From: Bradyrhizobium sp. CCBAU 53338
Lineage (GTDB): Bacteria > Pseudomonadota > Alphaproteobacteria > Rhizobiales > Xanthobacteraceae
Assembly (NCBI RefSeq): GCF_015291665.1
Contig: NZ_CP030048.1
Span: 6,793,501 to 6,857,500 of the forward strand
Direction of reading: 5' to 3'
DNA length: 64,000 nt
The notes below the pieces were generated by a model, which did no database searches, was not told where the DNA came from, and saw nothing but the letters and a program-made list of their open reading frames with translations. Positions 1 to 64,000 of this stretch are shown in pieces; position 1 is the first letter of the stretch, and every line of letters starts with the position of its first letter. The position numbers were made by a program, and so were the translations under genes.

Positions 1-166
1 CGGACGTGTACGTATAAGGTGCATTCGCGATCATCGCATATTGCAGCCCCGCCACCGTCGGCCGCCCTGCCCGCGGCGGCGGCTCCTCACCGGAGCGCGC
101 CGGACAGTCCTCGGCAACCCGGATGAACGTATCGAAACAATTGGTCGTATGGATCGGCTTGGTCAT
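1..166 (-). CDS. DUF6157 family protein, N-terminal part
   Basis: The reverse strand reads from an ATG at 166 to the window edge. It starts MTKPIHTTNCFDTFIRVAED and continues through a stretch ending in QYAMIANAPYTYTS. The HTTN-FDTFI-VAEDCP opening and the later LQ-x-M-I-x-NPY-YTS pattern match, from memory, the DUF6157 family of small proteins with no established function. The gene follows the glutathione transferase gene on the same strand with a 15 nt gap, so the two are probably one transcript under the 869-905 palindrome. The 3' part lies outside the window. Confidence 0.7.
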   Translation of the reverse strand, partial: MTKPIHTTNCFDTFIRVAEDCPARSGEEPPPRAGRPTVAGLQYAMIANAPYTYTS

Positions 167-181
167 ATGAGGTTGGGCCCT

Positions 182-826
182 TCATCCTCCGGCAGCCGCG
201 GAATGCTGCGCGGCCATCTCATCGTCCGCAGCACTGATGCGCAGGAACGCCGGTCGCGAGGTGATGCGCTCGGAATAGCGAACGAAGACGTCCTTTTTGG
301 GCACGATGCCGAACATCATCGTCCAGCTGAACGCGACGCCCCACAGGATATCAGCGGCGGTCATCCGCTCGCCGAGCAGATACGTCCCATTCGAAAGCTG
401 CGCTTCGAGCGCACCCAGCATGGTGTCGTAATCGGCATAGGGCGACTGCGTGATCGGCGCGGGCTCGCGCTGCATGAATTTATCGATCAGGGCCGGCTCG
501 AAGGAGGAGCCGTAATAGGCAATCCAGCGCAAGTAAGGACCGCGCAGCGGATCGTTCAGCGCGGGTGTAAGCCCGGCCTGCGGAAACAAATCGGCGAGAT
601 AGATGTAGATGGCCACCTGCTCGGTCACGAGCGCTTCACCATGCCTGACGGCCGGCACCTTGCCGAGTGGATTGATGGCGAGGTACGCCGGCTGCCGCTG
701 CTCGCCGGCCTTCATGTTGAGGACGTGAAGGTCATAGGGCGCTCCGAGCTCCTCCAGCAGCACCCGCGTGCCCATGGCCCGGCTTTGCGGCGAATAATAC
801 AGGGTGATGCGGTTCGGATCGGTCAT
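182..826 (-). CDS. glutathione S-transferase family protein
   Basis: A 214-residue cytosolic GST-like protein, the usual family length. The N-terminal thioredoxin-like half has a candidate catalytic Ser12 in YYSPQSRAMG, the cis-proline segment GKVPAV (residues 55-60) and the glutathione-contacting TEQ (68-70, in place of the usual ES). The C-terminal helical domain contains LLGERMTAADILWGVAF, the typical N-capping/hydrophobic-staple region. It would conjugate or reduce small electrophiles in the cytoplasm. It is divergent from the WYL-domain regulator at 913, and the shared palindrome suggests control by that regulator. The physiological substrate cannot be read from the sequence. Confidence 0.9.
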   Translation of the reverse strand: MTDPNRITLYYSPQSRAMGTRVLLEELGAPYDLHVLNMKAGEQRQPAYLAINPLGKVPAVRHGEALVTEQVAIYIYLADLFPQAGLTPALNDPLRGPYLRWIAYYGSSFEPALIDKFMQREPAPITQSPYADYDTMLGALEAQLSNGTYLLGERMTAADILWGVAFSWTMMFGIVPKKDVFVRYSERITSRPAFLRISAADDEMAAQHSAAAGG

Positions 827-868
827 CGCGGATCTCCATCTGGCCGGCTGGCGATAGCGCCCTTGTAA

Positions 869-905
869 TAAACCATACCTGACATCCTGTGTCAGGTATG
901 GTTTA
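869..905. promoter_or_regulatory. 16-bp-arm palindrome, probable WYL-regulator operator
   Basis: Perfect inverted repeat: TAAACCATACCTGACA at 869-884, spacer TCCTG, and the exact reverse complement at 890-905. It ends 7 nt before the start codon of the YafY-like regulator and lies about 43 nt upstream of the divergent GST gene. The core TGACA-N5-TGTCA fits a dimeric helix-turn-helix protein. Autoregulation plus control of the GST operon is inferred from position and symmetry. Confidence 0.7.
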
Positions 906-912
906 AGGACTC

Positions 913-1893
913 ATGCGCGCGAGCAGAATGTTGTCGATCCTCACCACCCTCCAGGCCAAGGGGCAGGTCACCGCGCCCGAGCTTGCGGAGGCCTGCGAGG
1001 TCTCGGTGCGCACGATCTATCGCGACATCGACGCGCTCGCCGCGTCGGGCGTTCCTGTCTATGCCGACCGCGGCGCGGAGGGCGGCTACCGCCTGCTCGA
1101 CGGCTATCGCGTGCGGCTGAACGGGCTCTCACAGAGCGAGGCGAGCGCGCTGTTCCTCGCAGGACTTCCTGGACCAGCAGCGGCGCTGGGGCTGGATGCG
1201 GCAATGATCGCCGCGCAGAACAAGCTGATGGCGGCCCTGCCGGCAAACCTGCGCGAGGACGCCGGCCGGATGCAGGAACGCTTCCATCTCGATGCTCCCG
1301 GTTGGTTCGGCGAGACGGAGGAGCCAGACCATCTGCGCACCATTGCCGGCGCCGCTCTGCGCGGGACACTCATCAAGATCCGATACCAGAGCTGGCGTGC
1401 CGAGAAGCAGCGCCGCGTCGCCCCGCTCGGCCTCGTGCTGAAAGGTGGCAGCTGGTATCTCGCAGGCCAAGTCGATGGCAGCGTACGCACCTATCGCATC
1501 GCGCGCGTGCTCGACTGCACGGCGCTCGACGATCGTTTCGATCGTCCAGCCGATTTCGACCTCGCCGCCTATTGGCAAGACGCGACACTACGACTAGAGG
1601 CGGAGATGCATCCGAATGTCGCGATCGTGCGGCTGTCGCCGCTCGGCGTGAAGATGCTCGATGCGTTGAGCCAGCCTTACGTCAAGGCGCGCACGCAGAT
1701 CGACGGGGCCGAGGATGCGGACGGCTGGCGCATCGCCAGAGTGCCGACCGGCAAGACGTCATGGCATGCCGCCGCGGAATTATTGCGGTTCGGGTCCGAA
1801 GCTGAAGTGCTGGAGCCCGCCGATCTCCGCGAGAAAATGGCCGAGATGACCCAAGCGATGGCTGCGCGCTATCGCGCGGCGCGGAAAGCCTGA
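913..1893 (+). CDS. YafY-type HTH/WYL transcriptional regulator
   Basis: A 326-residue regulator. Residues 1-60 form a winged HTH_11 domain (MRASRMLSILTTLQAKGQ, then ELAEACEVSVRTIYRDIDAL, which is typical of the DeoR/YafY group). About residues 145-215 form a WYL ligand-sensing domain that literally contains W-Y-L in GGSWYLAGQVDG. A WCX-like C-terminal region follows (VRLSPLGVKMLDAL). Length and architecture match YafY/PafBC-type proteins. The start codon lies directly after the long palindrome at 869-905, so it probably regulates itself and the divergent GST/DUF6157 pair. The ligand is unknown. Confidence 0.9.
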   Translation: MRASRMLSILTTLQAKGQVTAPELAEACEVSVRTIYRDIDALAASGVPVYADRGAEGGYRLLDGYRVRLNGLSQSEASALFLAGLPGPAAALGLDAAMIAAQNKLMAALPANLREDAGRMQERFHLDAPGWFGETEEPDHLRTIAGAALRGTLIKIRYQSWRAEKQRRVAPLGLVLKGGSWYLAGQVDGSVRTYRIARVLDCTALDDRFDRPADFDLAAYWQDATLRLEAEMHPNVAIVRLSPLGVKMLDALSQPYVKARTQIDGAEDADGWRIARVPTGKTSWHAAAELLRFGSEAEVLEPADLREKMAEMTQAMAARYRAARKA

Positions 1894-2024
1894 TAGCGGC
1901 GCGTCTCGCCGCACTCGATGAAACAATCCTGAAACACGATTCTCCATCCTCCTTGTGAACGGAATCGCGCTTCACCTCGACCGAAAGGCAGGGACACAAC
2001 AACGGCTTCGCGCCACACTGGAGA

Positions 2025-2264
2025 ATGAAGATGTTTCGTAAGCTTGCACTTGGTCTGATCGCCGCCGGTTCGCTCGGCGCTGCTGCTCTCGCGCCCACCG
2101 CCGCTTCGGCTCACGGCTTCCACCACTATTGGGGCCCCGGCTGGGGCTTCGGCGGCATTTATGTCAACACCGGCGTCAACAACTGCTATCAGGAGCACGT
2201 CGTCCAGACCCGTCACGGCCTGCGCGTCCGCGTCGTGAATGTCTGCGGGTACACCGTCTACTGA
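2025..2264 (+). CDS. small secreted protein of unknown function
   Basis: A 79-residue protein preceded by a GGAG ribosome-binding site. Residues 1-29 form a clear Sec signal peptide: KMFRKLALGLIAAGSLGAAA, then cleavage after ASA. The mature part is only about 50 residues, rich in Gly, His and aromatics (HGFHHYWGPGWGFGG). It has two cysteines, Cys54 and Cys74, that could form one disulfide. No family is recognised. It has its own upstream region, and a GC hairpin at 2285-2309 follows it. Similar short secreted His/Gly/Trp-rich proteins are frequent in this bacterial group. Confidence 0.7.
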   Translation: MKMFRKLALGLIAAGSLGAAALAPTAASAHGFHHYWGPGWGFGGIYVNTGVNNCYQEHVVQTRHGLRVRVVNVCGYTVY

Positions 2265-2284
2265 TTTTGTGCCTTCACGACAGG

Positions 2285-2309
2285 GCTCCGGTCGCATTGC
2301 GGCCGGAGC
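2285..2309 (+). terminator. possible GC hairpin terminator
   Basis: GCTCCGG at 2285-2291 pairs with CCGGAGC at 2303-2309, and the inner bases can extend the stem. It lies 20 nt after the small secreted protein gene. There is no convincing T tract downstream, so intrinsic termination is only a possibility. Confidence 0.35.
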
Positions 2310-2531
2310 GTCTGGTTTCAAGTCTGGCGCGCACGCGATCCAAAAGAACGAGCTCTTCTCGTATCGACCGTGCGAGCCCCGCCAGCAGTGCAGTCGTCGA
2401 TCCGGACGCACCGTCGTCCGTCATGGTTCGATGATGCGGTGGTGCTTCGGAAACGGGGGGCGAGCCAGCCTCCACATTCCAGATCGATCTTTTCGCCCGT
2501 TCGATCTCGATAATATCGCCAAGCGTGTCTA

Positions 2532-3848
2532 TCACCCGTGAGCGGCTTCGATCCGCTGACGGCCTACTCCGTCCGTGACGGTTGCAGAGGGAGCCGGTAT
2601 CGTTTGCCGTTGTTCGCCCATCCAGGCCGCACGCTGAGCCACGAACTCGTTACGCTGCGATACCCAGCTCTCGGCACGCGCAAGCCTCAGCGACGGACTA
2701 AAGAGGTATCCCTGACCGATGTCGCATCCCGCGCGACGAATCGCCGCCAACGTCTCTGCGGTCTCGACACCTTCGGCAACGACCTTCATGTTGAAGGCGC
2801 GCCCCAATCCGACCGATGCCTCGATGATCTTCATCATGTCTTCGTCGGCTTCACAGCCATGAACGAATGACCGATCGATTTTGAGCTCGCTGAACGGCAG
2901 CTTGGCCAGTGCAGCAAGCGAGGAATATCCGGTTCCGAAATCGTCGATGGCGGTACCGATGTTCTTGAGGCGCAGGCGCACCAGGATATCGGTCGCGAGG
3001 TCCACATCTGCCATAGCGGTGGTTTCTGTGATCTCCACGATCAGGGCATGCGCCGGCACCTGTTGTCGACGCAGGACATCTTCGATCCGCTCCGGCAGTG
3101 TCAGGTCGGACAATAGCGATCCAGACACGTTCACCGCGATCGTGAAATCGGGATATCGATCAATCAGCTTGCGCCCCTGCGACATCGCAGAGGCAAAGAC
3201 GGCATCAGTCAGTTCCGGCATCAGGCCGTATTGCTCGGCGATCGGAATGAATGCCGTCGGAGAGATGTTACCGGGTTCACGCGTGCGCCAGCGCGCAAGC
3301 GCTTCCGCTCCAACAACCTTGCCGCTGCCCAGCTCGACTTTCGGCTGGAAATCGGCGACGAACTCGCCTTGCCGAATGCCGTCGACGATCCGCTCCGGAG
3401 AAACGACAATCGCCGCCGAAGGCACGTTCGCCGCGGCTCGCTTCGGCCGTGGCAAGAGCAGAGCATCTTTCAGCTCGTCCAGATTCAGTGGCTTGCTGAG
3501 CACTCCGACAACCGATAGCCCTAGCCCCTCTGCGACGCGTCTTGTCGATTTCAGGACGCGGCCGTCGCAACCGCTGATAACCACAATCGCCATATTCTGG
3601 AGCCCGCGGTCGGCGACGAATCGAAGCAGCTCGACGCCGTCACGTTCGCCGAGCGACAGATCGACGGTCATCACATCGAACGTCTCTCGCGACAGAACCG
3701 ACTCGGCGAGCTCCAGCGAGGGCACGGTAAGACAATCATAACCGATCTTTGCGCCGATCTTTCCTGCGACGGTGCGCTGAACCAGATCGTCATCCACGAC
3801 AAGCAACCGTCCCAGCGTTTCTTCCGTCTGGCGAGAAAATCCGCGCAT
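2532..3848 (-). CDS. response regulator with EAL c-di-GMP phosphodiesterase domain
   Basis: A 438-residue protein with an N-terminal receiver domain (VVDDD at 17-21, phospho-acceptor Asp63 in TVDLSLG, Lys119 in SKPL). An EAL domain follows from about residue 155. All catalytic signatures seem intact: EAL at 182-184 in GAEALARW, the NVSGSLL Asn, ITETTAM Glu, IDDFGTGYSSL double Asp, KIDRSFV Lys, VVAEGVET Glu and DIGQGY Gln. It should therefore be an active cyclic di-GMP hydrolase lowering c-di-GMP in the cytoplasm. It is the last gene of a kinase/Hpt/effector operon and shares 1 nt (TAATG) with the Hpt gene, so phosphate is expected to flow from the kinase through Hpt to Asp63. Confidence 0.93.
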   Translation of the reverse strand: MRGFSRQTEETLGRLLVVDDDLVQRTVAGKIGAKIGYDCLTVPSLELAESVLSRETFDVMTVDLSLGERDGVELLRFVADRGLQNMAIVVISGCDGRVLKSTRRVAEGLGLSVVGVLSKPLNLDELKDALLLPRPKRAAANVPSAAIVVSPERIVDGIRQGEFVADFQPKVELGSGKVVGAEALARWRTREPGNISPTAFIPIAEQYGLMPELTDAVFASAMSQGRKLIDRYPDFTIAVNVSGSLLSDLTLPERIEDVLRRQQVPAHALIVEITETTAMADVDLATDILVRLRLKNIGTAIDDFGTGYSSLAALAKLPFSELKIDRSFVHGCEADEDMMKIIEASVGLGRAFNMKVVAEGVETAETLAAIRRAGCDIGQGYLFSPSLRLARAESWVSQRNEFVAQRAAWMGEQRQTIPAPSATVTDGVGRQRIEAAHG

Positions 3849-4210
3849 TACGCAATCTCCATATCCGCGGCCAGCAAGACTGACCTGGCAAATTCGGCGG
3901 TCTCTTCGAACACTCGCTCGAGCCTCGCAGTCGCGCGTTCAAGCCGGTCAGGCATCATGCTCAAGGCGCTCTGCTCGATACTGAACGCCAGCTCGGACAG
4001 TTCAACGAAACCGAACGTTCCAGCGGAGCTTTTAATCGAATGCGCCTGCTGTCGGATGAACGCCGGATCGAGCGGTGCGGTACCAAGCACGCCGATCTTC
4101 TCCGCCGTGTCTTCGAGGAATGCTTTCAGCACCTCCGTTGCGTCCTCCGCCCCGAGTTCGGAGACCAACAAGCGAAGCGTGTCCTTTTCAAACGCTGGCC
4201 CGGACTTCAT
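3848..4210 (-). CDS. histidine phosphotransfer (Hpt) domain protein
   Basis: A 120-residue stand-alone Hpt protein. The phosphorylatable histidine is His57 in [15 protein letters not shown], the classic H-x-K-x-x-A/S-x-x-x-G pattern. The rest is predicted alpha-helical bundle. It would relay phosphate from the receiver domain of the upstream hybrid kinase to the receiver domain of the downstream EAL protein. It overlaps the kinase gene by 4 nt (ATGA) and the EAL gene by 1 nt, so all three are probably translated in a fixed ratio. Confidence 0.92.
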
Positions 4211-6366
4211 GCGATAAGCCTTCCCTTTTCGGCGATAGACATGCGCTGCATAGCTGCGCCGAGCTGATCGCGTGTCACCGGTTTTGTGACGAAGTCGTTC
4301 ATGCCTGCAGCCAGACAGGCGAGCTCATCCTGGCGCGTGGCATTAGCCGTCAACGCGATGATGTGAACGTCGCGGGCAGGAGGCGGCAGCTGGCGGATCG
4401 CACGAGCTGCGGCGAGCCCATCCATGCCCGGCATCATCATGTCCATGAATACGAGGTCGTAAGCGTTCTCCTGCAGGGCAGCCACCGCTTTCAGGCCGTT
4501 GTCGACGAGATCTGGCTTCACGCCCATTCTCTCGAGGAGCTTACGGATCACGAATTGATTGGTGAGATTGTCTTCGGCAACCAGCACACGAAGCGACTCG
4601 ATGTCCGTGGTGCTTGCCGAGCACCCACAATCTGATCGGACGGCCGAGGCCGCCTCGACATCGTTGGCGGCCGCGACCTCGACAGAGAACGAGAAGACGC
4701 TTCCCACGCCGGGAACGCTCTGGACCGAGATCTCGCCCTCCATGCAAGTCACGAGGCGCTTGCAGATCGCGAGCCCTAGCCCCGTGCCGCCGAAGCGACG
4801 CGAGATCGAACTATCGAGTTGCGAGAACTCACGGAACAATAGTCCGATCGCGTCCTCGGGAATCCCAACACCGGTATCACGAACGCTGAATGTCAACTTT
4901 GACCGCCCCTTACCTAAGGGGTCCGAGTGCACCATCACTTCAACCCCGCCGGCTTCGGTGAACTTGATGGCGTTCCCAACCAGATTGAACAGCACCTGCC
5001 GAATACGCGCTGGGTCGCCCACAATCATGGGTGGCACCAATTCGTCGATCGTGCAGGTCAGGCGGAGCCCCTTTTCCTTGGCGCGCAAGGCCAGCAGATC
5101 CACAACCGCGGAAACAGACTTGCGAACGTCAAACTCGATCCGTTCCAGCTCAAGCCGATCGGCATCAAGCTTGGAGAAGTCGAGGACGTCGTTGAGAATC
5201 TGCAGCAGATAGTCAGCCGAATCCCGCAAGGTCGACGCGATCTGCTTCTGGTCACGATCCAGACAGCTGGACAGCAGGATGTCCGCCATGCCGATGACGC
5301 CGTTCATGGGCGTACGAATTTCGTGGCTCATCATGGCCAGAAATTCGGACCGCGCGCGCGAACCGGCTTCCGCAGCGTCACGAGATTTCGCAAGACCGGC
5401 CTGGTAGCGCATGATCAGGATAGTGACGAGACAGATCACCAAGCTCAGCACGCAGCCAGCGATGACGTCCTTGTCGCGCTCACGACGGTAATTCAGGAAG
5501 ATTTCGGCCGTCGCCTGACCGATCACGACGGCGAGCGGATATCCGTCGACCTTGCGGAACGACAACAACCGCTCGACCCCGTCAGCTCGGCTGCTTCCGA
5601 CATACGAGCCGCTTGGACGCTGCGCGAGAAGACCCAGCAACGGCCCTCCGCTGATCGACAAGCCGATAGCGGATGGCCCGCCCGCGCCGCGGGCACGCAC
5701 GATGCCATCGAGACCAACAAGAGATGCCGAGCCGTCTTTCCCGATATCGATCGAGTTGTAGAAGCGGGATAGATAGTCCGGATCAAGCGAGACGACGACG
5801 ACACCGTCGAAGCTACCATCTTTCGCGGTGATCCGGCGGGTCAGTTGGATCGACCATTTATTCGAAACCCGCCCGAAGATCGGCTTGCTGATGAACAGGA
5901 AATCCTCCCGGCCCTCGGCATGAACGCGGAAGTGCTCCCGATCGTGCAAATCCAGTCCTTTGAGGCCGGGATCGATGTTGCTGGTGCGCATGATCCCGTT
6001 CTTGTCGATCAGGACGACCTGGAACGAAAAATCAGTCAAAAATTGGCTGTTCTTGGTCCACAGCGAAAAATCAAAATTCTCCGGATCCCGCTCGTAAGAA
6101 TCTCTGACATAGAGGAGAGTTTGGTCAGCAGCGCGGATCGAGCGAATGATCTGCTCCTCGAAGGCGCGCGCTAGGTTCGAGCCATTCTGCAGGGCAGCAC
6201 GCTCGGTACGCGATCGATCTGCGTCCATGTTGTAAAGGATTCCCAACCAGACGAGCGCAATTGCGGCGACGCCGGAGAGCGCACTGCCATAGCGCCCGAC
6301 TTGCCGCCCGAACTGCTCGAGTGCCTTGAAGTACAAGCGTTGTGCTGTCGGATTTGCGTTCGGCAT
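4207..6366 (-). CDS. membrane hybrid sensor histidine kinase
   Basis: A 719-residue kinase. One membrane segment lies near residues 25-45. A periplasmic sensory region of about 250 residues follows, with Cache-like features ([44 protein letters not shown]). A second membrane segment covers about 301-321. HisKA contains His348 in [10 protein letters not shown]. The HATPase_c domain has N, G1 and G2 boxes ([25 protein letters not shown]). The C-terminal receiver has Asp642 in [11 protein letters not shown]. It should sense a periplasmic small molecule and feed the Hpt/EAL pair. A strong AAGGAGGAG ribosome-binding site precedes the ATG. The ligand is not evident. Confidence 0.93.
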
Positions 6367-6671
6367 ATCTCCTCCTTGAAGAGATGCTAGGAAATCCGAC
6401 TAGACTTGTAGTGAAGAGCTTTCGCTAAAGTTCGAGCGGCTCTGCAAGAGACCAGTAACCAGTCGCGACGCGCCTGCGACGCTCGCTTCAACCCGCTGAT
6501 ATGGATGAGCTTTTATTTTCGAATGTGGGGCGCAGCGCCGGCGCGGTATCGGAGTGCGCGCGACGACAGGAATTCGCACTTAGCGTGGCGTGAAGCTGCC
6601 TATCGAAAAAGAGCAGATGCCCGCCCGCGGTATCCGCGCTGATACGGAGATGGCATTGCTGCAACGTGAGA
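6367..6671. other. intergenic region between kinase promoter and desaturase 3' end
   Basis: About 305 bases without a supportable gene. The right-reading strand of the kinase operon should have its promoter close to 6367-6420. The remainder is the 3' flank of the desaturase gene. I see no strong palindrome, tRNA or intrinsic terminator. Confidence 0.5.
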
Positions 6672-7622
6672 TCAGTTGCCTGTCTGTCGATGTCGGCGAA
6701 ACCAGGACCAGGTCTCGCGCGTCGTTCTGATATAGCCGCGGCCGCGATAGACGATCTCGCCATCGATAATGCCGTTCAGCTTTGGGAGCGCATGAAATGG
6801 GATCGAGGGGTAGGCATGGTGCTCGACATGATAGGGCATGTTCCACGCAATCCATTTGACGACCGCGCCAGTATAGGTGGTGCGAGTGTTCTGGAACGCG
6901 CTACGGGTCCGCTCGCAGCCCGTGTGCTCGGCATAGAGATAGGGCCGCAGGAAGAACTGCCCGATGATGAACGGCACGATCCAGACCCACAGCAGCAGGG
7001 GGGAGGAACACCAAAGCGAGAGTGCGAGAAGCAAGGTATAGAGCGCGACATAGATCCGCGCTTCGGTCACGATGGTGGCGCGCTTGTTCTCGGGAATCCA
7101 GGCTACGACGACCTTGCCGGTAACGGCATGGCCGAGCATCAGGCGGAGACGGCCGGCGACCTGCAATAATCCGCTATAGGCGATCGCAAGCTGTGTGTCG
7201 GATTTTGGCTTCACGCCGACGATTAGCTCCGGGTCCTTGTCGGGATCCTGCGTGTAGCGATGATGATCCCAATGGAACAGGCCGTAATATTCGTACGGAA
7301 GACCGATCACGAAGCCCGAGAGGTAGCCGACCGCGAGATTGAGGCTACGGCTTTCAAACGCGGTCTTGTGCGCGGTCTCATGCACGGCCATGAACAGGAA
7401 GGCGACGAGATAGCCCTGCATCGCCATCAGCGGCGGCGCCCAGAGCACGCCATAGCGCGAAGACACCAACCAGATCACCGTCCCGACCAGCACGATCATT
7501 CCGTAATGACCCAGGCTCTGCACAACGCCCCTCAAGTTCGAACGCCCCGATAATTCGCGCAACATGGCCAGGCTTAGCGGCTTCAGGCGTTGGCCGGATT
7601 CCGAAACGATCGCGTCGGTCAT
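6672..7622 (-). CDS. membrane fatty acid desaturase family protein
   Basis: A 316-residue integral membrane protein with three His clusters of the di-iron desaturase/hydroxylase superfamily: HETAH (residues 81-85), HWDHH (117-121) and HVEHH (265-269). Hydrophobic segments near 40-60, 65-80, 190-220 and around 255 would place the His boxes on the cytoplasmic face. It probably inserts a double bond or hydroxyl into a lipid acyl chain or related hydrophobic substrate. It follows the alpha/beta hydrolase gene after 15 nt on the same strand, suggesting a common transcript. Regiospecificity and substrate cannot be inferred. Confidence 0.88.
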   Translation of the reverse strand: MTDAIVSESGQRLKPLSLAMLRELSGRSNLRGVVQSLGHYGMIVLVGTVIWLVSSRYGVLWAPPLMAMQGYLVAFLFMAVHETAHKTAFESRSLNLAVGYLSGFVIGLPYEYYGLFHWDHHRYTQDPDKDPELIVGVKPKSDTQLAIAYSGLLQVAGRLRLMLGHAVTGKVVVAWIPENKRATIVTEARIYVALYTLLLALSLWCSSPLLLWVWIVPFIIGQFFLRPYLYAEHTGCERTRSAFQNTRTTYTGAVVKWIAWNMPYHVEHHAYPSIPFHALPKLNGIIDGEIVYRGRGYIRTTRETWSWFRRHRQTGN

Positions 7623-7637
7623 GGTTGGATGTCTGCC

Positions 7638-8654
7638 TTACTTGCTGAGAAGCGCTGCGATCTCGGCCTTGAGGAACGCCTGATCGCGCGGATTGTTGAC
7701 GGGGTTGCCGGCGCGATGACCGTGCAGCGACCGGATCGGATGCAGCACGGCGGATTTCGCGTTGACCAGCCTGCCGAGTTCGTCCTCGTTGTCGCGGACA
7801 TCGAAATAGCGATCGGTAGCGCCCGGCATCAGCAGCATGTGTGCCTTGATCGCCCCGAGCGCGCGCCCGAGATCGCCCCCGAAGGCGTCGCAACGGCTGA
7901 TATCGCCGCGCTGCCAGATTCCGACCTGCGCCAGCAGATCGTTGGCGTCGCGCCGTGCGAACGCCCCGTCCCAGGCGCGGACGAGATAGTCCTCCAGCGA
8001 GGTGAAGCCCGCCTCTCGCCAAAGTTCGTCGCGATAAAAGCCGTGCGACATCGCCCAACCGGCATAGACGCGGCCCATCGCGCGATAGCCGGCGACAGGC
8101 TTCTCGACGAAGCGGCCGCCGCGAAAGGCGGGATCACCCGATAGCGCGGCCTTCACGCTCTCAAGGAAGACATGGTTGTAGGGCGCACAGCGCGCGCTGC
8201 CGCAGACGACCGCCGCACGCTCGACCATCTCCGGGTGCAGGGCGGCCCAGTGATAGGCCTGCATGCCGCCCATCGACCAGCCATAGACCAGCGCGAGCTT
8301 TTTGATGCCGAAGCGTTCGGCGAGCAGCCGATGCTGAATCGCAATGGCGTCGTGATAGGTGACGTCCGGAAACGGCGCATCGCCGGAGTTCGACGGAGAG
8401 GACGACAAGCCATTGCCGAACAGGTTCGGGATGATGATGAAGTAGCGCGAGGGATCGAGCACGGCATCGGACCCGATCAGCCATTCAATGTCAGAGTGTT
8501 GGGCGCTGAACGAAGTCGGATAGAGGATGACGTTGTCTTTGTCGGGGCTCAGAGTGCCGTAGGTCCGATAGACGAGCTTCATCGCGGGGAAGACCGCGCC
8601 GGATGCAAGCGTGACGTCGCCGGCCTCAAAGGTTTCGTAGTCGCGCCCGGTCAT
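7638..8654 (-). CDS. alpha/beta hydrolase of the homoserine O-acetyltransferase (MetX)-like group
   Basis: A 338-residue alpha/beta-fold protein. The nucleophile elbow is VYGWSMGGMQAY with Ser127. Candidate acid and base are the Asp in MPGATDRYFDVRD and the His in LHGHRAG. The YRTYGTLSPDKDNVIL opening and the GNGLSSSPSN segment are typical of the MetX-like family, which includes many non-biosynthetic hydrolases. True MetX proteins are usually longer (about 370-400 residues), so acyl hydrolase or acyltransferase activity on another substrate is likelier than methionine synthesis. It is the first gene of a pair with the desaturase. An imperfect 12-nt-arm palindrome lies about 100 nt upstream. 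Confidence 0.85.
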   Translation of the reverse strand: MTGRDYETFEAGDVTLASGAVFPAMKLVYRTYGTLSPDKDNVILYPTSFSAQHSDIEWLIGSDAVLDPSRYFIIIPNLFGNGLSSSPSNSGDAPFPDVTYHDAIAIQHRLLAERFGIKKLALVYGWSMGGMQAYHWAALHPEMVERAAVVCGSARCAPYNHVFLESVKAALSGDPAFRGGRFVEKPVAGYRAMGRVYAGWAMSHGFYRDELWREAGFTSLEDYLVRAWDGAFARRDANDLLAQVGIWQRGDISRCDAFGGDLGRALGAIKAHMLLMPGATDRYFDVRDNEDELGRLVNAKSAVLHPIRSLHGHRAGNPVNNPRDQAFLKAEIAALLSK

Positions 8655-8750
8655 GTATCAAGCTCCCGCTCACGCGGCCGCGCAACGCGGCAGCCGCAAC
8701 TACGATGCATCGATCGTGCCGGACCAGCAAACGCACCGTTGCGCCGCGTC

Positions 8751-8779
8751 TAATAACTGTACAATTAGTACATTTATTA
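8751..8779. promoter_or_regulatory. AT-rich 12-nt-arm palindrome, candidate operator
   Basis: TAATAACTGTAC at 8751-8762, spacer AATTA, then GTACATTTATTA at 8768-8779. The arms match at 11 of 12 positions and the inner TGTAC/GTACA is perfect. The base composition is strikingly AT-rich against its surroundings. It lies between the 3' end of the metallo-hydrolase gene and the start of the alpha/beta hydrolase/desaturase pair, where an operator for that pair would be expected. No adjacent regulator gene identifies the protein. Confidence 0.45.
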
Positions 8780-8814
8780 AGCGAAGGCAACAGAGATTCT
8801 GGCTATCGCGCGGC

Positions 8815-9618
8815 TCAGGCGATGGCCGCGATGTATCGCTTCACCGACGCCGCGAAAGCAGCCTTTGCGCCCGAGGCGATGTTGCGGCCCCACCAGGCGC
8901 CATAGATGCGGTCGAAGGCTAGCGGCTCGACCGCCTCTGCGATCCGCCGCACCGCTGCGGCGTTGAGCGGCATGTAGTTCGGATAGGAGTACATGAAGCT
9001 GAGGAAGCGGCGGTCCATCGTCACTTGGGCGATATCGCCGGTGAGCAGTGCGCCCCTGCCTTCGGCGCCTCGCGCGTGGTGCAGCATGGTTGCGCCTGCG
9101 AAATGGCCCCCGGTGCGGAGCAGCAGGACATCGCCCGAGATGCGATGCTGATCGCCGGTCCAGTGCACGATCGACGGATGCGGATGCGTCACCCATTGGC
9201 GATCGTCGGCATGAAGATAGACCGGCACGCCGCCAAACGCCTCGCTCCAGTCGGCGAGGGCGCCATAATAATGCGGATGCGAGATCGCGATCGCTGTCAG
9301 GCCGCCAAGCGATTTGACATGCGCGATCGCCTGCGCCGTTGCCAGCGGAATGCAGTCCCACATCACGAATCCCCCGCCATCGGGAACCAGCAGTGCGCGC
9401 TGGCCGATCGCGAAGCTCGGCTCGAGCGCGATGCCGGTGAGGCCGAGATCGTTGCGCCAGATGAGACTGTGGCGCTCGGCCAGTGTCTCGCGGCTCAGGA
9501 ACGTCTGCCCTTTCCAGTTCACATATTGCCGCTCGTCTTCGCAGATCGGACAGGATGCAGGCGGTTTTCCACTGTCCGGGAATTGCGCGCCGCAGGTTTC
9601 GCAGGTCCAGAGAGGCAT
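8815..9618 (-). CDS. zinc-ribbon MBL-fold metallo-hydrolase
   Basis: The ATG at 9618 is chosen over an upstream in-frame start at 9768 because the protein then begins MPLWTCETCGAQFP, a rubredoxin-like ribbon with Cys6, Cys9, Cys23 and Cys26. This gives 267 residues. The rest resembles the metallo-beta-lactamase fold (SHPHYYGALADW, RTGGHFAGATMLHH, LLTGDIAQV). The usual HxHxDH metal motif is replaced by HPHYYG, so metal binding may be reduced or atypical. A cytoplasmic hydrolase or a redox/metal-sensing variant is possible. It is divergent from the MFS gene at 9801. Confidence 0.75.
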   Translation of the reverse strand: MPLWTCETCGAQFPDSGKPPASCPICEDERQYVNWKGQTFLSRETLAERHSLIWRNDLGLTGIALEPSFAIGQRALLVPDGGGFVMWDCIPLATAQAIAHVKSLGGLTAIAISHPHYYGALADWSEAFGGVPVYLHADDRQWVTHPHPSIVHWTGDQHRISGDVLLLRTGGHFAGATMLHHARGAEGRGALLTGDIAQVTMDRRFLSFMYSYPNYMPLNAAAVRRIAEAVEPLAFDRIYGAWWGRNIASGAKAAFAASVKRYIAAIA

Positions 9619-9800
9619 GACTGTGATCCGGAATGAGACCGTCGCAGACTTGAAGTGGCATCGCGGTCCCGCAACCGCAAGTTCGCAGGAACCAAGGCGA
9701 TTAGCACAGGTTACGTTCATGTCCATCCCGGCACAAATGGCCGGCCATCTCCGCCTGCGCGATATCACGGTCGATCGGCGGCATCACGTTCAGCGTCTCG

Positions 9801-11000
9801 ATGACATCGCGCCTCTCCTCACCCCGTCTCTGGCCTCTCTACGCCGTCAACTTCTTCATGGCCGACATGCAGTCCGGCATCGGGCCGTTCGTCGGCGTGT
9901 TCCTTCAAGAGCGCGGCTGGGCCACCGGCTTGATCGGCACGGCGCTGACGATCGGCAATGTCGCGGGCATGCTGGTCACGACCCCGATCGGCGGCTTCAT
10001 CGACTCCAGCCGCAACAAGCGGCTGTGGGTCGTCATTCCCGGCATCTGCGTGGTGCTGGCCTCTGCGATCATCCTGATCTCGCAGAATTTCTGGGCCGTG
10101 ACGTTCTCGCAGGTGGCGCAATCGCTGGCGAGCGCCGCGATCGTGCCGGCGGTGACCGGCATCAGCCTCGGCATCGCCAAGCAGAAGGGCTTTAATGCAC
10201 TGAATGGCCGCAACCAGGCCTTCAATCACGCCGGCAACATGGTCGGCGCGGCGCTGTCGGGTTATCTCGGCTTCAAATTCGGCTACGTCTCCGTGTTCGT
10301 GCTGGCGGCCGTGTTCGGCACCATCGCGATCGCCTGCGTGCTGATGATCCCCGCCAAAGCCATCGACGATCGTCAGGCGCGCGGCGGCAAGGAGGATGAG
10401 AGCAAGAATCCACCCGATGCCATGTCCGTCCTCCTGAAGCACAAGCCGCTGTTGGTGCTGGCGCTTGCGCTCGCCATCTTCCATCTCGGCAATGCAGCCA
10501 TCGTCCCGCTCTACGGCCTCGCCGCCGTGGCGCAAGGACAAGCCAATGGCCCGAGCTTCGTTGCGACCACCGTCGTCATTGCACAGGGCGTCATGGTGGT
10601 GACGTCGCTGGTTGCAATGCAAGTTGCGGGAAAGCGCAACTACTGGCCGGTGATCCTGGTGTCCTTCATGTTTCTGCCGATCCGGGGGGTTCTGGCGTTT
10701 TTCGTCACGGGATGGTGGGGCGTCGTGCCCATGCAGGTGCTCGACGGCATCGGCACCGGATTGCAGACGGTCGCGGTCCCCGGCATGGTCGCGCGCTCGC
10801 TCGACGGCACCGGCCGCATCAATCTGGGCCAGGGCGCTGTCATCACCGTGCAGGGTGTCGGCGCGAGCCTGAGCCCCGCGCTCGGCGGCTGGATCGCGCA
10901 ATGGATCGGCTACGGCCCGACCTTTCTGCTGCTCGGCAGCTTCGGCCTCGCATCGATGGCGCTGTGGCAGGTGTTCGGCGCACACGTGAAGAAGTACTGA
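9801..11000 (+). CDS. MFS transporter
   Basis: A 399-residue polytopic membrane protein with about 12 hydrophobic segments in two halves and a hydrophilic loop near 190-210 (DDRQARGGKEDESKNPPDA). The loop between helices 2 and 3 contains GGFIDSSRNKR, equivalent to the conserved MFS motif. It resembles drug/metabolite:proton antiporters of the major facilitator superfamily in the inner membrane. It is divergent from the zinc-ribbon metallo-hydrolase and ends 10 nt from the convergent MDR gene. The substrate is not identifiable from sequence. Confidence 0.88.
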   Translation: MTSRLSSPRLWPLYAVNFFMADMQSGIGPFVGVFLQERGWATGLIGTALTIGNVAGMLVTTPIGGFIDSSRNKRLWVVIPGICVVLASAIILISQNFWAVTFSQVAQSLASAAIVPAVTGISLGIAKQKGFNALNGRNQAFNHAGNMVGAALSGYLGFKFGYVSVFVLAAVFGTIAIACVLMIPAKAIDDRQARGGKEDESKNPPDAMSVLLKHKPLLVLALALAIFHLGNAAIVPLYGLAAVAQGQANGPSFVATTVVIAQGVMVVTSLVAMQVAGKRNYWPVILVSFMFLPIRGVLAFFVTGWWGVVPMQVLDGIGTGLQTVAVPGMVARSLDGTGRINLGQGAVITVQGVGASLSPALGGWIAQWIGYGPTFLLLGSFGLASMALWQVFGAHVKKY

Positions 11001-11010
11001 GGCGAGGTCC

Positions 11011-12018
11011 TCAGGGAAACTCCACCACGATCTTGCCGAAATGCCCGCCCTGCTGCATCAGCCGCAGCGCCTCGGGCACGGCTTCGAAGTCGAACACGCG
11101 ATCGATCACCGGCTTCATCGCATTGCGCCCGATCGCCGCGGTCATCGCCTCGAACATGCGACGGCTGCCGACGGAGAGGCCGATGACGTGCAGATTCTTG
11201 GAAAACAGGCTCGGAATCGCGATCTGCTGCGAGAAGCCCGAGAGTACGCCGATCACGAGAATGGTGCCGCCGACCCGCGCCGCCTCGAGCGATTGCCCGA
11301 ACGTGTCCTTGCCGCCGACCTCGACGACATGATCGACGCCGCCGCCGGTCCACTCCGCCGCCGCATTGCCCCAGTCGGGGACCGCGCGATAGTTGATGGT
11401 GTGATCGGCGCCGAGTGCCTTTGCTCGCTCGAGCTTTTCGTCGCTCGACGACGTCACGATCACGCTCGCGCCGGCGAGTTTTGCGAATTGCAACGCGAAG
11501 ATCGAGACCCCGCCGGTGCCCTGCACCAGCACGGTGTCGCCGGGCTGCACCTTCGCTTCCTCGAACAGCGCGCGCCAGGCGGTGAGGCCCGCACAGGGCA
11601 ATGTCGCGGCTTCCTGGAATGAAAGGTGCGCTGGAATATGGCTGACGCCCTCAGCATCAAGCACCATCACCTCCTGCAACACGCCCGGCCGTGTGCCGCC
11701 GAGCGCGTAGCGGCGACTGGACGCCGAGACCTTTCCGTCGATCCAGGATTGGAAAAAGATTGGGGAAACGCGATCGCCGACTGCGACGCGGCCAACGCCC
11801 TCGCCGATGGCGCTCACCTCGCCTGCACCATCCGAGAACGGGATCAGTGGCAATCGAGAGACGCCGCCCTTGCCCTGGACCGTGAGCAGATCGCGATAGT
11901 TCAGTGACGCTGTGCGCATCCGCACCGCAACCTGACCTGGACCGGGCGCCGGCTCCGGCAAATCGACCAGTTCCATCCCCTCGATCGACCAGTCGCGCAC
12001 GACCTGCCAGGCTTTCAT
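11011..12018 (-). CDS. zinc-independent MDR-family NAD(P)-dependent oxidoreductase
   Basis: A 335-residue medium-chain dehydrogenase/reductase. The N-terminal GroES-like domain has RTASLNYRDLLTVQGKGG and the FSDGAGEVSAIGEGV signature. The Rossmann domain has VQGTGGVSIFALQFAKL, then VTSSSDEKLERAKALGAD. The N-terminal catalytic-zinc ligands are not obvious, which favours a quinone-reductase or enoyl-reductase-like activity. It starts 15 nt after the stop of the acyl-CoA synthetase gene and is probably cotranscribed with it, which would place it in the same acyl-chain or alcohol catabolic route. Confidence 0.88.
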   Translation of the reverse strand: MKAWQVVRDWSIEGMELVDLPEPAPGPGQVAVRMRTASLNYRDLLTVQGKGGVSRLPLIPFSDGAGEVSAIGEGVGRVAVGDRVSPIFFQSWIDGKVSASSRRYALGGTRPGVLQEVMVLDAEGVSHIPAHLSFQEAATLPCAGLTAWRALFEEAKVQPGDTVLVQGTGGVSIFALQFAKLAGASVIVTSSSDEKLERAKALGADHTINYRAVPDWGNAAAEWTGGGVDHVVEVGGKDTFGQSLEAARVGGTILVIGVLSGFSQQIAIPSLFSKNLHVIGLSVGSRRMFEAMTAAIGRNAMKPVIDRVFDFEAVPEALRLMQQGGHFGKIVVEFP

Positions 12019-12033
12019 GACGAATGCTCCGCC

Positions 12034-13647
12034 TCAGGTGCCAAAGCTTTTCTGGACCGCCTTGTCGAGCGTCTCGCCGCCCACGAATCGCTGGCGCAGC
12101 TCGCGCTTGAGCAGCTTGCCGCTCGGGTTCTTCGGCAGGCTATCCACAAAGATCACGCGCTTGGGCACCTTGAAATGCGCCATCTGGCCGGCGCAGTGCC
12201 GGATGACGGCGTCTTCGTCCAGCTTTTCGCCGGTCTTCACCACGACAATCGCGGTCACTGCCTCGATCCAGCGCGGATCGGGCAGGCCGACGACGGCGAC
12301 TTCGGAGACCTCGGGGATGCGATACACCATCTCCTCGACTTCGCGGCTGGCGACATTCTCGCCGCCGGTCTTGATCATGTCCTTGACGCGATCGACCACC
12401 GTGATGTGGCCTTCGTCATCGACGGTGGCGAGGTCGCCGGAATGAAACCAGCCGCCGGTGAACGCGGCCGCAGTCTTGACGGGATCGTTGTAGTAGCCGG
12501 ACAGCAGATGCGGGGAGCGATGCACGATCTCGCCGACCTCGCCCACGTTCACATCCTCCATCGACGTATTGACCACGCGCGTCTCGACATTGAGCACGGG
12601 CTTGCCGGCCGAGCCGGCCTTGCGGAGCTGGTCTTCGGGGCGGAGCACGGTGGCGAGCGGCGCGATCTCGGTCTGGCCGTAGAAATTCCAGAATTTGACG
12701 TTCGGCAGGCGACGCTGCAATTCGAGCAGCACCTCCACCGGCATGATCGAGGCGCCGTAATAACCCTTTTGCAGGGTCGACAGGTCAGTCTTGTCGAAAT
12801 TCGGCGAGCGCAACATCGCAATCCAGATCGTCGGCGGTGCGAAGAACGAGGTGATCTTGTGCGCCTGGATCAGCGCCAGAATGTTGTCCGCAGTCGGCTT
12901 GCCCGTGATCACGCCGGAGGCGCCGAGATAAACTTGCGGCCCCAGGAACACATCGAGCTGGGCGCAGTGATAGAGCGGCAGCGCGTGCAGGAACTTGTCG
13001 TCGACGCTCATGCCGCCGTCGATGATGCAGCTGACATACTGCCACATCACCGCTTCGTGCGTCAGCATGGCGCCCTTGGGCAGCGATTCCGTCCCGCTGG
13101 TATAGACGATCTGCGCGAGATCGCGGCTGTCGACGGAGGCCTCGAGGAACGAACCGTCGGGGTTGAGGAGATCATCAAACGTTGTGAGACCCGCGGGCGC
13201 CGCGACCAGATCCTCGCCGGGCAGCCAGATCATCTTCTCGACCGCGCAATCTTTTGCGCTTGCGGCCCTCGCGGGATCGACGAAGTCGGGCCCAGTCGCG
13301 AGCAGCTTTGCGCCGGAACTCTTCAGGATGAAACTGATCTCGTCCGGGTTGAGCATGAAGTTGATCGGCACCAGCACGGCGCCGATCCGCGCCGCCGCGA
13401 AACGCAGCGCCGCAAAGGCGTGCGAATTGCGCGAGAGCACTGCGAGGCGATCGCCCTTCTTGACACCAAGGCTCAGCAGCCCGCGGCCAAGACGGTTACA
13501 GATTGCATCCATCTCGGCAAAGGTCCAGCTCACATGGCCGCAGCTCACCGCAAGCTTGTTCGGATCGCGGCCAGCCGAGCGGCGCAAGAGATCGCCGATG
13601 GAATGCTCGCGCGCTTTCGAAATGGTGGCTGCGATATCGCCGGTCAT
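12034..13647 (-). CDS. AMP-forming acyl-CoA synthetase
   Basis: A 537-residue member of the ANL superfamily, normal length. The adenylation signature is VYTSGTESLPKGAMLTH (the common TTG is TES here). The A5-like motif is FYGQTEIAP. The hinge region is SGDLATVDDEGHITVVDRVKDMIKTGG. The catalytic lysine lies in NPSGKLLKREL near the C terminus. It would activate a carboxylic acid to its CoA thioester with ATP. It is the first gene of a two-gene unit with the MDR oxidoreductase. The GntR gene lies upstream on the same strand, and an imperfect GntR-type site sits about 26-36 nt before the start codon. Confidence 0.92.
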   Translation of the reverse strand: MTGDIAATISKAREHSIGDLLRRSAGRDPNKLAVSCGHVSWTFAEMDAICNRLGRGLLSLGVKKGDRLAVLSRNSHAFAALRFAAARIGAVLVPINFMLNPDEISFILKSSGAKLLATGPDFVDPARAASAKDCAVEKMIWLPGEDLVAAPAGLTTFDDLLNPDGSFLEASVDSRDLAQIVYTSGTESLPKGAMLTHEAVMWQYVSCIIDGGMSVDDKFLHALPLYHCAQLDVFLGPQVYLGASGVITGKPTADNILALIQAHKITSFFAPPTIWIAMLRSPNFDKTDLSTLQKGYYGASIMPVEVLLELQRRLPNVKFWNFYGQTEIAPLATVLRPEDQLRKAGSAGKPVLNVETRVVNTSMEDVNVGEVGEIVHRSPHLLSGYYNDPVKTAAAFTGGWFHSGDLATVDDEGHITVVDRVKDMIKTGGENVASREVEEMVYRIPEVSEVAVVGLPDPRWIEAVTAIVVVKTGEKLDEDAVIRHCAGQMAHFKVPKRVIFVDSLPKNPSGKLLKRELRQRFVGGETLDKAVQKSFGT

Positions 13648-13672
13648 GTGTCCCTCCGTGTAATGGCTTTGT

Positions 13673-13683
13673 TTGTCCGATTT
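13673..13683 (-). promoter_or_regulatory. imperfect GntR-type operator half-site
   Basis: TTGTCCGATTT shares the first eight bases with TTGTCCGACAA found upstream of the GntR gene. It lies 26-36 nt upstream of the acyl-CoA synthetase start, a good place for a repressor site. The right half has decayed, so this is a weaker call than the two complete sites. Confidence 0.4.
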
Positions 13684-13715
13684 CTTGTTCGAAATCTTGC
13701 GTCTTGTGCCTCTAG

Positions 13716-13762
13716 CGCATGATCTTGTCGGAAAACCGCTTCACACTTTTCCGGATCATGCG
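13716..13762. repeat. rhizobial palindromic intergenic repeat (GCATGATC type)
   Basis: Interrupted palindrome with outer arms CGCATGATC (13716-13724) and GATCATGCG (13754-13762), and inner arms CGGAAAA (13729-13735) and TTTTCCG (13747-13753). From memory, closely similar elements are scattered through Bradyrhizobium and relatives in intergenic DNA. It abuts the 3' end of the GntR gene and could form a strong hairpin in transcripts from either strand. Confidence 0.75.
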
Positions 13763-13765
13763 GCG

Positions 13766-14533
13766 CTACCTGCGCCGGGCCGCCCGCGCGTGCTCCATGT
13801 ACATGTGTTCAACCGATCGATCGAGCGAGGCGATCTTCTCGAACCCGCGGCGCCAGTCCTGCAAATGCCGGCGCGTCCACAGCACGCCCGTCTCACGGTC
13901 GCGGCGACGAATCGCATCGATGAGATGCCGGTGCGCCGCGACGAGACGCGGGCCGCCTTCGGAGACGCCCGTCACGATCATCTCGGTGGTCGGATAGAAC
14001 AGCTGCGCGGCCGGCTCGCGCGCGAGCTGGAGCACGCGGTTCTGCGAGGCCTTTGCGACCAGCACGTGGAATTCGGCGTCGCATTCGGCAAGCGCCGCGG
14101 GATCGCCGACCACCGCCTCGCTGCGCGCGAGATTGTCGATGAGCTCGGCGAGATTCTCCTCGCTCGCGCACTCGACCGCGCCCTCGATGCTGGCGACCTC
14201 CAGCGTCATCGAGGCCTCGTAGAGCTCGCGAAACGTGACCTCGTGCAACACCAGCGCTCGACTGAGGCGGCTCGTCAGCTTGCTGTAGCGCGGCAGGCAG
14301 GCGTGCAGACGGCGCGAGGAATCGCGGCTGATCAGCCCGCCCTCCTCCAGCACGCGGATGCCCTCGCGAATGGTCGAACGATTGACGCCGAACTGCCGCA
14401 CCAGATCGTGCTCGGTGCCAATGGGATCGCCGGGCTTGATACGGCCATTGACGATCTCACGTTCGATTGCGTCGGCGACCTTCTGATAGGCCGGCGCGAC
14501 ATCGATCGGACGGAAGAGCGGCGAGATGGGCAC
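13766..14533 (-). CDS. GntR/FadR-family transcriptional regulator
   Basis: A 255-residue protein. The N-terminal winged HTH (about residues 10-80) includes PIGTEHDLVRQFGVNRSTIREGIRVLEEGGLI, typical of GntR. A helical FCD-like effector domain follows (AECDAEFHVLVAKASQN, then HRHLIDAIRRRD), where Asp/His residues usually bind a metal and a carboxylate. Two perfect TTGTCNGACAA palindromes lie upstream of its start, and an imperfect one precedes the acyl-CoA synthetase. It is therefore probably an autoregulated repressor of the acyl-CoA synthetase/MDR pair, relieved by a carboxylate or acyl-CoA ligand. Confidence 0.9.
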   Translation of the reverse strand: MPISPLFRPIDVAPAYQKVADAIEREIVNGRIKPGDPIGTEHDLVRQFGVNRSTIREGIRVLEEGGLISRDSSRRLHACLPRYSKLTSRLSRALVLHEVTFRELYEASMTLEVASIEGAVECASEENLAELIDNLARSEAVVGDPAALAECDAEFHVLVAKASQNRVLQLAREPAAQLFYPTTEMIVTGVSEGGPRLVAAHRHLIDAIRRRDRETGVLWTRRHLQDWRRGFEKIASLDRSVEHMYMEHARAARRR

Positions 14534-14551
14534 GACGGCTCCTAATGGCGA

Positions 14552-14562
14552 TTGTCCGACAA
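14552..14562. promoter_or_regulatory. GntR-type operator TTGTCCGACAA
   Basis: An 11-bp palindrome (TTGTC, central C, GACAA) 19-29 nt upstream of the GntR start codon. Together with a second copy at 14649-14663 it fits the short inverted repeats bound by FadR-subfamily GntR proteins. Binding is inferred. Confidence 0.6.
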
Positions 14563-14648
14563 GCTATAAAAGGCGCTAGAGAGCGCGTCAAATGGCTCTT
14601 TTAACCAAGCATGCGCAGTAAATTGACTCCAGCGGAGCTCGGCTCTAG

Positions 14649-14663
14649 CTTTGTCGGACAAAG
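14649..14663. promoter_or_regulatory. GntR-type operator, 15-bp perfect palindrome
   Basis: CTTTGTC at 14649-14655, central G, GACAAAG at 14657-14663. It has the same TTGTCNGACAA core as the site at 14552, about 116 nt upstream of the GntR start and roughly 97 bp from the first site. Two sites near an integral number of helical turns would allow looping or cooperative binding. Confidence 0.6.
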
Positions 14664-14813
14664 GGACGGAACAGTCCCGCAAGAGGAAACTGTCCATGAG
14701 ACCTATCGCGGCATTCGTGTCTGCGGGCTGGCTGCTGTCCGCTGAAGGTCGGTGGCTGTCTGATCCTGAAGTGACGCCACCGACGACGGGCCTGCATCGC
14801 GGCTGCAGGTCCG

Positions 14814-15758
14814 CTAGCGCCGCCGCAGGTCCGACGGGCTATGCCCGAACTTCTTGCGAAACACGGTGCTGAAGTAGGACGAGCTGCTGAAACCCAGCTG
14901 ATAGGCAACCTCGGTGATCGACAGGGATCGCAACTCGGAACGGGTCAAGACGTCGTAACAACGCTGAAGCCGGCGATCCAAGATCCATTCGGACACCGAG
15001 ACATCAGTGAGCCGGAAGAGATAGTGCAGATGCCTGAGCGAGACGCCATTGCTCTTCGCGATCCTTTCCAGCGACAGATCCGCGTCGGTGAGGTGCGCCT
15101 CGATCCAGGCTTTGACCGAGCGCAGACGGGCCTGCTGCGCGGCCGCGTCCTCGGAGAATTCGTCCCGGTCGCCCATGTCGAGCGCAAGTGCCAGCACGTC
15201 CATCAGTTCACCGCCGAGCCGCGTCCGTGCGTTCTCGTCGAGCGATGCGCCTTCCTGCGCAAGGGTCGCACAGAACTCCGCGGCGATCCGGCCCAGGCCG
15301 CGGCTCGTCGTCATAGCGGTGATGACAGGCAGCCGCCCATCGCTGAAGCGCTCCGCGAACTCCGCGCGGGGAATTTCCAGGTAGAGCGAACGTACCTTGC
15401 CAATGCATTCGAGGTCATAGGCCTCGGAGGCCGAAAAGACCGTGCTCATTCCGGCGTTCGAACGCATGGTCTGGCCGGCCTGAAGAACGTTGATCCTGCC
15501 TTGCTGAACGAATTCGAGGTAGTAGCAATCCTTGTCGAGCTTTGCGATGTGCCGCTCGCGCCGAGATATGCGCTGCTCCGACAGCAGCACATCGGTCATT
15601 GTGATCGCGCCGAACTTCGCCTCGCGTATGAAGCCCTGGTAGTCGGACCGCCCTTCGGCATTGACGTCAACATGAACGTAGACGTCGCAAATGGCGCCTT
15701 GCCAAGCGGCAAAACGTTTGGACGGCTCAAGGTCGTCCGTCGAAAATATCAGGTCCAT
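14814..15758 (-). CDS. AraC-family transcriptional regulator
   Basis: The start at 15758 (MDLIFSTDDLEPSKRFAAWQ) is preferred over a longer frame, because this is where conserved AraC_binding_2-type sequence begins. This gives 314 residues. The N-terminal part is the sensory domain (YYLEFVQQGRINVLQAGQ). The C-terminal 100 residues hold two HTH motifs: DLSLERIAKSNGVSLRHLHYLF and ITEVAYQLGFSSSSYFSTVF, followed by KKFGHSPSDLRRR. It is divergent from the ligase/ABC importer operon starting at 16030, so it is the best candidate for its activator. Confidence 0.9.
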   Translation of the reverse strand: MDLIFSTDDLEPSKRFAAWQGAICDVYVHVDVNAEGRSDYQGFIREAKFGAITMTDVLLSEQRISRRERHIAKLDKDCYYLEFVQQGRINVLQAGQTMRSNAGMSTVFSASEAYDLECIGKVRSLYLEIPRAEFAERFSDGRLPVITAMTTSRGLGRIAAEFCATLAQEGASLDENARTRLGGELMDVLALALDMGDRDEFSEDAAAQQARLRSVKAWIEAHLTDADLSLERIAKSNGVSLRHLHYLFRLTDVSVSEWILDRRLQRCYDVLTRSELRSLSITEVAYQLGFSSSSYFSTVFRKKFGHSPSDLRRR

Positions 15759-16029
15759 CGCGCGCCCATCCGTTACGAGGCCATGATGATGAACGTCGTT
15801 TGTGCGTCGCACAAGCCGGCCCGGCGGCGAAATTCTGGATGGCCACCGCCTGCACGCAAGACGGGTTTGCGCGGACAAGCAAAAGCTTTGCGCTCCAGAG
15901 CAAGCCGGGTCCAGGCATGTCGCCTATGAAGAACAAAAATCGGTCACCGAGATAGGCGGGAAACGTTCGCTTGCACCAGGACAGATCAGCTGCCGCACAT
16001 TGCGCCGTGCCGCTTGAACGGCGGCGTCC

Positions 16030-17919
16030 GTGAGCGCGCCCTCGCTGATCACAACGCGGTTCACGCAGCCGATCAAAACCATCGCCGACATCGAGGCGCT
16101 GGAACAGCGGCCTTACGACTCGCTCATCCCGGCCCGCAATCTGCATGATCTCTTTGCCGCCACGGCGCGCCTGCATCCCGACCGGCCTGCGCTGACGGTC
16201 CTGACCAAAGGCTCGCGCGAACCCGGCGACATCACGCTTACGCATCGGCAGTTGATCGCGGAAATCATACGTGCGGCGAACCTGTTCCGATCACACGGCA
16301 TCGACAGGAACGGCGGCACGGTCGCGTTTCTCTGTCCGATCCTGCCGCAGCTCTTCCCGGCCTTGCTCGGCGCCCAGATCGCCGGCGTCGCCAGCTCGAT
16401 CAACTATCTCCTGAACGAAGATGCCATTGCGGATCTGCTCGACGCGCAGAACGCAACCGTTCTGGTCGTCGCCTCGGAAGCAGCCGATCGCGCGATCTGG
16501 ACGAGGGCGGCCAATGTCGCGAGTCGCGTCCCGTCGCTGAAGACGATTTTCGTGATCGGCGCGAATGGCCGCCTGACCGGCGGCGCCGTGAGCTTCGATG
16601 AGGCGGTCGCGACGATGCGCGATACGCTGGACTTCGAGACCTCGCGGGATCGCGACACGGTCTGCGCACTGTTCCACACCGGCGGGACCACCGGACGGCC
16701 CAAACTCGTTCGCCTGACGCATGGCAACCAGATCCATGCCGCCTGGGCCTTTGCACAGGTTCACGGACTGGATGAGCAGGATGCCGCCATCAACGGCTTC
16801 CCGCTGTTTCACGTCGGCGGCACCATGACGGTGGGCCTGTCCATCTTGGCGGCTGGCGGCCACGTGATCATTCCGTCGCCCTACAGCCTCAGAAGTCCGG
16901 ATGCGATCCGCGACTATTGGCATACGGTAGAGCGGTTTGGCGCGACCATTGTCAGCGGAGTGCCGACCTCGATCGCCGCCCTTGCGGAGGTGCCGATCGG
17001 ATCCTCCGATGTCAGCTCCGTCCGCATGGCCCTCACCGGAGGGGCCGTGGCGCCGAAGGCCGTCAGCGAGAGGTTCCAGGCCCGGACCGGGATCAGACTG
17101 TTCGAGACCTACGGCATGACGGAAACCGCGGCGGCGATCGCGTTCAATCCCGGCCGCGGCGCGCCCGTGCAAGGCAGCGTCGGCTTCAGGGCGCCGTTTG
17201 CAAACACGAAGATCGTCGCGCTAACCGATGCGACCCTCGAGACGGAATGCCCGCCGCTCACCAGCGGCCTCGTCCTTGTCAGTGGACCGCAAGTGTTTCC
17301 CGGATATCTTGATCCCCGGCACAACAAGGGCGTGCTCACTGACGACCGTTGGATCGTCACAGGCGACGTTGGCTACCTCACGGCCGATCGACGGCTGGTG
17401 CTAACCGGCCGCGAGAAAGACCTGATCGTCCGCAGCGGCCACAACATCGACCCCGCCGCCATCGAGGATGTCGCGAATGCTTTCCCCGGTGTCCAGATGA
17501 GCTCAGCCGTCGGCATGCCGGACGCCTACGCGGGCGAGGTACCTATTCTCTTCGTCGTTCCGTCTCCCGGAAAAACCATCGACCTGCCGCAGCTGCGCGA
17601 GCACCTCGAACGTAACGTCAATGAGCCTCCCGCCAGACCAAAACGCGTCGTCCTGCTCGAAGCACTCCCCGTCACCGCGGTCGGCAAGATCTTCAAGCCC
17701 ACGCTGCGGGACCTCGCCGTTCGAGAGAAGGTCAGGACCGAGATCGATCTCATCTTCGGCCCGGACACCGTTGCTGAGATTCTCGTCGACAAAGACGCCA
17801 GGTTAAATACGCTGGTCACCATCTCGATCGATTCCAACGACAGGGACCGGGTGCAGGCACTTACGGAAAGCCTGGCTTCGCTCCCACAGACCTATCGCAT
17901 AGAGACTCGATCGTCATAA
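16030..17919 (+). CDS. AMP-forming acyl/aryl-CoA synthetase, first gene of ABC importer operon
   Basis: A 629-residue ANL-superfamily ligase starting at GTG (MSAPSLITTRF). The core A3 motif is LFHTGGTTGRPKLVRLTH. The A5 motif is ETYGMTETAAAI. The hinge is TGDVGYLTADRRLVLTGREKDLI. The catalytic-lysine region is TAVGKIFKPTLRDL. About 70 residues follow, more than in most family members. It would activate a carboxylate to a CoA thioester in the cytoplasm. The stop is 41 nt from the first permease start, so it is probably cotranscribed with the importer. That is unusual and suggests that the imported compound, or its hydrolysis product, is a carboxylic acid. Confidence 0.88.
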   Translation: MSAPSLITTRFTQPIKTIADIEALEQRPYDSLIPARNLHDLFAATARLHPDRPALTVLTKGSREPGDITLTHRQLIAEIIRAANLFRSHGIDRNGGTVAFLCPILPQLFPALLGAQIAGVASSINYLLNEDAIADLLDAQNATVLVVASEAADRAIWTRAANVASRVPSLKTIFVIGANGRLTGGAVSFDEAVATMRDTLDFETSRDRDTVCALFHTGGTTGRPKLVRLTHGNQIHAAWAFAQVHGLDEQDAAINGFPLFHVGGTMTVGLSILAAGGHVIIPSPYSLRSPDAIRDYWHTVERFGATIVSGVPTSIAALAEVPIGSSDVSSVRMALTGGAVAPKAVSERFQARTGIRLFETYGMTETAAAIAFNPGRGAPVQGSVGFRAPFANTKIVALTDATLETECPPLTSGLVLVSGPQVFPGYLDPRHNKGVLTDDRWIVTGDVGYLTADRRLVLTGREKDLIVRSGHNIDPAAIEDVANAFPGVQMSSAVGMPDAYAGEVPILFVVPSPGKTIDLPQLREHLERNVNEPPARPKRVVLLEALPVTAVGKIFKPTLRDLAVREKVRTEIDLIFGPDTVAEILVDKDARLNTLVTISIDSNDRDRVQALTESLASLPQTYRIETRSS

Positions 17920-17960
17920 CGGACCCGCAGAGGCCGGCGTCGAAGAAAGGCAATCAGGGG

Positions 17961-18932
17961 ATGAAGCGCTTTCGGTTCAATCAGCAAGAGATCGTCTTCG
18001 CCGTCTTTGCGTTGCTGTTCCTCGTCTTCTCGATCTTCCTGAATGGCTTTCTGACGGCCGAGAACATGCTGACGCTGCTCCAGAACGTGGCCGTGCTCGG
18101 CATCCTCGGCCTCGCAATGGCGATCGTCGTGATCGGCCGTGGCATCGACATCTCGCTGATCGCGGCCCTCGCGGTGCCCCCAGGACTGGTGCTTCAGATG
18201 GTGCAGAACGGCCATTCGCTGCCGTTCTCGTTGTTGATTGCGGTTCTGCTCACGATCGCCTTCGGCCTCGTCAATGGCTGGCTGATCGCCTATGCCGAGG
18301 TGCCATCGCTGTTTGCGACGCTCGCAACCGGCCTGTTGCTCGCTGGACTCGGACAGGCCGCACTGTTCGAACTCGACGTCGTGCAATGGAGCGCGGGCAT
18401 GAACGGCTTCGAGCGACTTGGACAGGGCACCATTCTCGGCATTCCGACCTCGATCGTGATGTTCGCGATCGCCTGCATCGTGGTCGCATTCCTGCTGCGC
18501 CAGACCCGCTGGGGCGCCTATATCTATGCGATCGGCGATAATCCCTACGCCGCGCGCGTCACCGGCATTCCGTCACGGCCGATCGTCGTGCTGCAATACG
18601 TGGTCGCCGCCTTGATCGGCTGCTTCGCAGGTCTCGTGATGGCCGCATCGGTCAATTCGATGCCGACCCGTGTCTTCAACTCCACGCTGATCTACGACGT
18701 GATCCTGGTGGTCGTGCTGGGCGGCATCGGGCTGTCAGGTGGGCGCGGCGGTGTGCTGAACGTCATCATCGGCACGCTGCTGATCGGCACCATGCTCAAC
18801 GGCATGACCATCATGGACATCTCCTACGCCGGGCAAAATCTCATCAAGGGCGTGGTTTTGCTGCTCGCAGTCATCACGGACTCCTTCCTGAATCCGCGCA
18901 ACGAAGAAACGGCACAGCAAGGCGACATCTGA
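17961..18932 (+). CDS. sugar-type ABC transporter permease (RbsC-like)
   Basis: A 323-residue membrane protein with about nine to ten hydrophobic segments and the BPD_transp_2 pattern: LGLAMAIVVIGRGIDISLI, then YIYAIGDNPYAARVTGIPSRPI and VVVLGGIGLSGGRGGV. It should form half of the inner membrane channel, with the permease domain at 20056 as the other half. It lies between the ligase and the binding-protein gene. Members of this group import ribose, other sugars, polyols or autoinducer-like molecules, so the family alone does not fix the substrate. Confidence 0.92.
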   Translation: MKRFRFNQQEIVFAVFALLFLVFSIFLNGFLTAENMLTLLQNVAVLGILGLAMAIVVIGRGIDISLIAALAVPPGLVLQMVQNGHSLPFSLLIAVLLTIAFGLVNGWLIAYAEVPSLFATLATGLLLAGLGQAALFELDVVQWSAGMNGFERLGQGTILGIPTSIVMFAIACIVVAFLLRQTRWGAYIYAIGDNPYAARVTGIPSRPIVVLQYVVAALIGCFAGLVMAASVNSMPTRVFNSTLIYDVILVVVLGGIGLSGGRGGVLNVIIGTLLIGTMLNGMTIMDISYAGQNLIKGVVLLLAVITDSFLNPRNEETAQQGDI

Positions 18933-18972
18933 ACGACCGACAACAACGACGACGACAACCAAGGAGGAAGCA

Positions 18973-19980
18973 ATGAACAATCCGACAAAGGCAATGCTCG
19001 CCGCACTGGCTCTCGCGGCACTGACGGGACCGGCGCCGGCCCAGCAGGGCCTGGACGAACCGTTCCAGAAGCCGTTCAAGGAAGCCCTCGCCGGCAAGAC
19101 CGTGGCCTACGTGCCGGTCGCGATGAACTTCGACCTCACCGAGGGCTGGTACGCCGGGCTGAAGAAGGAACTCGAGCCGTTCGGCGTCAAGTTCGTGATC
19201 CGCGATGCCAATTGGAACACCAATGCGGGCGCGCAAGCCGTCACGTCGCTGATCTCCGAGAAACCGGCGGTGATGGTGGTCCATAATCCCGACGTGCAAA
19301 CCTACGCAAAGCTGCTCCAGCGCGCCGAGAACGAGGGCATCTACGTCATCCAGATCAACATGGGTTCGGCCTATCGCAGCTCCGCCTTCGTCGGCGCCAA
19401 CTGGATCGAGATCGGCGAGCGGGATACCGAAGCCGTGGTCAAGGCTTGCGAGGGCAAGTCGAACAAGATCGCGATCGTTCAGGGTGCGCTCTCGGCCGCG
19501 GCCAGCGCCTACACGCTGAAGGGTGTCGAGAACGTTCTCGCCAAGCATCCCGAAGTCAAGGTGGTGTCGAGCCAGGCCGCCGACTGGGATGCTGCGAAAG
19601 CCAAGGCGATCACGCAAACGGTGCTGAAGCAGAATCCAGACCTGTGCGGCATCGTCGGATTCTGGGACGGCATGGACATCGGCACGGCGGCCGCGGTGAA
19701 GGAAGCGGGCCTCACCGGCAAGGTGTTCCTGGCGACTTCGGGTGGCGGTGAACGCAAAGGCGCCTGCGAACTGGTGAAATCAGGCGCGTTCGACCTCAAC
19801 CTGAGCTACGACGTGCCGACCCAGGCCGCGCAGATGGCCGGTACGATCAAGTGGTTGCTGTCGTCGGGCGCGAAGCCCGGCTCGATCAAGGGCTCGGAAT
19901 ATACCACGTTGATCCCGATCACCAAGGAGAACGCTGACAGCCAGATGTCGTGCTGGAATCTCAGTGATCTCAAGAAATAG
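18973..19980 (+). CDS. periplasmic sugar-type ABC substrate-binding protein
   Basis: A 335-residue Peripla_BP_4-like binding protein preceded by an AAGGAGGAAG ribosome-binding site. A signal peptide covers about residues 1-23 (LAALALAALTGPAPAQ). The mature part shows the two-lobe type I fold (GKTVAYVPVAMNFDLTEGWY, KPAVMVVHNPDVQTYAKLL, CGIVGFWDGMDIGTAAAVK). It captures the substrate for the two permease domains. A perfect 13-bp hairpin follows directly and may keep this cistron at higher abundance than the membrane components. Confidence 0.92.
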   Translation: MNNPTKAMLAALALAALTGPAPAQQGLDEPFQKPFKEALAGKTVAYVPVAMNFDLTEGWYAGLKKELEPFGVKFVIRDANWNTNAGAQAVTSLISEKPAVMVVHNPDVQTYAKLLQRAENEGIYVIQINMGSAYRSSAFVGANWIEIGERDTEAVVKACEGKSNKIAIVQGALSAAASAYTLKGVENVLAKHPEVKVVSSQAADWDAAKAKAITQTVLKQNPDLCGIVGFWDGMDIGTAAAVKEAGLTGKVFLATSGGGERKGACELVKSGAFDLNLSYDVPTQAAQMAGTIKWLLSSGAKPGSIKGSEYTTLIPITKENADSQMSCWNLSDLKK

Positions 19981-19994
19981 TCCGCGCTGACGCC

Positions 19995-20027
19995 CGAGAT
20001 CCCCGGGATCAATACCCGGGGATCTCG
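19995..20027 (+). terminator. strong intercistronic hairpin (attenuator or mRNA stabiliser)
   Basis: CGAGATCCCCGGG at 19995-20007, loop ATCAATA, CCCGGGGATCTCG at 20015-20027: 13 perfect base pairs. It starts 14 nt after the binding-protein stop and 29 nt before the next start. There is no long T run after it, so partial termination or protection of the upstream mRNA from 3' decay is likelier than complete termination. Such hairpins are known after binding-protein genes in ABC operons. Confidence 0.7.
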
Positions 20028-20055
20028 CTCTCAATAGTTTCCATGCCTCATTGGA

Positions 20056-22179
20056 ATGCCGATGCGCGACACAATCACAAGCCTGCGTTACCGCTACTGG
20101 CCTGATCATCTCCTCGGCGAAATCCTCTCCAAGCGATGGACCGAGACAGCCATTCCGGTCATCCTTCTCCTGATCGTCGGCTTCGCGTTCAGCCGGTCCA
20201 TCGACAACTTCCTGTCGCCGGCGAGCCTCGCGGACACCGCGCGCCAGGCCGGCGAGATCGGCTTCATCGCGCTCGGGCTCGCACTGGTCGTCATCGTCGG
20301 CGGCATCGATCTCTCGGTCGGATCGATCTTCGCACTGACCGATTTCTGCGCCCTCTATCTGCTCGACGTCGCGGGCTGGCCCGTTCCCGCAGTCGTGGTC
20401 GCGACACTGCTCTGTGGCGCCCTGCTCGGCGCCGTCAACGGCATCCTGGTCGGATATCTGCGGCTACGCGCCTTCATCACCACGCTGATCACGCTGATCA
20501 TCTACCGTTCGGCCTACGATCTCCTGATCCAGCGCTACTCCAACGCCATCGCCTCGGCCTTCCCCGACATCCCGTCCTGGGATTTCATCGGCGCCGGTTC
20601 TGTCCTGGGCATTCCGACCGTGGCGCTGGCCTATATCGTTGTCGCCATCTTCGGTCACATCTTCATGACGCGCTTGCGGCCCGGCTGGCACATCACCGCC
20701 ATCGGCGGCTCGCGCCGCTCGGCTTACAACTCTGGCATTCCCGTCCGCCGCACGATCGCGCTCTGCTATGTCGCAAGCGGCGCGCTGACCAGCGTCGGCG
20801 CATTGTTCTTCGCGTCCCGGCTCGGCACCGTCGGCGGCGACATCGGTGTCGGCCTGGAGGTGATCGTGCTGACCGCGACAGTGCTTGGGGGTATCACGCT
20901 CGGCGGCGGCAAGGGCTCGGTCGCCAAATCGGCCGTCGGCGTTCTGATCGTGCTCCTGATTACCAACGGCCTCACCACCATGAACGCGCGCGGCGGCGTC
21001 AACCGCATGGCGCTGGCCGGCATCCTGCTCGTCGCCGCGATGGTCGACATCCGCTGGCAGAAGAACCGGACCCGCATCATCAGCAAGGTCTACGTCGCGC
21101 CGACCTACCACGAGTTGCCGCCGCCACCGCCGACCGAGATCGGACAAGGCGGACCGTTCGAGCAGAACGACAAGCTGCGTGACGTCGAGGCGATCGGGCT
21201 CGGCCGCATCGAGGCACCGGAGGACGTCATCCTCGATCGTCACGACAATCTCTACGCCGGCTCACGCCACGGCGACATCATGCGCTTCCTCGCGCCCGAC
21301 TACCAAAAGATGGAAGTGTTCGCCCATATCGGCGGCCAGCCGCTCGGCATGGCCTTCGACCGCGAGGATAATCTCTATGTCTGCATCGGCGGCATGGGGC
21401 TCTATCGTATCAAGCCCGACGGCACGGTGGAGAAGGCAACCGACGAGACCAACCGCAGCATGCGCTCAGTCAACGACGATAGTCGCTTGCGCCTCGCCGA
21501 CGACCTCGACATCACCGACGACGGCCTGATCTTCTTCTCGGAAGCGACGGTGCGTTACGAGATGGACGAGTGGCCGATCGACGGCCTGGAAGCGCGCGGC
21601 AACGGCCGCATCATCTCGTACGACACCAAGACCGGCACCACACGCACCGAACTGCGCGGCCTCAAATTTCCCAACGGCATCTGCGTCGCCAGCGACGGTC
21701 AGTCGATCCTGTTCGCCGAAACCTTCGGCTGCTCGATCAAGCGCTATTGGTTCGCAGGCGCCAAGAAGGGTGCGGTCGAGGTGGTGATGGACAATCTGCC
21801 TGGATACCCCGACAACATCAACCTCGCCTCCGACGGCAATTACTGGCTGGCGCTGGTCGGCATGCGCAGCCCCTCGCTCGACCTCGCCTGGAAGATGCCG
21901 GGCTTCCGTCGCCGCATGGCCAAGCGCGTGCCGGTCGACGAATGGCTGTTCCCCAACATCAACACCGGCTGCGTGGTCAAGTTCAACGAGCAGGGCAAGA
22001 TCGTCGAGTCGTTCTGGGACCTGCACGGCGAGAACCATCCGATGATCACCTCGATGCGCGAGCATCGCGGCTATCTCTATCTCGGCGGCATCCTCAACAA
22101 CCGCATCGGTCGCTACAAGCTCGACAAGGCCGATCCGAACTTCGTCCAGTATGACAAGCGGTGGGGGAAGCAATCGTGA
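20056..22179 (+). CDS. ABC permease fused to SMP-30/strictosidine-synthase-like propeller
   Basis: A 707-residue fusion. Residues 1-335 are a complete RbsC-like permease (GGIDLSVGS at 82-90, VLGGITLGGGKGS near 277-288). The last membrane helix, at about 317-333, is followed by RWQKNRTR, which by the positive-inside rule puts the C terminus in the cytoplasm. A Pro-rich linker (PPPPP at 355-359) leads to a beta-propeller of about 320 residues with repeated strands EAPEDVILDRHDNLY, QPLGMAFDREDNLYV, LADDLDITDDGLIFFSEA, LKFPNGICVASDGQS and LPGYPDNINLASDGNYW. These resemble SMP-30/gluconolactonase and strictosidine-synthase-like proteins, often lactonases or esterases. There is no stop or frameshift at the junction. 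Confidence 0.88.
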   Translation: MPMRDTITSLRYRYWPDHLLGEILSKRWTETAIPVILLLIVGFAFSRSIDNFLSPASLADTARQAGEIGFIALGLALVVIVGGIDLSVGSIFALTDFCALYLLDVAGWPVPAVVVATLLCGALLGAVNGILVGYLRLRAFITTLITLIIYRSAYDLLIQRYSNAIASAFPDIPSWDFIGAGSVLGIPTVALAYIVVAIFGHIFMTRLRPGWHITAIGGSRRSAYNSGIPVRRTIALCYVASGALTSVGALFFASRLGTVGGDIGVGLEVIVLTATVLGGITLGGGKGSVAKSAVGVLIVLLITNGLTTMNARGGVNRMALAGILLVAAMVDIRWQKNRTRIISKVYVAPTYHELPPPPPTEIGQGGPFEQNDKLRDVEAIGLGRIEAPEDVILDRHDNLYAGSRHGDIMRFLAPDYQKMEVFAHIGGQPLGMAFDREDNLYVCIGGMGLYRIKPDGTVEKATDETNRSMRSVNDDSRLRLADDLDITDDGLIFFSEATVRYEMDEWPIDGLEARGNGRIISYDTKTGTTRTELRGLKFPNGICVASDGQSILFAETFGCSIKRYWFAGAKKGAVEVVMDNLPGYPDNINLASDGNYWLALVGMRSPSLDLAWKMPGFRRRMAKRVPVDEWLFPNINTGCVVKFNEQGKIVESFWDLHGENHPMITSMREHRGYLYLGGILNNRIGRYKLDKADPNFVQYDKRWGKQS

Positions 22180-23273
22180 TCGCGGCCGTCAGAGACTTCG
22201 CCAACCGTTTCCTCGGGCGCGGCGACGCCACCATCACCGTGCCGTCCTTCGACGGCGCATTGAAGCCCAACCAGAAGCTGGAATCGGCCGAGACCTTGAT
22301 GACATGCGAGGCACCGGAAGATATCGCGACGGATGGAAGCAACCTCTTCATCGCCGACGGCCAGCGGCTGATGTGCCTGCGCGGCGGCTCGGCATCGGAG
22401 GTGCGTCGCTTCGAACAGCCGATATCAGCTCTTTGTGCCCTTCCTGGCGGCGGCCTCGTCGTCGCGCTCGGCGGTCGCGAGGTGCGCGTTTATGCAAGTC
22501 CATCAGCCGAGCAGCCGGGCGTGACGTTCACCGATGCGGCCTTCAAAGCGATCAACGCGTTGGCGCTGGCGGACGACAACACGCTGATTGCAACCGACGG
22601 CTCGACGACGTCAGGCGTCGACGATTGGGCCCGAGACCTGTTGGAGCTCAATCGCACGGGCCGCGTGTTCAGACTGGACCCGGCCACCAAGACCGTGACG
22701 CGCTTGGCTCAGGGGCTCGGCTATGCTTTCGGCGCCTGCGCGCATGGCAACGCCGTGCTGGTCAGCGAGAGCTGGCGCCATCGCCTCGTTCTCGTTGCAT
22801 CAGGCGCATCGCCAAAGGTCGTGCTTGCCCATCTCCCCGTCTATCCGTCGCGATTGTCGAAGGCCTCTCGGGGCGGCTACTGGCTCACCGCCTTCACCGC
22901 ACGGACCCAGCTCGTCGAGTTTGTGCTGCGCGAGCCGGGCTACCGGCGCCGCATGATGGCCGAGATCGATCCGGCCTATTGGGTCGCGCCGCGCCTGCGC
23001 TCCGGACGCTCCTTCAAGGAGCCGATGCAGGGCGCGCATATCAAGACCATGGGCGTCATCAAGCCGTGGGCGCCACCGCGCTCCTACGGTCTCGTCATCC
23101 GTCTCGATGCGGACGGCCAGCCGCTCTATTCGCTGCACAGCCGGGTGGACGGCGTCAATCACGGTATCGTTGCGGCGATCGAGATGGACGATGATCTCGT
23201 GCTGATCGCAAAGGGACCGGGCCGGATCCTGAAGCTGCCGCTTGCTGGCCTCGCCAAGGAGTTTCGGACATGA
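22176..23273 (+). CDS. SMP-30/strictosidine-synthase-like beta-propeller protein
   Basis: The GTG at 22176 is chosen because it overlaps the upstream stop as GTGA and follows GGGGGAAG at a normal distance. An in-frame GTG at 22161 is the alternative. This gives 365 residues. Propeller repeats resemble those in the fusion protein just upstream: EAPEDIATDGSNLFIADG, INALALADDNTLIATDG, LAQGLGYAFGACAHGNAVLV, LPVYPSRLSKASRGGYWLTAF. There is no signal peptide, so it is probably cytoplasmic. It looks like a divergent paralogue of the fused domain, perhaps a lactonase/esterase working next to the importer. Catalytic metal ligands cannot be assigned with certainty. Confidence 0.8.
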   Translation: MIAAVRDFANRFLGRGDATITVPSFDGALKPNQKLESAETLMTCEAPEDIATDGSNLFIADGQRLMCLRGGSASEVRRFEQPISALCALPGGGLVVALGGREVRVYASPSAEQPGVTFTDAAFKAINALALADDNTLIATDGSTTSGVDDWARDLLELNRTGRVFRLDPATKTVTRLAQGLGYAFGACAHGNAVLVSESWRHRLVLVASGASPKVVLAHLPVYPSRLSKASRGGYWLTAFTARTQLVEFVLREPGYRRRMMAEIDPAYWVAPRLRSGRSFKEPMQGAHIKTMGVIKPWAPPRSYGLVIRLDADGQPLYSLHSRVDGVNHGIVAAIEMDDDLVLIAKGPGRILKLPLAGLAKEFRT

Positions 23274-24766
23274 GCGACATCGCCCTCTCGCTGCGCAAGG
23301 CGACAAAGCTCTATGCCGGTGTGCCCGCTATCGACGGTGTCGACTTCGATCTCCGCCGCGGCGAGATCCACGCACTGGTCGGCGAGAACGGAGCCGGAAA
23401 GTCCACCCTCACCAAGGTGATGGCGGGCGTGGTGACGCTGACCTCGGGGACCATGACGGTCGACGGCGCCGACGTCGCGCCGAAAACACCGCTGGAGGCG
23501 CGCAATCTCGGCATCGCCATGGTGTTCCAGGAAAACAGTCTGGTCCCGACCATGACGGTCGCGCAAAATCTGTTTCTCGGGCAGGAGAAGTTTTATAACC
23601 GGCTGCGCGGTATCTACATCGCCGCACAGCAATTCCTGCAGTCGCTCAATTTCGACGTCACGCCGACCGCAACCGTCAGCGGCCTCGGCGCGGCCAAGAA
23701 GCAGATGGTGGAAATCGCACGCGCCGTCCTGCACCGCGCCAAGGTCATCATCTTCGACGAGCCGACGGCGTCGCTGACGCCGGAGGAGAAGAAATATTTC
23801 TTCGACCTCGTTCGTGATCTCAAGAAGCGCGGCGTCTCGATCGTGTTCATTTCACATGCGCTGGAAGAAGCGCTGCTACTCGCCGACCGCATCACGGTGC
23901 TGCGAGACGGCAAGCATGTCGTGACCGACGATGTCGCCAAGTTCGATCGAGCCGCGATCGTGCAGGCCATGGTCGGGCGCGACCTTTCCAACACACTCTA
24001 TGGCGCCCGCAAGAGCAGCGTGCGGCCGACCGGCGCGCGGGTGCTGACGGTGCAAAATCTGAAGATGGCGCCGATGGTGAAGAACAACTCGCTGTCAGTA
24101 TTCGCGGGCCAGATCACCGGCGTGTTCGGCCTCGTTGGCGCGGGCCGCACCGAAACGTTCAAGATCGTCGCGGGCGTGCTCAAGCGCGACTTCTTCCATG
24201 GCGGCGAGATCCTGCTGCACGACCAGCCGGTGCGCTATCGTGTGCCGGCGCCCGCGGTGAAGGCCGGCGTCGCCTATGTCACGGAGGACCGCAAGGTCGA
24301 GGGCTTCTTCGAGACGTCCTCGATCGCGCGCAACATCTATCTCGGCCTGCTGTCGAAGTTTCCGCGGGGACGCATGATGCTGTCGCGGCGGGAGACCGAC
24401 GCGGTCGGCAAGACCTGGATCGAGCGGCTGAAGGTTCGCGCCATTAGCGACGACGGCAAGGTCGTCGAGCTCTCTGGCGGCAATCAGCAGAAGGTCGTCA
24501 TCGCCAAATCGCTGGTGCAGGAGCCGGACCTGATCATCTTCGACGAACCGACCCGCGGCGTCGACGTCGGCGCCATCGTCGAAATCCACGAGCTGATCAA
24601 CCGGCTCGCCGATGAGGGCAAGGCGGTCGTAGTCATCTCGTCCTATTTGCCCGAGATCATGGCGCTCTCCGACCGCATCCTGGTCTCGCGCCAGGGCAAG
24701 GTCGTGGAAGAGTTCTCTGCGCTGGAGGCGACGGAGGAGAAGATCATGTACGCGGCGATCCACTAG
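23270..24766 (+). CDS. sugar-type ABC transporter ATP-binding protein (two ABC domains)
   Basis: A 498-residue RbsA-like ATPase with two nucleotide-binding domains. Domain 1 has Walker A GENGAGKST and Walker B VIIFDEPTASLTPEE, with a degenerate signature VSGLGAAKKQMVEIARA. Domain 2 has a degenerate Walker A GLVGAGRTE but a good LSGGNQQKVVIAKSL signature and Walker B LIIFDEPTRGVDVGA. This asymmetry is normal in the family. It overlaps the propeller gene by 4 nt (ATGA). It powers the importer formed by the permeases at 17961 and 20056 and closes the operon, meeting the DUF2059 gene tail to tail. Confidence 0.93.
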   Translation: MSDIALSLRKATKLYAGVPAIDGVDFDLRRGEIHALVGENGAGKSTLTKVMAGVVTLTSGTMTVDGADVAPKTPLEARNLGIAMVFQENSLVPTMTVAQNLFLGQEKFYNRLRGIYIAAQQFLQSLNFDVTPTATVSGLGAAKKQMVEIARAVLHRAKVIIFDEPTASLTPEEKKYFFDLVRDLKKRGVSIVFISHALEEALLLADRITVLRDGKHVVTDDVAKFDRAAIVQAMVGRDLSNTLYGARKSSVRPTGARVLTVQNLKMAPMVKNNSLSVFAGQITGVFGLVGAGRTETFKIVAGVLKRDFFHGGEILLHDQPVRYRVPAPAVKAGVAYVTEDRKVEGFFETSSIARNIYLGLLSKFPRGRMMLSRRETDAVGKTWIERLKVRAISDDGKVVELSGGNQQKVVIAKSLVQEPDLIIFDEPTRGVDVGAIVEIHELINRLADEGKAVVVISSYLPEIMALSDRILVSRQGKVVEEFSALEATEEKIMYAAIH

Positions 24767-24772
24767 CTGCGT

Positions 24773-25261
24773 CTATAACTTGTGCCCCTTCTGGCGCAGT
24801 GCCTCGATCAGGCGTTGCTTCAATTGGTCGGCGGCCTTCTGGCTGACATCCTGGGCAATCTGCGCGCTCGCCTGCACCAACGCATCGGATTGCGCCAGAA
24901 ACTTCTGTCCGGCCGGCTGGGCGTAGAACGCCTCGATCTGGCGCAGCTCGTCCAGGGTGAAACTCGCGGCATAGACGGCGGCGATCTGGTCGGTCATCGA
25001 TGCGAAGAACGGCGTGTAGATGTCGGCACCGGGCGCCGTCATCGCGTCATAATCGCGCTCGATCTCCGGCCTGTCCTGCGCCACCACCGGCCGCAGCTTG
25101 AGCAGAAGCTGCGGCAGCAGCGCGCGATATTGATCGGCGATCTTCAGCGTCACCACGAGCTTGCGCGCCGTATTCATCGCCTCCGGCGACGGTGCTTCCG
25201 CGGAAGCCCCGCCAATGAGACAGAGAAGAACAGCGGCGATCGCTGGCAAATGTCTGGGCAT
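24773..25261 (-). CDS. secreted DUF2059 domain protein
   Basis: A 162-residue protein from the ATG at 25261. The open frame extends far upstream, but that part is a shadow of opgC. A signal peptide spans about residues 1-21 (MPRHLPAIAAVLLCLIGGAS, cleaved near ASA). The mature part is alpha-helical and fits DUF2059: DIYTPFFASMTDQIAAVYAA, FTLDELRQIEAFYAQPAGQKFL. It is presumably periplasmic and of unknown function. It begins 11 nt after the opgC stop and is probably cotranscribed with it. Confidence 0.85.
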   Translation of the reverse strand: MPRHLPAIAAVLLCLIGGASAEAPSPEAMNTARKLVVTLKIADQYRALLPQLLLKLRPVVAQDRPEIERDYDAMTAPGADIYTPFFASMTDQIAAVYAASFTLDELRQIEAFYAQPAGQKFLAQSDALVQASAQIAQDVSQKAADQLKQRLIEALRQKGHKL

Positions 25262-25272
25262 GGCCACTCCCC

Positions 25273-26490
25273 TCACCGGCCCGCAGGCGCAACGGCCGCG
25301 GTCGACGTCGGCCCAGTCTCGATGGCCGCTTCCGCCTGCTCGACCTCCGACACTTTCACGAACAGATTCGGCACCCGCTCGGCACGATGGAGCAGCCAGG
25401 CGGCGCCGATCATGATGATGATCCCGGCGGCGGAGACCGCGAGCTGCTCCCATACGCCCTTGGTGTATTGGGTCAGAATCCAGTGCGCGGAGAACGACAG
25501 GAACACGCCGAGGCAGAAGATCGGCAGTGAGTGCTGGCCGCAGAGGATGACGGGCCGCAGCCATGGCGTCTGCAGCGCCTTCCATTGGCGCGAGACGAAA
25601 TACGTCACCCAGGTCGCCAGCGCCAGGAAATGGGTGAAGCGCAGCAGGTCGAGGTCCGTCTTGTCGATCGGGTAGATCGCCTTGATCATCCATTTCGGGA
25701 TCATGGCCTCGAGCGCGGGAACGTGCCAGGTCATCACGATCAGGAGGGCGAAAACGATCCAGGCCGCGGCCAGCGTCATCGCAGCCTTCGACCACACCCA
25801 TCGGCTGATCTTCTCGATCTGGCCGATGCCGCACCAGGCGGCGAACACGAACATCAGCTGCCAGCAGAACGGGTTGAAATACCAGGTCGTGCCCGGCGGA
25901 TAGGACGCCACGTTCCAGTCGAACCAGCGCGACAGCACGTAGAGCACCACGGACGCAGCGAGCGTCAGGTTCGGCCGGCGGACCAGGCACCAGACGATGA
26001 AGGGCGAGGCGAACACCAGTGCGATGTAGAGCGGCAGCACGTCGAGATTGACCGGCTTGTACTTCAACAGGATCGCCTGCCCGATCAGTTCGTCCGGATG
26101 CGCCAGGAAATTGAACACGTTGAACTCGTGCTCGTACATCGGATTGTCGAAGCGGCGCGCGGTGCGGGCGATCTGCGCAGTGAACAGCAGGAACAGCATG
26201 ATGTGGGCGACGTACATCTCCGCCGCCCGCTTCCACAATCGCTTCAGCGCGGCGAGAAACCAGCCGCCCGTGACGATCGGCCCGTAGATCCAGCCGACCA
26301 GGTAGCCCGAGATGAAGACGAAGAACTCGGCGGCGTCGCTGAAGCCGTAATTGCGCAGCGTCAGCCACGCCACGACATCCTGCGGGATGTGGTCGAGGAA
26401 GATCATCCACAGGCCGATGCCGCGGAAGAGGTCGAGCCTCAAGTCGCGCTCGACCGGCGCCAAGAGTGCTGCCTGGTCTCGTATGATCAT
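25273..26490 (-). CDS. opgC: OpgC domain membrane acyltransferase
   Basis: A 405-residue multi-spanning membrane protein with about ten hydrophobic segments. The N-terminal signature RDLRLDLFRGIGLWMIFLDH contains the Arg and His typical of OpgC and acyltransferase_3-like proteins. OpgC proteins succinylate or otherwise substitute periplasmic glucans at the inner membrane, which in rhizobia affects osmoadaptation and host interaction. The family assignment is firm, but the exact acyl donor and acceptor are inferred. It is followed after 11 nt by a secreted DUF2059 gene. Confidence 0.85.
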   Translation of the reverse strand: MIIRDQAALLAPVERDLRLDLFRGIGLWMIFLDHIPQDVVAWLTLRNYGFSDAAEFFVFISGYLVGWIYGPIVTGGWFLAALKRLWKRAAEMYVAHIMLFLLFTAQIARTARRFDNPMYEHEFNVFNFLAHPDELIGQAILLKYKPVNLDVLPLYIALVFASPFIVWCLVRRPNLTLAASVVLYVLSRWFDWNVASYPPGTTWYFNPFCWQLMFVFAAWCGIGQIEKISRWVWSKAAMTLAAAWIVFALLIVMTWHVPALEAMIPKWMIKAIYPIDKTDLDLLRFTHFLALATWVTYFVSRQWKALQTPWLRPVILCGQHSLPIFCLGVFLSFSAHWILTQYTKGVWEQLAVSAAGIIIMIGAAWLLHRAERVPNLFVKVSEVEQAEAAIETGPTSTAAVAPAGR

Positions 26491-26869
26491 GGCCCCCGCC
26501 TCTTACCGTGGGCACCGCGCCACCGCGGCGCCGTGAAAATCAGATGCTAAAAAGGATCAATCAAAAGCTCATCTAACCCTGCGGTTAGACGAGCAACGGT
26601 AGCCGACCTTGGCGTCCGCGCAAGGGACTTTGTCGCCGCAACGCGCGGGCAGGGCGCGCAAAGGAGCTGAAAACAACCCCATGCACAGTAGCTAAGTCCT
26701 TGCATGGCTTACAAAACACACGGCACCCGTCGGGCAAAACGCGACCCGACGCTGCGCCGGCGTCGGGACGGCTGATCGCCCTCGGCAGCACGCCTGAAGC
26801 CGAGCCTTTCAGGAAAGCCGAGGTGAGCGGTGCGGACGATTGTCGGCATGACTTTACCGGTCATCGCGA
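26491..26869. other. intergenic region with two hairpins upstream of opgC
   Basis: About 380 bases without a supportable gene. It should hold the opgC promoter. An imperfect hairpin lies at 26567-26594 (GCTCATCTAACC, loop CTGC, GGTTAGACGAGC; one mismatch). A GC-rich inverted repeat CCCGACGC/GCGTCGGG lies near 26747-26769 and may act as terminator for the GNAT gene that ends at 26870. Neither has a clear T tract. Confidence 0.5.
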
Positions 26870-27772
26870 TCACATGAATCCGGGATTGCGCGGCAGATAG
26901 CCGCTCCAGTTCCCGAAGTCCCGCGACGACATCAGCAACATCGGAAACTTGATCCGCATTCCATGCTCGAACGCAGTGTGAAGGGCCGCCTCACTCGCGC
27001 CGGGCAGGAACGCCGATATCCGCGGCGATTCGCTTTCGAGCGCGAGATGGAGTGCCGTCCTGAAAGCGGTAGCGACGGCATGGTGCTCCATCGTCGCCAG
27101 CGGACCGACGTGCCCGCCGGAATCGACGTAGGCGTAGCCCACCCATTCATGGCCGTCGTAGAGATTGAACCCTCGCGTGCTGCTGTCGTTGATCAGATAA
27201 CGATGATGCTTTTCGCGCGATACGCCAACGACCCGCACATCCGCCTGCGCGAGGCGACCAAGGGTCGAAGCGTTCTCCTGCAGCGGCGTGACGTCGAACT
27301 GCGGGCCTCGCCGGGCAGCGATCAGTTGCTCGCGCGCGACGCCGACGTTGTAGATGGGAGACCTCGGAAACAGTCCGTAGCGCATGTAGAGGCCTTGTGA
27401 GACCGTGTTGAAGCTGAAGGTGATCAGCACCTTGTTGGACGCATTCGACCGCTCGGCATGCTGCAGGGTCCGCTTGATCAGCTCGTTGCCGATGCTCCGC
27501 CCCTGCTGATCCGGCGACACGAAGAGCTGTGCCAGAAACCACATTTGGCCGCAGACCCAACTCCAGGCGAAGCCGAGGATTCGATCGTTCTCCTCCGCCA
27601 CCCACAGACCGTCGGGATCGTCTCTCATGGAAAACAGCTGGAACCTGGGGGCCGAAGCGGCGGCCATCGGCCCGAAGCCATGCCGTTCCGTGAGGTCGTT
27701 GATGCTGGAAACGACGAGAGCATCCGCGATTTCCAGATCCTGTGCACGCGCCGGCCGGTAAACCACAGACAT
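26870..27772 (-). CDS. GNAT-family acetyltransferase, double-domain size
   Basis: A 300-residue protein starting at 27772 (MSVVYRPARAQDLEIADALV) with GGAG nine bases upstream. The open frame continues far upstream, but that is a shadow of the flavoprotein gene. The N-terminal half is a clear GNAT domain: WVAEENDRILGFAWSW, LFVSPDQQGRSIGNELIKRTL (the acetyl-CoA loop, here Q-Q-G-R-S-I-G), then GLYMRYGLFPRSPIY. The C-terminal half (about 160-300) is less recognisable, possibly a degenerate second GNAT fold. It follows the acyl-CoA dehydrogenase-like gene after 32 nt. Confidence 0.83.
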   Translation of the reverse strand: MSVVYRPARAQDLEIADALVVSSINDLTERHGFGPMAAASAPRFQLFSMRDDPDGLWVAEENDRILGFAWSWVCGQMWFLAQLFVSPDQQGRSIGNELIKRTLQHAERSNASNKVLITFSFNTVSQGLYMRYGLFPRSPIYNVGVAREQLIAARRGPQFDVTPLQENASTLGRLAQADVRVVGVSREKHHRYLINDSSTRGFNLYDGHEWVGYAYVDSGGHVGPLATMEHHAVATAFRTALHLALESESPRISAFLPGASEAALHTAFEHGMRIKFPMLLMSSRDFGNWSGYLPRNPGFM

Positions 27773-27804
27773 CGAGGCAACTCCGTTTGGTGGTCGAAGG
27801 GTGG

Positions 27805-29007
27805 TCAGAACCTCGCCGCTCCGGGATCGAGCCCAAGCGTCAGCCGACCGGAAGTGACGTAGTTGTTTGGGCTCATCGCGACGTGCTTTGCGGCGGCGCG
27901 CACGTCGCGGACCGCGCGTTCCAGCGCGCAAGTCTCGAAGATGGCCACGGAGCCCGCGCTCGCGGCCAGTTCGTCGGCAATGGACATCGCAGCTTCGGCC
28001 GCGTTCGCGTTGGCGATCCGAACATCCGCGCGCGCCTCCGTCAGCCGATCGCCTTCCGTCTCGGCCGCCGCCATCAATTCGTTCATCGCATCGACGATGA
28101 AGGCGCGCGCCGCGCGAAGCTTCGCCCTCGCCCGCCCGACCGTCGCCTGGACGGTTTCTCGATCGCGTAGCGAGGCCCGGCTGCCGGGACGGCCGTTTCG
28201 GCAGGCGAGTTCTGCAAATCCGGCAATCGCGCCGGAGGCGATCCCGAGCGGCACCCCGGAGATGCTCCAGGCGAACACGGATGACGGCGGCATGCGATAG
28301 AGCCGTCCGGGCTGGGTCGGCTGCAGGCCCAGGAACGAGTGCGCATGAGCGGCCGGTACGAAGACATCGCGCGCCTCGAAATCGCAGCTTCCGGTGCCGC
28401 GCAGTCCGGACACGTGCCAATTGTCGAGGATGGTCACGTCTGTCCGGTCGAGATAGCAGCAGATGAGGGGCGAAGCCGGATCTTCGGGCCGGACGCTCGT
28501 CAGCACCATGAAGCGCGTCGCGTGATGTGCGCCGCTGCCGAAGGGCCACCGTCCGGATACGCAATAGCCGCCGCGGACGACACGCGCCGTGCCAACCGCG
28601 CCGGTCGCACTGGCGACGAACGCACGGGGATCGGAAAACCACTCGGATGCGACGGCCCGGCCGAGGTAGCCGCCGAGCCGGCTCATGCCGCCACCGTTGC
28701 CCACCAGCCAGCCAACCGAGCCGTCTAGCGCCGAGGCGTCTTCGACGACGCGCATGAAGTCGAAGGGAGAAAGTTCGGGCCCGCCGAGCGCGTGCGGCAG
28801 CCACAGGCGAAAGAGGCCGGCCTCGGCGAGCGCCGCGAAAACAACATCCGGCAAGCGGCGTCCGCCGTCGAATTCGCCACGATGCGCGGCGACGAGTGGG
28901 GCCAGCGCCTGGACGGCTTCGCGAATGCGACGAACCGGATGCCGGGAGTCGGATAGTACGTCCGGATCCAGTTCGTTCGTCTCCGCCGCATCGCACGTAT
29001 CGCTCAT
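27805..29007 (-). CDS. acyl-CoA dehydrogenase-fold flavoprotein (possible flavin-dependent monooxygenase)
   Basis: A 400-residue protein from the ATG at 29007 with GAGGG upstream. It has the three-domain acyl-CoA dehydrogenase layout: N-terminal helices (AALAEAGLFRLWLPHALGGPE), a central beta domain (YCVSGRWPFGSGAHHATRFMV, DNWHVSGLRGTGSCDFEARDVFVP) and a C-terminal helical bundle. The VSGLRGTGS-x-D segment and the lack of an obvious catalytic Glu resemble the DszC/HpaC2-like oxygenase branch rather than beta-oxidation enzymes. It is paired with the GNAT gene and divergent from the winged-helix/TPR regulator at 29111. Confidence 0.82.
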   Translation of the reverse strand: MSDTCDAAETNELDPDVLSDSRHPVRRIREAVQALAPLVAAHRGEFDGGRRLPDVVFAALAEAGLFRLWLPHALGGPELSPFDFMRVVEDASALDGSVGWLVGNGGGMSRLGGYLGRAVASEWFSDPRAFVASATGAVGTARVVRGGYCVSGRWPFGSGAHHATRFMVLTSVRPEDPASPLICCYLDRTDVTILDNWHVSGLRGTGSCDFEARDVFVPAAHAHSFLGLQPTQPGRLYRMPPSSVFAWSISGVPLGIASGAIAGFAELACRNGRPGSRASLRDRETVQATVGRARAKLRAARAFIVDAMNELMAAAETEGDRLTEARADVRIANANAAEAAMSIADELAASAGSVAIFETCALERAVRDVRAAAKHVAMSPNNYVTSGRLTLGLDPGAARF

Positions 29008-29110
29008 CGGGCAACCCTCGAAGTGATTTGGCGCCCACAGCATGATCGCCCGCTTACCGGCGGTCCCAAATCTGTTCCGAAAAGATTGTAAAAAATGTAG
29101 TCTCCGGGTC

Positions 29111-30673
29111 ATGCCCCCGATCCGACAATTCGGTCCCTTCCGTCTCGATGCAGAAGCCGAGATGCTGTTTCGTGGGTCCGAACCGATCGCACTCGGACGC
29201 CGCGCGGTGATGCTGCTTCGGCTGCTCGTCGAGCAGGCCGGAACGCCGGTTTCCAAGGACGCACTGATGCAGGCCGGCTGGCCGGGGCTTGCGATCGAGG
29301 AAAGCAATCTGACGGTTCAGATCGCCGCATTGCGTCGCATATTTGCCGGAGCCGACGGGGGCGCCACCTGGATCGAGACGCTGCCGCGCCGGGGCTATCG
29401 TTACGTCGGGCCGCCGCTCACCGAGATTGGAGCCGACCAGCCTGGTTCGCAATCGCCCGTCGCGTCCAACAGGGCCTCGCTCGCGGTACTTCCGTTTTCG
29501 AATCTGAGCGGCGATCCCGGGCAGGAGTACTTCTCGGACGGGATCACCGGAGACATCATCTCGGAGCTGTCGCGGTTCAGGTCGCTGTTCGTCGTCGCCC
29601 GCCACTCCAGCTTCGCCTACAAGGGCAAGACCTCCGAGATCAAGCGGGTCGGCCGCGAACTCGGCGTCGACTACGTCGCCGAAGGGAGCATGCGCAAGAC
29701 CGGCAGCCGCGTGCGGGTGACCGTCCAGATTCTCGACGCCAGGAGCGGCTTCAATCTCTGGGCCGAGCGCTACGAACGCGAACTCGAGGACATTTTCGCC
29801 CTGCAGGACGAGATCGTCCAGGCGATCGTCGCGGCTCTTCCGGGTCGGCTCGAGGACGCGAGCCGTGAGATCGCCAGACGAAAACCCACCCCGAGCATCA
29901 CCGCTTACGATCTGGTCCTGATGGGGGACGAGCGGTGGCGTCAGTTGACGGTGAGCGGCATGGCGGAGGCCCGAAAGCATTTTCGGAACGCCGTCGCGCT
30001 CGACCCGCAATATGCCCGAGCTCACGTCAACATCGCCTGGACCATCGTCTGCGACGAGTTTCTCGAATCGCCCTCCGGCGCCGACCTCGACGATGCACTT
30101 CGCGAGATCGAGACCGCGCTCGACATCGACGACCGCGACGCCTGGGCTCACGGCGTGTTCGCGCAATTGCTGTTCTTGCGACGCGAGGACGACAGGGCCG
30201 AATTCCACTTCGGCCGCGCTATCGCGCTCAATCCGAATGATGCCGACGTCGCTGCGGTCCTCGCAAACATTCTGGTCTACTGGGGTCGCTGGCGAGAGGC
30301 GCTCACATGGATCGGAGTGGCCAAGCGGCTAAATCCGTTTCCGCCCAATCTGTACAACTGGTACCACGCGCTCGCCCTCTATTCGGGTCGGGAGTACGAG
30401 CAGGCGGTCAAGGCGCTGATGGAGACGCGATCCCTTGACCGGTGGTCGCACGGTCTCCTTGCCGCCTGCTATGCACAGATGGGCCGGCTCGGCGAAGCAC
30501 GGTCGGAAGCGGAGAGGTTCGTCAGGGAAAGGCATCGGGAAATCAACGCCAACGGGACAATTTTTCCGGCGAACACGCTCGATCTCGCTCGCGCGCGGGC
30601 CGGGAGGTACAGAGCCTCTGTCGATCGCGATCACTTCCTCGACGGTTTGCGCAAGGCCGGTCTATCTGGTTGA
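29111..30673 (+). CDS. winged-helix (CadC-like) regulator with TolB-like and TPR regions
   Basis: The ATG at 29111 (MPPIRQFGPFRLD) is preferred over one at 29042, because the OmpR/CadC-type DNA-binding domain starts there. This gives 520 residues. Order: Trans_reg_C winged helix (residues 1-100, GRRAVMLLRLLVEQAG, RRGYRYVGP), a TolB-like N-domain region (SLAVLPFSNLSGDPGQEYFSDG, then LGVDYVAEGSMRKTG), then TPR-like helices to the C terminus (ALDPQYARAHVNIAW, ALNPNDADVAAVLANIL). No membrane segment or cyclase catalytic domain is seen. It is divergent from the flavoprotein/GNAT pair, with the promoters within about 100 nt. Confidence 0.85.
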   Translation: MPPIRQFGPFRLDAEAEMLFRGSEPIALGRRAVMLLRLLVEQAGTPVSKDALMQAGWPGLAIEESNLTVQIAALRRIFAGADGGATWIETLPRRGYRYVGPPLTEIGADQPGSQSPVASNRASLAVLPFSNLSGDPGQEYFSDGITGDIISELSRFRSLFVVARHSSFAYKGKTSEIKRVGRELGVDYVAEGSMRKTGSRVRVTVQILDARSGFNLWAERYERELEDIFALQDEIVQAIVAALPGRLEDASREIARRKPTPSITAYDLVLMGDERWRQLTVSGMAEARKHFRNAVALDPQYARAHVNIAWTIVCDEFLESPSGADLDDALREIETALDIDDRDAWAHGVFAQLLFLRREDDRAEFHFGRAIALNPNDADVAAVLANILVYWGRWREALTWIGVAKRLNPFPPNLYNWYHALALYSGREYEQAVKALMETRSLDRWSHGLLAACYAQMGRLGEARSEAERFVRERHREINANGTIFPANTLDLARARAGRYRASVDRDHFLDGLRKAGLSG

Positions 30674-30723
30674 ACGCGCCTCGCTCAAAGCCACGGTTAC
30701 GGCGACAGTGCCTGCAAAGCCAG

Positions 30724-30750
30724 AATGGCCCGCGTCCTGCGGGCCATTTT
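30724..30750 (+). terminator. intrinsic terminator, AATGGCCCGC stem
   Basis: AATGGCCCGC (30724-30733), loop GTCCT, GCGGGCCATT (30739-30748), then TT. It is 50 nt after the winged-helix regulator. The same stem sequence recurs at 36745-36773. Confidence 0.75.
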
Positions 30751-30819
30751 CGTTGCAGGGAAGCAAATGCTGATGATGGCCATTTGAGGTACGACCGGTG
30801 CGCACCGAGGCCTGCGCGG

Positions 30820-31596
30820 CTAGCTCTCCAGAATCGCAACCGCCCGTGTCCATCCCGCCGAGGCCCGTTCGATCTTCACGGGGAAGCATGACACCTTGAA
30901 GCCGGATGGCGGCAGCAGTTCGAGATTGTGCAGCTTCTCGAGATGGCAATAGCCGATATGGCGACCGGCCTTGTGACCTTCCCAGATCAGGCTGGCGTTT
31001 TTCGTCTCGGCGTATTTCTTCGCGGTATGAACGAACGGCGCGTCCCAGCTCCAGCCGTCGATGCCGGTCAGGCGCACGCCGCGTTCGAGCAGGTACATGG
31101 TCGCTTCATAGCCCATGCCGCAGCCCGAAGTGACGTAGTCCTGCCGGCCATATTTGGCGCCGGCGCTGGTGTTGACCACGACGATCTCCAGCGGCTTCAG
31201 CTCGTGGCCGATGCGCTTGAGCTCGGCCTCGACATCCCCGGCCGTTGCGACATAGCCGTCCGGCAGGTGACGGAAGTCGAGCTTCACGCCGGGCTGGAAG
31301 CACCATTCCAGCGGCACCTCGTCGATGGTCCAGGAACGCTCGCCGCGATTCATGGTCGGATGAAAATGCCAGGGTGCATCGAGATGCGTGCCGTTGTGGG
31401 TCGACAGGCTGACCTGTTCCACCGCCCAGCCCTGGCCATCAGGCAGATCCTCGGCCTTCAACCCGTCGAAGAACTGCAGCATACGCGGCAGGCCCTGCTG
31501 GTGATTGATGTACTGGATCGTCGGATGATTGCCGGGCGGGTCGGCCGGCACATCGTTCTGCAGGGGAACGGAGATGTCGATCAGCCTGGTCGTCAT
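30820..31596 (-). CDS. cyclase family (kynurenine-formamidase-like) metal hydrolase
   Basis: A 258-residue member of the cyclase family. The signature HNGTHLDAPWHF at residues 67-78 contains the His and Asp metal ligands of this group. Other typical parts are RLIDISVPLQNDVPADPP at the start and GIDGWSWDAPF later. Family members hydrolyse amides or lactone-like rings, with kynurenine formamidase as the best-known example. It is downstream of the fumarylacetoacetate-hydrolase-like gene by 72 nt and opposite a TauABC-like importer, so a role in breaking down the imported compound is plausible. Confidence 0.9.
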   Translation of the reverse strand: MTTRLIDISVPLQNDVPADPPGNHPTIQYINHQQGLPRMLQFFDGLKAEDLPDGQGWAVEQVSLSTHNGTHLDAPWHFHPTMNRGERSWTIDEVPLEWCFQPGVKLDFRHLPDGYVATAGDVEAELKRIGHELKPLEIVVVNTSAGAKYGRQDYVTSGCGMGYEATMYLLERGVRLTGIDGWSWDAPFVHTAKKYAETKNASLIWEGHKAGRHIGYCHLEKLHNLELLPPSGFKVSCFPVKIERASAGWTRAVAILES

Positions 31597-31668
31597 GGCG
31601 CTTCCTCGTTGATTGTTCTCGTTGATTGTCTTGATTGGCGGCCGTCAGGCGATCCTTCAGGCGTCTCT

Positions 31669-32658
31669 TCAAACGTCTTGCCGCTCGACACGGTTCTTCA
31701 AGATACCGATCTTCTCGACCTCGAGCTCGATCGTATCGCCATGCTCGAGATACCATCCGAGCTCGAGGCCGCAACCATTGCCGACCGTGCCGGAGCCGAT
31801 GAACTCGCCGGGCATCAGCGTCTCGTCCTGGGTGACGTGGGCGATGATCTCCTCGAAAGAGAACAGCATGCCCTCGCTCACGCCTTTCGAACGTGTCTCG
31901 CCGTTGACGCGCGCTTCCATCTTCAGACGATAGGGATCGCCGATCTCGTCCGGGGTCACGATCCACGGACCCATCACGTTGCCGCCGTCGAAGCTCTTGC
32001 CCTTGGCCGGGCCAAGCCGTCCCTCCATCTCGATGCGCTGGGCGTCGCGCGCTGAGAAATCGTTGAAGATGGTGTAGCCGAAGATGTGATCCCCAGCCTT
32101 CGCGGCCGAGATGTTGGCGCCCTTGTTCTTGGTAATGATCCCGAATTCGAGCTCGTAGTCCATGACCTTGCTGTAGCGCGGCCATTTCACTGTGGTGTTG
32201 GTGCCGCGCACGCTGAAGCGGTTGGTGATGTAGAAGATCGGCTGCTTGCGGTAGACCTCGGGCAGCTCGCCGAGCGGCTCGGCGTCGATGCGCGCCAATT
32301 CCGCCATGTCGCCCTTGGCGCGCGCGGCGAGCTTTTGCTGCCCGCGCGGCGCCTGGAGGATGTGCAGCGGAAACGACATGCCGTCGCGCATCTGCCTGGG
32401 TTCCGGCACCGGCGCGAGGATGTCGACGGCGCTGACCGCCGCCGACAGTGTCGCGTCCTGGCCGTGCATGTCGAGCAGGGCCGCCGCTCGATCGAGCGCG
32501 CGGGGCCCGGCATCGATCAGCGCCAGCATCGAGCCGAAGGCGGGATCGGCCTGACCCTCCCGCGCGGCGGCGGCGGCGAGGTCGAGCACCTGGCTGTCAT
32601 TGCCATGGACGACGCCGATCTTCTCCTGACCGGCCGATCTGAACGTTGCGAGCTTCAC
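31669..32658 (-). CDS. fumarylacetoacetate hydrolase family protein
   Basis: The GTG at 32658 is chosen over longer frames, because the protein then starts VKLATFRSAGQEKIGVV, the normal FAH N terminus, with AAGGGG upstream. This gives 329 residues. FAH fold signatures are YSKVMDYELEFGIIT (metal-binding Glu), the GYTIFNDFSARDAQ loop, KSFDGGNVMGPWIVTPDEI and LMPGEFIGSGTVGNGCGLELG. It would cleave or hydrate a beta-diketo acid in aromatic or related catabolism. It is the first gene of a two-gene unit with the cyclase-family hydrolase, divergent from the importer at 32745. Confidence 0.9.
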   Translation of the reverse strand: MKLATFRSAGQEKIGVVHGNDSQVLDLAAAAAREGQADPAFGSMLALIDAGPRALDRAAALLDMHGQDATLSAAVSAVDILAPVPEPRQMRDGMSFPLHILQAPRGQQKLAARAKGDMAELARIDAEPLGELPEVYRKQPIFYITNRFSVRGTNTTVKWPRYSKVMDYELEFGIITKNKGANISAAKAGDHIFGYTIFNDFSARDAQRIEMEGRLGPAKGKSFDGGNVMGPWIVTPDEIGDPYRLKMEARVNGETRSKGVSEGMLFSFEEIIAHVTQDETLMPGEFIGSGTVGNGCGLELGWYLEHGDTIELEVEKIGILKNRVERQDV

Positions 32659-32685
32659 CTTGGCACCCCTTGCTATCGTTAGAAA

Positions 32686-32699
32686 TATATGATCAGATA
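32686..32699. promoter_or_regulatory. candidate operator around TGATCA in divergent promoter
   Basis: TATATGATCAGATA is symmetric at 12 of 14 positions, centred between 32692 and 32693, within the AT-rich 86-nt space between the divergent FAH and binding-protein genes. A GntR regulator is encoded in the importer operon, so a site here is expected. The assignment is tentative. Confidence 0.35.
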
Positions 32700-32744
32700 A
32701 AATATCGATAAACAAGCCATAAAAATACAAATTGGGAGAGCGCG

Positions 32745-33677
32745 GTGAGGCGAACGCAGGTAAGTGCGATGGTGGCGGGTCTCGCCCTCGGGATGTCTGT
32801 TGCAGTGACGGCGCCAGCACAGGCGCAGGCCAAGATCCAGATCGGCTGCACCGCGACCTCGGCGATGGTCGCGATCGACGAAGGCATCTTTAGAAAGCAT
32901 GGGCTGGACGTCGAGATGACGCCGATCGCGATCAATTCCAATATCCCGGCGGCAATCCTGTCGAACTCGATTCAGATCGGCGGCCCCACCTCGACCGTCT
33001 TCCTGCAGGCCGTCGACGGCGGCCTCGACCTCGTCGCGATCGCCGGCGCCTCGGTCATGAACCAGACCTCGAACACCGCGATCGCCGCCTTCGTCCGAAA
33101 CGGCATCACCATCAAGGAGCCGAAGGACTTCGTCGGCAAGAAGGTCGGCGCACCCGGCCTGAATGCCTTTCTCCATGTGCTGTTCGTGAAATGGCTCGTG
33201 GAGAAAGGCGTCGATCCCAAAAGCGTCAATTTCGTCGAGGTCACCTTCCCGACCATGGCCGACATCATCAAATCAGGCAGTGTCGATGCCGTGCTCACCG
33301 CCGAGCCGTTCGTCACGCGCATGACCAATGCGGGGCTCGGCTCGGTCGGCGCGCGGTACGGCGCCGAGCTCGGCCGCACCGATCCGATCATCTTCTACGC
33401 AGCGTCCCGCGACTGGGCGGAGAAAAACGCGGCGACCGTGAAGAAATTCCGCGAGGCCATCGCGGAGGCGGCCGCAATCGTCAACAGTGATCGCGAGAAG
33501 GCCTCCGCCGCGATCGCCAAGTTCACCAAGCAGCCGCTCGAACTCGTCAAGTCGACGCCGCCGAACCAGTCCGAGCCGAACCTCAAGGCAGAAAACCTCA
33601 CCTGGTGGATCGAGGTGATGTCGTCGCAGAAGATGCTGCAATCGAAGCTCGATACCGCCAAACTCGTGCTGAATTGA
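32745..33677 (+). CDS. NitT/TauT-type ABC substrate-binding protein
   Basis: A 310-residue protein starting at GTG with GGGAGAG upstream. The signal peptide covers about residues 1-27 (AGLALGMSVAVTAPAQA, cleaved near AQA). The mature part has the SsuA/THI5-like pattern: KIQIGCTATSAMVAIDEGIFRKHGLDVE, then IQIGGPTSTVFLQAV and GKKVGAPGLNAFLHVLFVKW. It delivers an anionic or aromatic small molecule to the permeases at 35194 and 35955. It is divergent from the FAH/cyclase hydrolase genes. Confidence 0.92.
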   Translation: MRRTQVSAMVAGLALGMSVAVTAPAQAQAKIQIGCTATSAMVAIDEGIFRKHGLDVEMTPIAINSNIPAAILSNSIQIGGPTSTVFLQAVDGGLDLVAIAGASVMNQTSNTAIAAFVRNGITIKEPKDFVGKKVGAPGLNAFLHVLFVKWLVEKGVDPKSVNFVEVTFPTMADIIKSGSVDAVLTAEPFVTRMTNAGLGSVGARYGAELGRTDPIIFYAASRDWAEKNAATVKKFREAIAEAAAIVNSDREKASAAIAKFTKQPLELVKSTPPNQSEPNLKAENLTWWIEVMSSQKMLQSKLDTAKLVLN

Positions 33678-33689
33678 AGGACAAGGACG

Positions 33690-34394
33690 ATGCCTGCTCC
33701 CGAGCGCACTCTCGAACGCCCGCCGACTGAAGCCGGCACCTTGAGCGAGCGCGCCGCAAGCCTCATCGAACAGGACATCCTGGCCGGAGATCTCGCACCG
33801 GGATCGCGGCTCGGCATCGTCGATCTCGTGCAGCGCTACGAGATCGGCGCCACGCCGTTGCGCGAAGGCCTGTCGCGGCTGATGTCGCGCGGCCTGATCG
33901 TCGGCATCGGCCAGCGCGGCTTTCGCGTCGCCGAGGTCAGCCGCGAGGATCTCGCCGACATCACCTGCATGCGGACGGCGGTCGAGATCGAGGCCGTCAG
34001 GCTCGCCGTCCTCCATGGCGACGTCGCCTGGGAGGCCGGCATCATCAGCGCGCTGCATCAGATGCGCCGGCATATCGAGCGAACCGGCAACGAGTTCCGC
34101 GAAGGCGCGGCCGATTTCGACCGGCTGCACAAGGGCTTTCACACCGCGCTGCTCGCGGCCTGCGGCTCGCAGCGCATGCTGGCCGCCCATTCCGACCTCT
34201 ACGACCAGGCCTATCGCTATCGCCGCGTCATGATGGGTGCGATCGACAGCGGCGAGGGGTTCATCCGGAGTCACCAGACGCTCGCCGACCATGTGCTCGC
34301 CCGCGACGTGCCCGCCGCGCAAAAGATGCTGGCGGCGCATCTGCACTCGACCATCGATTTCGTCTATCCGCAGGCCGGCGGGGAGCAATCATGA
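33690..34394 (+). CDS. GntR/FCD-family regulator inside ABC operon
   Basis: A 234-residue GntR protein with wHTH about 15-85 (PGSRLGIVDLVQRYEIGATPLREGLSRLMSRGLI) and a C-terminal helical FCD domain with putative metal-binding positions (FDRLHKGFHTALLAACGSQ, RSHQTLADHVLARD). It lies between binding protein and ATPase, 12 nt after the former and overlapping the latter by 4 nt. It probably senses the transported compound or its first product and controls both divergent transcripts. Confidence 0.92.
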   Translation: MPAPERTLERPPTEAGTLSERAASLIEQDILAGDLAPGSRLGIVDLVQRYEIGATPLREGLSRLMSRGLIVGIGQRGFRVAEVSREDLADITCMRTAVEIEAVRLAVLHGDVAWEAGIISALHQMRRHIERTGNEFREGAADFDRLHKGFHTALLAACGSQRMLAAHSDLYDQAYRYRRVMMGAIDSGEGFIRSHQTLADHVLARDVPAAQKMLAAHLHSTIDFVYPQAGGEQS

Positions 34395-35197
34395 CCGTCG
34401 CTGCCAGGATCATTGAGGCCCGCGCCGCGCGGCGGCAAGAGACGCTGATCGCGTTCAACGCTGCGACGCTGCGGCTCGGCGGCAAGACCATCATCGAGAA
34501 TCTCGACCTTCAGGTGCGGCCGGGCGAATTCCTCTGCATCGTCGGCGCCTCCGGCTGCGGCAAGACCACGGCCTTGCGGCTCGCCGCTGGCCTCTATCGC
34601 CCCACCAGCGGCGCCGTGACCTTCGACGGCGAGGAGATCACCGCGCCGCGCCGCGAGGTCGCGATCGTGTTCCAGGATTACGGCAAGGCGCTGTTGCCGT
34701 GGCGGACCGCGGCCGGAAACATCTCGCTGGCGCTGGAAGCTTCTCGTGTGCCGGCGCGCGAGCGCAACGCTCGCATCGAGGCGCTGCTGCGCAAGGTGGG
34801 CCTGCCCGGCCATGCCGACAAATATCCGACCGAAATGTCGGGAGGCATGCAGCAGCGCCTGCAGATCGCGCGCTGCCTCGCACAGGAGCCGACGACGCTG
34901 CTGATGGACGAACCGTTCGGCGCGCTCGATGCGATGACGCGCCAGGGCTTGCAGGACGAAGTCCTGTCGCTGACGCAGGCAAGCCAGACGACCGTGATCT
35001 TCGTGACCCACGACCTCGACGAGGCGATCTATCTCGGCGACCGTGTCATTGGCCTGCTGCCGCATCCGGGCCGGATCGGGATCGAGCTCGATGTCGACCT
35101 GCCGCGTCCGCGCGACCAGCTCGCCACCCGCGAGCATCCCGAATTCCTGCGGCTGCGCCGGCAATTGTTCGACTTCATCAAGGCGACCGAACATTGA
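34391..35197 (+). CDS. NitT/TauT-type ABC transporter ATP-binding protein
   Basis: A 268-residue ATPase with Walker A GASGCGKTT, signature MSGGMQQRLQIARCL, Walker B LLMDEPFGALDAMTR and the H-loop VTHDLDEAIYLGDRV. It energises import through the two permeases that follow. It overlaps the GntR gene by ATGA and the next permease by TTGA, so the membrane components are translationally coupled. Confidence 0.95.
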   Translation: MTVAARIIEARAARRQETLIAFNAATLRLGGKTIIENLDLQVRPGEFLCIVGASGCGKTTALRLAAGLYRPTSGAVTFDGEEITAPRREVAIVFQDYGKALLPWRTAAGNISLALEASRVPARERNARIEALLRKVGLPGHADKYPTEMSGGMQQRLQIARCLAQEPTTLLMDEPFGALDAMTRQGLQDEVLSLTQASQTTVIFVTHDLDEAIYLGDRVIGLLPHPGRIGIELDVDLPRPRDQLATREHPEFLRLRRQLFDFIKATEH

Positions 35198-35958
35198 ACC
35201 TCGATCGCACGAGGCCCTTGCTGCTGCCGCTGGCGCTGATGCTGGCGTTCGAGCTCTGGGCGCGCCTCACCCATCTGCAAAGCGACAGCCTGGCTCCGCC
35301 GAGCGCGATCCTCGCGGCCTTGGCCGCAGCGTTGGCCGATCTATCGATTCCGATCGCGACCCGCGACACGCTGTTCGCCGCCTTTGCGGGCCTGGCGATC
35401 GGCAGCGCGATCGGGCTTTCGCTCGGCATTGCCTTCGGCATATCGCGTCCCCTCGACCGGCTGATGGAGGTCACGGTCGAGGCGATCCGCCCGATCCCCT
35501 CGATCGCGCTGCTGCCGATTGCGCTGATCGCGCTCGGCTTCGGCTACCGCATGGAGATCGTGATCGTGGCCTTCGCCTGCGTCTGGCCGATGCTGATCAT
35601 GACGCGCAGCGCGGTGCGCAGCATCGAGCCGCGCTTGATGGAGGTGTCGCGCGCGCTGCGGCTGAGCGCGACACAACGGATCACAGAGATCGTGATCCCG
35701 GCAGCACTGCCGCGGATCTTCGTCGCCTTCCGCCTGTCGGCCGGCATCGCCCTGATCGTCGCCGTCACCGTCGAGATCGCCATCAATCCGATCGGGCTCG
35801 GCGCCGGCATCATGCTGGCGCAGCAGGCCCTGCGCGCCGACCTGATGCTGGCCTATCTGCTGTGGATCGGCGTAATCGGCTATGCACTGAACATCCTGTT
35901 GATTGCGGCCCAGCGCCGCCTGTTCGGCCGCGCCGCGGTTGCCGGAGACAATCCGTGA
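35194..35958 (+). CDS. NitT/TauT-type ABC transporter permease 1
   Basis: The start is taken as TTG at 35194, overlapping the ATPase stop as TTGA. No ATG or GTG gives a complete first helix. This gives 254 residues with five to six membrane segments and the BPD_transp_1 EAA-like loop SRALRLSATQRITEIVIPAAL. It pairs with the second permease at 35955, which overlaps it by GTGA. The protein differs enough from permease 2 that a heterodimeric channel is likely. Confidence 0.87.
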   Translation: MNLDRTRPLLLPLALMLAFELWARLTHLQSDSLAPPSAILAALAAALADLSIPIATRDTLFAAFAGLAIGSAIGLSLGIAFGISRPLDRLMEVTVEAIRPIPSIALLPIALIALGFGYRMEIVIVAFACVWPMLIMTRSAVRSIEPRLMEVSRALRLSATQRITEIVIPAALPRIFVAFRLSAGIALIVAVTVEIAINPIGLGAGIMLAQQALRADLMLAYLLWIGVIGYALNILLIAAQRRLFGRAAVAGDNP

Positions 35959-36722
35959 ACCGCGCGGCGATCCTCTGGCGTGTCGCAAGCGTCGTCGTCG
36001 CGGCCGGCTTCATCGCGACGTGGCAGCTCATTGCCAATCTGAAGCTGGTCTCGCCGGTGTTCCTGCCCGGTCCTGACAAGGCCTGGGCCGCGCTGATTCG
36101 CGGCTTTTCGAGCGGCGATCTCGCCAGCAAGCTGATCGGCACGCTCGAGCACATGGCCTACGGCTGGCTCGCCGCCTCGATCGCCGGCATCGCGCTCGGC
36201 GCGCTGATCGGATCCTCAAGGATGATGCGGGCCTATGTCGCGCCGTCGCTGGAATTCCTGCGGCCCCTGCCGGTCTCGGCGATCATCCCTGTCGCAATCG
36301 CGATGCTCGGACTGACGCAAGGCATGGCGCTGTTCGTCATCGCTTTCGGCGCGATCTGGCCGATCATGCTCGCAACCATTCACGGCTTTGCCGCAGTCGA
36401 GCCGCGACTCTACGAGGTCGCCCGCTCGTTGCAGATGTCGCGCGCCGCAATCATCGGCAAGATCGCCTTGCCCTCGGCATTGCCCGACATCCTCGCAGGC
36501 ATGCGGCTCAGCCTGACGGTCGCGCTGATCCTCTCGGTGGTCTGCGAGATCCTGGCCGGACTCGACGGCCTTGGTCAGTGGGTCCTGCTTTCGGCACGCG
36601 CGTTCCGCTCGGCCGACCTCTTCGCCGGCGTCATCCTGCTCGGTGCGACCGGATATCTGACGTCGATTGCGGTGTCGCTCGTCGAGCAGCGGCTCCTCGC
36701 CTGGCAAACCGCGGCGAGGTAG
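35955..36722 (+). CDS. NitT/TauT-type ABC transporter permease 2
   Basis: A 255-residue permease starting at GTG within GTGA. Hydrophobic segments begin at VASVVVAAGFIATWQLI and include GWLAASIAGIALGALIGSS. The EAA-like loop is ARSLQMSRAAIIGKIALPSALP. It is the last gene of the importer operon. A strong hairpin terminator follows at 36745-36773. Confidence 0.9.
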   Translation: MNRAAILWRVASVVVAAGFIATWQLIANLKLVSPVFLPGPDKAWAALIRGFSSGDLASKLIGTLEHMAYGWLAASIAGIALGALIGSSRMMRAYVAPSLEFLRPLPVSAIIPVAIAMLGLTQGMALFVIAFGAIWPIMLATIHGFAAVEPRLYEVARSLQMSRAAIIGKIALPSALPDILAGMRLSLTVALILSVVCEILAGLDGLGQWVLLSARAFRSADLFAGVILLGATGYLTSIAVSLVEQRLLAWQTAAR

Positions 36723-36744
36723 TGCGATCACATCGCCCAAAACA

Positions 36745-36773
36745 AAAATGGCCCGCATCAAGCGGGCCATTTT
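36745..36773. terminator. bidirectional intrinsic terminator
   Basis: AAAATGGCCCGC (36745-36756), loop ATCAA, GCGGGCCATTTT (36762-36773). There is a U-tract-capable flank on both strands, so it can end the permease operon from the left and the initiator tRNA transcript from the right. Confidence 0.85.
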
Positions 36774-36800
36774 CGTCTCGGAACCGGTGAAGTCCGAATT

Positions 36801-36877
<77 letters not shown>

Positions 36878-37186
36878 TTAAACTGTTGCGCGCCTTCGCA
36901 GATCAGCCGGGGACGGTGGATTGAGGGCCGACGCGGTTCGCGTGGCTTGCTTCTCCCGTCCCGAAGGCTTCCCTGGAAGGCAACCCCGGGCGAAGCCCGT
37001 CGGGTGCGAGGGGTATGTACCAACCCGAACCGGCTTTGGAAAGGGCCGCAGGGACGTTTTTTTCGACTTTATGACAGGTTGCGGGCACCGATTCCGGCCA
37101 ATTCGCCACGCACTTGCCAGAAGTTCCACAAACCGCCAGCTTGCGGCAACAAAACAGCGGCGAAACGCCTGATGGGGAGGAGCGCC
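36878..37186. other. intergenic region between tRNA and aldehyde dehydrogenase
   Basis: About 309 bases without a supportable gene. It should contain the tRNA promoter on the reverse strand near 36880-36930 and the promoter of the aldehyde dehydrogenase on the forward strand. A T-run (about 37058-37064) and several short GC repeats are present. I see no clear operator. Confidence 0.5.
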
Positions 37187-38632
37187 ATGGACAACGTTGT
37201 GGACCGCCCCGTGGCGAGCGCCGCACTTTCCGCGCTCACGGACAGCTTCCAGGCCATGGTCGCGCGCTCGCGGACCGAACCGGCGCCTGATTGCGCCGCG
37301 CGGCTCCACCGGTTGGCGCGGCTGCGCGCATTGGTCGCCGACAACGAGGAGCGTTTCCGGCAGGCGATCTCGGCCGATTTCGGCCACCGCTCGGCGGTCG
37401 AGACCACCATCGCCGAGGCGATGATGGTGTTCTCCGAGATCCGGCATGCATCGAAACATCTGAAAGCCTGGATGGCGCCGCATCGCGTGGCGACTGCGCT
37501 GCAATTTCTCCCCGCGCGCAACCGGCTGATCCCGCAGCCGCTCGGCGTCGTCGGCATCATTGCGCCCTGGAACTATCCGCTGCAGCTCACGCTCGCGCCC
37601 GCGATCGGCGCCATCGCCGCGGGCAACCGCGTCATCATCAAGCCGAGCGAGCTGGTCCCGCACTTTTCCGCGCTGTTGAAGGAGACGGTTGCCGAAAGGT
37701 TCGACGCAACGGAGCTGCTCGTTACCGGCGTCGGGGACGAGGTCGCAAAAGGTTTCGCACACCTGCCGTTCGATCACCTCGTCTTCACCGGCTCGACCCG
37801 GGTCGGGCGGCTGGTCGCGGAAGCCGCAGGGCGCAATCTCACACCTGTCACGCTCGAACTCGGCGGCAAGTCGCCGGCGATCATCGATGCCTCCGCCGAT
37901 CTGGACGAAGCGGCCGAGCGCATCGCCTATGGCAAGCTGCTCAACGCCGGACAGACCTGCATCGCGCCTGATTATGTGCTGGTGCCGGAACGTTCGTTGC
38001 AGGCCTTCGCCGAAAAAGTGCGCGCGCAGATGCGGCGCATGTTCGGCGCCGATCCCGCCAACGAGGACTACACCTCGATCATTTCCGACCGGCACTATGC
38101 ACGGCTCGAAGCGCTGGTCGCCGACGCCGCGCAGCGCGGCGCCAAGATCCTGCAACCGGCGGGGGCTGACGATCCCAACTGGAAGTCACACCGCAAATTC
38201 CCGCCGACGCTGATCCTCGGCGCGACCGAAGACATGGCGGCGATGCAGGAGGAGATCTTCGGCCCGGTGCTGCCGGTGCTCGGTACTCGCGATCCCGCTG
38301 ACGCGATCGCCTTCGTGAACCGGCGCGACCGTCCGCTGGCGCTGTACTGGTTCGGCAAAGACCACCACGCGCGCGATGAGATGCTGGCACGCACCATCTC
38401 GGGTGGCGTCACCATCAACGACTGCCTGTTTCACTTCGCGCAGATCAACCAGCCGATGGGCGGCGTCGGCGCTTCGGGCACCGGCGCCTATCACGGCGAG
38501 TGGGGCTTCAGAACGTTCAGCAAGCTGAAGCCGGTGTTCTATCGCTCCAAATTCAATCGTCTCGCCGATCTCTACCCGCCCTATGGCGGCAAGATCGCGC
38601 GGCTGGAGAAGATGATGCGGTTCATGTCGTAA
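37187..38632 (+). CDS. coniferyl-aldehyde-dehydrogenase-like NAD(P) aldehyde dehydrogenase
   Basis: The ATG at 37187 has a GGGGAGGAG ribosome-binding site, giving 481 residues. Aldehyde dehydrogenase signatures: GIIAPWNYPLQLTLAPAIGA, VTLELGGKSPAIID (general-base Glu) and NAGQTCIAPDYVLVPE (catalytic Cys). The C terminus, ending EKMMRFMS after a hydrophobic anchor-like YPPYGGKI segment, is typical of the coniferyl aldehyde dehydrogenase/class 3-like group. It oxidises an aromatic or aliphatic aldehyde to the acid. It probably works with the GMC alcohol oxidoreductase 57 nt downstream. Confidence 0.9.
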   Translation: MDNVVDRPVASAALSALTDSFQAMVARSRTEPAPDCAARLHRLARLRALVADNEERFRQAISADFGHRSAVETTIAEAMMVFSEIRHASKHLKAWMAPHRVATALQFLPARNRLIPQPLGVVGIIAPWNYPLQLTLAPAIGAIAAGNRVIIKPSELVPHFSALLKETVAERFDATELLVTGVGDEVAKGFAHLPFDHLVFTGSTRVGRLVAEAAGRNLTPVTLELGGKSPAIIDASADLDEAAERIAYGKLLNAGQTCIAPDYVLVPERSLQAFAEKVRAQMRRMFGADPANEDYTSIISDRHYARLEALVADAAQRGAKILQPAGADDPNWKSHRKFPPTLILGATEDMAAMQEEIFGPVLPVLGTRDPADAIAFVNRRDRPLALYWFGKDHHARDEMLARTISGGVTINDCLFHFAQINQPMGGVGASGTGAYHGEWGFRTFSKLKPVFYRSKFNRLADLYPPYGGKIARLEKMMRFMS

Positions 38633-38637
38633 GGACG

Positions 38638-38671
38638 GTCGTTCCGGGGCGCGAAGCGAACCCGGAAGGAC
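38638..38671. repeat. short palindromic repeat of the TTCCGGGG family
   Basis: GTCGTTCCGGG near 38638-38648 pairs with CCCGGAAGGAC at 38661-38671 with one mismatch. It is a shortened relative of the element at 57801-57881. It lies between two genes of one operon and would form a hairpin in their mRNA. Confidence 0.6.
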
Positions 38672-38689
38672 AATCAGGGGGAAACATCA

Positions 38690-40285
38690 GTGACTGACAC
38701 ATTCGATTTCATCGTCGTGGGCGCAGGCTCGGGCGGTTGCGCGGTCGCAGGAAGACTTTCCGAGGATGCGGCAACGTCAGTGGCGCTGCTCGATGCCGGA
38801 GGCAAGAACGACAGCTGGCGGATCACCACGCCGTTCGGGCTCGCGCTGCCGTACCAGGCGGCCAACTGGGCCTTCGATACCGTGCCGCAAAAGGGATTGA
38901 ACGGCCGCATCGGCTATCAACCGCGCGGCAAGGGCCTCGGCGGCTCCTCGGCGATCAACGCGATGGTCTATATCCGCGGCCACAAATGGGACTACGACCA
39001 CTGGGCCTCGCTCGGCAATGCCGGCTGGTCGTACGCCGACGTGCTGCCTTATTTCAAGCGCTCGGAGAACAACAGCGACTTCGACGGCGCCTATCACGGC
39101 AAGGACGGCCCGCTGCATGTCAACAGGCTGCGCTCGGACAATCCGATCCATGAGATCTTCCACCAGGCCGCGCGCGAGGCGCAGTTCCGCATTCGCGAGG
39201 ACTTCAATGAAGAGGACCACGAAGGGCTCGGCAGCTATCAGGTGACGCAGCACAAGGGCGAGCGCTGGAGCGCCGCACGCGCCTATGTACAGCCGCACAT
39301 GGATAAGCGCGCCAATCTGCGCGTCGAGACCGGGGCGCCGGCGACGAAGATCCTGTTCGAAGGCGGGCGTGCGGTCGGCATCGAATATGTGCAAGGCAAG
39401 CAAAAGAAGCAGCTGCGCGCGCGCCGCGAGGTGATCCTTGCCGGCGGCGCCTTCCAGTCACCGCAACTCCTGATGCTGTCGGGCGTCGGTGAGGGCGAGG
39501 CACTTGGCAAGCATGGAATCAACGTCACGCATCATCTGCCGGGCGTCGGTCGCAATCTGCAGGACCATCCGGATTTCGTGTTCGTCTACGCCTCCGACTA
39601 TCCGCACTTCGTTCACGCCTCGCTTGGCCGGGTGCCATCGCTGCTCCGCGCCATCCAGCGCTATCGGAAGGAGCGGCGCGGCCTGATGACCACCAATTTC
39701 GCCGAATGCGGCGGCTTCCTCAAGACACGGCCCGACCTCGACGTGCCCGACATCCAGCTGCACTTCGTCATCGCGATGCTCGACGACCACGGCCGCAAGA
39801 AGCACAAGGAGGCAGGCTTCTCGTGCCATGTCTGCCTGCTCAGGCCGAAGAGCCGCGGCAGCGTCTGGCTGAAGAACGCCGATCCGCTCGCGGCGCCGAT
39901 GATCGATCCGAACTTCTTGGGGGAGGAAGAGGATCTCGAATCGATGGTTGCGGGCTTCAAGACCACGCGACGGCTGATGGAGACGCCCGCGCTGCGCGCA
40001 TTGCAGAAGAAGGACATGTTCACGTCCGGCGTGCACACCGACGACGACATCCGCGCCATCCTGCGCAATCGCGTCGACACGGTCTATCACCCCGTCGGCA
40101 CCTGCAAGATGGGCGCCGATGCGATGGCCGTGGTCGATCCGAAGCTGAAAGTGCATGGCGTTGAGGCCTTGCGCGTCGTCGACGCCTCGATCATGCCGAC
40201 GCTGATCGGCGGCAACACCAATGCGCCCGCCATCATGATCGGGGAGAAGGCGGCGGACATGATCCGGGCGGAGGTGCGGGCGTGA
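38690..40285 (+). CDS. GMC-family FAD alcohol/choline dehydrogenase
   Basis: A 531-residue glucose-methanol-choline oxidoreductase starting at GTG with GGGGGA upstream. It has an ADP-binding GAGSGGCAVAGRLSED at the N terminus, the GMC signature GKGLGGSSAINAMVYIRG, and the second signature GAFQSPQLLMLSGVG. The C-terminal active site has TVYHPVGTCKMG (His) and GGNTNAPAIMIGEKAAD. It oxidises a primary alcohol to an aldehyde. The aldehyde dehydrogenase immediately upstream would take the product to the acid. Confidence 0.92.
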   Translation: MTDTFDFIVVGAGSGGCAVAGRLSEDAATSVALLDAGGKNDSWRITTPFGLALPYQAANWAFDTVPQKGLNGRIGYQPRGKGLGGSSAINAMVYIRGHKWDYDHWASLGNAGWSYADVLPYFKRSENNSDFDGAYHGKDGPLHVNRLRSDNPIHEIFHQAAREAQFRIREDFNEEDHEGLGSYQVTQHKGERWSAARAYVQPHMDKRANLRVETGAPATKILFEGGRAVGIEYVQGKQKKQLRARREVILAGGAFQSPQLLMLSGVGEGEALGKHGINVTHHLPGVGRNLQDHPDFVFVYASDYPHFVHASLGRVPSLLRAIQRYRKERRGLMTTNFAECGGFLKTRPDLDVPDIQLHFVIAMLDDHGRKKHKEAGFSCHVCLLRPKSRGSVWLKNADPLAAPMIDPNFLGEEEDLESMVAGFKTTRRLMETPALRALQKKDMFTSGVHTDDDIRAILRNRVDTVYHPVGTCKMGADAMAVVDPKLKVHGVEALRVVDASIMPTLIGGNTNAPAIMIGEKAADMIRAEVRA

Positions 40286-40481
40286 GGCGGCGCTGTCTCC
40301 ACATTGTCGTCCCGGCCTTCGTCGGGCTGACAACCAAAAGTTGCCTTTATCGCTGACGTTGAATAGTCATGGAATGGGCGCAGTATTTGAGCCTCTGGAG
40401 CAAAAAATACAGACGATTTTAGCGATCTGAAACCGAACGACCGGTTCGCCGTTCATTCGTTCCATTGGCAGGGTTTCGCGC

Positions 40482-40994
40482 ATGAACAGTTTCGATCTCG
40501 CCGTCTATGCGGCGCTCGCAATTGCGATCGGCTTCGGTTTCCGGACCGGTCTGCTCGGCAGCGCCATGACCATCCTCGCTTATCTGCTCGCCGCCCCCAT
40601 CGCTGTCGCGCTGATGCCGCTGATCGTGCCCCAGGTCGCCGCCAATCCGAACGCGCCGCTGTTTCAGAACTGGATCTGGTTCTTCGGCATCTTCCTGGTC
40701 GTCGGCATGTTGTTCGGATATCTCGGCCGCCTCGCGCTGAGCGACACGATCCGCGACGCCGGGATCGGCGACCGCCTCGGCGGCGCCGCGCTCGGCGCCA
40801 TCAGGGTCGGGCTCGTCGCCACGACGCTGGTGCTGGTGTTCGACCAGATCGTGCCGCCGAACCGGCAGCCGCCGTTCCTGGCCGGCTCGCATCTGCGGCC
40901 GCTGTTCTCGATGGTCGGGCAGATGGGCTTCAAATCGCTGCCGCCGGAGGCCGCGGCCGCGATCGACCGCCTGAAGCAGGAGCGGCGAATCTAA
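40482..40994 (+). CDS. CvpA-like membrane protein
   Basis: A 170-residue protein with four hydrophobic segments (YAALAIAIGFGFRTGLLGSAM, ILAYLLAAPIAVALMPLIV, WIWFFGIFLVVGMLFGYLG, LGAIRVGLVATTLVLVF) in the arrangement of CvpA/colicin V production proteins. CvpA proteins lie in the inner membrane, and their role in envelope homeostasis is still unclear. The C-terminal tail is short and charged. It has its own 196-nt upstream region. Confidence 0.78.
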   Translation: MNSFDLAVYAALAIAIGFGFRTGLLGSAMTILAYLLAAPIAVALMPLIVPQVAANPNAPLFQNWIWFFGIFLVVGMLFGYLGRLALSDTIRDAGIGDRLGGAALGAIRVGLVATTLVLVFDQIVPPNRQPPFLAGSHLRPLFSMVGQMGFKSLPPEAAAAIDRLKQERRI

Positions 40995-41122
40995 CCCGCG
41001 CATTTGCATCGCCGCGCCGCGCGCCATGCATTTTGACGCGGGCCTGTCCCTTATCAGGGCCGCCGAGGTTGGCTAGAGTGCCGGCCATCCAAAACCTGCC
41101 TGCTATTTTCGGGAGTGAAACT

Positions 41123-41905
41123 GTGGATCTTGGGATCAAAGGCCGCCGCGCCATCGTCTGCGCATCCAGCAAGGGCTTGGGGCGCGCTTGCGCCATCTCG
41201 CTGGCCGAAGCCGGTGTCGACGTCACGCTGACCGCGCGCGGCGCCGAAGCGCTGAAGAAGACGGCCGACGACATCCGCAAGGCCTATCCCGGCGTGAAGG
41301 TCACCGAAATCGTCGGCGACATCACCACGCCCGCCGGCCGCGAGGCCGTGCTGAAAGCCTGCCCCGAGCCCGATATCCTGATCAACAACGCCGGCGGCCC
41401 GCCGCCCGGCGATTTCCGCAACTGGACCCGCGACGACTGGATCAAGGCGATCGATGCCAACATGCTGACGCCGATCGAGCTGATCAAGGCGACCGTCGAC
41501 GGCATGATGGCGCGCAAGTTCGGCCGCATCGTCAACATCACCTCGGCCGCGGTGAAAGCGCCCATCGACATCCTCGGCCTCTCCAACGGCGCACGCGCCG
41601 GCCTCACCGGCTTCATCGCCGGCCTGTCGCGCAAGACCGTGATCAACAACGTCACCATCAACGGCCTCTTGCCGGGCCCGTTCGAGACCGACCGCCTGAC
41701 CGGCACCGCGAAGGCCGAGGCCGACAAGCGCGGCACGACGCCCGAGCAGATTCTGGCCGAGCGCGCAAAACTCAATCCGGCCGGCCGCTTCGGCCAGCCC
41801 GACGAGTTCGGCTATGCCTGCGCATTCCTGTGCGGTGCCAAGGCGGGCTTCATCACCGGACAGAACATCTTGCTCGATGGTGGTGCGTTCCCGGGCACGC
41901 TGTGA
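41123..41905 (+). CDS. SDR oxidoreductase of the FabG-like group with altered catalytic motif
   Basis: The GTG at 41123 (MDLGIKGRRAIVCASSKGLG) has GGGAG upstream, giving 260 residues. The cofactor loop is CASSKGLGRACA, NNAGG is present, and the structural Ser is in IVNITSAAVKAP. Where classical members have YxxxK before the AG, this protein reads GLSNGARAGLTGF, so the Tyr aligns with Ser and the Lys with Arg. Relatives with this change are known to me, but their chemistry is unclear. The C terminus (GQNILLDGGAFPGTL) is normal. It overlaps the following MDR gene by GTGA. Confidence 0.87.
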   Translation: MDLGIKGRRAIVCASSKGLGRACAISLAEAGVDVTLTARGAEALKKTADDIRKAYPGVKVTEIVGDITTPAGREAVLKACPEPDILINNAGGPPPGDFRNWTRDDWIKAIDANMLTPIELIKATVDGMMARKFGRIVNITSAAVKAPIDILGLSNGARAGLTGFIAGLSRKTVINNVTINGLLPGPFETDRLTGTAKAEADKRGTTPEQILAERAKLNPAGRFGQPDEFGYACAFLCGAKAGFITGQNILLDGGAFPGTL

Positions 41906-42891
41906 AGGCAGTCTGGTACGAGCAGACAGGACCGGCGGCGGACGTTCTCACCTATGGTGAGATGCCAACGCCGGTCGCGGGTCCGGGCGAAGTCCGCATT
42001 CGCCTGGAGGCCTCCGGCGTCAATCCGGCCGATGTCGGTCGTCGCGGCGGAAGCTACCGCACGATGGAGTTTGCGCGCGTCATTCCGAACAGCGACGGCG
42101 CGGGATTCGTCGACCAGATCGGCGACGGCGTGACGCGCTTCAAGATCAGCGATCGGGTCTGGCTGTTCAACGGTCAGCGCAACGGCCGCGCCTTCGGCAC
42201 GGCCGCGGAATATATCGCGCTCGCCGAGAAGCTGGTGACGCCGCTGCCGGACGATCTCTCCTTCGCGGAAGGCGCGACGCTCGGCATCCCGGGGATGACC
42301 GCGTGGTGCTCGCTGTTTGCGGGCGGGCCGCTCGTCGGCAAGACCGTGCTGGTCACCGGCGGCGCCGGTGCGGTCGGCCATTATGCGGTGCAGCTCGCCA
42401 AATGGGGCGGCGCCCGGGTGATCGCGACGGTCAGTTCGGCGATGAAGGGCGAGCAGGCCAGGCGCGCGGGCGCCGATCTCGTGATCAACTACAAGCACGA
42501 GGACGTCGTCGCCAAGGCGATGGCCTTCACCGGCGGGCGCGGGGTCGACCGCGTGGTCGAGGTCGATTTCGGCGGCAACATCGCGACGACGCTGAAGCTG
42601 ATGGCGGTGAACTCCACCATTGCCGTCTACGCCACCAACGGCAATCGCACGCCAACGCTGCCAATGCGCGAGCTGATGGAAAAGTGTATCAACCTGCAAT
42701 CGCTCGTGCTGTTCGCGCTGCCGCCGGCGCTGCTCGCAGCGGCACAAGCCGACATGACAAAGTGGCTATTGGCGGGTCAGCGGATTCACAATGTCGCGGC
42801 GCAGTTCGCGCTGTCGGATACTGCGCAGGCCCATCTTGCCGTGGAGAGGGGCGACAAGCTCGGTACCGTGATCGTCGACTGCGCTCGATAG
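41902..42891 (+). CDS. quinone-oxidoreductase-like MDR protein
   Basis: The start is GTG at 41902, in a GTGA overlap with the SDR gene, giving 329 residues (MKAVWYEQTGPAADVLTYGE). An NADPH-quinone reductase-type MDR protein: ASGVNPADVGRRGGSYR, PNSDGAGFVDQIGDGV, then Rossmann VLVTGGAGAVGHYAVQLAK and RAGADLVINYKHED. No zinc ligands are seen. It reduces a quinone or enone with NADPH and is translationally coupled to the SDR. Confidence 0.9.
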   Translation: MKAVWYEQTGPAADVLTYGEMPTPVAGPGEVRIRLEASGVNPADVGRRGGSYRTMEFARVIPNSDGAGFVDQIGDGVTRFKISDRVWLFNGQRNGRAFGTAAEYIALAEKLVTPLPDDLSFAEGATLGIPGMTAWCSLFAGGPLVGKTVLVTGGAGAVGHYAVQLAKWGGARVIATVSSAMKGEQARRAGADLVINYKHEDVVAKAMAFTGGRGVDRVVEVDFGGNIATTLKLMAVNSTIAVYATNGNRTPTLPMRELMEKCINLQSLVLFALPPALLAAAQADMTKWLLAGQRIHNVAAQFALSDTAQAHLAVERGDKLGTVIVDCAR

Positions 42892-43323
42892 CTACGACAC
42901 AGGCGTGGTCCGCTCGCCGCTCCAGTCGATGCCGAGTTCGTCCATGCCGTCGGCGAGCAGATCGCCCAGCATCGGCTCGCCGAGCAGATATTGCACCACC
43001 TCGCGCCTCGGCGCCTTGTACTCGCTGCGCGCCTCGATGGCGCGGGCGCGCAGGTCGTCCCACTCGTCGACATCGCCGTCGCCGCGACCGAGCCACATCA
43101 GCGTGACCAGGTCGAGCTGCTCGTCCTCGTTCAGCGCCCGGATGAAGCCGGATAGCTCGGCCGCGACCGGATCGGAATTGGTGTCCTCCAGCACGTCGAT
43201 CTCGTCGTCATCGGAGGGGTTGGAGCCTGAATCCGGATCCGATCCCGATTCCTTGACGTCGAATTCACGCGCCTTCTCGATGATGAAGGCGACCTTGTCG
43301 GCGGAAATCGCTAGCTCTGGCAT
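42892..43323 (-). CDS. DUF3775 domain protein
   Basis: The ATG at 43323 (MPELAISADKVAFIIEKARE) with GGGGGAG upstream is preferred over a longer frame, giving 143 residues. A central acidic low-complexity stretch (SGSDPDSGSNPSDDDEIDVLED) separates an N-terminal helix from a conserved C-terminal block (LNEDEQLDLVTLMWLGRGDGDVDEWDDL, YLLGEPMLGDLLADGMDELG) that I recognise as DUF3775. The function is unknown. It ends back to back with the MDR gene with no gap. Confidence 0.8.
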   Translation of the reverse strand: MPELAISADKVAFIIEKAREFDVKESGSDPDSGSNPSDDDEIDVLEDTNSDPVAAELSGFIRALNEDEQLDLVTLMWLGRGDGDVDEWDDLRARAIEARSEYKAPRREVVQYLLGEPMLGDLLADGMDELGIDWSGERTTPVS

Positions 43324-43442
43324 GGGCTCCCCCTGCTCGTCGTTCGGGTTGGTCCGGGTTTCCTCGATAACGCAACATCGCGACAGATGATCCATTGCGC
43401 CCGGAGGCGGAAAGTGCGCATCTTTCGCCGCCAGTTATCCCG

Positions 43443-43481
43443 GTCATTCCGGGCGTGACGAAATCACGACCCCGGAATGAC
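43443..43481. repeat. palindromic repeat GTCATTCCGGG type
   Basis: GTCATTCCGGG at 43443-43453 and its exact reverse complement CCCGGAATGAC at 43471-43481 enclose 17 bases. It belongs to the same TTCCGG family as 38638-38671 and 57801-57881. It lies in the divergent space between DUF3775 and the metallo-hydrolase gene, which supports the downstream start chosen for the latter. Confidence 0.7.
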
Positions 43482-43517
43482 GGGGAGGACACAAGCAAGA
43501 AAATGGGGGCACGTCCC

Positions 43518-44369
43518 ATGCATTGGAAGATCGGCAAGGTCAAAATCACCAAGGTGGTGGAGATGGAGACGGTCGGCTCGACCCGCTTCATTCTGCCTCT
43601 GGCGAGCAATGACGAGATCCGGAAGCTGCCCTGGCTGATCCCTCATTTCGCCACCGAGGAAGGCCGGCTGAAAATGTCGATCCATTCGCTGGTGGTGGAG
43701 ACGCCCTCGCGCCGGATCGTGGTCGACACCGGGCTCGGCAACGACAAGCAGGGCCGCAACGTCCCGACCTGGAATAACCGCAACACACCGTTCCTGGAGA
43801 TGATGGCGGCGGCGGGTTTTCCGCCTGAAAGCATCGACACCGTGCTGTGCACCCATCTTCACGTCGACCACGTCGGCTGGAATACGAAGCTCGTCGGCGG
43901 CAAATGGGTGCCGGCCTTCCCGAAGGCCCGTTACGTGTTCGGCCGCACCGAATACGAGCACTGGCGCGACCACTCGTCCGAGCCGGACAAGCTGGCCGTC
44001 TTCAGCGATTCCGTGAAGCCGATCGTCGATGCCGACCGTGCCGATCTGATCCCGAGCGATCACCGCCTCGGCGAGCACATCAGCATGATCCCGACGCCCG
44101 GCCACAGCCCGGGCCATATGAGCATTTTGATCCAGTCGGACGGCGAGCAGGGTCTCTTGACCGGCGACGTCGCCCATCACCCCTGCCAGATGGCGCATCT
44201 TGGCTGGTCCTCCACCGCGGATTCGGACCAGGCGCAGTCGGCCGCCACACGGCGCGAGCTGTTCGACCGGTTTGCCGATACGCCGACTCTGGTGGTCGGC
44301 GGGCATTTCTCGGCCGGGCATATCCGGCGGGAGGGCGATGCGTTCAGGTTTGTGGCGCTGCAATCATAG
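43518..44369 (+). CDS. MBL-fold metallo-hydrolase (lactonase-like), copy 1
   Basis: The ATG at 43518 (MHWKIGKVKITKVVEME) gives 283 residues. Metallo-beta-lactamase metal motif HxHxDH is seen in CTHLHVDHVGWNT. Later ligands are in PTPGHSPGHMS, LLTGDVAHHP and VVGGHFSAGH. The family covers lactonases, arylesterases and related cytoplasmic hydrolases. It shares motifs and order with the MBL protein at 46105, two genes away, and the two are likely paralogues. An FAH-family hydrolase and a GST lie between them. Confidence 0.9.
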   Translation: MHWKIGKVKITKVVEMETVGSTRFILPLASNDEIRKLPWLIPHFATEEGRLKMSIHSLVVETPSRRIVVDTGLGNDKQGRNVPTWNNRNTPFLEMMAAAGFPPESIDTVLCTHLHVDHVGWNTKLVGGKWVPAFPKARYVFGRTEYEHWRDHSSEPDKLAVFSDSVKPIVDADRADLIPSDHRLGEHISMIPTPGHSPGHMSILIQSDGEQGLLTGDVAHHPCQMAHLGWSSTADSDQAQSAATRRELFDRFADTPTLVVGGHFSAGHIRREGDAFRFVALQS

Positions 44370-44495
44370 GGTTTGCGGGCCGTCACCTCACGGCGGAAGG
44401 GCTGCATTGCGCTCCTTTTTCGGCGGTTGAATTTCCCGCCGCGCTGTTCCATGAAGCTATTTAACCGATCAGTCCATCCCAAGGGAGAAACGAGA

Positions 44496-45338
44496 ATGAA
44501 GCTTGTTCGTTACGGCGAAAAGGGTGCGGAAAAGCCCGGCCTGATCGACAAATCCGGCCAGTTGCGCGACCTCTCGGCGCATGTGAAGGACCTCACCGGC
44601 GAGGCCTATTCGCCGGAATCTCTAAAGAAGCTCGCGGCCATCGATCCGGCCTCGCTGCCGGCCGTCTCCGGCAAGCCGCGCTTCGGCGCCCCCGTCACCG
44701 GCATCTCGAAATTCGTCGCGATCGGCCTCAACTACAGCGACCACGCCAAGGAGACCGGCGCCGCCATTCCGACCGAGCCGATCATCTTCATGAAGGCCAA
44801 CACGTCGCTGTCCGGCCCGAACGATAACGTCGAGAAGCCGCGCGGCTCGACCAAGCTCGACTGGGAAGTCGAGATCGCCGCGATCATCGGCACCCGCGCC
44901 AAGTACGTCTCGGAAGCCGATGCGCTGAACTACGTCGCCGGCTATTGCGTCTGCAACGACGTGTCCGAGCGCAACTTCCAGACCGAGCGCCTGGGCCAGT
45001 GGACCAAGGGCAAATCGCACGACACGTTCGGCCCGGTCGGACCTTGGCTTGCGACCAAGGACGAGATCAAGGACGTGCAGAACCTCTCGATGTGGCTCGA
45101 CGTCAATGGTCAGCGCCGCCAGACGGGCTCGACCAAGACGATGATCTTCTCGATGGCCAAGTGCATCTCCTACGTCTCGCAGTTCATGACCCTGCTGCCG
45201 GGCGACATCATCACTACGGGCACCCCGCCCGGCGTCGGCCTCGGCATGAAGCCGCCGACCTTCCTCAACGTCGGCGACGTCGTGACGCTCGGCATCGAAG
45301 GCCTCGGCGAGCAACGCCAGGAGATCGTGGCGGCGTAA
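44496..45338 (+). CDS. fumarylacetoacetate hydrolase family protein
   Basis: The ATG at 44496 (MKLVRYGEKGAEKPGLIDK) follows AAGGGAGAAACGAGA, giving 280 residues. FAH-type signatures: VAIGLNYSDHAKETGA, DWEVEIAAIIGTRAKYV (metal Glu), CNDVSERNFQTERLGQWTKGKSHDTFGP and LLPGDIITTGTPPGVG. Such proteins act as ureidoglycolate lyase, 2-keto-4-pentenoate hydratase or acylpyruvate hydrolase, and which one cannot be told here. It lies in a hydrolase cluster with two MBL enzymes. The palindromic repeat at 45364 follows it. Confidence 0.92.
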   Translation: MKLVRYGEKGAEKPGLIDKSGQLRDLSAHVKDLTGEAYSPESLKKLAAIDPASLPAVSGKPRFGAPVTGISKFVAIGLNYSDHAKETGAAIPTEPIIFMKANTSLSGPNDNVEKPRGSTKLDWEVEIAAIIGTRAKYVSEADALNYVAGYCVCNDVSERNFQTERLGQWTKGKSHDTFGPVGPWLATKDEIKDVQNLSMWLDVNGQRRQTGSTKTMIFSMAKCISYVSQFMTLLPGDIITTGTPPGVGLGMKPPTFLNVGDVVTLGIEGLGEQRQEIVAA

Positions 45339-45363
45339 GCTGCCGCGACTTCCGCCCTCTCCC

Positions 45364-45443
45364 CGTCATTGCGAGCGAAGCGAGGCAATCTGGAGATCGT
45401 CCTGCGGAGACAGTCCGGATTGGCTTCGCTCCTCGCAATGACG
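45364..45443. repeat. Bradyrhizobium-type inverted repeat CGTCATTGCGAG
   Basis: An 80-bp imperfect palindrome. The left end CGTCATTGCGAGCGAAGC pairs with the right end GCTTCGCTCCTCGCAATGACG with small offsets. From memory this is one of the commonest intergenic repeats in Bradyrhizobium genomes. Here it separates the FAH gene and the GST gene and would form a long hairpin. Confidence 0.85.
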
Positions 45444-45478
45444 AAAACCAACTTCCGGTCACCCCGTAGGACACTCCC

Positions 45479-46090
45479 ATGAAACTCTCCTTCTCCGCTG
45501 CCTCGCCCTTCGCCCGCAAGGTGCGCATCGCCGCGATCGAGCTCGGGCTGATCGACAAGATCGAGTTCACGCCGGCGACCGTCGCTCCGGGCACGGTGAA
45601 CGAGGACTATTCGAAGATCACGCCGCTGAAGAAGCTGCCGGTGCTGATCACCAATGACGGCGACGTGATTTTGGACTCCTACGTCATCGTCGAATATCTC
45701 AACGAGATGGCCGGCGGCAGCCTTATCCCGGACTACGGTCCGCGGCGCTGGAAGGCGAAGACCAATCATTCGCTCATCAATGGCATGCTCGATTCCATGC
45801 TGCTGTGCCGCTACGAAAAGATGGTGCGACCGCAGGGCCTGCAATGGCAGGCGTGGTCGGACGACCACTGGAACCGGGCATGGACCGGCATGGCGCGGTT
45901 CGAGAACATGCCTGAGGTGCTGAACGGCCCGTTCGACATCTCGCAGATCGGCCTCGTCTGCGTGCTCGGCTATGCGGACTTCCGCTTCGCCGATTGCGGC
46001 TGGCGCAAGGCCTATCCGAAACTCGACGCCTTCCATCAGAAGATGCTCGAGCGGCCCTCGGTCAAGATCTCGGTGCCACCAGCCGCATAA
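45479..46090 (+). CDS. glutathione S-transferase family protein
   Basis: A 203-residue GST-like protein. The N-terminal thioredoxin-like region MKLSFSAASPFARKVRIAAIELG has a candidate catalytic Ser9 next to Pro10. LKKLPVLITNDGDVILDSYVIVEYL provides the cis-Pro and glutathione-binding D-S. The C-terminal domain contains FDISQIGLVCVLGYADFRF. It is encoded between the FAH hydrolase and an MBL hydrolase. A role in glutathione-dependent isomerisation or detoxification within the same catabolic cluster is possible. Confidence 0.9.
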   Translation: MKLSFSAASPFARKVRIAAIELGLIDKIEFTPATVAPGTVNEDYSKITPLKKLPVLITNDGDVILDSYVIVEYLNEMAGGSLIPDYGPRRWKAKTNHSLINGMLDSMLLCRYEKMVRPQGLQWQAWSDDHWNRAWTGMARFENMPEVLNGPFDISQIGLVCVLGYADFRFADCGWRKAYPKLDAFHQKMLERPSVKISVPPAA

Positions 46091-46104
46091 CAACTGGAGT
46101 TCTC

Positions 46105-46974
46105 ATGAGCCTGAAGTTCTCGGTCGGCGATCTCATCATCCATCGCGTCATCGAGCAGGAAACCTCGTTCGTCCCGGCACTGGAGATGCTGCCGGGACTG
46201 ACGCCGGAGGTGCTGGCCGAGAACCGGGACTGGATGCGGCAAGCCAAGGCACTGGACGATCAGGACGTGTTGATGCTGGCGTTCCAGTCCTATGTGGTGA
46301 AGACGCCGCACCACACCATTTTGATCGACAGTTGCATCGGCAACGACAAGCCGCGCCCCAATCGCCCGAAATGGAACATGAAGACCGACGATACTTATCT
46401 GCGCGCGCTCAATGGCGCCGGCGTCTCGGTCGACGACATCGACTTCGTGATGTGCACGCATCTGCATGTCGATCACGTCGGCTGGAACACGCGGCTGGAG
46501 AACGGCCGCTGGGTGCCGACCTTCCCCAAGGCACGTTACGTGTTCACCAGGCAGGAATACGACCACTGGTTCTCGGAGAATGCAAAGACGGAGATCCCGC
46601 CTTTCGCCGACAGCGTGCTGCCGGTCGTCGAGGCCAACAGGCACGAGCTCGTCGGCAACGATCACCAGATCGGCGATCATGTCCGCATCGTGCCGACGCC
46701 GGGCCACACGCCGGGTCACGTCGCCATCGCGATGGGACGCGGCAAGGACGACGCGGTGTTTTCCGGCGATCTGATGCACTCGCCGCTGCAGACGCTTTAT
46801 CCTGAGCTGTCGATCAAGTTCGACGTCGATCCGGCCAAGGCGGCGACGACACGCCGCGGCTTTCTCGAACGCTATTGCGGCACCGACACGCTGTGCTGCA
46901 CCGCGCATTTCCCTTCGCCCTCGGTGGGGAAGATCAAGCGCAAGGGCAGCGCATTCGTGTGTGCGGCCGTTTAG
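46105..46974 (+). CDS. MBL-fold metallo-hydrolase (lactonase-like), copy 2
   Basis: The ATG at 46105 with GGAG upstream gives 289 residues. Metal motif HLHVDH lies in MCTHLHVDHVGWNTRL. PTPGHTPGHVAIA, FSGDLMHSP and CTAHFPSPSVG hold the remaining ligands. It parallels copy 1 at 43518 in the motifs PKARYVF, H-x-W and TPGH-x-PGH. It starts 14 nt after the GST gene and ends 36 nt before the epoxide-hydrolase-like gene, so all three may be cotranscribed. Confidence 0.9.
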   Translation: MSLKFSVGDLIIHRVIEQETSFVPALEMLPGLTPEVLAENRDWMRQAKALDDQDVLMLAFQSYVVKTPHHTILIDSCIGNDKPRPNRPKWNMKTDDTYLRALNGAGVSVDDIDFVMCTHLHVDHVGWNTRLENGRWVPTFPKARYVFTRQEYDHWFSENAKTEIPPFADSVLPVVEANRHELVGNDHQIGDHVRIVPTPGHTPGHVAIAMGRGKDDAVFSGDLMHSPLQTLYPELSIKFDVDPAKAATTRRGFLERYCGTDTLCCTAHFPSPSVGKIKRKGSAFVCAAV

Positions 46975-47010
46975 TGAGATGTCGTAGATTCCCTCGAATA
47001 GAGCGACACG

Positions 47011-48162
47011 ATGGCATCACTCACCGACATCCCCCTTCCCGCCGGCATCCGCTCACGATATGTCGACGGCATCAACGGCTTGCGCATGCATGTGCTGGAG
47101 GCCGGTTTCGAGACCAATGGGCGCCCCTGCATCCTGCTGCTGCACGGGTTTCCCGAGCTCGCCTTCTCCTGGCGCAAAGTGATGCCGGCGCTCGCGGCTG
47201 CGGGCTATCACGTGCTCGCACCCGACCAGCGCGGCTATGGCCGCACCACGGGATGGACCGCTGACTACGACGGCGATCTCACGCCATTCTCGCTGCTCAA
47301 TCTGGTTCGCGATGCGCTCGCGCTGGTGTCGGCATTCGGCTACAGGCAGGTCGACCTCGCCGGACATGATTTCGGCAGCCCGGTCGCCGCCTGGTGCGCC
47401 CTGATCCGGCCCGACGTGTTTCGTTCGGTGACGTTGATGAGCGCGCCGTTCGGCGGGGCGCCGCCGCTGCCGTTCAATACGGTCGATGCGCCGGCAACGC
47501 CGCCAGCCGAAGACCCTGTCCATCGCGAGCTCGCCGCGCTGCCGCGCCCGCGCAAGCACTATCAATGGTACTATTCGACACGGCCGGCCAATGCCGACAT
47601 GGTCGACGCGCCGCAGGGCCTGCATGATTTCCTGCGCGCCTATTATCATCACAAGAGCGCGGACTGGACCGACAACAACCCCACTCCGCTGAAATCCTGG
47701 TCGGCGGGCGAGCTCGCAAAACTGCCGACCTATTACGTGATGGACCTCGACGAGACCATGGCCGAGACGGTCGCGAAGGAGATGCCGTCGGCCGCCGCGA
47801 TCGCCGCCAACCAATGGCTGCCGGACAGCGATCTCGCCTATTACGCCGCCGAATATGGCCGCACCGGATTCCAGGGCGGGTTGCAATGGTATCGCTACGG
47901 CACGACGGGCATTCTCAACAGCGAGATGCAGTTGTTCTCGGGCCGCAGCATCGACGTGCCCTCGTGCTTCATCTCGGGCAAGCAGGATTGGGGCACCTAC
48001 CAGCGGCCCGGCGTGTTCGAGGCGATGCAGGGGGGCGGCTGCACCAACATGCTCGGCTGCCATCTCGTCGACCGCGCCGGCCATTGGGTGCAGCAGGAGC
48101 AGCCTGCCGAGGTCAGCCGGTTGCTGCTCGGCTTTCTCGAACAGGCTGCACGGCATCGGTAG
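47011..48162 (+). CDS. epoxide-hydrolase-like alpha/beta hydrolase
   Basis: A 383-residue alpha/beta hydrolase. It has the oxyanion-hole motif LLLHGFPELAFSWRKV and the nucleophile elbow LAGHDFGSPVAAW with Asp as nucleophile, as in soluble epoxide hydrolases and haloacetate dehalogenases. LAPDQRGYGRT and the C-terminal catalytic His in VDRAGHWVQQEQP are also present. A cap domain with several Tyr residues (HYQWYYSTRP) lies between. Hydrolysis of an epoxide or a halogenated acid is likely; the cap favours epoxide hydrolase. It closes the GST/MBL gene group. Confidence 0.88.
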   Translation: MASLTDIPLPAGIRSRYVDGINGLRMHVLEAGFETNGRPCILLLHGFPELAFSWRKVMPALAAAGYHVLAPDQRGYGRTTGWTADYDGDLTPFSLLNLVRDALALVSAFGYRQVDLAGHDFGSPVAAWCALIRPDVFRSVTLMSAPFGGAPPLPFNTVDAPATPPAEDPVHRELAALPRPRKHYQWYYSTRPANADMVDAPQGLHDFLRAYYHHKSADWTDNNPTPLKSWSAGELAKLPTYYVMDLDETMAETVAKEMPSAAAIAANQWLPDSDLAYYAAEYGRTGFQGGLQWYRYGTTGILNSEMQLFSGRSIDVPSCFISGKQDWGTYQRPGVFEAMQGGGCTNMLGCHLVDRAGHWVQQEQPAEVSRLLLGFLEQAARHR

Positions 48163-48244
48163 CATCAGGCCGGAAGGCAGGAACGTTCCTCCCTGCGACG
48201 CGTTGCCGCCATTGGGCAATGTGCACATAGGAGGAGATTCCCTG

Positions 48245-48610
48245 ATGGAGAAGAAGATCGCCGGACTGTTGGGAGCGGTGGCGGCGCTCGGCACATTGGC
48301 CGGCGCGCAAGCCACGCCGTCGGACGTGCTGAAGGCAAGTTCCTACGCAGATTTGCTGGAACCCATTCCGAATGCAGCTCGTACGCTGCAGGCGCTCGAT
48401 GAGCAGGCTCCGGCGAATTCAGCCGAAGCCAACGTCCAGGTGGCCCAATTCTACTACCACCATCACCACCATCATCATCATCACGGCTACTGGCACCATC
48501 ACCATCATCATGGCTATTGGCGCGGTGGCGTCGTGGTGGTTCCGCGGCGGCGGTATCACCACCATCACCACCATCATCACCACCACCATGGTTTATATTA
48601 CTATCGGTAG
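48245..48610 (+). CDS. small exported protein with extreme poly-histidine tail
   Basis: A 121-residue protein from the ATG at 48245. Residues 1-23 form a signal peptide (KKIAGLLGAVAALGTLAGAQA). Residues 24-68 are ordinary (DVLKASSYADLLEPIPNAAR). The C-terminal part has three His runs of 9, 6 and 11 residues separated by GYW, GYWRGG and VVVVPRRRY, and it ends GLYYYR. His codons mix CAC and CAT, so the runs are maintained at protein level. Periplasmic binding of Ni, Zn, Cu or Co is the obvious hypothesis. A good terminator follows. No family is recognised. Confidence 0.8.
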   Translation: MEKKIAGLLGAVAALGTLAGAQATPSDVLKASSYADLLEPIPNAARTLQALDEQAPANSAEANVQVAQFYYHHHHHHHHHGYWHHHHHHGYWRGGVVVVPRRRYHHHHHHHHHHHGLYYYR

Positions 48611-48634
48611 CGGTTACCGAGGATCACGTTGAAG

Positions 48635-48664
48635 CGCCGGGCGCCCCGCCCGGCGTTTCTCTTT
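48635..48664 (+). terminator. intrinsic terminator of the His-rich gene
   Basis: CGCCGGGC (48635-48642), loop GCCCC, GCCCGGCG (48648-48655), then TTTCTCTTT. It is 24 nt after the stop codon and right at the end of the convergent gene. Confidence 0.85.
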
Positions 48665-48669
48665 GACCT

Positions 48670-49392
48670 TCAGCCTTGTCTGGCTTTGTCCTTGGCTGCG
48701 CGATGCAGGTGCCTGTAGGTGCCATCGAACACCGTGTCGGTCGATGAGGTCCATTCGGTCCCGGCCGAGAGCGCAGGCCGATTCGCATGGATCCGGCGCG
48801 ACTGGAGCTCCCGCTCGGCCGCCTCTTCCTCACTCATCGGCTCGAGTTCGAACTTCGCCTCTTCGGGAATGACGATGATCTGGGCGAACGGCTCGCCCGG
48901 CCGGAAGATGTGCGTGCGTCCCTCGGCCGGCGACTTGAACACGCAAAAGAAGACCATCGGCCACCAGTTGCGGATCAAGGCCGGCACGGCAACCGGAACG
49001 GTGTCCGTCCGGTCAACGTAGAAGCGCGGATGCGGCTCGGTGCGGATCGCCATGCCCTTCTCAACCTTGAGGTCGAGCAGGAGCTGATAGGTGTAGAAGC
49101 CGTCGCCGAAGTTGCGAAACGGCGGCCACTGCACCCCACTCTCGGGCGCCGGTCCCCAATCACCCTCCAGCTCGAGCTTGCCGTCGCGGGTGCTGACATG
49201 CAGCTCATTGTCGTAGGGATAGAACAGCTCGATGCCGTACTGCGCGCCTTCCGAGAACGGCACGCAGTGCCAGACCTGTTCATGCGAACCGTTTGCACGC
49301 GGCTCGCGCGGCCCCGCCCATCCGGGAATCTCGAGCTTTGTCCTCCGCGGGGCCAGGCGCGGTGCATTGAAGCGATATTTGACCTTGTCCAT
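48670..49392 (-). CDS. DUF6065-like protein of unknown function
   Basis: A 240-residue soluble protein without signal peptide or membrane segments. Conserved-looking parts are the Asn/Gln-rich opening, GAQYGIELFYPYDNELHVS, GFYTYQLLLDLKVEKGMAIR, RNWWPMVFFCVFKSP and IFRPGEPFAQIIVIP. The -GEPFAQI- block and layout recall DUF6065 from memory; this is a tentative assignment. No catalytic residues stand out. It is convergent with the His-rich gene and divergent from the Irr-box/iron-exporter operon. Confidence 0.65.
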   Translation of the reverse strand: MDKVKYRFNAPRLAPRRTKLEIPGWAGPREPRANGSHEQVWHCVPFSEGAQYGIELFYPYDNELHVSTRDGKLELEGDWGPAPESGVQWPPFRNFGDGFYTYQLLLDLKVEKGMAIRTEPHPRFYVDRTDTVPVAVPALIRNWWPMVFFCVFKSPAEGRTHIFRPGEPFAQIIVIPEEAKFELEPMSEEEAAERELQSRRIHANRPALSAGTEWTSSTDTVFDGTYRHLHRAAKDKARQG

Positions 49393-49508
49393 GGCACTCC
49401 CCTCCGCGTCTCGGCACGGTCATTCGAACGGCTGTTCCCGGACTTCGGTTCCATCCAAGTCGCCGCATTGCGGGGGCGAATTGACCTGCTCTGACGGATA
49501 CCCTATGT

Positions 49509-49529
49509 AATTTAGAACCGTTCTAAGTT
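49509..49529. promoter_or_regulatory. Irr-type iron control element (ICE)
   Basis: AATTTAGAA at 49509-49517, spacer CCG, TTCTAAGTT at 49521-49529. The core TTAGAA-N3-TTCTAA is perfect. It matches, from memory, the ICE motif bound by Irr in Bradyrhizobium, which represses mbfA under iron limitation. It lies only 6-18 nt before the candidate start codons, so binding would block transcription or early elongation. Confidence 0.85.
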
Positions 49530-49547
49530 ACGTTGATGGGGCTCTCC

Positions 49548-50519
49548 GTGAAGAACTTTGCCGATTTGACCGAGCGCGAGGTGCTTGCGGTCGCGATCTC
49601 CTCCGAGGAGCAGGACAGCCGCATCTACATGACCTTCGCCGAGGATTTGCGAGAGCGCTATCCGGATACGGCCAAGATCTTCGAGGAGATGGCGGAGGAG
49701 GAGCGCGGCCACCGGCATCGCCTGCTCCAGCTCTTTGAAGAGCGTTTCGGCCCGCATCTGCCGCCGATCCGCCGCGAGGACGTCAAGGGCTTTCTGCGCC
49801 GGCGCCCGATCTGGCTGACCAAGAACCTGCCACTCGACACGATCCGGAAAGAAGTCGAGACCATGGAGCTCGAGGCTGAGCGCTTTTACGCGCGCGCCGC
49901 CGAGCAGGCAAAGGATGTCGGCGTGCGCCGCCTGCTGGGCGATCTCGCCGAGGAAGAAAAGCATCACGAGAACCGCGCAGTCGCTCTGACCGACGAGATC
50001 CTCAAGCCCGACGTGCGCGAGGAAGAAGACCGCACGCGTCGGCGGATGTTCGTGCTTCAATATGTGCAACCCGGCCTCGCCGGCCTGATGGACGGCTCGG
50101 TCTCGACGCTGGCGCCGCTGTTCGCGGCGGCGTTCGCCACCCACCAGAACTGGCAGACTTTTCTCGTCGGCCTTGCCGCCTCGATCGGCGCCGGCATCAG
50201 CATGGGCTTTGCAGAGGCGCTGTCCGACGACGGCTCGCTGACGGGGCGCGGCTCGCCCTGGCTGCGCGGCATCACCTGTGGCGCGATGACGACGCTGGGC
50301 GGCCTCGGCCACACCATGCCCTATCTCGTACCAGACGCATGGCCCAACGCCTTCTGGATCGCGACCGGTATCGCCGGCCTCGTCGTGTTCTTCGAATTGT
50401 GGGCGATCGCCTTCATCCGCGCCCGCTACATGGACACGCCGTTCCTCCAGGCGGTGTTCCAGATCGTGCTCGGTGGCGCGATCGTGCTGGCGGTGGGAAT
50501 ATTGATCGGGGCGGCGTAG
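49548..50519 (+). CDS. mbfA: membrane-bound ferritin/iron exporter MbfA
   Basis: A 323-residue fusion of ferritin-like and VIT1-like domains. The GTG at 49548 (MKNFADLTEREVLAVAI) is chosen because TGGGG lies upstream; an ATG at 49536 is possible. The rubrerythrin-like part (1-155) has four Glu/His helices: AISSEEQDSRIYM, EMAEEERGHRHRL, TMELEAERFYARA and EEEKHHENR. The C-terminal membrane domain (about 165-323) has GLMDGSVSTLAPLFAAAF and IGAGISMGFAEALSDDG, as in CCC1/VIT1 iron transporters. MbfA exports iron and protects from iron and peroxide stress in Bradyrhizobium. The preceding ICE supports Irr control. Confidence 0.93.
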   Translation: MKNFADLTEREVLAVAISSEEQDSRIYMTFAEDLRERYPDTAKIFEEMAEEERGHRHRLLQLFEERFGPHLPPIRREDVKGFLRRRPIWLTKNLPLDTIRKEVETMELEAERFYARAAEQAKDVGVRRLLGDLAEEEKHHENRAVALTDEILKPDVREEEDRTRRRMFVLQYVQPGLAGLMDGSVSTLAPLFAAAFATHQNWQTFLVGLAASIGAGISMGFAEALSDDGSLTGRGSPWLRGITCGAMTTLGGLGHTMPYLVPDAWPNAFWIATGIAGLVVFFELWAIAFIRARYMDTPFLQAVFQIVLGGAIVLAVGILIGAA

Positions 50520-50528
50520 GTGGCGGCG

Positions 50529-51389
50529 ATGAAGGAACGTCGCTCGCTCGCCGCAGCAGGCCTTGGGGCTGCATTGAGCCTCGCGGCCGTCGGCAGAGCC
50601 GCGCATGCGACCGACGAAATTCAAGTCTACAACGCCGGGATCGCCGAGGTGGGCCAATTCACGATCCAGCAGCATCTGAACGACGTCGCGCTCGGTCAGA
50701 AGAATCCGCCCTTTCCCGGGGGGCTCGCCTCACATCACAGCCTGAACGGCACCCCGGAATTCGCCTACGGCGTGACCGACTGGTGGGAGGTCGGGCTGTA
50801 TCTACCGTTCTCGGTCCAGGACGAGCGCTTCTATTCGGACGCCTTCAAGCTGCGAACGCTGTTCGTTTCGCCGCACGCCGAACAACGCAATTTTTTCTAC
50901 GGCGTGAACTTCGAATTCAGCAACGAGACACCGCCATTCTCCCAGTCCCGCTTCTCGATGGAGATTCGCCCGATCATCGGGATGCGAAACAGCGACTACG
51001 AGTTCATCGTCAATCCGATCGTCGACATCCATTTCGGGAAATTTGCTGAACAGCACTTCACGCCGGCGGCGCGTATCGCACGCAGGTTCGGGGACGACCT
51101 GTTCGCAGGATTCGAGTACTACAGCGACCTCGGCCAGATCGGCAGTTTCGACAAGCTTGCGGACCAGCAGCACACGTTGTTTGCCGTCACCGACTTCAAG
51201 GCCGGTGTGTTCGATGTGAACTTTGGCGTCGGCTACGGGTTAACGCCGGCGTCCGACCGGCTGGTGGTGAAGACCATCATCGGCTACGCCTTCCCCGTGC
51301 CGGGACAGAAGCCGGACGGCAACACGCGCATGGGCAGCGGGCCCGTCAATCCGTTCACCCATGCCGCGACGCGGGGCTTCCAGCCCTGA
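50529..51389 (+). CDS. exported beta-barrel-like protein in mbfA operon
   Basis: The ATG at 50529 with AGGTGG upstream gives 286 residues; a GTG at 50520 is an alternative. The signal peptide covers about 1-27 (KERRSLAAAGLGAALSLAAV, cleaved near AHA). The mature part is made of alternating aromatic/hydrophobic strands (AYGVTDWWEVGLYLPFSV, FFYGVNFEFSNETPPF, DVNFGVGYGLTPASDRLVVK) with few Cys, typical of an outer-membrane barrel. No family is assigned. It starts within 10 nt of the mbfA stop, so it is likely cotranscribed and could be involved in iron export across the outer membrane. That is inference only. Confidence 0.75.
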   Translation: MKERRSLAAAGLGAALSLAAVGRAAHATDEIQVYNAGIAEVGQFTIQQHLNDVALGQKNPPFPGGLASHHSLNGTPEFAYGVTDWWEVGLYLPFSVQDERFYSDAFKLRTLFVSPHAEQRNFFYGVNFEFSNETPPFSQSRFSMEIRPIIGMRNSDYEFIVNPIVDIHFGKFAEQHFTPAARIARRFGDDLFAGFEYYSDLGQIGSFDKLADQQHTLFAVTDFKAGVFDVNFGVGYGLTPASDRLVVKTIIGYAFPVPGQKPDGNTRMGSGPVNPFTHAATRGFQP

Positions 51390-51418
51390 TCGGCACGGCA
51401 TTCAATGGCAGGAGCCTC

Positions 51419-51949
51419 ATGACCAACCGTCTTCAATACGGCACGCCAGCCAAGATCTTCCACTGGCTCATCGTCGCGCTGCTTGCCGTGCAATATCCGA
51501 TCGGCTGGCTGATGCCGGATCTCCACCGCGACATGCGTCCGGGTGCCGGCATGACGTTTCATGTCTCGATCGGGATCACGGTTCTGGCGCTGACGGCACT
51601 CCGCCTCGCCTGGCGTGTCACCCATCCCGTCGCGCCCGAGAGCTCGCTGCCCGCCTGGCAGCGCATCTCGTCGGAGGCCATTCACTGGCTGCTCTACGCG
51701 CTGGTGCTGGCGACGACGATTTCGGGTTGGCTGTTTGCGTCCTTTCGCGGATGGTCGCTGTCTTTCTTCTATCTCGTGCCGCTGCCAATGCTGGCATCTG
51801 GCAACGCAGCGGCCGGCAGAACCATCGACGGCCTCCACCAGGCGATGGAATGGGCGCTGCTCGTCACCATCGCGGTTCATGTCGCCGCCGCGCTCGCGCA
51901 TATCTTCGTCTATCGCGACCGTGTGATGCAGCGAATGCTACCCGGATAA
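51419..51949 (+). CDS. cytochrome b561 family protein
   Basis: A 176-residue membrane protein with four helices and the haem-ligand His pattern of bacterial b561: His15 in PAKIFHWLIVALL, MTFHVSIGITVL, EAIHWLLYALVLA and VTIAVHVAAALAHIF. It transfers electrons between quinol and an acceptor in the inner membrane. It lies 29 nt after the outer-membrane-like gene of the mbfA operon, so a link to iron redox state is plausible, for example Fe reduction or oxidation around export. Confidence 0.9.
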   Translation: MTNRLQYGTPAKIFHWLIVALLAVQYPIGWLMPDLHRDMRPGAGMTFHVSIGITVLALTALRLAWRVTHPVAPESSLPAWQRISSEAIHWLLYALVLATTISGWLFASFRGWSLSFFYLVPLPMLASGNAAAGRTIDGLHQAMEWALLVTIAVHVAAALAHIFVYRDRVMQRMLPG

Positions 51950-52039
51950 AGACCAGGGCAGATCAACCGCGATCAAACGGCGGTTGCGGCATCGGCTAAA
52001 ACTGCGCATCATCCCACAAGTGAAGCGCAGGAGCATGTC

Positions 52040-53512
52040 GTGGCGAAGTCGGAATGGAGTTTCAAGAGCGCGGTCGAGCTGTCGGCCGCGTTGACGGCAA
52101 GGAAGGTCTCCGCCGTCGAGCTCGCGCAGGATGCGATCGACCGCATCGAGCGTCACGACGACAAGATCAACGCGATCTGCGTCCGGGATTTCGATCGTGC
52201 GCTGAGCGCCGCCCGTGACGCGGATGCGGCATTGGCCCGCGGCGAGCGCAGGCCGCTGCTCGGCCTGCCGATGACGGTGAAGGAATCCTACAACATCGCC
52301 GGCCTGCCCACGACCTGGGGCAATCCTGCGCAGAGAGATTTCATCGCCAAGGACGACTCGCTGCCGGTGGCGCGGGTGAAGGACGCCGGCACCGTCGTGC
52401 TCGGCAAGACCAACGTGCCGCTCGCGCTCGCCGACTGGCAGAGCTACAACGACATCTACGGCACCACCAACAATCCCTATGATCTCGGCCGCACGCCGGG
52501 CGGCTCGTCCGGCGGCTCTTCCGCGGCGCTCGCCGCGGGCTATGGCCCGCTGTCGATCGGCTCGGACATCGGCGGCTCGCTGCGCGTGCCGGCGTTCCAT
52601 TGCGGCGTCTATGCGCACAAGCCGACCTTCAACTTGGTCGCCATGCGCGGGCATGTCGCGCCGCCGGCGCCGCCGCTGCCGTTCGAGCGCGATCTCTCGG
52701 TGATCGGTCCGATGGCGCGGAGCGCTGCCGACCTCGCGCTGCTGCTCGAGGTCATGGCCGGCCCCGATCCGATCGAGGCGGGCGTCGCCTACAGGCTCGA
52801 TCTCCCCGCGGCGCGACATGCCGCGTTCAGGGATTTTCGTGTGCTGGTGATCGACACCGATCCGCTGCTGCCGACCGACACGGCCGTGCGTGGCACCATC
52901 AACACGCTCGCCGACAATCTGGCCAAGGCTGGCGTCAAGATCGAACGCAGCAGCCCGCTGCTGCCTGACTTCGCGGCCTCGTCGCGGCTCTATATGCGCA
53001 TGCTGCTGTCGTTCCTGGCGGCCAGCTTTGCACCTGATGTCTATGCCGGCGCCAAGGCGGCCGCCGCGGCCCTGCCGGAAGGCGACAACAGCCTCGCCGC
53101 GGAAAGATTGCGCGGCATCTCGCTGAGCCATCGCGACTGGGTGGTGGCGAACGCCGGACGCACCCGGTTGCGCGCGCAATGGCGCGAGCTGTTCAAGACG
53201 TATGACGCGGTGATCTGCCCGGTCATGCCGACGCCGGCCTATCCCCACGATCACTCGGACGACCAGGAGCAGCGCCGCATCAAGATCGACGGCGAGGAGT
53301 ATGTCTATCCCGACCAGCTCGCCTGGCCCGGCATCGCGACGCTCCCCGGCCTGCCCTCGACCGCGATCCCATCAGGCTTCGCACCCGATGGGTTGCCGGT
53401 CGGCGTACAGATCGTCGGCCCGTGGCTGGAGGACCGCACGCCGCTCAAGCTTGCCGAGCTGATCGAGCGCGAATTCGGCGGATTCGTGCCGCCGAAGATG
53501 TTTGACGATTGA
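52040..53512 (+). CDS. amidase signature enzyme
   Basis: A 490-residue amidase starting at GTG. Ser-Ser-Lys catalytic set: Lys in LLGLPMTVKESYNIAG, the Gly/Ser-rich GRTPGGSSGGSSAALAAG with cis-Ser, and the nucleophilic Ser in IGSDIGGSLRVPAFHCGV. A C-terminal amidase region (VMPTPAYPHDHS, then GLPSTAIPSGFAPDGLPVGVQIVGPW) completes the domain. It hydrolyses an amide to acid and ammonia in the cytoplasm. No adjacent gene fixes the substrate. A small SnoaL-like protein follows after 28 nt. Confidence 0.93.
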   Translation: MAKSEWSFKSAVELSAALTARKVSAVELAQDAIDRIERHDDKINAICVRDFDRALSAARDADAALARGERRPLLGLPMTVKESYNIAGLPTTWGNPAQRDFIAKDDSLPVARVKDAGTVVLGKTNVPLALADWQSYNDIYGTTNNPYDLGRTPGGSSGGSSAALAAGYGPLSIGSDIGGSLRVPAFHCGVYAHKPTFNLVAMRGHVAPPAPPLPFERDLSVIGPMARSAADLALLLEVMAGPDPIEAGVAYRLDLPAARHAAFRDFRVLVIDTDPLLPTDTAVRGTINTLADNLAKAGVKIERSSPLLPDFAASSRLYMRMLLSFLAASFAPDVYAGAKAAAAALPEGDNSLAAERLRGISLSHRDWVVANAGRTRLRAQWRELFKTYDAVICPVMPTPAYPHDHSDDQEQRRIKIDGEEYVYPDQLAWPGIATLPGLPSTAIPSGFAPDGLPVGVQIVGPWLEDRTPLKLAELIEREFGGFVPPKMFDD

Positions 53513-53540
53513 AGGCCTCATCCCAGGGAGAGGAAGCACC

Positions 53541-53894
53541 ATGAACCAGGACCTCGAACAGCTCACCGCACTCAACCGCGACTACGTCGCATCCGTGCAG
53601 AACTGCGACGTCAAGCGCTTCGACGAGATCCTGGCGCCGGAATTCTATTGCTCCAATCCCGACAAGACACTGGTCGACCGCGCCGCCTTCCTGGAGCAGA
53701 CGGCACGGCCGATCGCGATCCGCAATCTGCACGCATTCGACGTCGTCATCCGCATCATGGGCGATTTCGCCATCATCCACGCGGCGACGAGCTACACCAC
53801 CGCGGACGGCCAACAGGCGACCGGGCGCTATACCGATTGCTGGGCGAAGAAGAACGGGACGTGGCTGACCGTGTCGGCGCACGTGTCGCGGTGA
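53541..53894 (+). CDS. SnoaL-like/NTF2-fold protein
   Basis: The ATG at 53541 follows AGGGAGAGGAAG, giving 117 residues. The pattern LTALNRDYVASVQNCDVKRFDEIL, then FYCSNPDKTLVDRAAFL and RYTDCWAKKNGTWLTVSAHVS is typical of DUF4440/SnoaL-like NTF2-fold proteins. These often bind a small hydrophobic molecule and may be enzymes or stress proteins. It is probably cotranscribed with the amidase. Confidence 0.82.
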   Translation: MNQDLEQLTALNRDYVASVQNCDVKRFDEILAPEFYCSNPDKTLVDRAAFLEQTARPIAIRNLHAFDVVIRIMGDFAIIHAATSYTTADGQQATGRYTDCWAKKNGTWLTVSAHVSR

Positions 53895-53902
53895 GGCTTC
53901 CT

Positions 53903-53931
53903 GCCTCTCCTCGCAAAGGGCGGGGAGAGGC
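53903..53931. terminator. hairpin between convergent genes
   Basis: GCCTCTCCTCGC (53903-53914), loop AAAGG, GCGGGGAGAGGC (53920-53931); one G-T wobble. It lies between the SnoaL-like gene and the convergent alcohol dehydrogenase. On the reverse strand a T-rich stretch follows the left arm only weakly. A shared terminator or a member of a common hairpin repeat family is likely. Confidence 0.65.
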
Positions 53932-53939
53932 GAAAACGC

Positions 53940-55028
53940 TCAGCTATCAAACACGATTACACTGCGCAGCGTCTTGCCGGCTTTCATGTTGGCAAAACCC
54001 TCGTTGATCTCGCTGAGCTTCAGCTTGGCCGAGATCCAATCCTCCAGATGCAGCCGGCCACGCAGGTAGAAATCGACCAGGCGCGGCATGTCGACGCGGA
54101 AATGGTTCGAGCCCATCGACGAGCCCTGGATCCGCCGCTCGCGCAGGAAGTCGAAGCCGTGCAGCTCGATCTTCTGCCCGAACGGGATCATGCCGACGAT
54201 GGTGGCGGTGCCGCCCGAGGTGAGCATGGCGAAGGCCTGCTCCGCCGTCTCCTTGCGGCCAAGCACCTCGAACGAATGCTGCACGCCGCCATTGGTGAGA
54301 TCGCGCACCTGCTTCACGACGTCGCCGTCGGCGGGGTTGATGATGTCGGTCGCGCCCAGCTTGGTTGCGAGCTGGAGCTTTGCCGGATTGGTGTCGATGG
54401 CGATGATGCGGCCGGCGCCGGCGATCTGCGCGCCGTTGATCGCGGCCATGCCGACGCCGCCGCAGCCGATCACCGCCACGGTCTCGCCCGCCGTCACCTT
54501 CGCCGTGTTCACGACTGCGCCATAACCGGTGATGACGCCGCAACCGATCAGCGCCGCGAGATCGAGCGGCATTTCCTTGCGGATTTTGACGATGGCGTTT
54601 TCGTGCACCAGCATCTGCTCGGCAAAGGACGAGAGGTTGAGAAACTGGTTCAGCTTCTCCGGCCTGTTCCACTGCATCCGGTTGGATGCACCCGGCAGCA
54701 TCTTCACCGTCGTGTCGGTGCAGAGCACGGTGCGGCCCGTGGTGCAATTGTCGCAGGTGCCGCAGAACACTGAGAGACACGTCACGACGTGGTCACCCGG
54801 CTTCACGTAGGTGACGTCGGAGCCGACCTGCTCGACGATGCCGGCGGACTCGTGCCCGAGCACCGCGGGCAGCGGATGCGGATAGAGGCCTTCCATGAAG
54901 TGCAGGTCGGAGTGGCAGAGGCCGGCCACCGCGGTGCGGATCAGGACCTCGCGCGGGCCGGGTTTGGGCAGGCTGACATCCTCAATGACCAGCGGCTTGT
55001 TGACTTCATGGAGGACGGCGGCCTTCAT
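53940..55028 (-). CDS. zinc-dependent alcohol dehydrogenase
   Basis: A 362-residue MDR alcohol dehydrogenase. Catalytic zinc ligands: Cys38 in AGLCHSDLHF, with GHE downstream. Structural zinc: four Cys in CGTCDNCTTGRTVLC. Rossmann site VAVIGCGGVGMAAINGAQIAGA with Asp in IIAIDTN shows NAD preference. It oxidises alcohols or reduces aldehydes, and the sequence resembles the class III/aryl-alcohol branch. It lies downstream of the AidB-like dehydrogenase gene on the same strand by 44 nt, so cotranscription is likely. Confidence 0.93.
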   Translation of the reverse strand: MKAAVLHEVNKPLVIEDVSLPKPGPREVLIRTAVAGLCHSDLHFMEGLYPHPLPAVLGHESAGIVEQVGSDVTYVKPGDHVVTCLSVFCGTCDNCTTGRTVLCTDTTVKMLPGASNRMQWNRPEKLNQFLNLSSFAEQMLVHENAIVKIRKEMPLDLAALIGCGVITGYGAVVNTAKVTAGETVAVIGCGGVGMAAINGAQIAGAGRIIAIDTNPAKLQLATKLGATDIINPADGDVVKQVRDLTNGGVQHSFEVLGRKETAEQAFAMLTSGGTATIVGMIPFGQKIELHGFDFLRERRIQGSSMGSNHFRVDMPRLVDFYLRGRLHLEDWISAKLKLSEINEGFANMKAGKTLRSVIVFDS

Positions 55029-55072
55029 CGAGCACTCCCTATCACGTTTTTTGTTCGAGCGTGGCGCGCAGC

Positions 55073-56860
55073 CTACGCTGCCAGAACCAGTTCGCCAACC
55101 TCGCTCATGCCGGCGGCGCGATCGCCGAGCAGCAGCACTGCGATCCTTGCCTGCACGGCATTTTCCGTCAGCCGGAACGGATCGCTCGGCGACACCCGGT
55201 GATCGATCACCAGCCGCGACAGCAGCAGCCGGCGCGCATCGCCGCGCATCTCGTGGATGCGGTGCGCCTCCCAGGCCAGCGCGACCGCACTGGCGACATG
55301 ATAGAGCAAGCTCGTCGCGCGGCGCGCATCGGCCTCATTCTCGGACCTGCCGGCGACCTCGCGCGCGAATCCGACCGCCCGATCCACGAGGCCGCGCAGA
55401 TTGTCGCGCCAGGCCTGCGGCACCGACGCGCTGTCATCCAGCCGGGCATGCAGATCGGCAGCGAGCGCGGACTCGGCACCGTGGCGACCAACGGCACGCC
55501 TGAGCGCATCGATGGCCACGATGTTGCCGGTGCCTTCCCAGACCGAGCCGAGATGCGCGTCGCGCAGCAGGCGCGGGGTCGCGAATTCTTCGATATAACC
55601 GATGCCGCCCCGCATCTCGAGCGCATCTCCGCAGACCTTTCGCGCATCGCGCGTGGCGCGGAATTTCAGCGTCGGTGTCAGGATGCGCAGCAGCGCCGCC
55701 GCATCCTGGCTGCCCGCCTCCGCGCGGTCGAGCGCATCGGCGGTGAGAAAGCTCATCGAGAGCGCCTGCTCGACCGGCAACATGATCTTCAGCATCTGCC
55801 TTCGGCCGAGCGGCAAATCGATGATGCGGTTGCCGAACACGACGCGGTTCTTCGCCACCGTCATCGCGTCGTGATAGGCGCGGCGCATCAGCGCGGTGGA
55901 TTTGACGCCGTTGGACAGCCGCGACGAGTTCACCATCTCGGCCATCTGCACGAAGCCGCGATCGAGCTTGCCGACGGCATAGGCGATCGCGCCTTCGAGC
56001 TTGATCTCGCCCGAGGCCATCGAGCGGGTGCCGAGCTTGTCCTTCAGGCGCACGATCCGGTAGTGGTTCTGCGAGCCGTCGTCGAGGAAGCGCGGCATCA
56101 GGAACAGGCCGACGCCGCGCGTGCCGGGGCCGGCGCCTTCAGGACGCGCCAGCAGCATCACGACTTTCGCATCGGCATTCGAGCAGAACCATTTTTCGCC
56201 GTAAAGGCGCCAATGGTCGCCCTCCTGCACCGCGCGCGTGGTCAGCGTGCCGACGTCGGAGCCACCTTCCTTCTCGGTCATGAACTGGCCGCCTTGCGTC
56301 AGCCTGCTCATGTCGGTCGAGGTCAGGCCCTCGAGATATTTCGCCTTCAGCGCCTCACTACCGAAATTCGCCAGCAGCTTGGCGCAACCGTCGGTGACGT
56401 TGATCGGACAGCCCATGCCGAATTCGGTCTGGTTGAACAGGAAGGTGAAGGCGTGTTTTGCCACGACCGGATATTTGTCGGGCCAGCCCATGATGCCCTT
56501 GCGGATCGAGAGCGCGTGGATGCCGAACTCGCCGAACGCGGCGTTCTCCAGCTCGCGATAGGCCGGGTGATATTCGACCGACTGCACGTCGCGGCCGAAC
56601 TTGTCGCGCTGGTGCAGCACCGGCGTGTGCCGGTCGGCGAGGCGCGCGCATTCGTCGAGCCGGCCGCCGGCGAGTTCGCCGAGACGATCGAGATGCGGCT
56701 CGATGTGGCGGAACAGCGTGTCGGACAGATGAATGCGCAGGAGGTCCGTCAGCGCCTGATCGGCGCGGTAGAAATTCATGCCCGACGTATCCGGGGCCAG
56801 CAGACCTGAAGGTGCGGCAGCGACATCTTTGGGCTGCGCTGTGACCGGCTTGTGCATCAT
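55073..56860 (-). CDS. acyl-CoA dehydrogenase family protein, AidB-like
   Basis: A 595-residue flavoprotein, longer than the usual 380-390. FAD/substrate domains show AFTFLFNQTEFGMGCPINVTDG, GGQFMTEKEGGSDVGTLTTRA, LYGEKWFCSNADAKVVMLLARPEG and RMGGIGY-type EMRGGIGYIEEFATPRLLRDAHLGSVWEGTGN. The W-E-G-T segment and size match the AidB/ACAD10-like branch rather than short-chain beta-oxidation enzymes. The role may be in branched acyl-CoA or alkylation-stress metabolism. It is divergent from an SDR and followed by an alcohol dehydrogenase. Confidence 0.9.
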   Translation of the reverse strand: MMHKPVTAQPKDVAAAPSGLLAPDTSGMNFYRADQALTDLLRIHLSDTLFRHIEPHLDRLGELAGGRLDECARLADRHTPVLHQRDKFGRDVQSVEYHPAYRELENAAFGEFGIHALSIRKGIMGWPDKYPVVAKHAFTFLFNQTEFGMGCPINVTDGCAKLLANFGSEALKAKYLEGLTSTDMSRLTQGGQFMTEKEGGSDVGTLTTRAVQEGDHWRLYGEKWFCSNADAKVVMLLARPEGAGPGTRGVGLFLMPRFLDDGSQNHYRIVRLKDKLGTRSMASGEIKLEGAIAYAVGKLDRGFVQMAEMVNSSRLSNGVKSTALMRRAYHDAMTVAKNRVVFGNRIIDLPLGRRQMLKIMLPVEQALSMSFLTADALDRAEAGSQDAAALLRILTPTLKFRATRDARKVCGDALEMRGGIGYIEEFATPRLLRDAHLGSVWEGTGNIVAIDALRRAVGRHGAESALAADLHARLDDSASVPQAWRDNLRGLVDRAVGFAREVAGRSENEADARRATSLLYHVASAVALAWEAHRIHEMRGDARRLLLSRLVIDHRVSPSDPFRLTENAVQARIAVLLLGDRAAGMSEVGELVLAA

Positions 56861-57090
56861 CGTCCTCTTCGTTTCCGCCCGACGGCAATTCTTAGCGCTT
56901 GCCGGTTGAGATGATGTCGATCATGCTCCCATCGCGAGACGCGTTAAAGCCGCAAATTGTCAGGGAGGCATGATCGCCGTGAAGGTGCAATTCGCTCTGC
57001 GGAATTCTGATCGGCAGGCCATGTATCCCGGCTGGTTGTCCGCGCCGCGGATGCCTAGATCAACGGTTTCCCGTCCTAAGAGATCTCCCC

Positions 57091-57792
57091 ATGGAACATC
57101 CGAAATACAAGATCGCCCTCATCGTCGGCGCCGGCGAAGGCCTGAGCGCCTCGCTGGCGCGGCTGCTTTCCAAGCAAGGTATCCGCGTCGCGCTGGCCGC
57201 GCGCAAGATCGAGAAGCTGGGCGCGCTCTGCAGCGAGGCAGGCGCCAAGGCCTATGCCTGCAACGCCACCGATCCTGAGGAGGTCGAGCGGCTGTTTGGC
57301 CTCGTCGAGCGCGAGATCGGCACGCCCGACCTCGTCGTCTACAACGCCAGCGGCCGTTCGCGCGGGCCGCTCGTCGACCTGGTCCCGGCCGATGTCGCCA
57401 ATGCAATCGCGGTCAGCGCCTATGGCGGCTTCCTGGTCGCACAGCAGGCGGCAAGGCGCATGCTGCCGAACCAGCACGGCGCGATCCTGTTCACCGGCGC
57501 GTCAGCGAGCGTCAAGGGCTATGCGCAGTCCGCTCCGTTCGCGATGGGCAAGTTCGCGCTGCGCGGGCTGGCGCAAAGCATGGCGCGCGAATTGTCGCCG
57601 CAGGGCATCCATGTCGCACATTTCGTCATCGACGGCGGCATCCGCAGCGCAGTACGGACCGAACCTGGCGATAAGCCGGATTCGATGCTCGATCCCGATG
57701 CGATCGCGGAGAGCTATTGGAACGTATTGCAGCAGCCGCGCAGCGCGTGGAGCTGGGAGCTGGAGCTACGGCCCTGGGTGGAGAAGTTTTGA
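57091..57792 (+). CDS. SDR family protein with Phe in place of catalytic Tyr
   Basis: A 233-residue short-chain dehydrogenase-like protein. The nucleotide loop is LIVGAGEGLSASLARLL (G-A-G-E-G-L). The NNAG equivalent is VYNASGRSRG. The catalytic Ser sits in LFTGASASVKGYAQSAPFAMGKFALRG, where the usual YxxxK reads FAMGK, so the Tyr is Phe. Other members I recall with this change exist, and their activity is uncertain. The gene is 110 nt upstream of an enoyl-CoA hydratase gene, with a cloverleaf-like repeat between. Confidence 0.88.
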   Translation: MEHPKYKIALIVGAGEGLSASLARLLSKQGIRVALAARKIEKLGALCSEAGAKAYACNATDPEEVERLFGLVEREIGTPDLVVYNASGRSRGPLVDLVPADVANAIAVSAYGGFLVAQQAARRMLPNQHGAILFTGASASVKGYAQSAPFAMGKFALRGLAQSMARELSPQGIHVAHFVIDGGIRSAVRTEPGDKPDSMLDPDAIAESYWNVLQQPRSAWSWELELRPWVEKF

Positions 57793-57800
57793 GTTAAGTC

Positions 57801-57881
57801 CGTCGTTCCGGGGCGGCTCGAAGAGCCGAACCCGGAATCTCGAGATTCCGGGGTCGATGCTTCGCATCGCCCCGGAATGAC
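57801..57881. repeat. 81-bp cloverleaf-like palindromic repeat
   Basis: Outer stem of 13 bases: GTCGTTCCGGGGC (57802-57814) with GCCCCGGAATGAC (57869-57881), one wobble. Inside are three consecutive hairpins: GGCTC/GAGCC (57815-57827), an exact 22-nt palindrome centred between 57841 and 57842, and GATGC/GCATC (57856-57868). The whole can fold as a four-way junction. Its core matches the repeats at 38638 and 43443. It is probably an abundant repetitive element of the genome. Confidence 0.8.
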
Positions 57882-57902
57882 AACAAGAACCGAGGAGCGA
57901 GC

Positions 57903-58733
57903 ATGACCACGGAAACCACCGTCGATACCGGCACCAATGAACTGCTCTGCGTCATCCGCGACCGGGTCGCCGTCATCACGCTGAACCGGCCGGAGGCGCG
58001 CAATTCGCTTTCTGACACGCTGACGCCGGCGCTGCGCACGATGATCCGCAGCTGCGGCGAGAGCCGCGACGTCGGCGCGCTCTTGATCACCGGCGCGGGC
58101 GAAGCTTTTTGCGCCGGCGGCAACGTCAAGGGCATGGGCGCACATCGCGATCCCAAAAAGCTGGAGATGTCGCTCGAAGACCGCGTCGCCGATCTCCAGG
58201 AACGACAGCGGCTGCTCACCGGCGCGCTGGTATCGGTGCGCAAGCCGACCATCGCCGCTCTCCCCGGCCCCGCGGTCGGTGCGGGGCTTGCCCTTGCCAT
58301 GGCCTGCGATATCCGCATCGCCGCGCAATCGGCTTTCGTTGCCACCGGCTATGCCCGCATCGCGTTGTCCGGCGATTACGGCATCGCCTGGCTGCTGACC
58401 CGCCTCATCGGCACTGCGCGGGCGCGCGAGCTGCTGTTCACCGGCGACCGCGTCGATGCGGCGCGCGCCGAAGCCATCGGCCTCGTCAACCGCGTCGTGC
58501 CCGACGACAAGCTGCAGGCCGAAGCTTTCGCGCTAGCAAAATCACTTGCCGAAGGTCCGCGCCTGGCGCTGCGATACATGAAGGATAATCTCGACGAGGC
58601 CTTGCAATTCGACTTCGAGACCGCCAGGGACCACGAGGCCGAGCGGCTGGTCCGCCTGACCACGACAGCGGATCACAAGGAGGCTGTGCAGGCCTTCATC
58701 GAGAAGCGGAAAGCCGTGTTCACCGGGAAGTAG
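57903..58733 (+). CDS. enoyl-CoA hydratase/isomerase family protein
   Basis: A 276-residue crotonase-fold protein. The oxyanion hole and CoA-binding regions are VAVITLNRPEARNSLS and ITGAGEAFCAGGNVKGMG, then ALPGPAVGAGLALAMACDIRIA. In true hydratases one of the catalytic glutamates lies in the A-G-G-D/E region and the second in the G-x-x-P-E segment. Here the matching segment is ARIALSGDYGIAWLLTR, so the second residue is uncertain and isomerase or another activity is possible. It follows the SDR gene. Confidence 0.88.
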   Translation: MTTETTVDTGTNELLCVIRDRVAVITLNRPEARNSLSDTLTPALRTMIRSCGESRDVGALLITGAGEAFCAGGNVKGMGAHRDPKKLEMSLEDRVADLQERQRLLTGALVSVRKPTIAALPGPAVGAGLALAMACDIRIAAQSAFVATGYARIALSGDYGIAWLLTRLIGTARARELLFTGDRVDAARAEAIGLVNRVVPDDKLQAEAFALAKSLAEGPRLALRYMKDNLDEALQFDFETARDHEAERLVRLTTTADHKEAVQAFIEKRKAVFTGK

Positions 58734-58752
58734 GCGCGCGGCTCGTGAAGGC

Positions 58753-58784
58753 AAAAAAAGCCCGGCACTGGTTTGGCCGGGCTT
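58753..58784 (-). terminator. intrinsic terminator (reverse strand)
   Basis: On the reverse strand AAGCCCGGC, loop of nine bases, GCCGGGCTT, then TTTTTG. The reverse-strand stem occupies 58758-58784. It lies 10 nt after the GNAT gene stop and about 20 nt after the convergent enoyl-CoA hydratase stop, so it could serve both. Confidence 0.85.
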
Positions 58785-58793
58785 GGAGTGGTG

Positions 58794-59417
58794 TCAGGCC
58801 GAGGCTGAGGGGCTATCGGCCTGACGGGAAAGGGCGGCGAGGCGCCAGCTCGCACAGGGAATGTCCTTTGGTGCGACGTGGATCTCCTTGTCGAAGCGGA
58901 TCAGCTTCCAGTCGTCTGGATGGTTCACGAAGGCGAAGCCCGACTTGCGTGCAAGCGAGATCATGGTTTCGTTGGAGCGCAGCGTGTCGCCGAAGATGTG
59001 CTCGGCGCCGAGCGCAGCGGCGCGGCATTCGAGATTCTTCATCAGCGCAGTCGCGATGCCGTGGCCTTGCCAGCGATCGTCGACCGACAGGCCGAATTCG
59101 AGCGTCGAGGTCTCCGCGTGGAAAGCGTAGCGCGCCTCGGCAACGATGGTCTCGAAGCCATCGACCATCTTGGTCGCGACCACGGTAAAACGCTCGCGCT
59201 CGCCGACCGCGAGGAAATCGCTCAGCAGTGCTTTCGGCAACTCGCTGAGGGCGCCGAAGAAACGGTTGTAGCGGGAGCGGGTCGTGAGCGAGCGGAAATA
59301 GTGTTGAAGCTCCTCGGTGTAACCAGGCTCGACGAAGCGAACGTTGACCGCCTCTCCGCCGCGGGTGCGCAGCATATCGGAATATTGCTTGAGGTCTTCG
59401 AGCCGATAGGTGCTCAT
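58794..59417 (-). CDS. GNAT-family acetyltransferase
   Basis: The ATG at 59417 (MSTYRLEDLKQYSDMLRTRGG) is preferred over a longer frame, giving 207 residues. It has the GNAT core EFGLSVDDRWQGHGIATALMKNLE with the R/Q-x-x-G-x-G/A acetyl-CoA loop, and a preceding strand TIVAEARYAFHAE. The N-terminal LTTRSRYNRFFGALSELPKA is common in acetyltransferases of this group. The substrate is unknown. A good terminator follows at 58753-58784. Confidence 0.9.
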   Translation of the reverse strand: MSTYRLEDLKQYSDMLRTRGGEAVNVRFVEPGYTEELQHYFRSLTTRSRYNRFFGALSELPKALLSDFLAVGERERFTVVATKMVDGFETIVAEARYAFHAETSTLEFGLSVDDRWQGHGIATALMKNLECRAAALGAEHIFGDTLRSNETMISLARKSGFAFVNHPDDWKLIRFDKEIHVAPKDIPCASWRLAALSRQADSPSASA

Positions 59418-59496
59418 GACACGAGCCCAATAGAGTGCAATGGAACAAGGGACCGCCGGCGCCCCTGTGATCAGGCGGCGCCGGCCTGGCGGCCTA

Positions 59497-59700
59497 TCAG
59501 GCCCGCCAGAAGGGTTTGTCAGCCTCGTAGGCAATGTCGGTCCAGGACAGGCCGACGTCGTGGAGATCGCGGGCGGTCCAGTTGGTCAATTCGCGCCTGG
59601 TCCGGTAGCGCTCGTGCCAGATATGGAGGGTCTCGCCGATCTGCTGGATCAGGCCCGGTGCATGATGATTTGTCATCGAATTGTGGGTCAAAGTAGACAT
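59497..59700 (-). CDS. DUF1127 small protein
   Basis: A 67-residue protein. An AAGGAG ribosome-binding site nine bases before the ATG decides the start. The C-terminal part is the DUF1127 motif: WHERYRTRRELTNWTARDLHDVGLSWTDI, an Arg/Trp/Leu-rich helix pair. In alphaproteobacteria such proteins take part in RNA turnover or phosphate/stress adaptation, but the role here is unknown. It is divergent from the LysR gene at 59811. Confidence 0.88.
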   Translation of the reverse strand: MSTLTHNSMTNHHAPGLIQQIGETLHIWHERYRTRRELTNWTARDLHDVGLSWTDIAYEADKPFWRA

Positions 59701-59810
59701 ATTCAGCTCCTTGAGCTAAGTTGGGAGCTAATATCTGCTTCGAAGTGCACTGCGACAAACGACAAATTGTACCATTTCGCATGAAATAAACTCATGCACT
59801 CTGCTGCCAA

Positions 59811-60704
59811 ATGACTGCCAGATTGCCCTCTCTAAACGGATTGCGGGCGTTTGAGGCCGCCGCGCGCCATCTCAGCTTCACGCTGGCCGCATCCGAGCTG
59901 AACGTGACGCAGACCGCGATCAGCCATCAGATCCGCAGGCTCGAGGAGGAGCTTGGCATCCGCCTGTTCATCCGGCAGAACCGCGCGCTGGCGCTGACGC
60001 CGGAGGCGCGCGACTATTTGCCGGGCATCCGCGCAGCCTTCAACGACCTCCGTCTCGCGACCGACCGCCTCCTGCGCAAGGACGACGACAAGGTGCTGAC
60101 GGTCTCGACGATCGCCTCGCTCGCCGCAAAATGGCTGCTGCCGCGGCTGACCGATTTCCAGGAAAGTCATCCCGGCATCGACGTCCGCATCACGACGTCG
60201 ACGAGCCTCGTCGATTTCCAGCGCGACAAAGTCGATGCCGCAATCCGCTACGGCCGCGGTCAGTGGCCGGGCCTGCGCGCCGACTGGCTGATGGCGGACG
60301 AGCTGTTTCCGGTGTGCAGCCCTTCACTGCTTCGCGGCGACAGGTCGCTTCGCACGCCTGAGGATTTGAAGGGCCACGTGCTGCTGCATACCAACAACAG
60401 CGATGACTGGCGGCTGTGGTTGACGGCTGCGGGGCTTGCGACCGGCATCTCCCGCCAGCCCGGCCTCACCTTCGACATGACCTTGATGACGGTGCAGGCG
60501 GCCATCGACGGGATGGGCGTAGCGATGGGACGGACGTCCTACGTCCAGGACGACATCGCCAAGGGCCGGCTGGTGGTTCCCTTCAAGATCACGTTGCCGG
60601 CGGATGCCGGCTTTTACCTGGTCTCTCCGGAAGGCCGCCGCGAGGCGCCCAAGCTTGCCGCATTCCGCCAATGGGTGGTGGCTGCGACGCGAAATAAAGC
60701 CTGA
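59811..60704 (+). CDS. LysR-family transcriptional regulator, GcvA-like
   Basis: A 297-residue LysR protein. The N-terminal wHTH shows [42 protein letters not shown], matching the GcvA/AmpR-like branch. The C-terminal substrate-binding domain has [20 protein letters not shown] and [15 protein letters not shown]. Upstream is the divergent DUF1127 gene; the 110-nt space holds ATTTC-ATGC-GAAAT (59780-59793 region), a possible operator. It could also act on the MFS gene at 60850. Confidence 0.9.
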
Positions 60705-60849
60705 AAAATCATCAGCTTCGGCGGTAAAATTGGTTGACTCGCCGCGCCCCGCGCGGGATGGGGTAGGTGGACAAATTGTCGCAGCAACAATCCGTCGCCT
60801 GCCGCGAAGTGAGTTCCGGTCCGGCCGCACCTTCAAGGGGATTAACGTC

Positions 60850-62196
60850 ATGGCTGGACCAGCAGCATCAACCAATCCGCCCGCCATCAAGTCGCGCATC
60901 GGCGCGATCCTGCGCGCCACATCAGGCAATTTCCTCGAGCAGTTCGACTTCTTCCTGTTCGGCTTCTATGCGCAGGACATCGCAAAGGCGTTTTTCCCCG
61001 CGGCAGACGACACCGCTGCACTGCTCAACGCGTATGGCGTGTTCTGGCTCGGCGCGCTGATGCGCCCGGTGGGCGCCATCGTGCTCGGCGCCTATATCGA
61101 CCGCATCGGCCGCCGCCAGGGCCTGATCTTGACACTGGCACTCATGGCGCTCGGCACCGTGGTCATCGCCTTCTGTCCGTCATATGCAGCGATCGGTGTA
61201 GCAGCCCCGGTCATCGTCCTGATTGGCCGATTGATCCAGGGGTTCTCGGCCGGTGTGGAACTGGGTGGCGTCTCCGTTTACCTGTCGGAGATCGCGACAC
61301 CAGGCAATCGCGGTTTCTACACCTCGTTCCAGTCTTCCAGCCAGCAGGTCGCGATCTTTGTCGCAGCGATCATCGGTTTCATCCTGAGAGAAGCCATGCC
61401 GAGCGACACCTTCCTGGATGTCTTCGGTGGCGTCGCGAAGTGGCGCATCCCGTTCTTCGTCGGCTGCATCATCATCCCCGTCATCTTCTTCCTGCGGCGT
61501 TCGCTCGAGGAAACACCGGCGTTCCTCGCCATGAAGAGGCATCCGACCGCGCGCGAGGTGTTTGCATCGGCGATCGCGAACTGGCGCATCGTCATCCTCG
61601 GCATGATGATTGCCGTGCTGACCACAACGACCTTCTACTTCATCACGGTCTACGCCCCGGGCTTCGGCAAGCAGCTCAACCTATCGGCGACGGGAACGCT
61701 GCTTGTGACGCTTCTCGTCGCGGTGACCAACTTCATCTGGAATCCGGTCGGAGGCGCGCTATCCGACCGGATCGGTCGCAAGCCCGTACTGGTGACGATC
61801 GCGGCCCTGTCATTCCTGACTGCTTACCCCGCGCTGTCCTGGCTCGCGGCAGCTCCCAGCCTCGGAAAGCTGCTGGCAGTCCAGATGATGTTCTCGTTCT
61901 ACTTTGGCGTTTACAGCGGCACGATGCTGGGTTGTCTGGTCGAGATCGTGCCGGCCCATGTCCGGACCACCTGCTTCTCGATCGCTTTCGCATTGGCCGC
62001 AGGCATCTTCGGCACGTCGACGCCCGCCGTAGCGACCAAGTTGATCAGCATGACCAACGGCGACAAGGCCTCGCCAGCGTACTGGCTCATGTTCGGTGCA
62101 GCGCTCGGCATCGTCGCCGCGCTGATCGTCTATCGCGGCGGCAGCAAAGCCGTTCCGACCTATGATACGGCGGCGGAGCCGGCGACGGGGCACTGA
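60850..62196 (+). CDS. MHS-family MFS transporter (citrate/tricarballylate-type)
   Basis: The ATG at 60850 follows AAGGGG, giving 448 residues with 12 hydrophobic segments. The loop 2-3 signature [23 protein letters not shown] and [26 protein letters not shown] are classic for metabolite:H+ symporters. The MHS group typically takes up citrate, tricarballylate, alpha-ketoglutarate, shikimate or similar organic acids. The substrate is not settled. It stands alone after LysR and is convergent with the Rieske/amidohydrolase operon. Confidence 0.92.
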
Positions 62197-62217
62197 GACG
62201 GGAGTCTCACACTTCAA

Positions 62218-62245
62218 CCCTCTCCCCGTAAGAACGGGGCGAGGG
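62218..62245. terminator. hairpin between convergent genes
   Basis: CCCTCTCCCCGT (62218-62229), loop AAGA, ACGGGGCGAGGG (62234-62245); one mismatch. It lies between the MFS stop at 62196 and the Rieske gene stop at 62269. It is similar in sequence to the hairpin at 53903-53931. A shared terminator or a repeat-family member. Confidence 0.65.
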
Positions 62246-62268
62246 ATCGGAGTCCCGGCGCGGCTGAC

Positions 62269-62682
62269 TTACAGCTCCACCACCACGTAGTCGCTCTCGA
62301 CCTTCACCGTGACAGTCTCCGCGACATACGGCCCCTTCACCACGCTTGCGCCCGGTTCGACATGAGCCGGATAGGCCTTCACGCGAAAGCGGCGGGGGTC
62401 GCAATAGGACTGGCCGGTGCGGATGTCGAATTCCCAGCCATGCCAGGGGCAGCGGATGATCTCACCCAACTTGGTGTATTCGATCTCGCCGGGATTCGAT
62501 GACTGCGCCAGGCCAATCAGCGGCCCCTCGCAGAGCGCCGCGCCCTGATGCGGGCAGCGGTTCATCAGACCGAAATACTCGCCCTTGATGTTGAAGACCG
62601 CGATCGGCCGTCCTTCGATCTCCAGAAATTTTCGCGTGCCGGGCGGAAGCTCATCCACGGGCGCAATCACATGACGCGCCAT
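62269..62682 (-). CDS. Rieske 2Fe-2S ferredoxin-like protein
   Basis: The ATG at 62682 overlaps the amidohydrolase stop by one base (TGATG), giving 137 residues. Rieske cluster ligands: CPHQGAALCEG (Cys, His) and CPWHGWEFDIRTG (Cys, His). It carries electrons to a mono- or dioxygenase or is a single-domain oxidoreductase partner. There is no oxygenase in the window, but it is cotranscribed with two amidohydrolase genes. Partner genes may lie beyond 64000. Confidence 0.92.
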   Translation of the reverse strand: MARHVIAPVDELPPGTRKFLEIEGRPIAVFNIKGEYFGLMNRCPHQGAALCEGPLIGLAQSSNPGEIEYTKLGEIIRCPWHGWEFDIRTGQSYCDPRRFRVKAYPAHVEPGASVVKGPYVAETVTVKVESDYVVVEL

Positions 62683-63791
62683 CAAGCAATTCCATACAGC
62701 TTCTTTGCGTTGTCGAGATAGAATGCCGCGCGATTGGCTTCGCTGACGCCCGCCGGCAGGACGCGCGACGGCTCGTCGTAGTCCCAATGCGGATAGTCGG
62801 TGGCGAACAGCAGCCGGTCCCAGCCGATCCAGTTGATCACGTCGAACAGATCCTCGCGGCGTTCAGGATCTTCCATCGGCTGCGTCGTCCACCACACCTG
62901 CTCGCGGATATATTCCGACGGCGGTCGCTTCACATCCGGTACCTCGCTGCGCAGCCGCTGCCAGACCTTGTCGAGCCGCCACGCCAACGACGGCGCCCAG
63001 CCGAAGCCGGCCTCGATCATCACCATCTTCAATTTTGGGAAGCGCTCGAACACGCCCTCCAGAACGAGACTTGCCAGCGCCGATTGCTGGCACTGCGAAT
63101 GCCCCACCATCTCCTCGATGTAATAAGACGGCCAGCCCGACGGCGTGATCGGATTGCCGCCGAAACCGAAGGCGTGCACGCCGACCGGCAGGCCCGCCTC
63201 TTCCGCGGCCTGATAGATCGGCCAATAGCGGCGCTGGCCGAGCGGCTCGACATTGCGGCTGAGCAGCAGCACCTGCACGAAATTCTTGTCGCCGGCACGC
63301 TCGCGGATTTCTGCGGCGGCCGCCAGCCCATCCTCATTGCCGACGACGATCGACGCTTTGAGTCGCTTGTCCTTGCTGGTCCATTTGTCGATCTGCCAGT
63401 CGTTGATCGCGGAACACAGCGCAGCCGAGAGATCGTGATTGCGGATGCCCTGCCCGGTATTGAGCGGATTCAGCACGCCGAGTTGCACGTTGTTGGGATC
63501 GAGCAGCTGCTTCTGCATGAAGGAGAGCGAGGAACCCTGCGGGCCGCCTTCCGGCGGATAGGCATCTCGCCGCGAAGCGTTGGGCTGCGCCTTCGGATAG
63601 GGTGGGCCTTCCATCATGCCCTGATAGGCGTGGACACCGTAGACTTCGAGGTGATGCTGCCAGCGTTTGGCGAGATAGGGATAAAGCTCGGTCCGGGTCG
63701 CGCGCGCCGGATGGATGTCGCAGTCCGCAATCGCGGTCTTGGTCGTCGGATGGGAAGCGGCCTCTGGGCTTTCGCGGAACTGGATATTCAT
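62682..63791 (-). CDS. amidohydrolase 2 (ACMSD-like) family protein
   Basis: A 369-residue TIM-barrel metal hydrolase. Metal ligands: Asp-x-His in IADCDIHPARA, the His in PVGVHAFGFGG, another His in the EEMVGHSQCQQ region, and the Asp in LLFATDYPHWDYDEPSR. Such proteins act as decarboxylases or hydrolases on aromatic or ring-cleavage acids. The order is amidohydrolase (partial, 63822), this gene, then Rieske ferredoxin, with tight coupling. This points to one catabolic transcript. Confidence 0.92.
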   Translation of the reverse strand: MNIQFRESPEAASHPTTKTAIADCDIHPARATRTELYPYLAKRWQHHLEVYGVHAYQGMMEGPPYPKAQPNASRRDAYPPEGGPQGSSLSFMQKQLLDPNNVQLGVLNPLNTGQGIRNHDLSAALCSAINDWQIDKWTSKDKRLKASIVVGNEDGLAAAAEIRERAGDKNFVQVLLLSRNVEPLGQRRYWPIYQAAEEAGLPVGVHAFGFGGNPITPSGWPSYYIEEMVGHSQCQQSALASLVLEGVFERFPKLKMVMIEAGFGWAPSLAWRLDKVWQRLRSEVPDVKRPPSEYIREQVWWTTQPMEDPERREDLFDVINWIGWDRLLFATDYPHWDYDEPSRVLPAGVSEANRAAFYLDNAKKLYGIA

Positions 63792-63821
63792 CGCCTTGCC
63801 TCCTTTGGCAGCGGGCTCACG

Positions 63822-64000
63822 TCAGGCGGGGATAGGTTGCATGCGGATTGTCGATCATGATCTTGCGCACGAGATCGGGGGTGAGACCTTCGGGCAGCGC
63901 GTCCTGACCGTCGAACTGCCAGTGCGGATAGTCCGTGGAGAATAAGACCAATTCGTCGGACTGCATATGATCAAACAGGCGAATTAATGTCTCAGCGTCC
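63822..64000 (-). CDS. amidohydrolase family protein, C-terminal part
   Basis: Reverse-strand frame running into the window edge. The readable 58 residues include DELVLFSTDYPHWQFDG and end with MIDNPHATYPRLT. The LFSTDYPHW segment is the C-terminal metal/active-site motif of amidohydrolase 2 proteins and matches the same region of the gene at 62682. The stop is at 63822-63824, 30 nt before the next gene of the operon. The N-terminal part lies outside the window. Confidence 0.85.

Follow-up and report, generated by a model that had tools for sequence, protein, structure and literature searches.

A permease–propeller fusion in a CUT2-type ABC importer of Bradyrhizobium and other Proteobacteria

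In Bradyrhizobium sp. CCBAU 53338, a member of a genus of soil, plant-associated bacteria, an RbsC-like permease and a six-bladed propeller are encoded by a single open frame of 707 codons (20056-22179, forward strand; positions refer to the window, the whole stretch of 64,000 nucleotides analysed). The fusion is found in 125 distinct loci from Alpha-, Beta- and Gammaproteobacteria, many of them Bradyrhizobium, and its propeller keeps a complete set of predicted metal ligands. The best overall explanation, adopted here with moderate confidence, is that the locus encodes a CUT2-type importer with a propeller hydrolase fused at the channel exit, which would feed acid/CoA catabolism that differs between clades.

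Architecture of the fused importer

The open frame, Pfam, homologue listings and a structure model all describe the fusion. Its permease part covers residues 1-335 (20056-21060), followed by a linker that is Pro-rich in this window and of near-constant length across the family (21061-21150), and by a propeller of the metal-hydrolase type, delimited by Pfam, structure comparison and the model (21151-22176). Four Pfam domains are recognized: BPD_transp_2 (residues 58-329), SSL_N (366-411), SGL (429-602) and Str_synth (482-567). The same four occur in all 240 rows listed, which represent 236 distinct proteins of 704-730 amino acids, an agreement far beyond chance. The uninterrupted 707-codon fusion claimed by the first-pass annotation is thereby borne out. 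The search across genomes that it had proposed was run, and 125 distinct loci from many assemblies rule out an assembly artefact. Apart from a few partial or contig-end matches, comparison at 50% identity or more revealed no split permease/propeller orthologue, and searches of an open-access library turned up no paper on such a fusion, as judged by title and the start of the abstract.

The core gene order across the 125 loci, as far as each contig extends, is permease, binding protein, fusion, propeller 2 and ATPase. In the window, all of these genes lie on the forward strand. The stand-alone permease PERM1 (17961-18932; BPD_transp_2) is present in 123 of the 125 loci, and both misses are contig ends. 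It is followed by the periplasmic solute-binding protein (18973-19980; Peripla_BP_4, aligned to 2ioy); an apparent loss of this gene at one locus (L011) was rejected, as it is present there at 8913. Downstream of the fusion lie propeller 2 (22176-23273; 124/125 loci) and a two-domain ATPase of the sugar class, identified by Pfam (23270-24766; 122/125 loci, the three misses being contig ends). Both overlaps reported earlier were recovered: the fusion TGA is overlapped by the GTG of propeller 2 at 22176 (GTGA), and the TGA of propeller 2 by the ATG of the ATPase at 23270 (ATGA). The listed frame of propeller 2 starts at an alternative GTG, at 22161; the start at 22176 gives 365 amino acids, the length of 88 of 120 homologues.

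According to Pfam and gene order, the gene set of CUT2 (RbsABC) importers is present together: a Peripla_BP_4 binding protein, BPD_transp_2 permeases and a tandem-domain ATPase. The NCBIfam relatives of the transporter genes are of the Rbs, Ara, Xyl and Als types, every one below cut-off, and a PDB sequence search with the permease part of the fusion returned nothing relevant. Unlike CUT2 importers, however, the system has two different permeases, one of them propeller-fused, and an additional propeller gene. Its ATPase forms a clade of its own at 52% identity or more, with a gap down to 45%, and the sugar-site residues of its binding protein are replaced. In the alignment to the ribose-binding protein 2ioy (n=123), an Asn corresponds to Trp in 123/123 proteins, an Asp-Arg pair is changed to Asn/Asp followed by Met/Leu/Asn, and a further Asp is Ser in 93/123 and Thr in 17/123. 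These positions, which we take to be sugar-site residues of ribose-binding protein, probably argue against an ordinary sugar as cargo.

Both propellers are predicted to be cytoplasmic from charge patterns. After the last helix, residues 333-345 of the fusion carry a median net charge of +5 and a minimum of +3 in 51/51 aligned members, so that the positive-inside signal noted before holds family-wide as a prediction, and periplasmic propellers are not favoured. The distance from Y346 to E389 is 40-43 residues in 51/51 members. In the structure model the last permease helix extends to residue 346; the placement of the permease relative to the propeller is unreliable at a pTM of 0.60, and structure comparisons were confined to residues 365-707.

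Metal-ligand sets of the two propellers

According to excerpts of PMC4215206, N6P metal-dependent hydrolases share four conserved metal-binding ligands, and strictosidine-synthase-like proteins that carry metal ligands are predicted hydrolases. The fused propeller has the six-bladed fold and the full four-ligand set of the N6P hydrolases (E389, D/N482, N540 and D586 with N587) in 126/126 rows. Ligand identities were assigned by alignment to TGW6, the closest solved structure, with residue names from excerpts of PMC10958001. The predicted ligand E389 (21220-21222, aligned to TGW6 E59) is invariant in 126/126 rows and in all 41 non-redundant loci, and D482 (21499-21501, aligned to N167) is Asp in 33 and Asn in 8 of the 41. 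N540 (21673-21675, aligned to N226) and D586-N587 (21811-21816, aligned to D271-N272) are likewise invariant in 126/126 rows.

The absence of metal ligands that marks strictosidine synthase is not seen here; the structure 6n5v of that enzyme aligns Gly and Gly where the fused propeller has N540 and D586. In functional terms it comes closest to the strictosidine-synthase-like proteins that bear metal ligands, and not to strictosidine synthase itself. The earlier label of an SMP-30/strictosidine-synthase-type propeller is right about the fold, and the functional group has to be changed to these predicted hydrolases. The propeller differs from other members of that group in being fused to a transporter, as it does from the hydrolases and lactonases PON1, DFPase, Drp35 and RPA3624. 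The TGW6 site has one acidic residue and no Ca2+, whereas E389 and D586, and mostly D482 too, are acidic here. Excerpts of PMC10958001 call TGW6 an IAA-glucose hydrolase although its structure is without bound calcium, so that metal and function need not coincide. The structures matched by the fused propeller are enzymes or engineered from one, barring any with merely putative function. The SGL match (residues 429-602, E 1e-12, above cut-off) spans just profile positions 42-203 of 246, and NCBIfam lactonase models gave no hit at 0.001.

Propeller 2 is by sequence a diverged sister of the fused propeller (hhalign E 6e-41) in which most metal ligands are gone. Among the 41 non-redundant loci, the equivalent of D586 is never Asp (A in 20, G in 14, S in 7) and that of N540 is Asn in just 6, so the four-ligand set is absent. 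The relatedness of the second propeller asserted earlier stands, but the two propellers are not equivalent. A look at the metal sites of both, a point also raised then, found the full set in the fused one and most ligands lost in the other. Stand-alone relatives of the propeller retain the same four ligand positions (12/12 rows, 11 distinct loci), and the ligand invariance is consequently ancestral and no proof of transport-coupled catalysis.

Proposed mechanism and competing explanations

In the favoured reading, a distinct importer family would have arisen when one of two permeases gained a metal-dependent six-bladed-propeller hydrolase, fused to its cytoplasmic end. The cargo, a small molecule that is probably no ordinary sugar, would be handed over by the binding protein and carried inward by the PERM1/fusion channel with the two-domain ATPase. 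The fused propeller, tethered at the channel exit by its linker of nearly fixed length, would then hydrolyse the cargo, most likely a lactone, or other ester, of a hydroxy acid. Propeller 2, with its degraded metal site, would most likely be a partner of the active propeller or of the PERM1 side. The freed acid may pass to acyl-CoA ligation in the clade of this window, to HMG-CoA via a degradative HMG-CoA reductase at a few loci, and to an AhpD-like/aminotransferase route in others. One-way trapping of the cargo could follow. PTS group translocation and FadD-type vectorial acylation are ways of trapping imported cargo, and here too a chemical change at entry would retain it. In contrast to both, the proposed change is hydrolysis, transport is ATP-driven, and the coupling between them is one that we infer.

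The alternatives concern the function of the propellers, the cargo and the fusion itself. The propellers might form a regulatory or assembly module that senses a cytoplasmic product or docks the ATPase and so gates transport, with the ligands kept for structure or sensing; C-terminal regulatory domains do gate transport in some other ABC importers. This is unlikely, if the strongest of the rivals, as all predicted metal ligands of the fused propeller are kept in 126/126 rows, the matched structures are enzymatic or enzyme-derived (merely putative ones aside), and the propeller evolves slowly (median pairwise identity 59%; ATPase 62%, propeller 2 42%). The low value for propeller 2 also speaks against its being a second, metal-independent enzyme similar to strictosidine synthase, so that the pair would be a two-step enzyme instead of an enzyme with a scaffold; this is given a rather low probability.

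The same low weight is given to an acyl or aryl sugar ester as cargo instead of a lactone, for example plant auxin-glucose or hydroxycinnamoyl-glucose conjugates, which the propeller would split into sugar and acid for activation by the ligase. The closeness of TGW6, called an IAA-glucose hydrolase, the sugar class of the transporter and the many Bradyrhizobium hosts are in its favour, but the binding protein lacks the aligned ribose-site residues, and the loci with HMG-CoA reductase fit mevalonate and not a glucose ester. Least probable is genomic convenience, in which a detoxifying or housekeeping hydrolase was fused neutrally and is not coupled to transport. Chance can fix fusions, and PMC12362111 reports one between a Cu/Zn-SOD and a propeller lactonase. 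However, a single fused architecture is retained over many genera, and split orthologues are missing within the scope given above.

If the favoured reading is true, a natural ABC importer combines channel and first catabolic enzyme in one polypeptide, in which it could be examined directly whether an exit-side enzyme traps cargo or speeds uptake. Proteins that now go by the names ribose permease, SMP-30 family or hypothetical protein would be given a common and testable role. The four HMG-CoA reductase loci would point to mevalonate or mevalonolactone as the first substrate candidate. More tentatively, such "processing importers" might constitute an undescribed, widespread ABC class in which a metal hydrolase that starts catabolism sits on the permease itself and is paired with a sister propeller whose metal site is degraded. 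Import and ring opening would be physically coupled, and one module would serve different downstream pathways by clade (through an acyl-CoA ligase, AhpD-like enzymes or, for mevalonate or mevalonolactone, a degradative HMG-CoA reductase).

Clade-specific partners and neighbouring genes

The first gene of the operon, as stated earlier, is an AMP-forming, PRK07529-like acyl-CoA ligase (16030-17919, forward strand; Pfam AMP-binding E 2e-60; NCBIfam NF005714 573 bits, under the cut-off of 632). The expectation that it accompanies the fusion failed the co-conservation check. At 56% identity or more it occurs in 24/125 loci from two clades, two of the 24 being remnants, which rules it out as an obligatory part of the system; it is clade-specific and not core. 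In another clade, the partner is an AhpD-like protein. A degradative HMG-CoA reductase at four fused loci hints at mevalonate or mevalonolactone as cargo there. Mevalonolactone is said in excerpts of PMC13064465 to open rapidly in water unaided, so a neighbouring HMG-CoA reductase requires no lactonase.

Pfam scans, admittedly a weak test, show a tilt towards acid/CoA metabolism among the neighbours of fused loci relative to those of ordinary transporters of the class, in line with the link to CoA and acids drawn by the first-pass annotation. The scans covered 41 loci (the non-redundant set, with L162 in place of the window), among which related loci are not independent. Controls came from 20 fusion-bearing genomes, with some of the 41 loci from other genomes, and the scan took in 115 of the 163 control neighbours. 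Twelve of the 41 loci yielded no operonic neighbour, and the HMG-CoA reductases of L151 and L162 escaped the ORF picker. Sugar kinases did not differ significantly (FGGY 2/73 for fused loci, 6/115 for controls, p 0.49). A separate test for CoA genes gave 4/32 against 2/39 within 6 kb (p 0.40) and 11/32 against 2/39 within 8.5 kb (p 0.002); it is biased by queries drawn from the fused loci, and the Pfam scans were given more weight.

Divergent from the ligase gene lies a further clade-specific gene, encoding an AraC-family regulator (14814-15788, reverse strand; Pfam AraC_binding_2 and HTH_18; start codon uncertain). Its relatives are found near the core in 32/125 loci, and also in all six LIG rows of a 54-row tree and in L131.

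Distribution of the fusion and its five-gene core

The 707-residue frame (20056..22179, plus strand) that joins an RbsC-like permease to a six-bladed propeller is present in the window as the first-pass annotation described it, with both halves, both overlaps (GTGA and ATGA) and, heading the gene run, the AMP-forming ligase (16030..17919, plus strand). The window genome (8.28 Mb, two contigs) carries one such fusion, and the nearest proteins among the matches listed are from Bradyrhizobium (98-99% identity of the fusion). It is an old fusion with a wide distribution. Searching across genomes, as had been proposed, recovered it in the phylum, order and close-relative sets and in plasmid records, which add Paraburkholderia and Pantoea as hosts. 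With the propeller alone as the query, 398 genomes of the phylum gave 17 matches of at least 55% identity, all within frames of 707-840 codons, and 23 of at most 40% in frames of 354-520 codons. In the order (297 genomes), 43 matches of at least 52% occupy frames of 707-858 codons and 11 weaker ones (30-36%) are stand-alone; three more (64-65%) are partial and fall in shorter frames (608, 458 and 116 codons), from two genomes assembled into 750 and 120 contigs. Among 60 close relatives, all matches (at least 57%) lie in frames of at least 709 codons, bar one beginning at contig base 53. Within the genus the fusion is patchy, with a match in 17 of the 35 same-genus genomes of this set, the window's own not counted. 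Its four Pfam domains are common to all 240 protein rows (236 distinct proteins) among the matches listed. This domain string is already shown in public annotation, and no description of the permease-propeller fusion was found in the open-access literature by titles and abstract starts among the matches listed; the fused proteins are known to databases and, as far as could be seen, uncharacterised.

The core of the system is five genes. Across 125 distinct fused loci, the stand-alone permease (17961..18932, plus strand) was found in 123, the ATPase (23270..24766, plus strand) in 122, and the binding protein (18973..19980, plus strand) in 122 by script and additionally in L011 from the locus gene listing. 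The second propeller (22176..23273, plus strand), whose constant association with the fusion was to be checked, accompanies it in 124; the remaining absences of core genes are all at contig ends. Because 68 of these loci come from one relatives set and are mostly close kin, a second, non-redundant set of 41 members below 80% identity was used. The ATPases of fused systems are a clade of their own: every one of the 33 ATPases of at least 52% identity in 20 genomes (one of them split in two) adjoins a fusion, with places compared by eye, and the next stands at 45%. At L140 (G470:C3:622593-624073), the ATPase consists of two abutting frames (query 6-267 and 268-498), which could reflect a frameshift or a true division of the tandem ATPase. 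A cluster of three fused importers at G959:C25:34755-54485, in a genome with five matches, suggests duplication and specialisation inside one strain. The most divergent fused member found, L174 (fusion identity about 43%; terminal branch of 3.3 in the tree), is useful as a family outgroup.

Predicted metal site and topology of the fused propeller

Among solved structures, rice TGW6 is the closest in sequence (E 3e-32); strictosidine synthases and DFPase come next. According to the available text on TGW6, its calcium-site residues are E59, N167, N226 and N272 (PMC10958001). Counted along the sequence alignment, in which chain index and residue number differ by 28, these align with the predicted ligands E389, D482, N540 and N587 of the 707-residue frame, and D586 aligns with TGW6 D271. 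E389, D483, D485, N540, D586, N587 and N589 are invariant in 126/126 rows and 41/41 non-redundant members, and position 482 is D or N in both sets. The same text reports that no calcium was seen in TGW6, whose site holds a single acidic residue, and notes at least two in calcium-binding relatives (PMC10958001); in contrast to TGW6, the fused propeller has two or three. Its ligand set is of the same kind as that listed for PON1 in the accessible part of the source (N224, N270, N168, D269 and E53; PMC7766523). In stand-alone relatives (12 rows, 11 distinct loci), the E389, D/N482, N540 and D586 positions are kept in 12/12, and 10 rows keep every one of the eight columns examined, so the ligand set is ancestral.

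After the last helix of the fusion, the net charge has a median of +5 and is at least +3 in 51/51 members; loop 202-232 has a median of +6, against -1 for the loop expected outside. The Y346-E389 spacing is 40-43 residues in 51/51. The start of propeller 2 is without signal-peptide-like character, although its maximum hydropathy (1.62; 53 members) is separated by a narrow gap from the minimum of the binding proteins (1.71; n = 123). The predicted structure of the fusion has a pLDDT of 81.2 and a pTM of 0.60, and because of the latter the domain placement is untrustworthy. Computation gives the fold, the ligands, the topology signals and the co-conservation, whereas catalysis, substrate, coupling and trapping are inferred. 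On the most likely reading, a lactone or ester would be hydrolysed at the channel exit.

Neighbour genes, cargo and clade-specific partners

Gene neighbourhoods were compared using 73 operonic proteins from 29 of the 41 non-redundant loci (L162 in place of the window) and, as a control, 115 proteins scanned out of the 163 that neighbour 39 ordinary transporters of the class in 20 fusion-bearing genomes. The fused set includes LysR (9), CMD (8), AMP-binding (7), zinc alcohol dehydrogenase (6), enoyl-CoA hydratase (5), CoA-transferase III (2), HMG-CoA reductase (2) and FGGY kinase (2) proteins; the control includes FGGY (6), DeoR (6), xylose-isomerase-like (4) and class II aldolase (3) proteins, and CoA families are absent from its 25 most common families. 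With an upper bound of 2 each for the control, and ignoring relatedness, p is 0.004 for the CoA families jointly and 0.03 for AMP-binding alone, whereas FGGY kinases do not differ significantly (p 0.49). A previous comparison, whose queries came from fused loci, yielded 11/32 versus 2/39 within 8.5 kb (p 0.002) and 4/32 versus 2/39 within 6 kb (p 0.40). All 123 binding proteins have Trp at the position of Asn in ribose-binding protein 2ioy. Taken together, the neighbour genes and this Trp lean towards a clade-dependent cargo turned into an organic acid and CoA thioester rather than a sugar.

The expected co-conservation of the ligase did not hold: at 56% identity or more it occurs in 24/125 loci. 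In 19 of these it lies upstream, and in the other five (L058, L133, L147, L167, L169) it comes after the ATPase; in L017 and L059 it is no more than a remnant. The ligase is a clade-specific partner. In the 54-member tree its label (6 rows) needs two changes; for HMG-CoA reductase (4 rows) one suffices (support 90/83), and the 12 members labelled AhpD-like (CMD) form a single group with full support. When every row is counted, a CMD gene lies near 17, an HMG-CoA reductase near 4 and a TetR regulator near 28. In one clade, the AhpD/carboxymuconolactone-decarboxylase-like small protein lies near the core (L125, L126, L128-L130, L139-L146, L152, L160, L172, L173); five such loci have a branched-chain-aminotransferase-like gene nearby (PRK13356 model, shown for L142).

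In four distant hosts, a degradative HMG-CoA reductase lies upstream of the importer (L162, 8591-9916; L119, 2880-4196; L151, about 4813-6108; L166, about 13203-14459). The L162 and L119 enzymes score above the TIGR00532 cut-off, and those of L151, L119 and L166 have 74-81% identity to the L162 query. The gene is directly 5' of the stand-alone permease in L162, L151 and L166; two genes intervene in L119. These loci suggest an uptake system for mevalonate or mevalonolactone. The available text of one source describes rapid opening of mevalonolactone in water (PMC13064465), so that a lactonase would not be strictly required for a mevalonate pathway. The proposal of the first-pass annotation that a lactone is opened and then activated to CoA broadly agrees with the ligase and HMG-CoA reductase loci, but does not apply generally.

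A second AMP-binding-ligase-like frame (537 aa) lies with a GntR-like frame, assigned by eye, on the minus strand at window positions 12034-14533. It is syntenic across many Bradyrhizobium loci and often directly adjoins the importer in those without the operon's own ligase.
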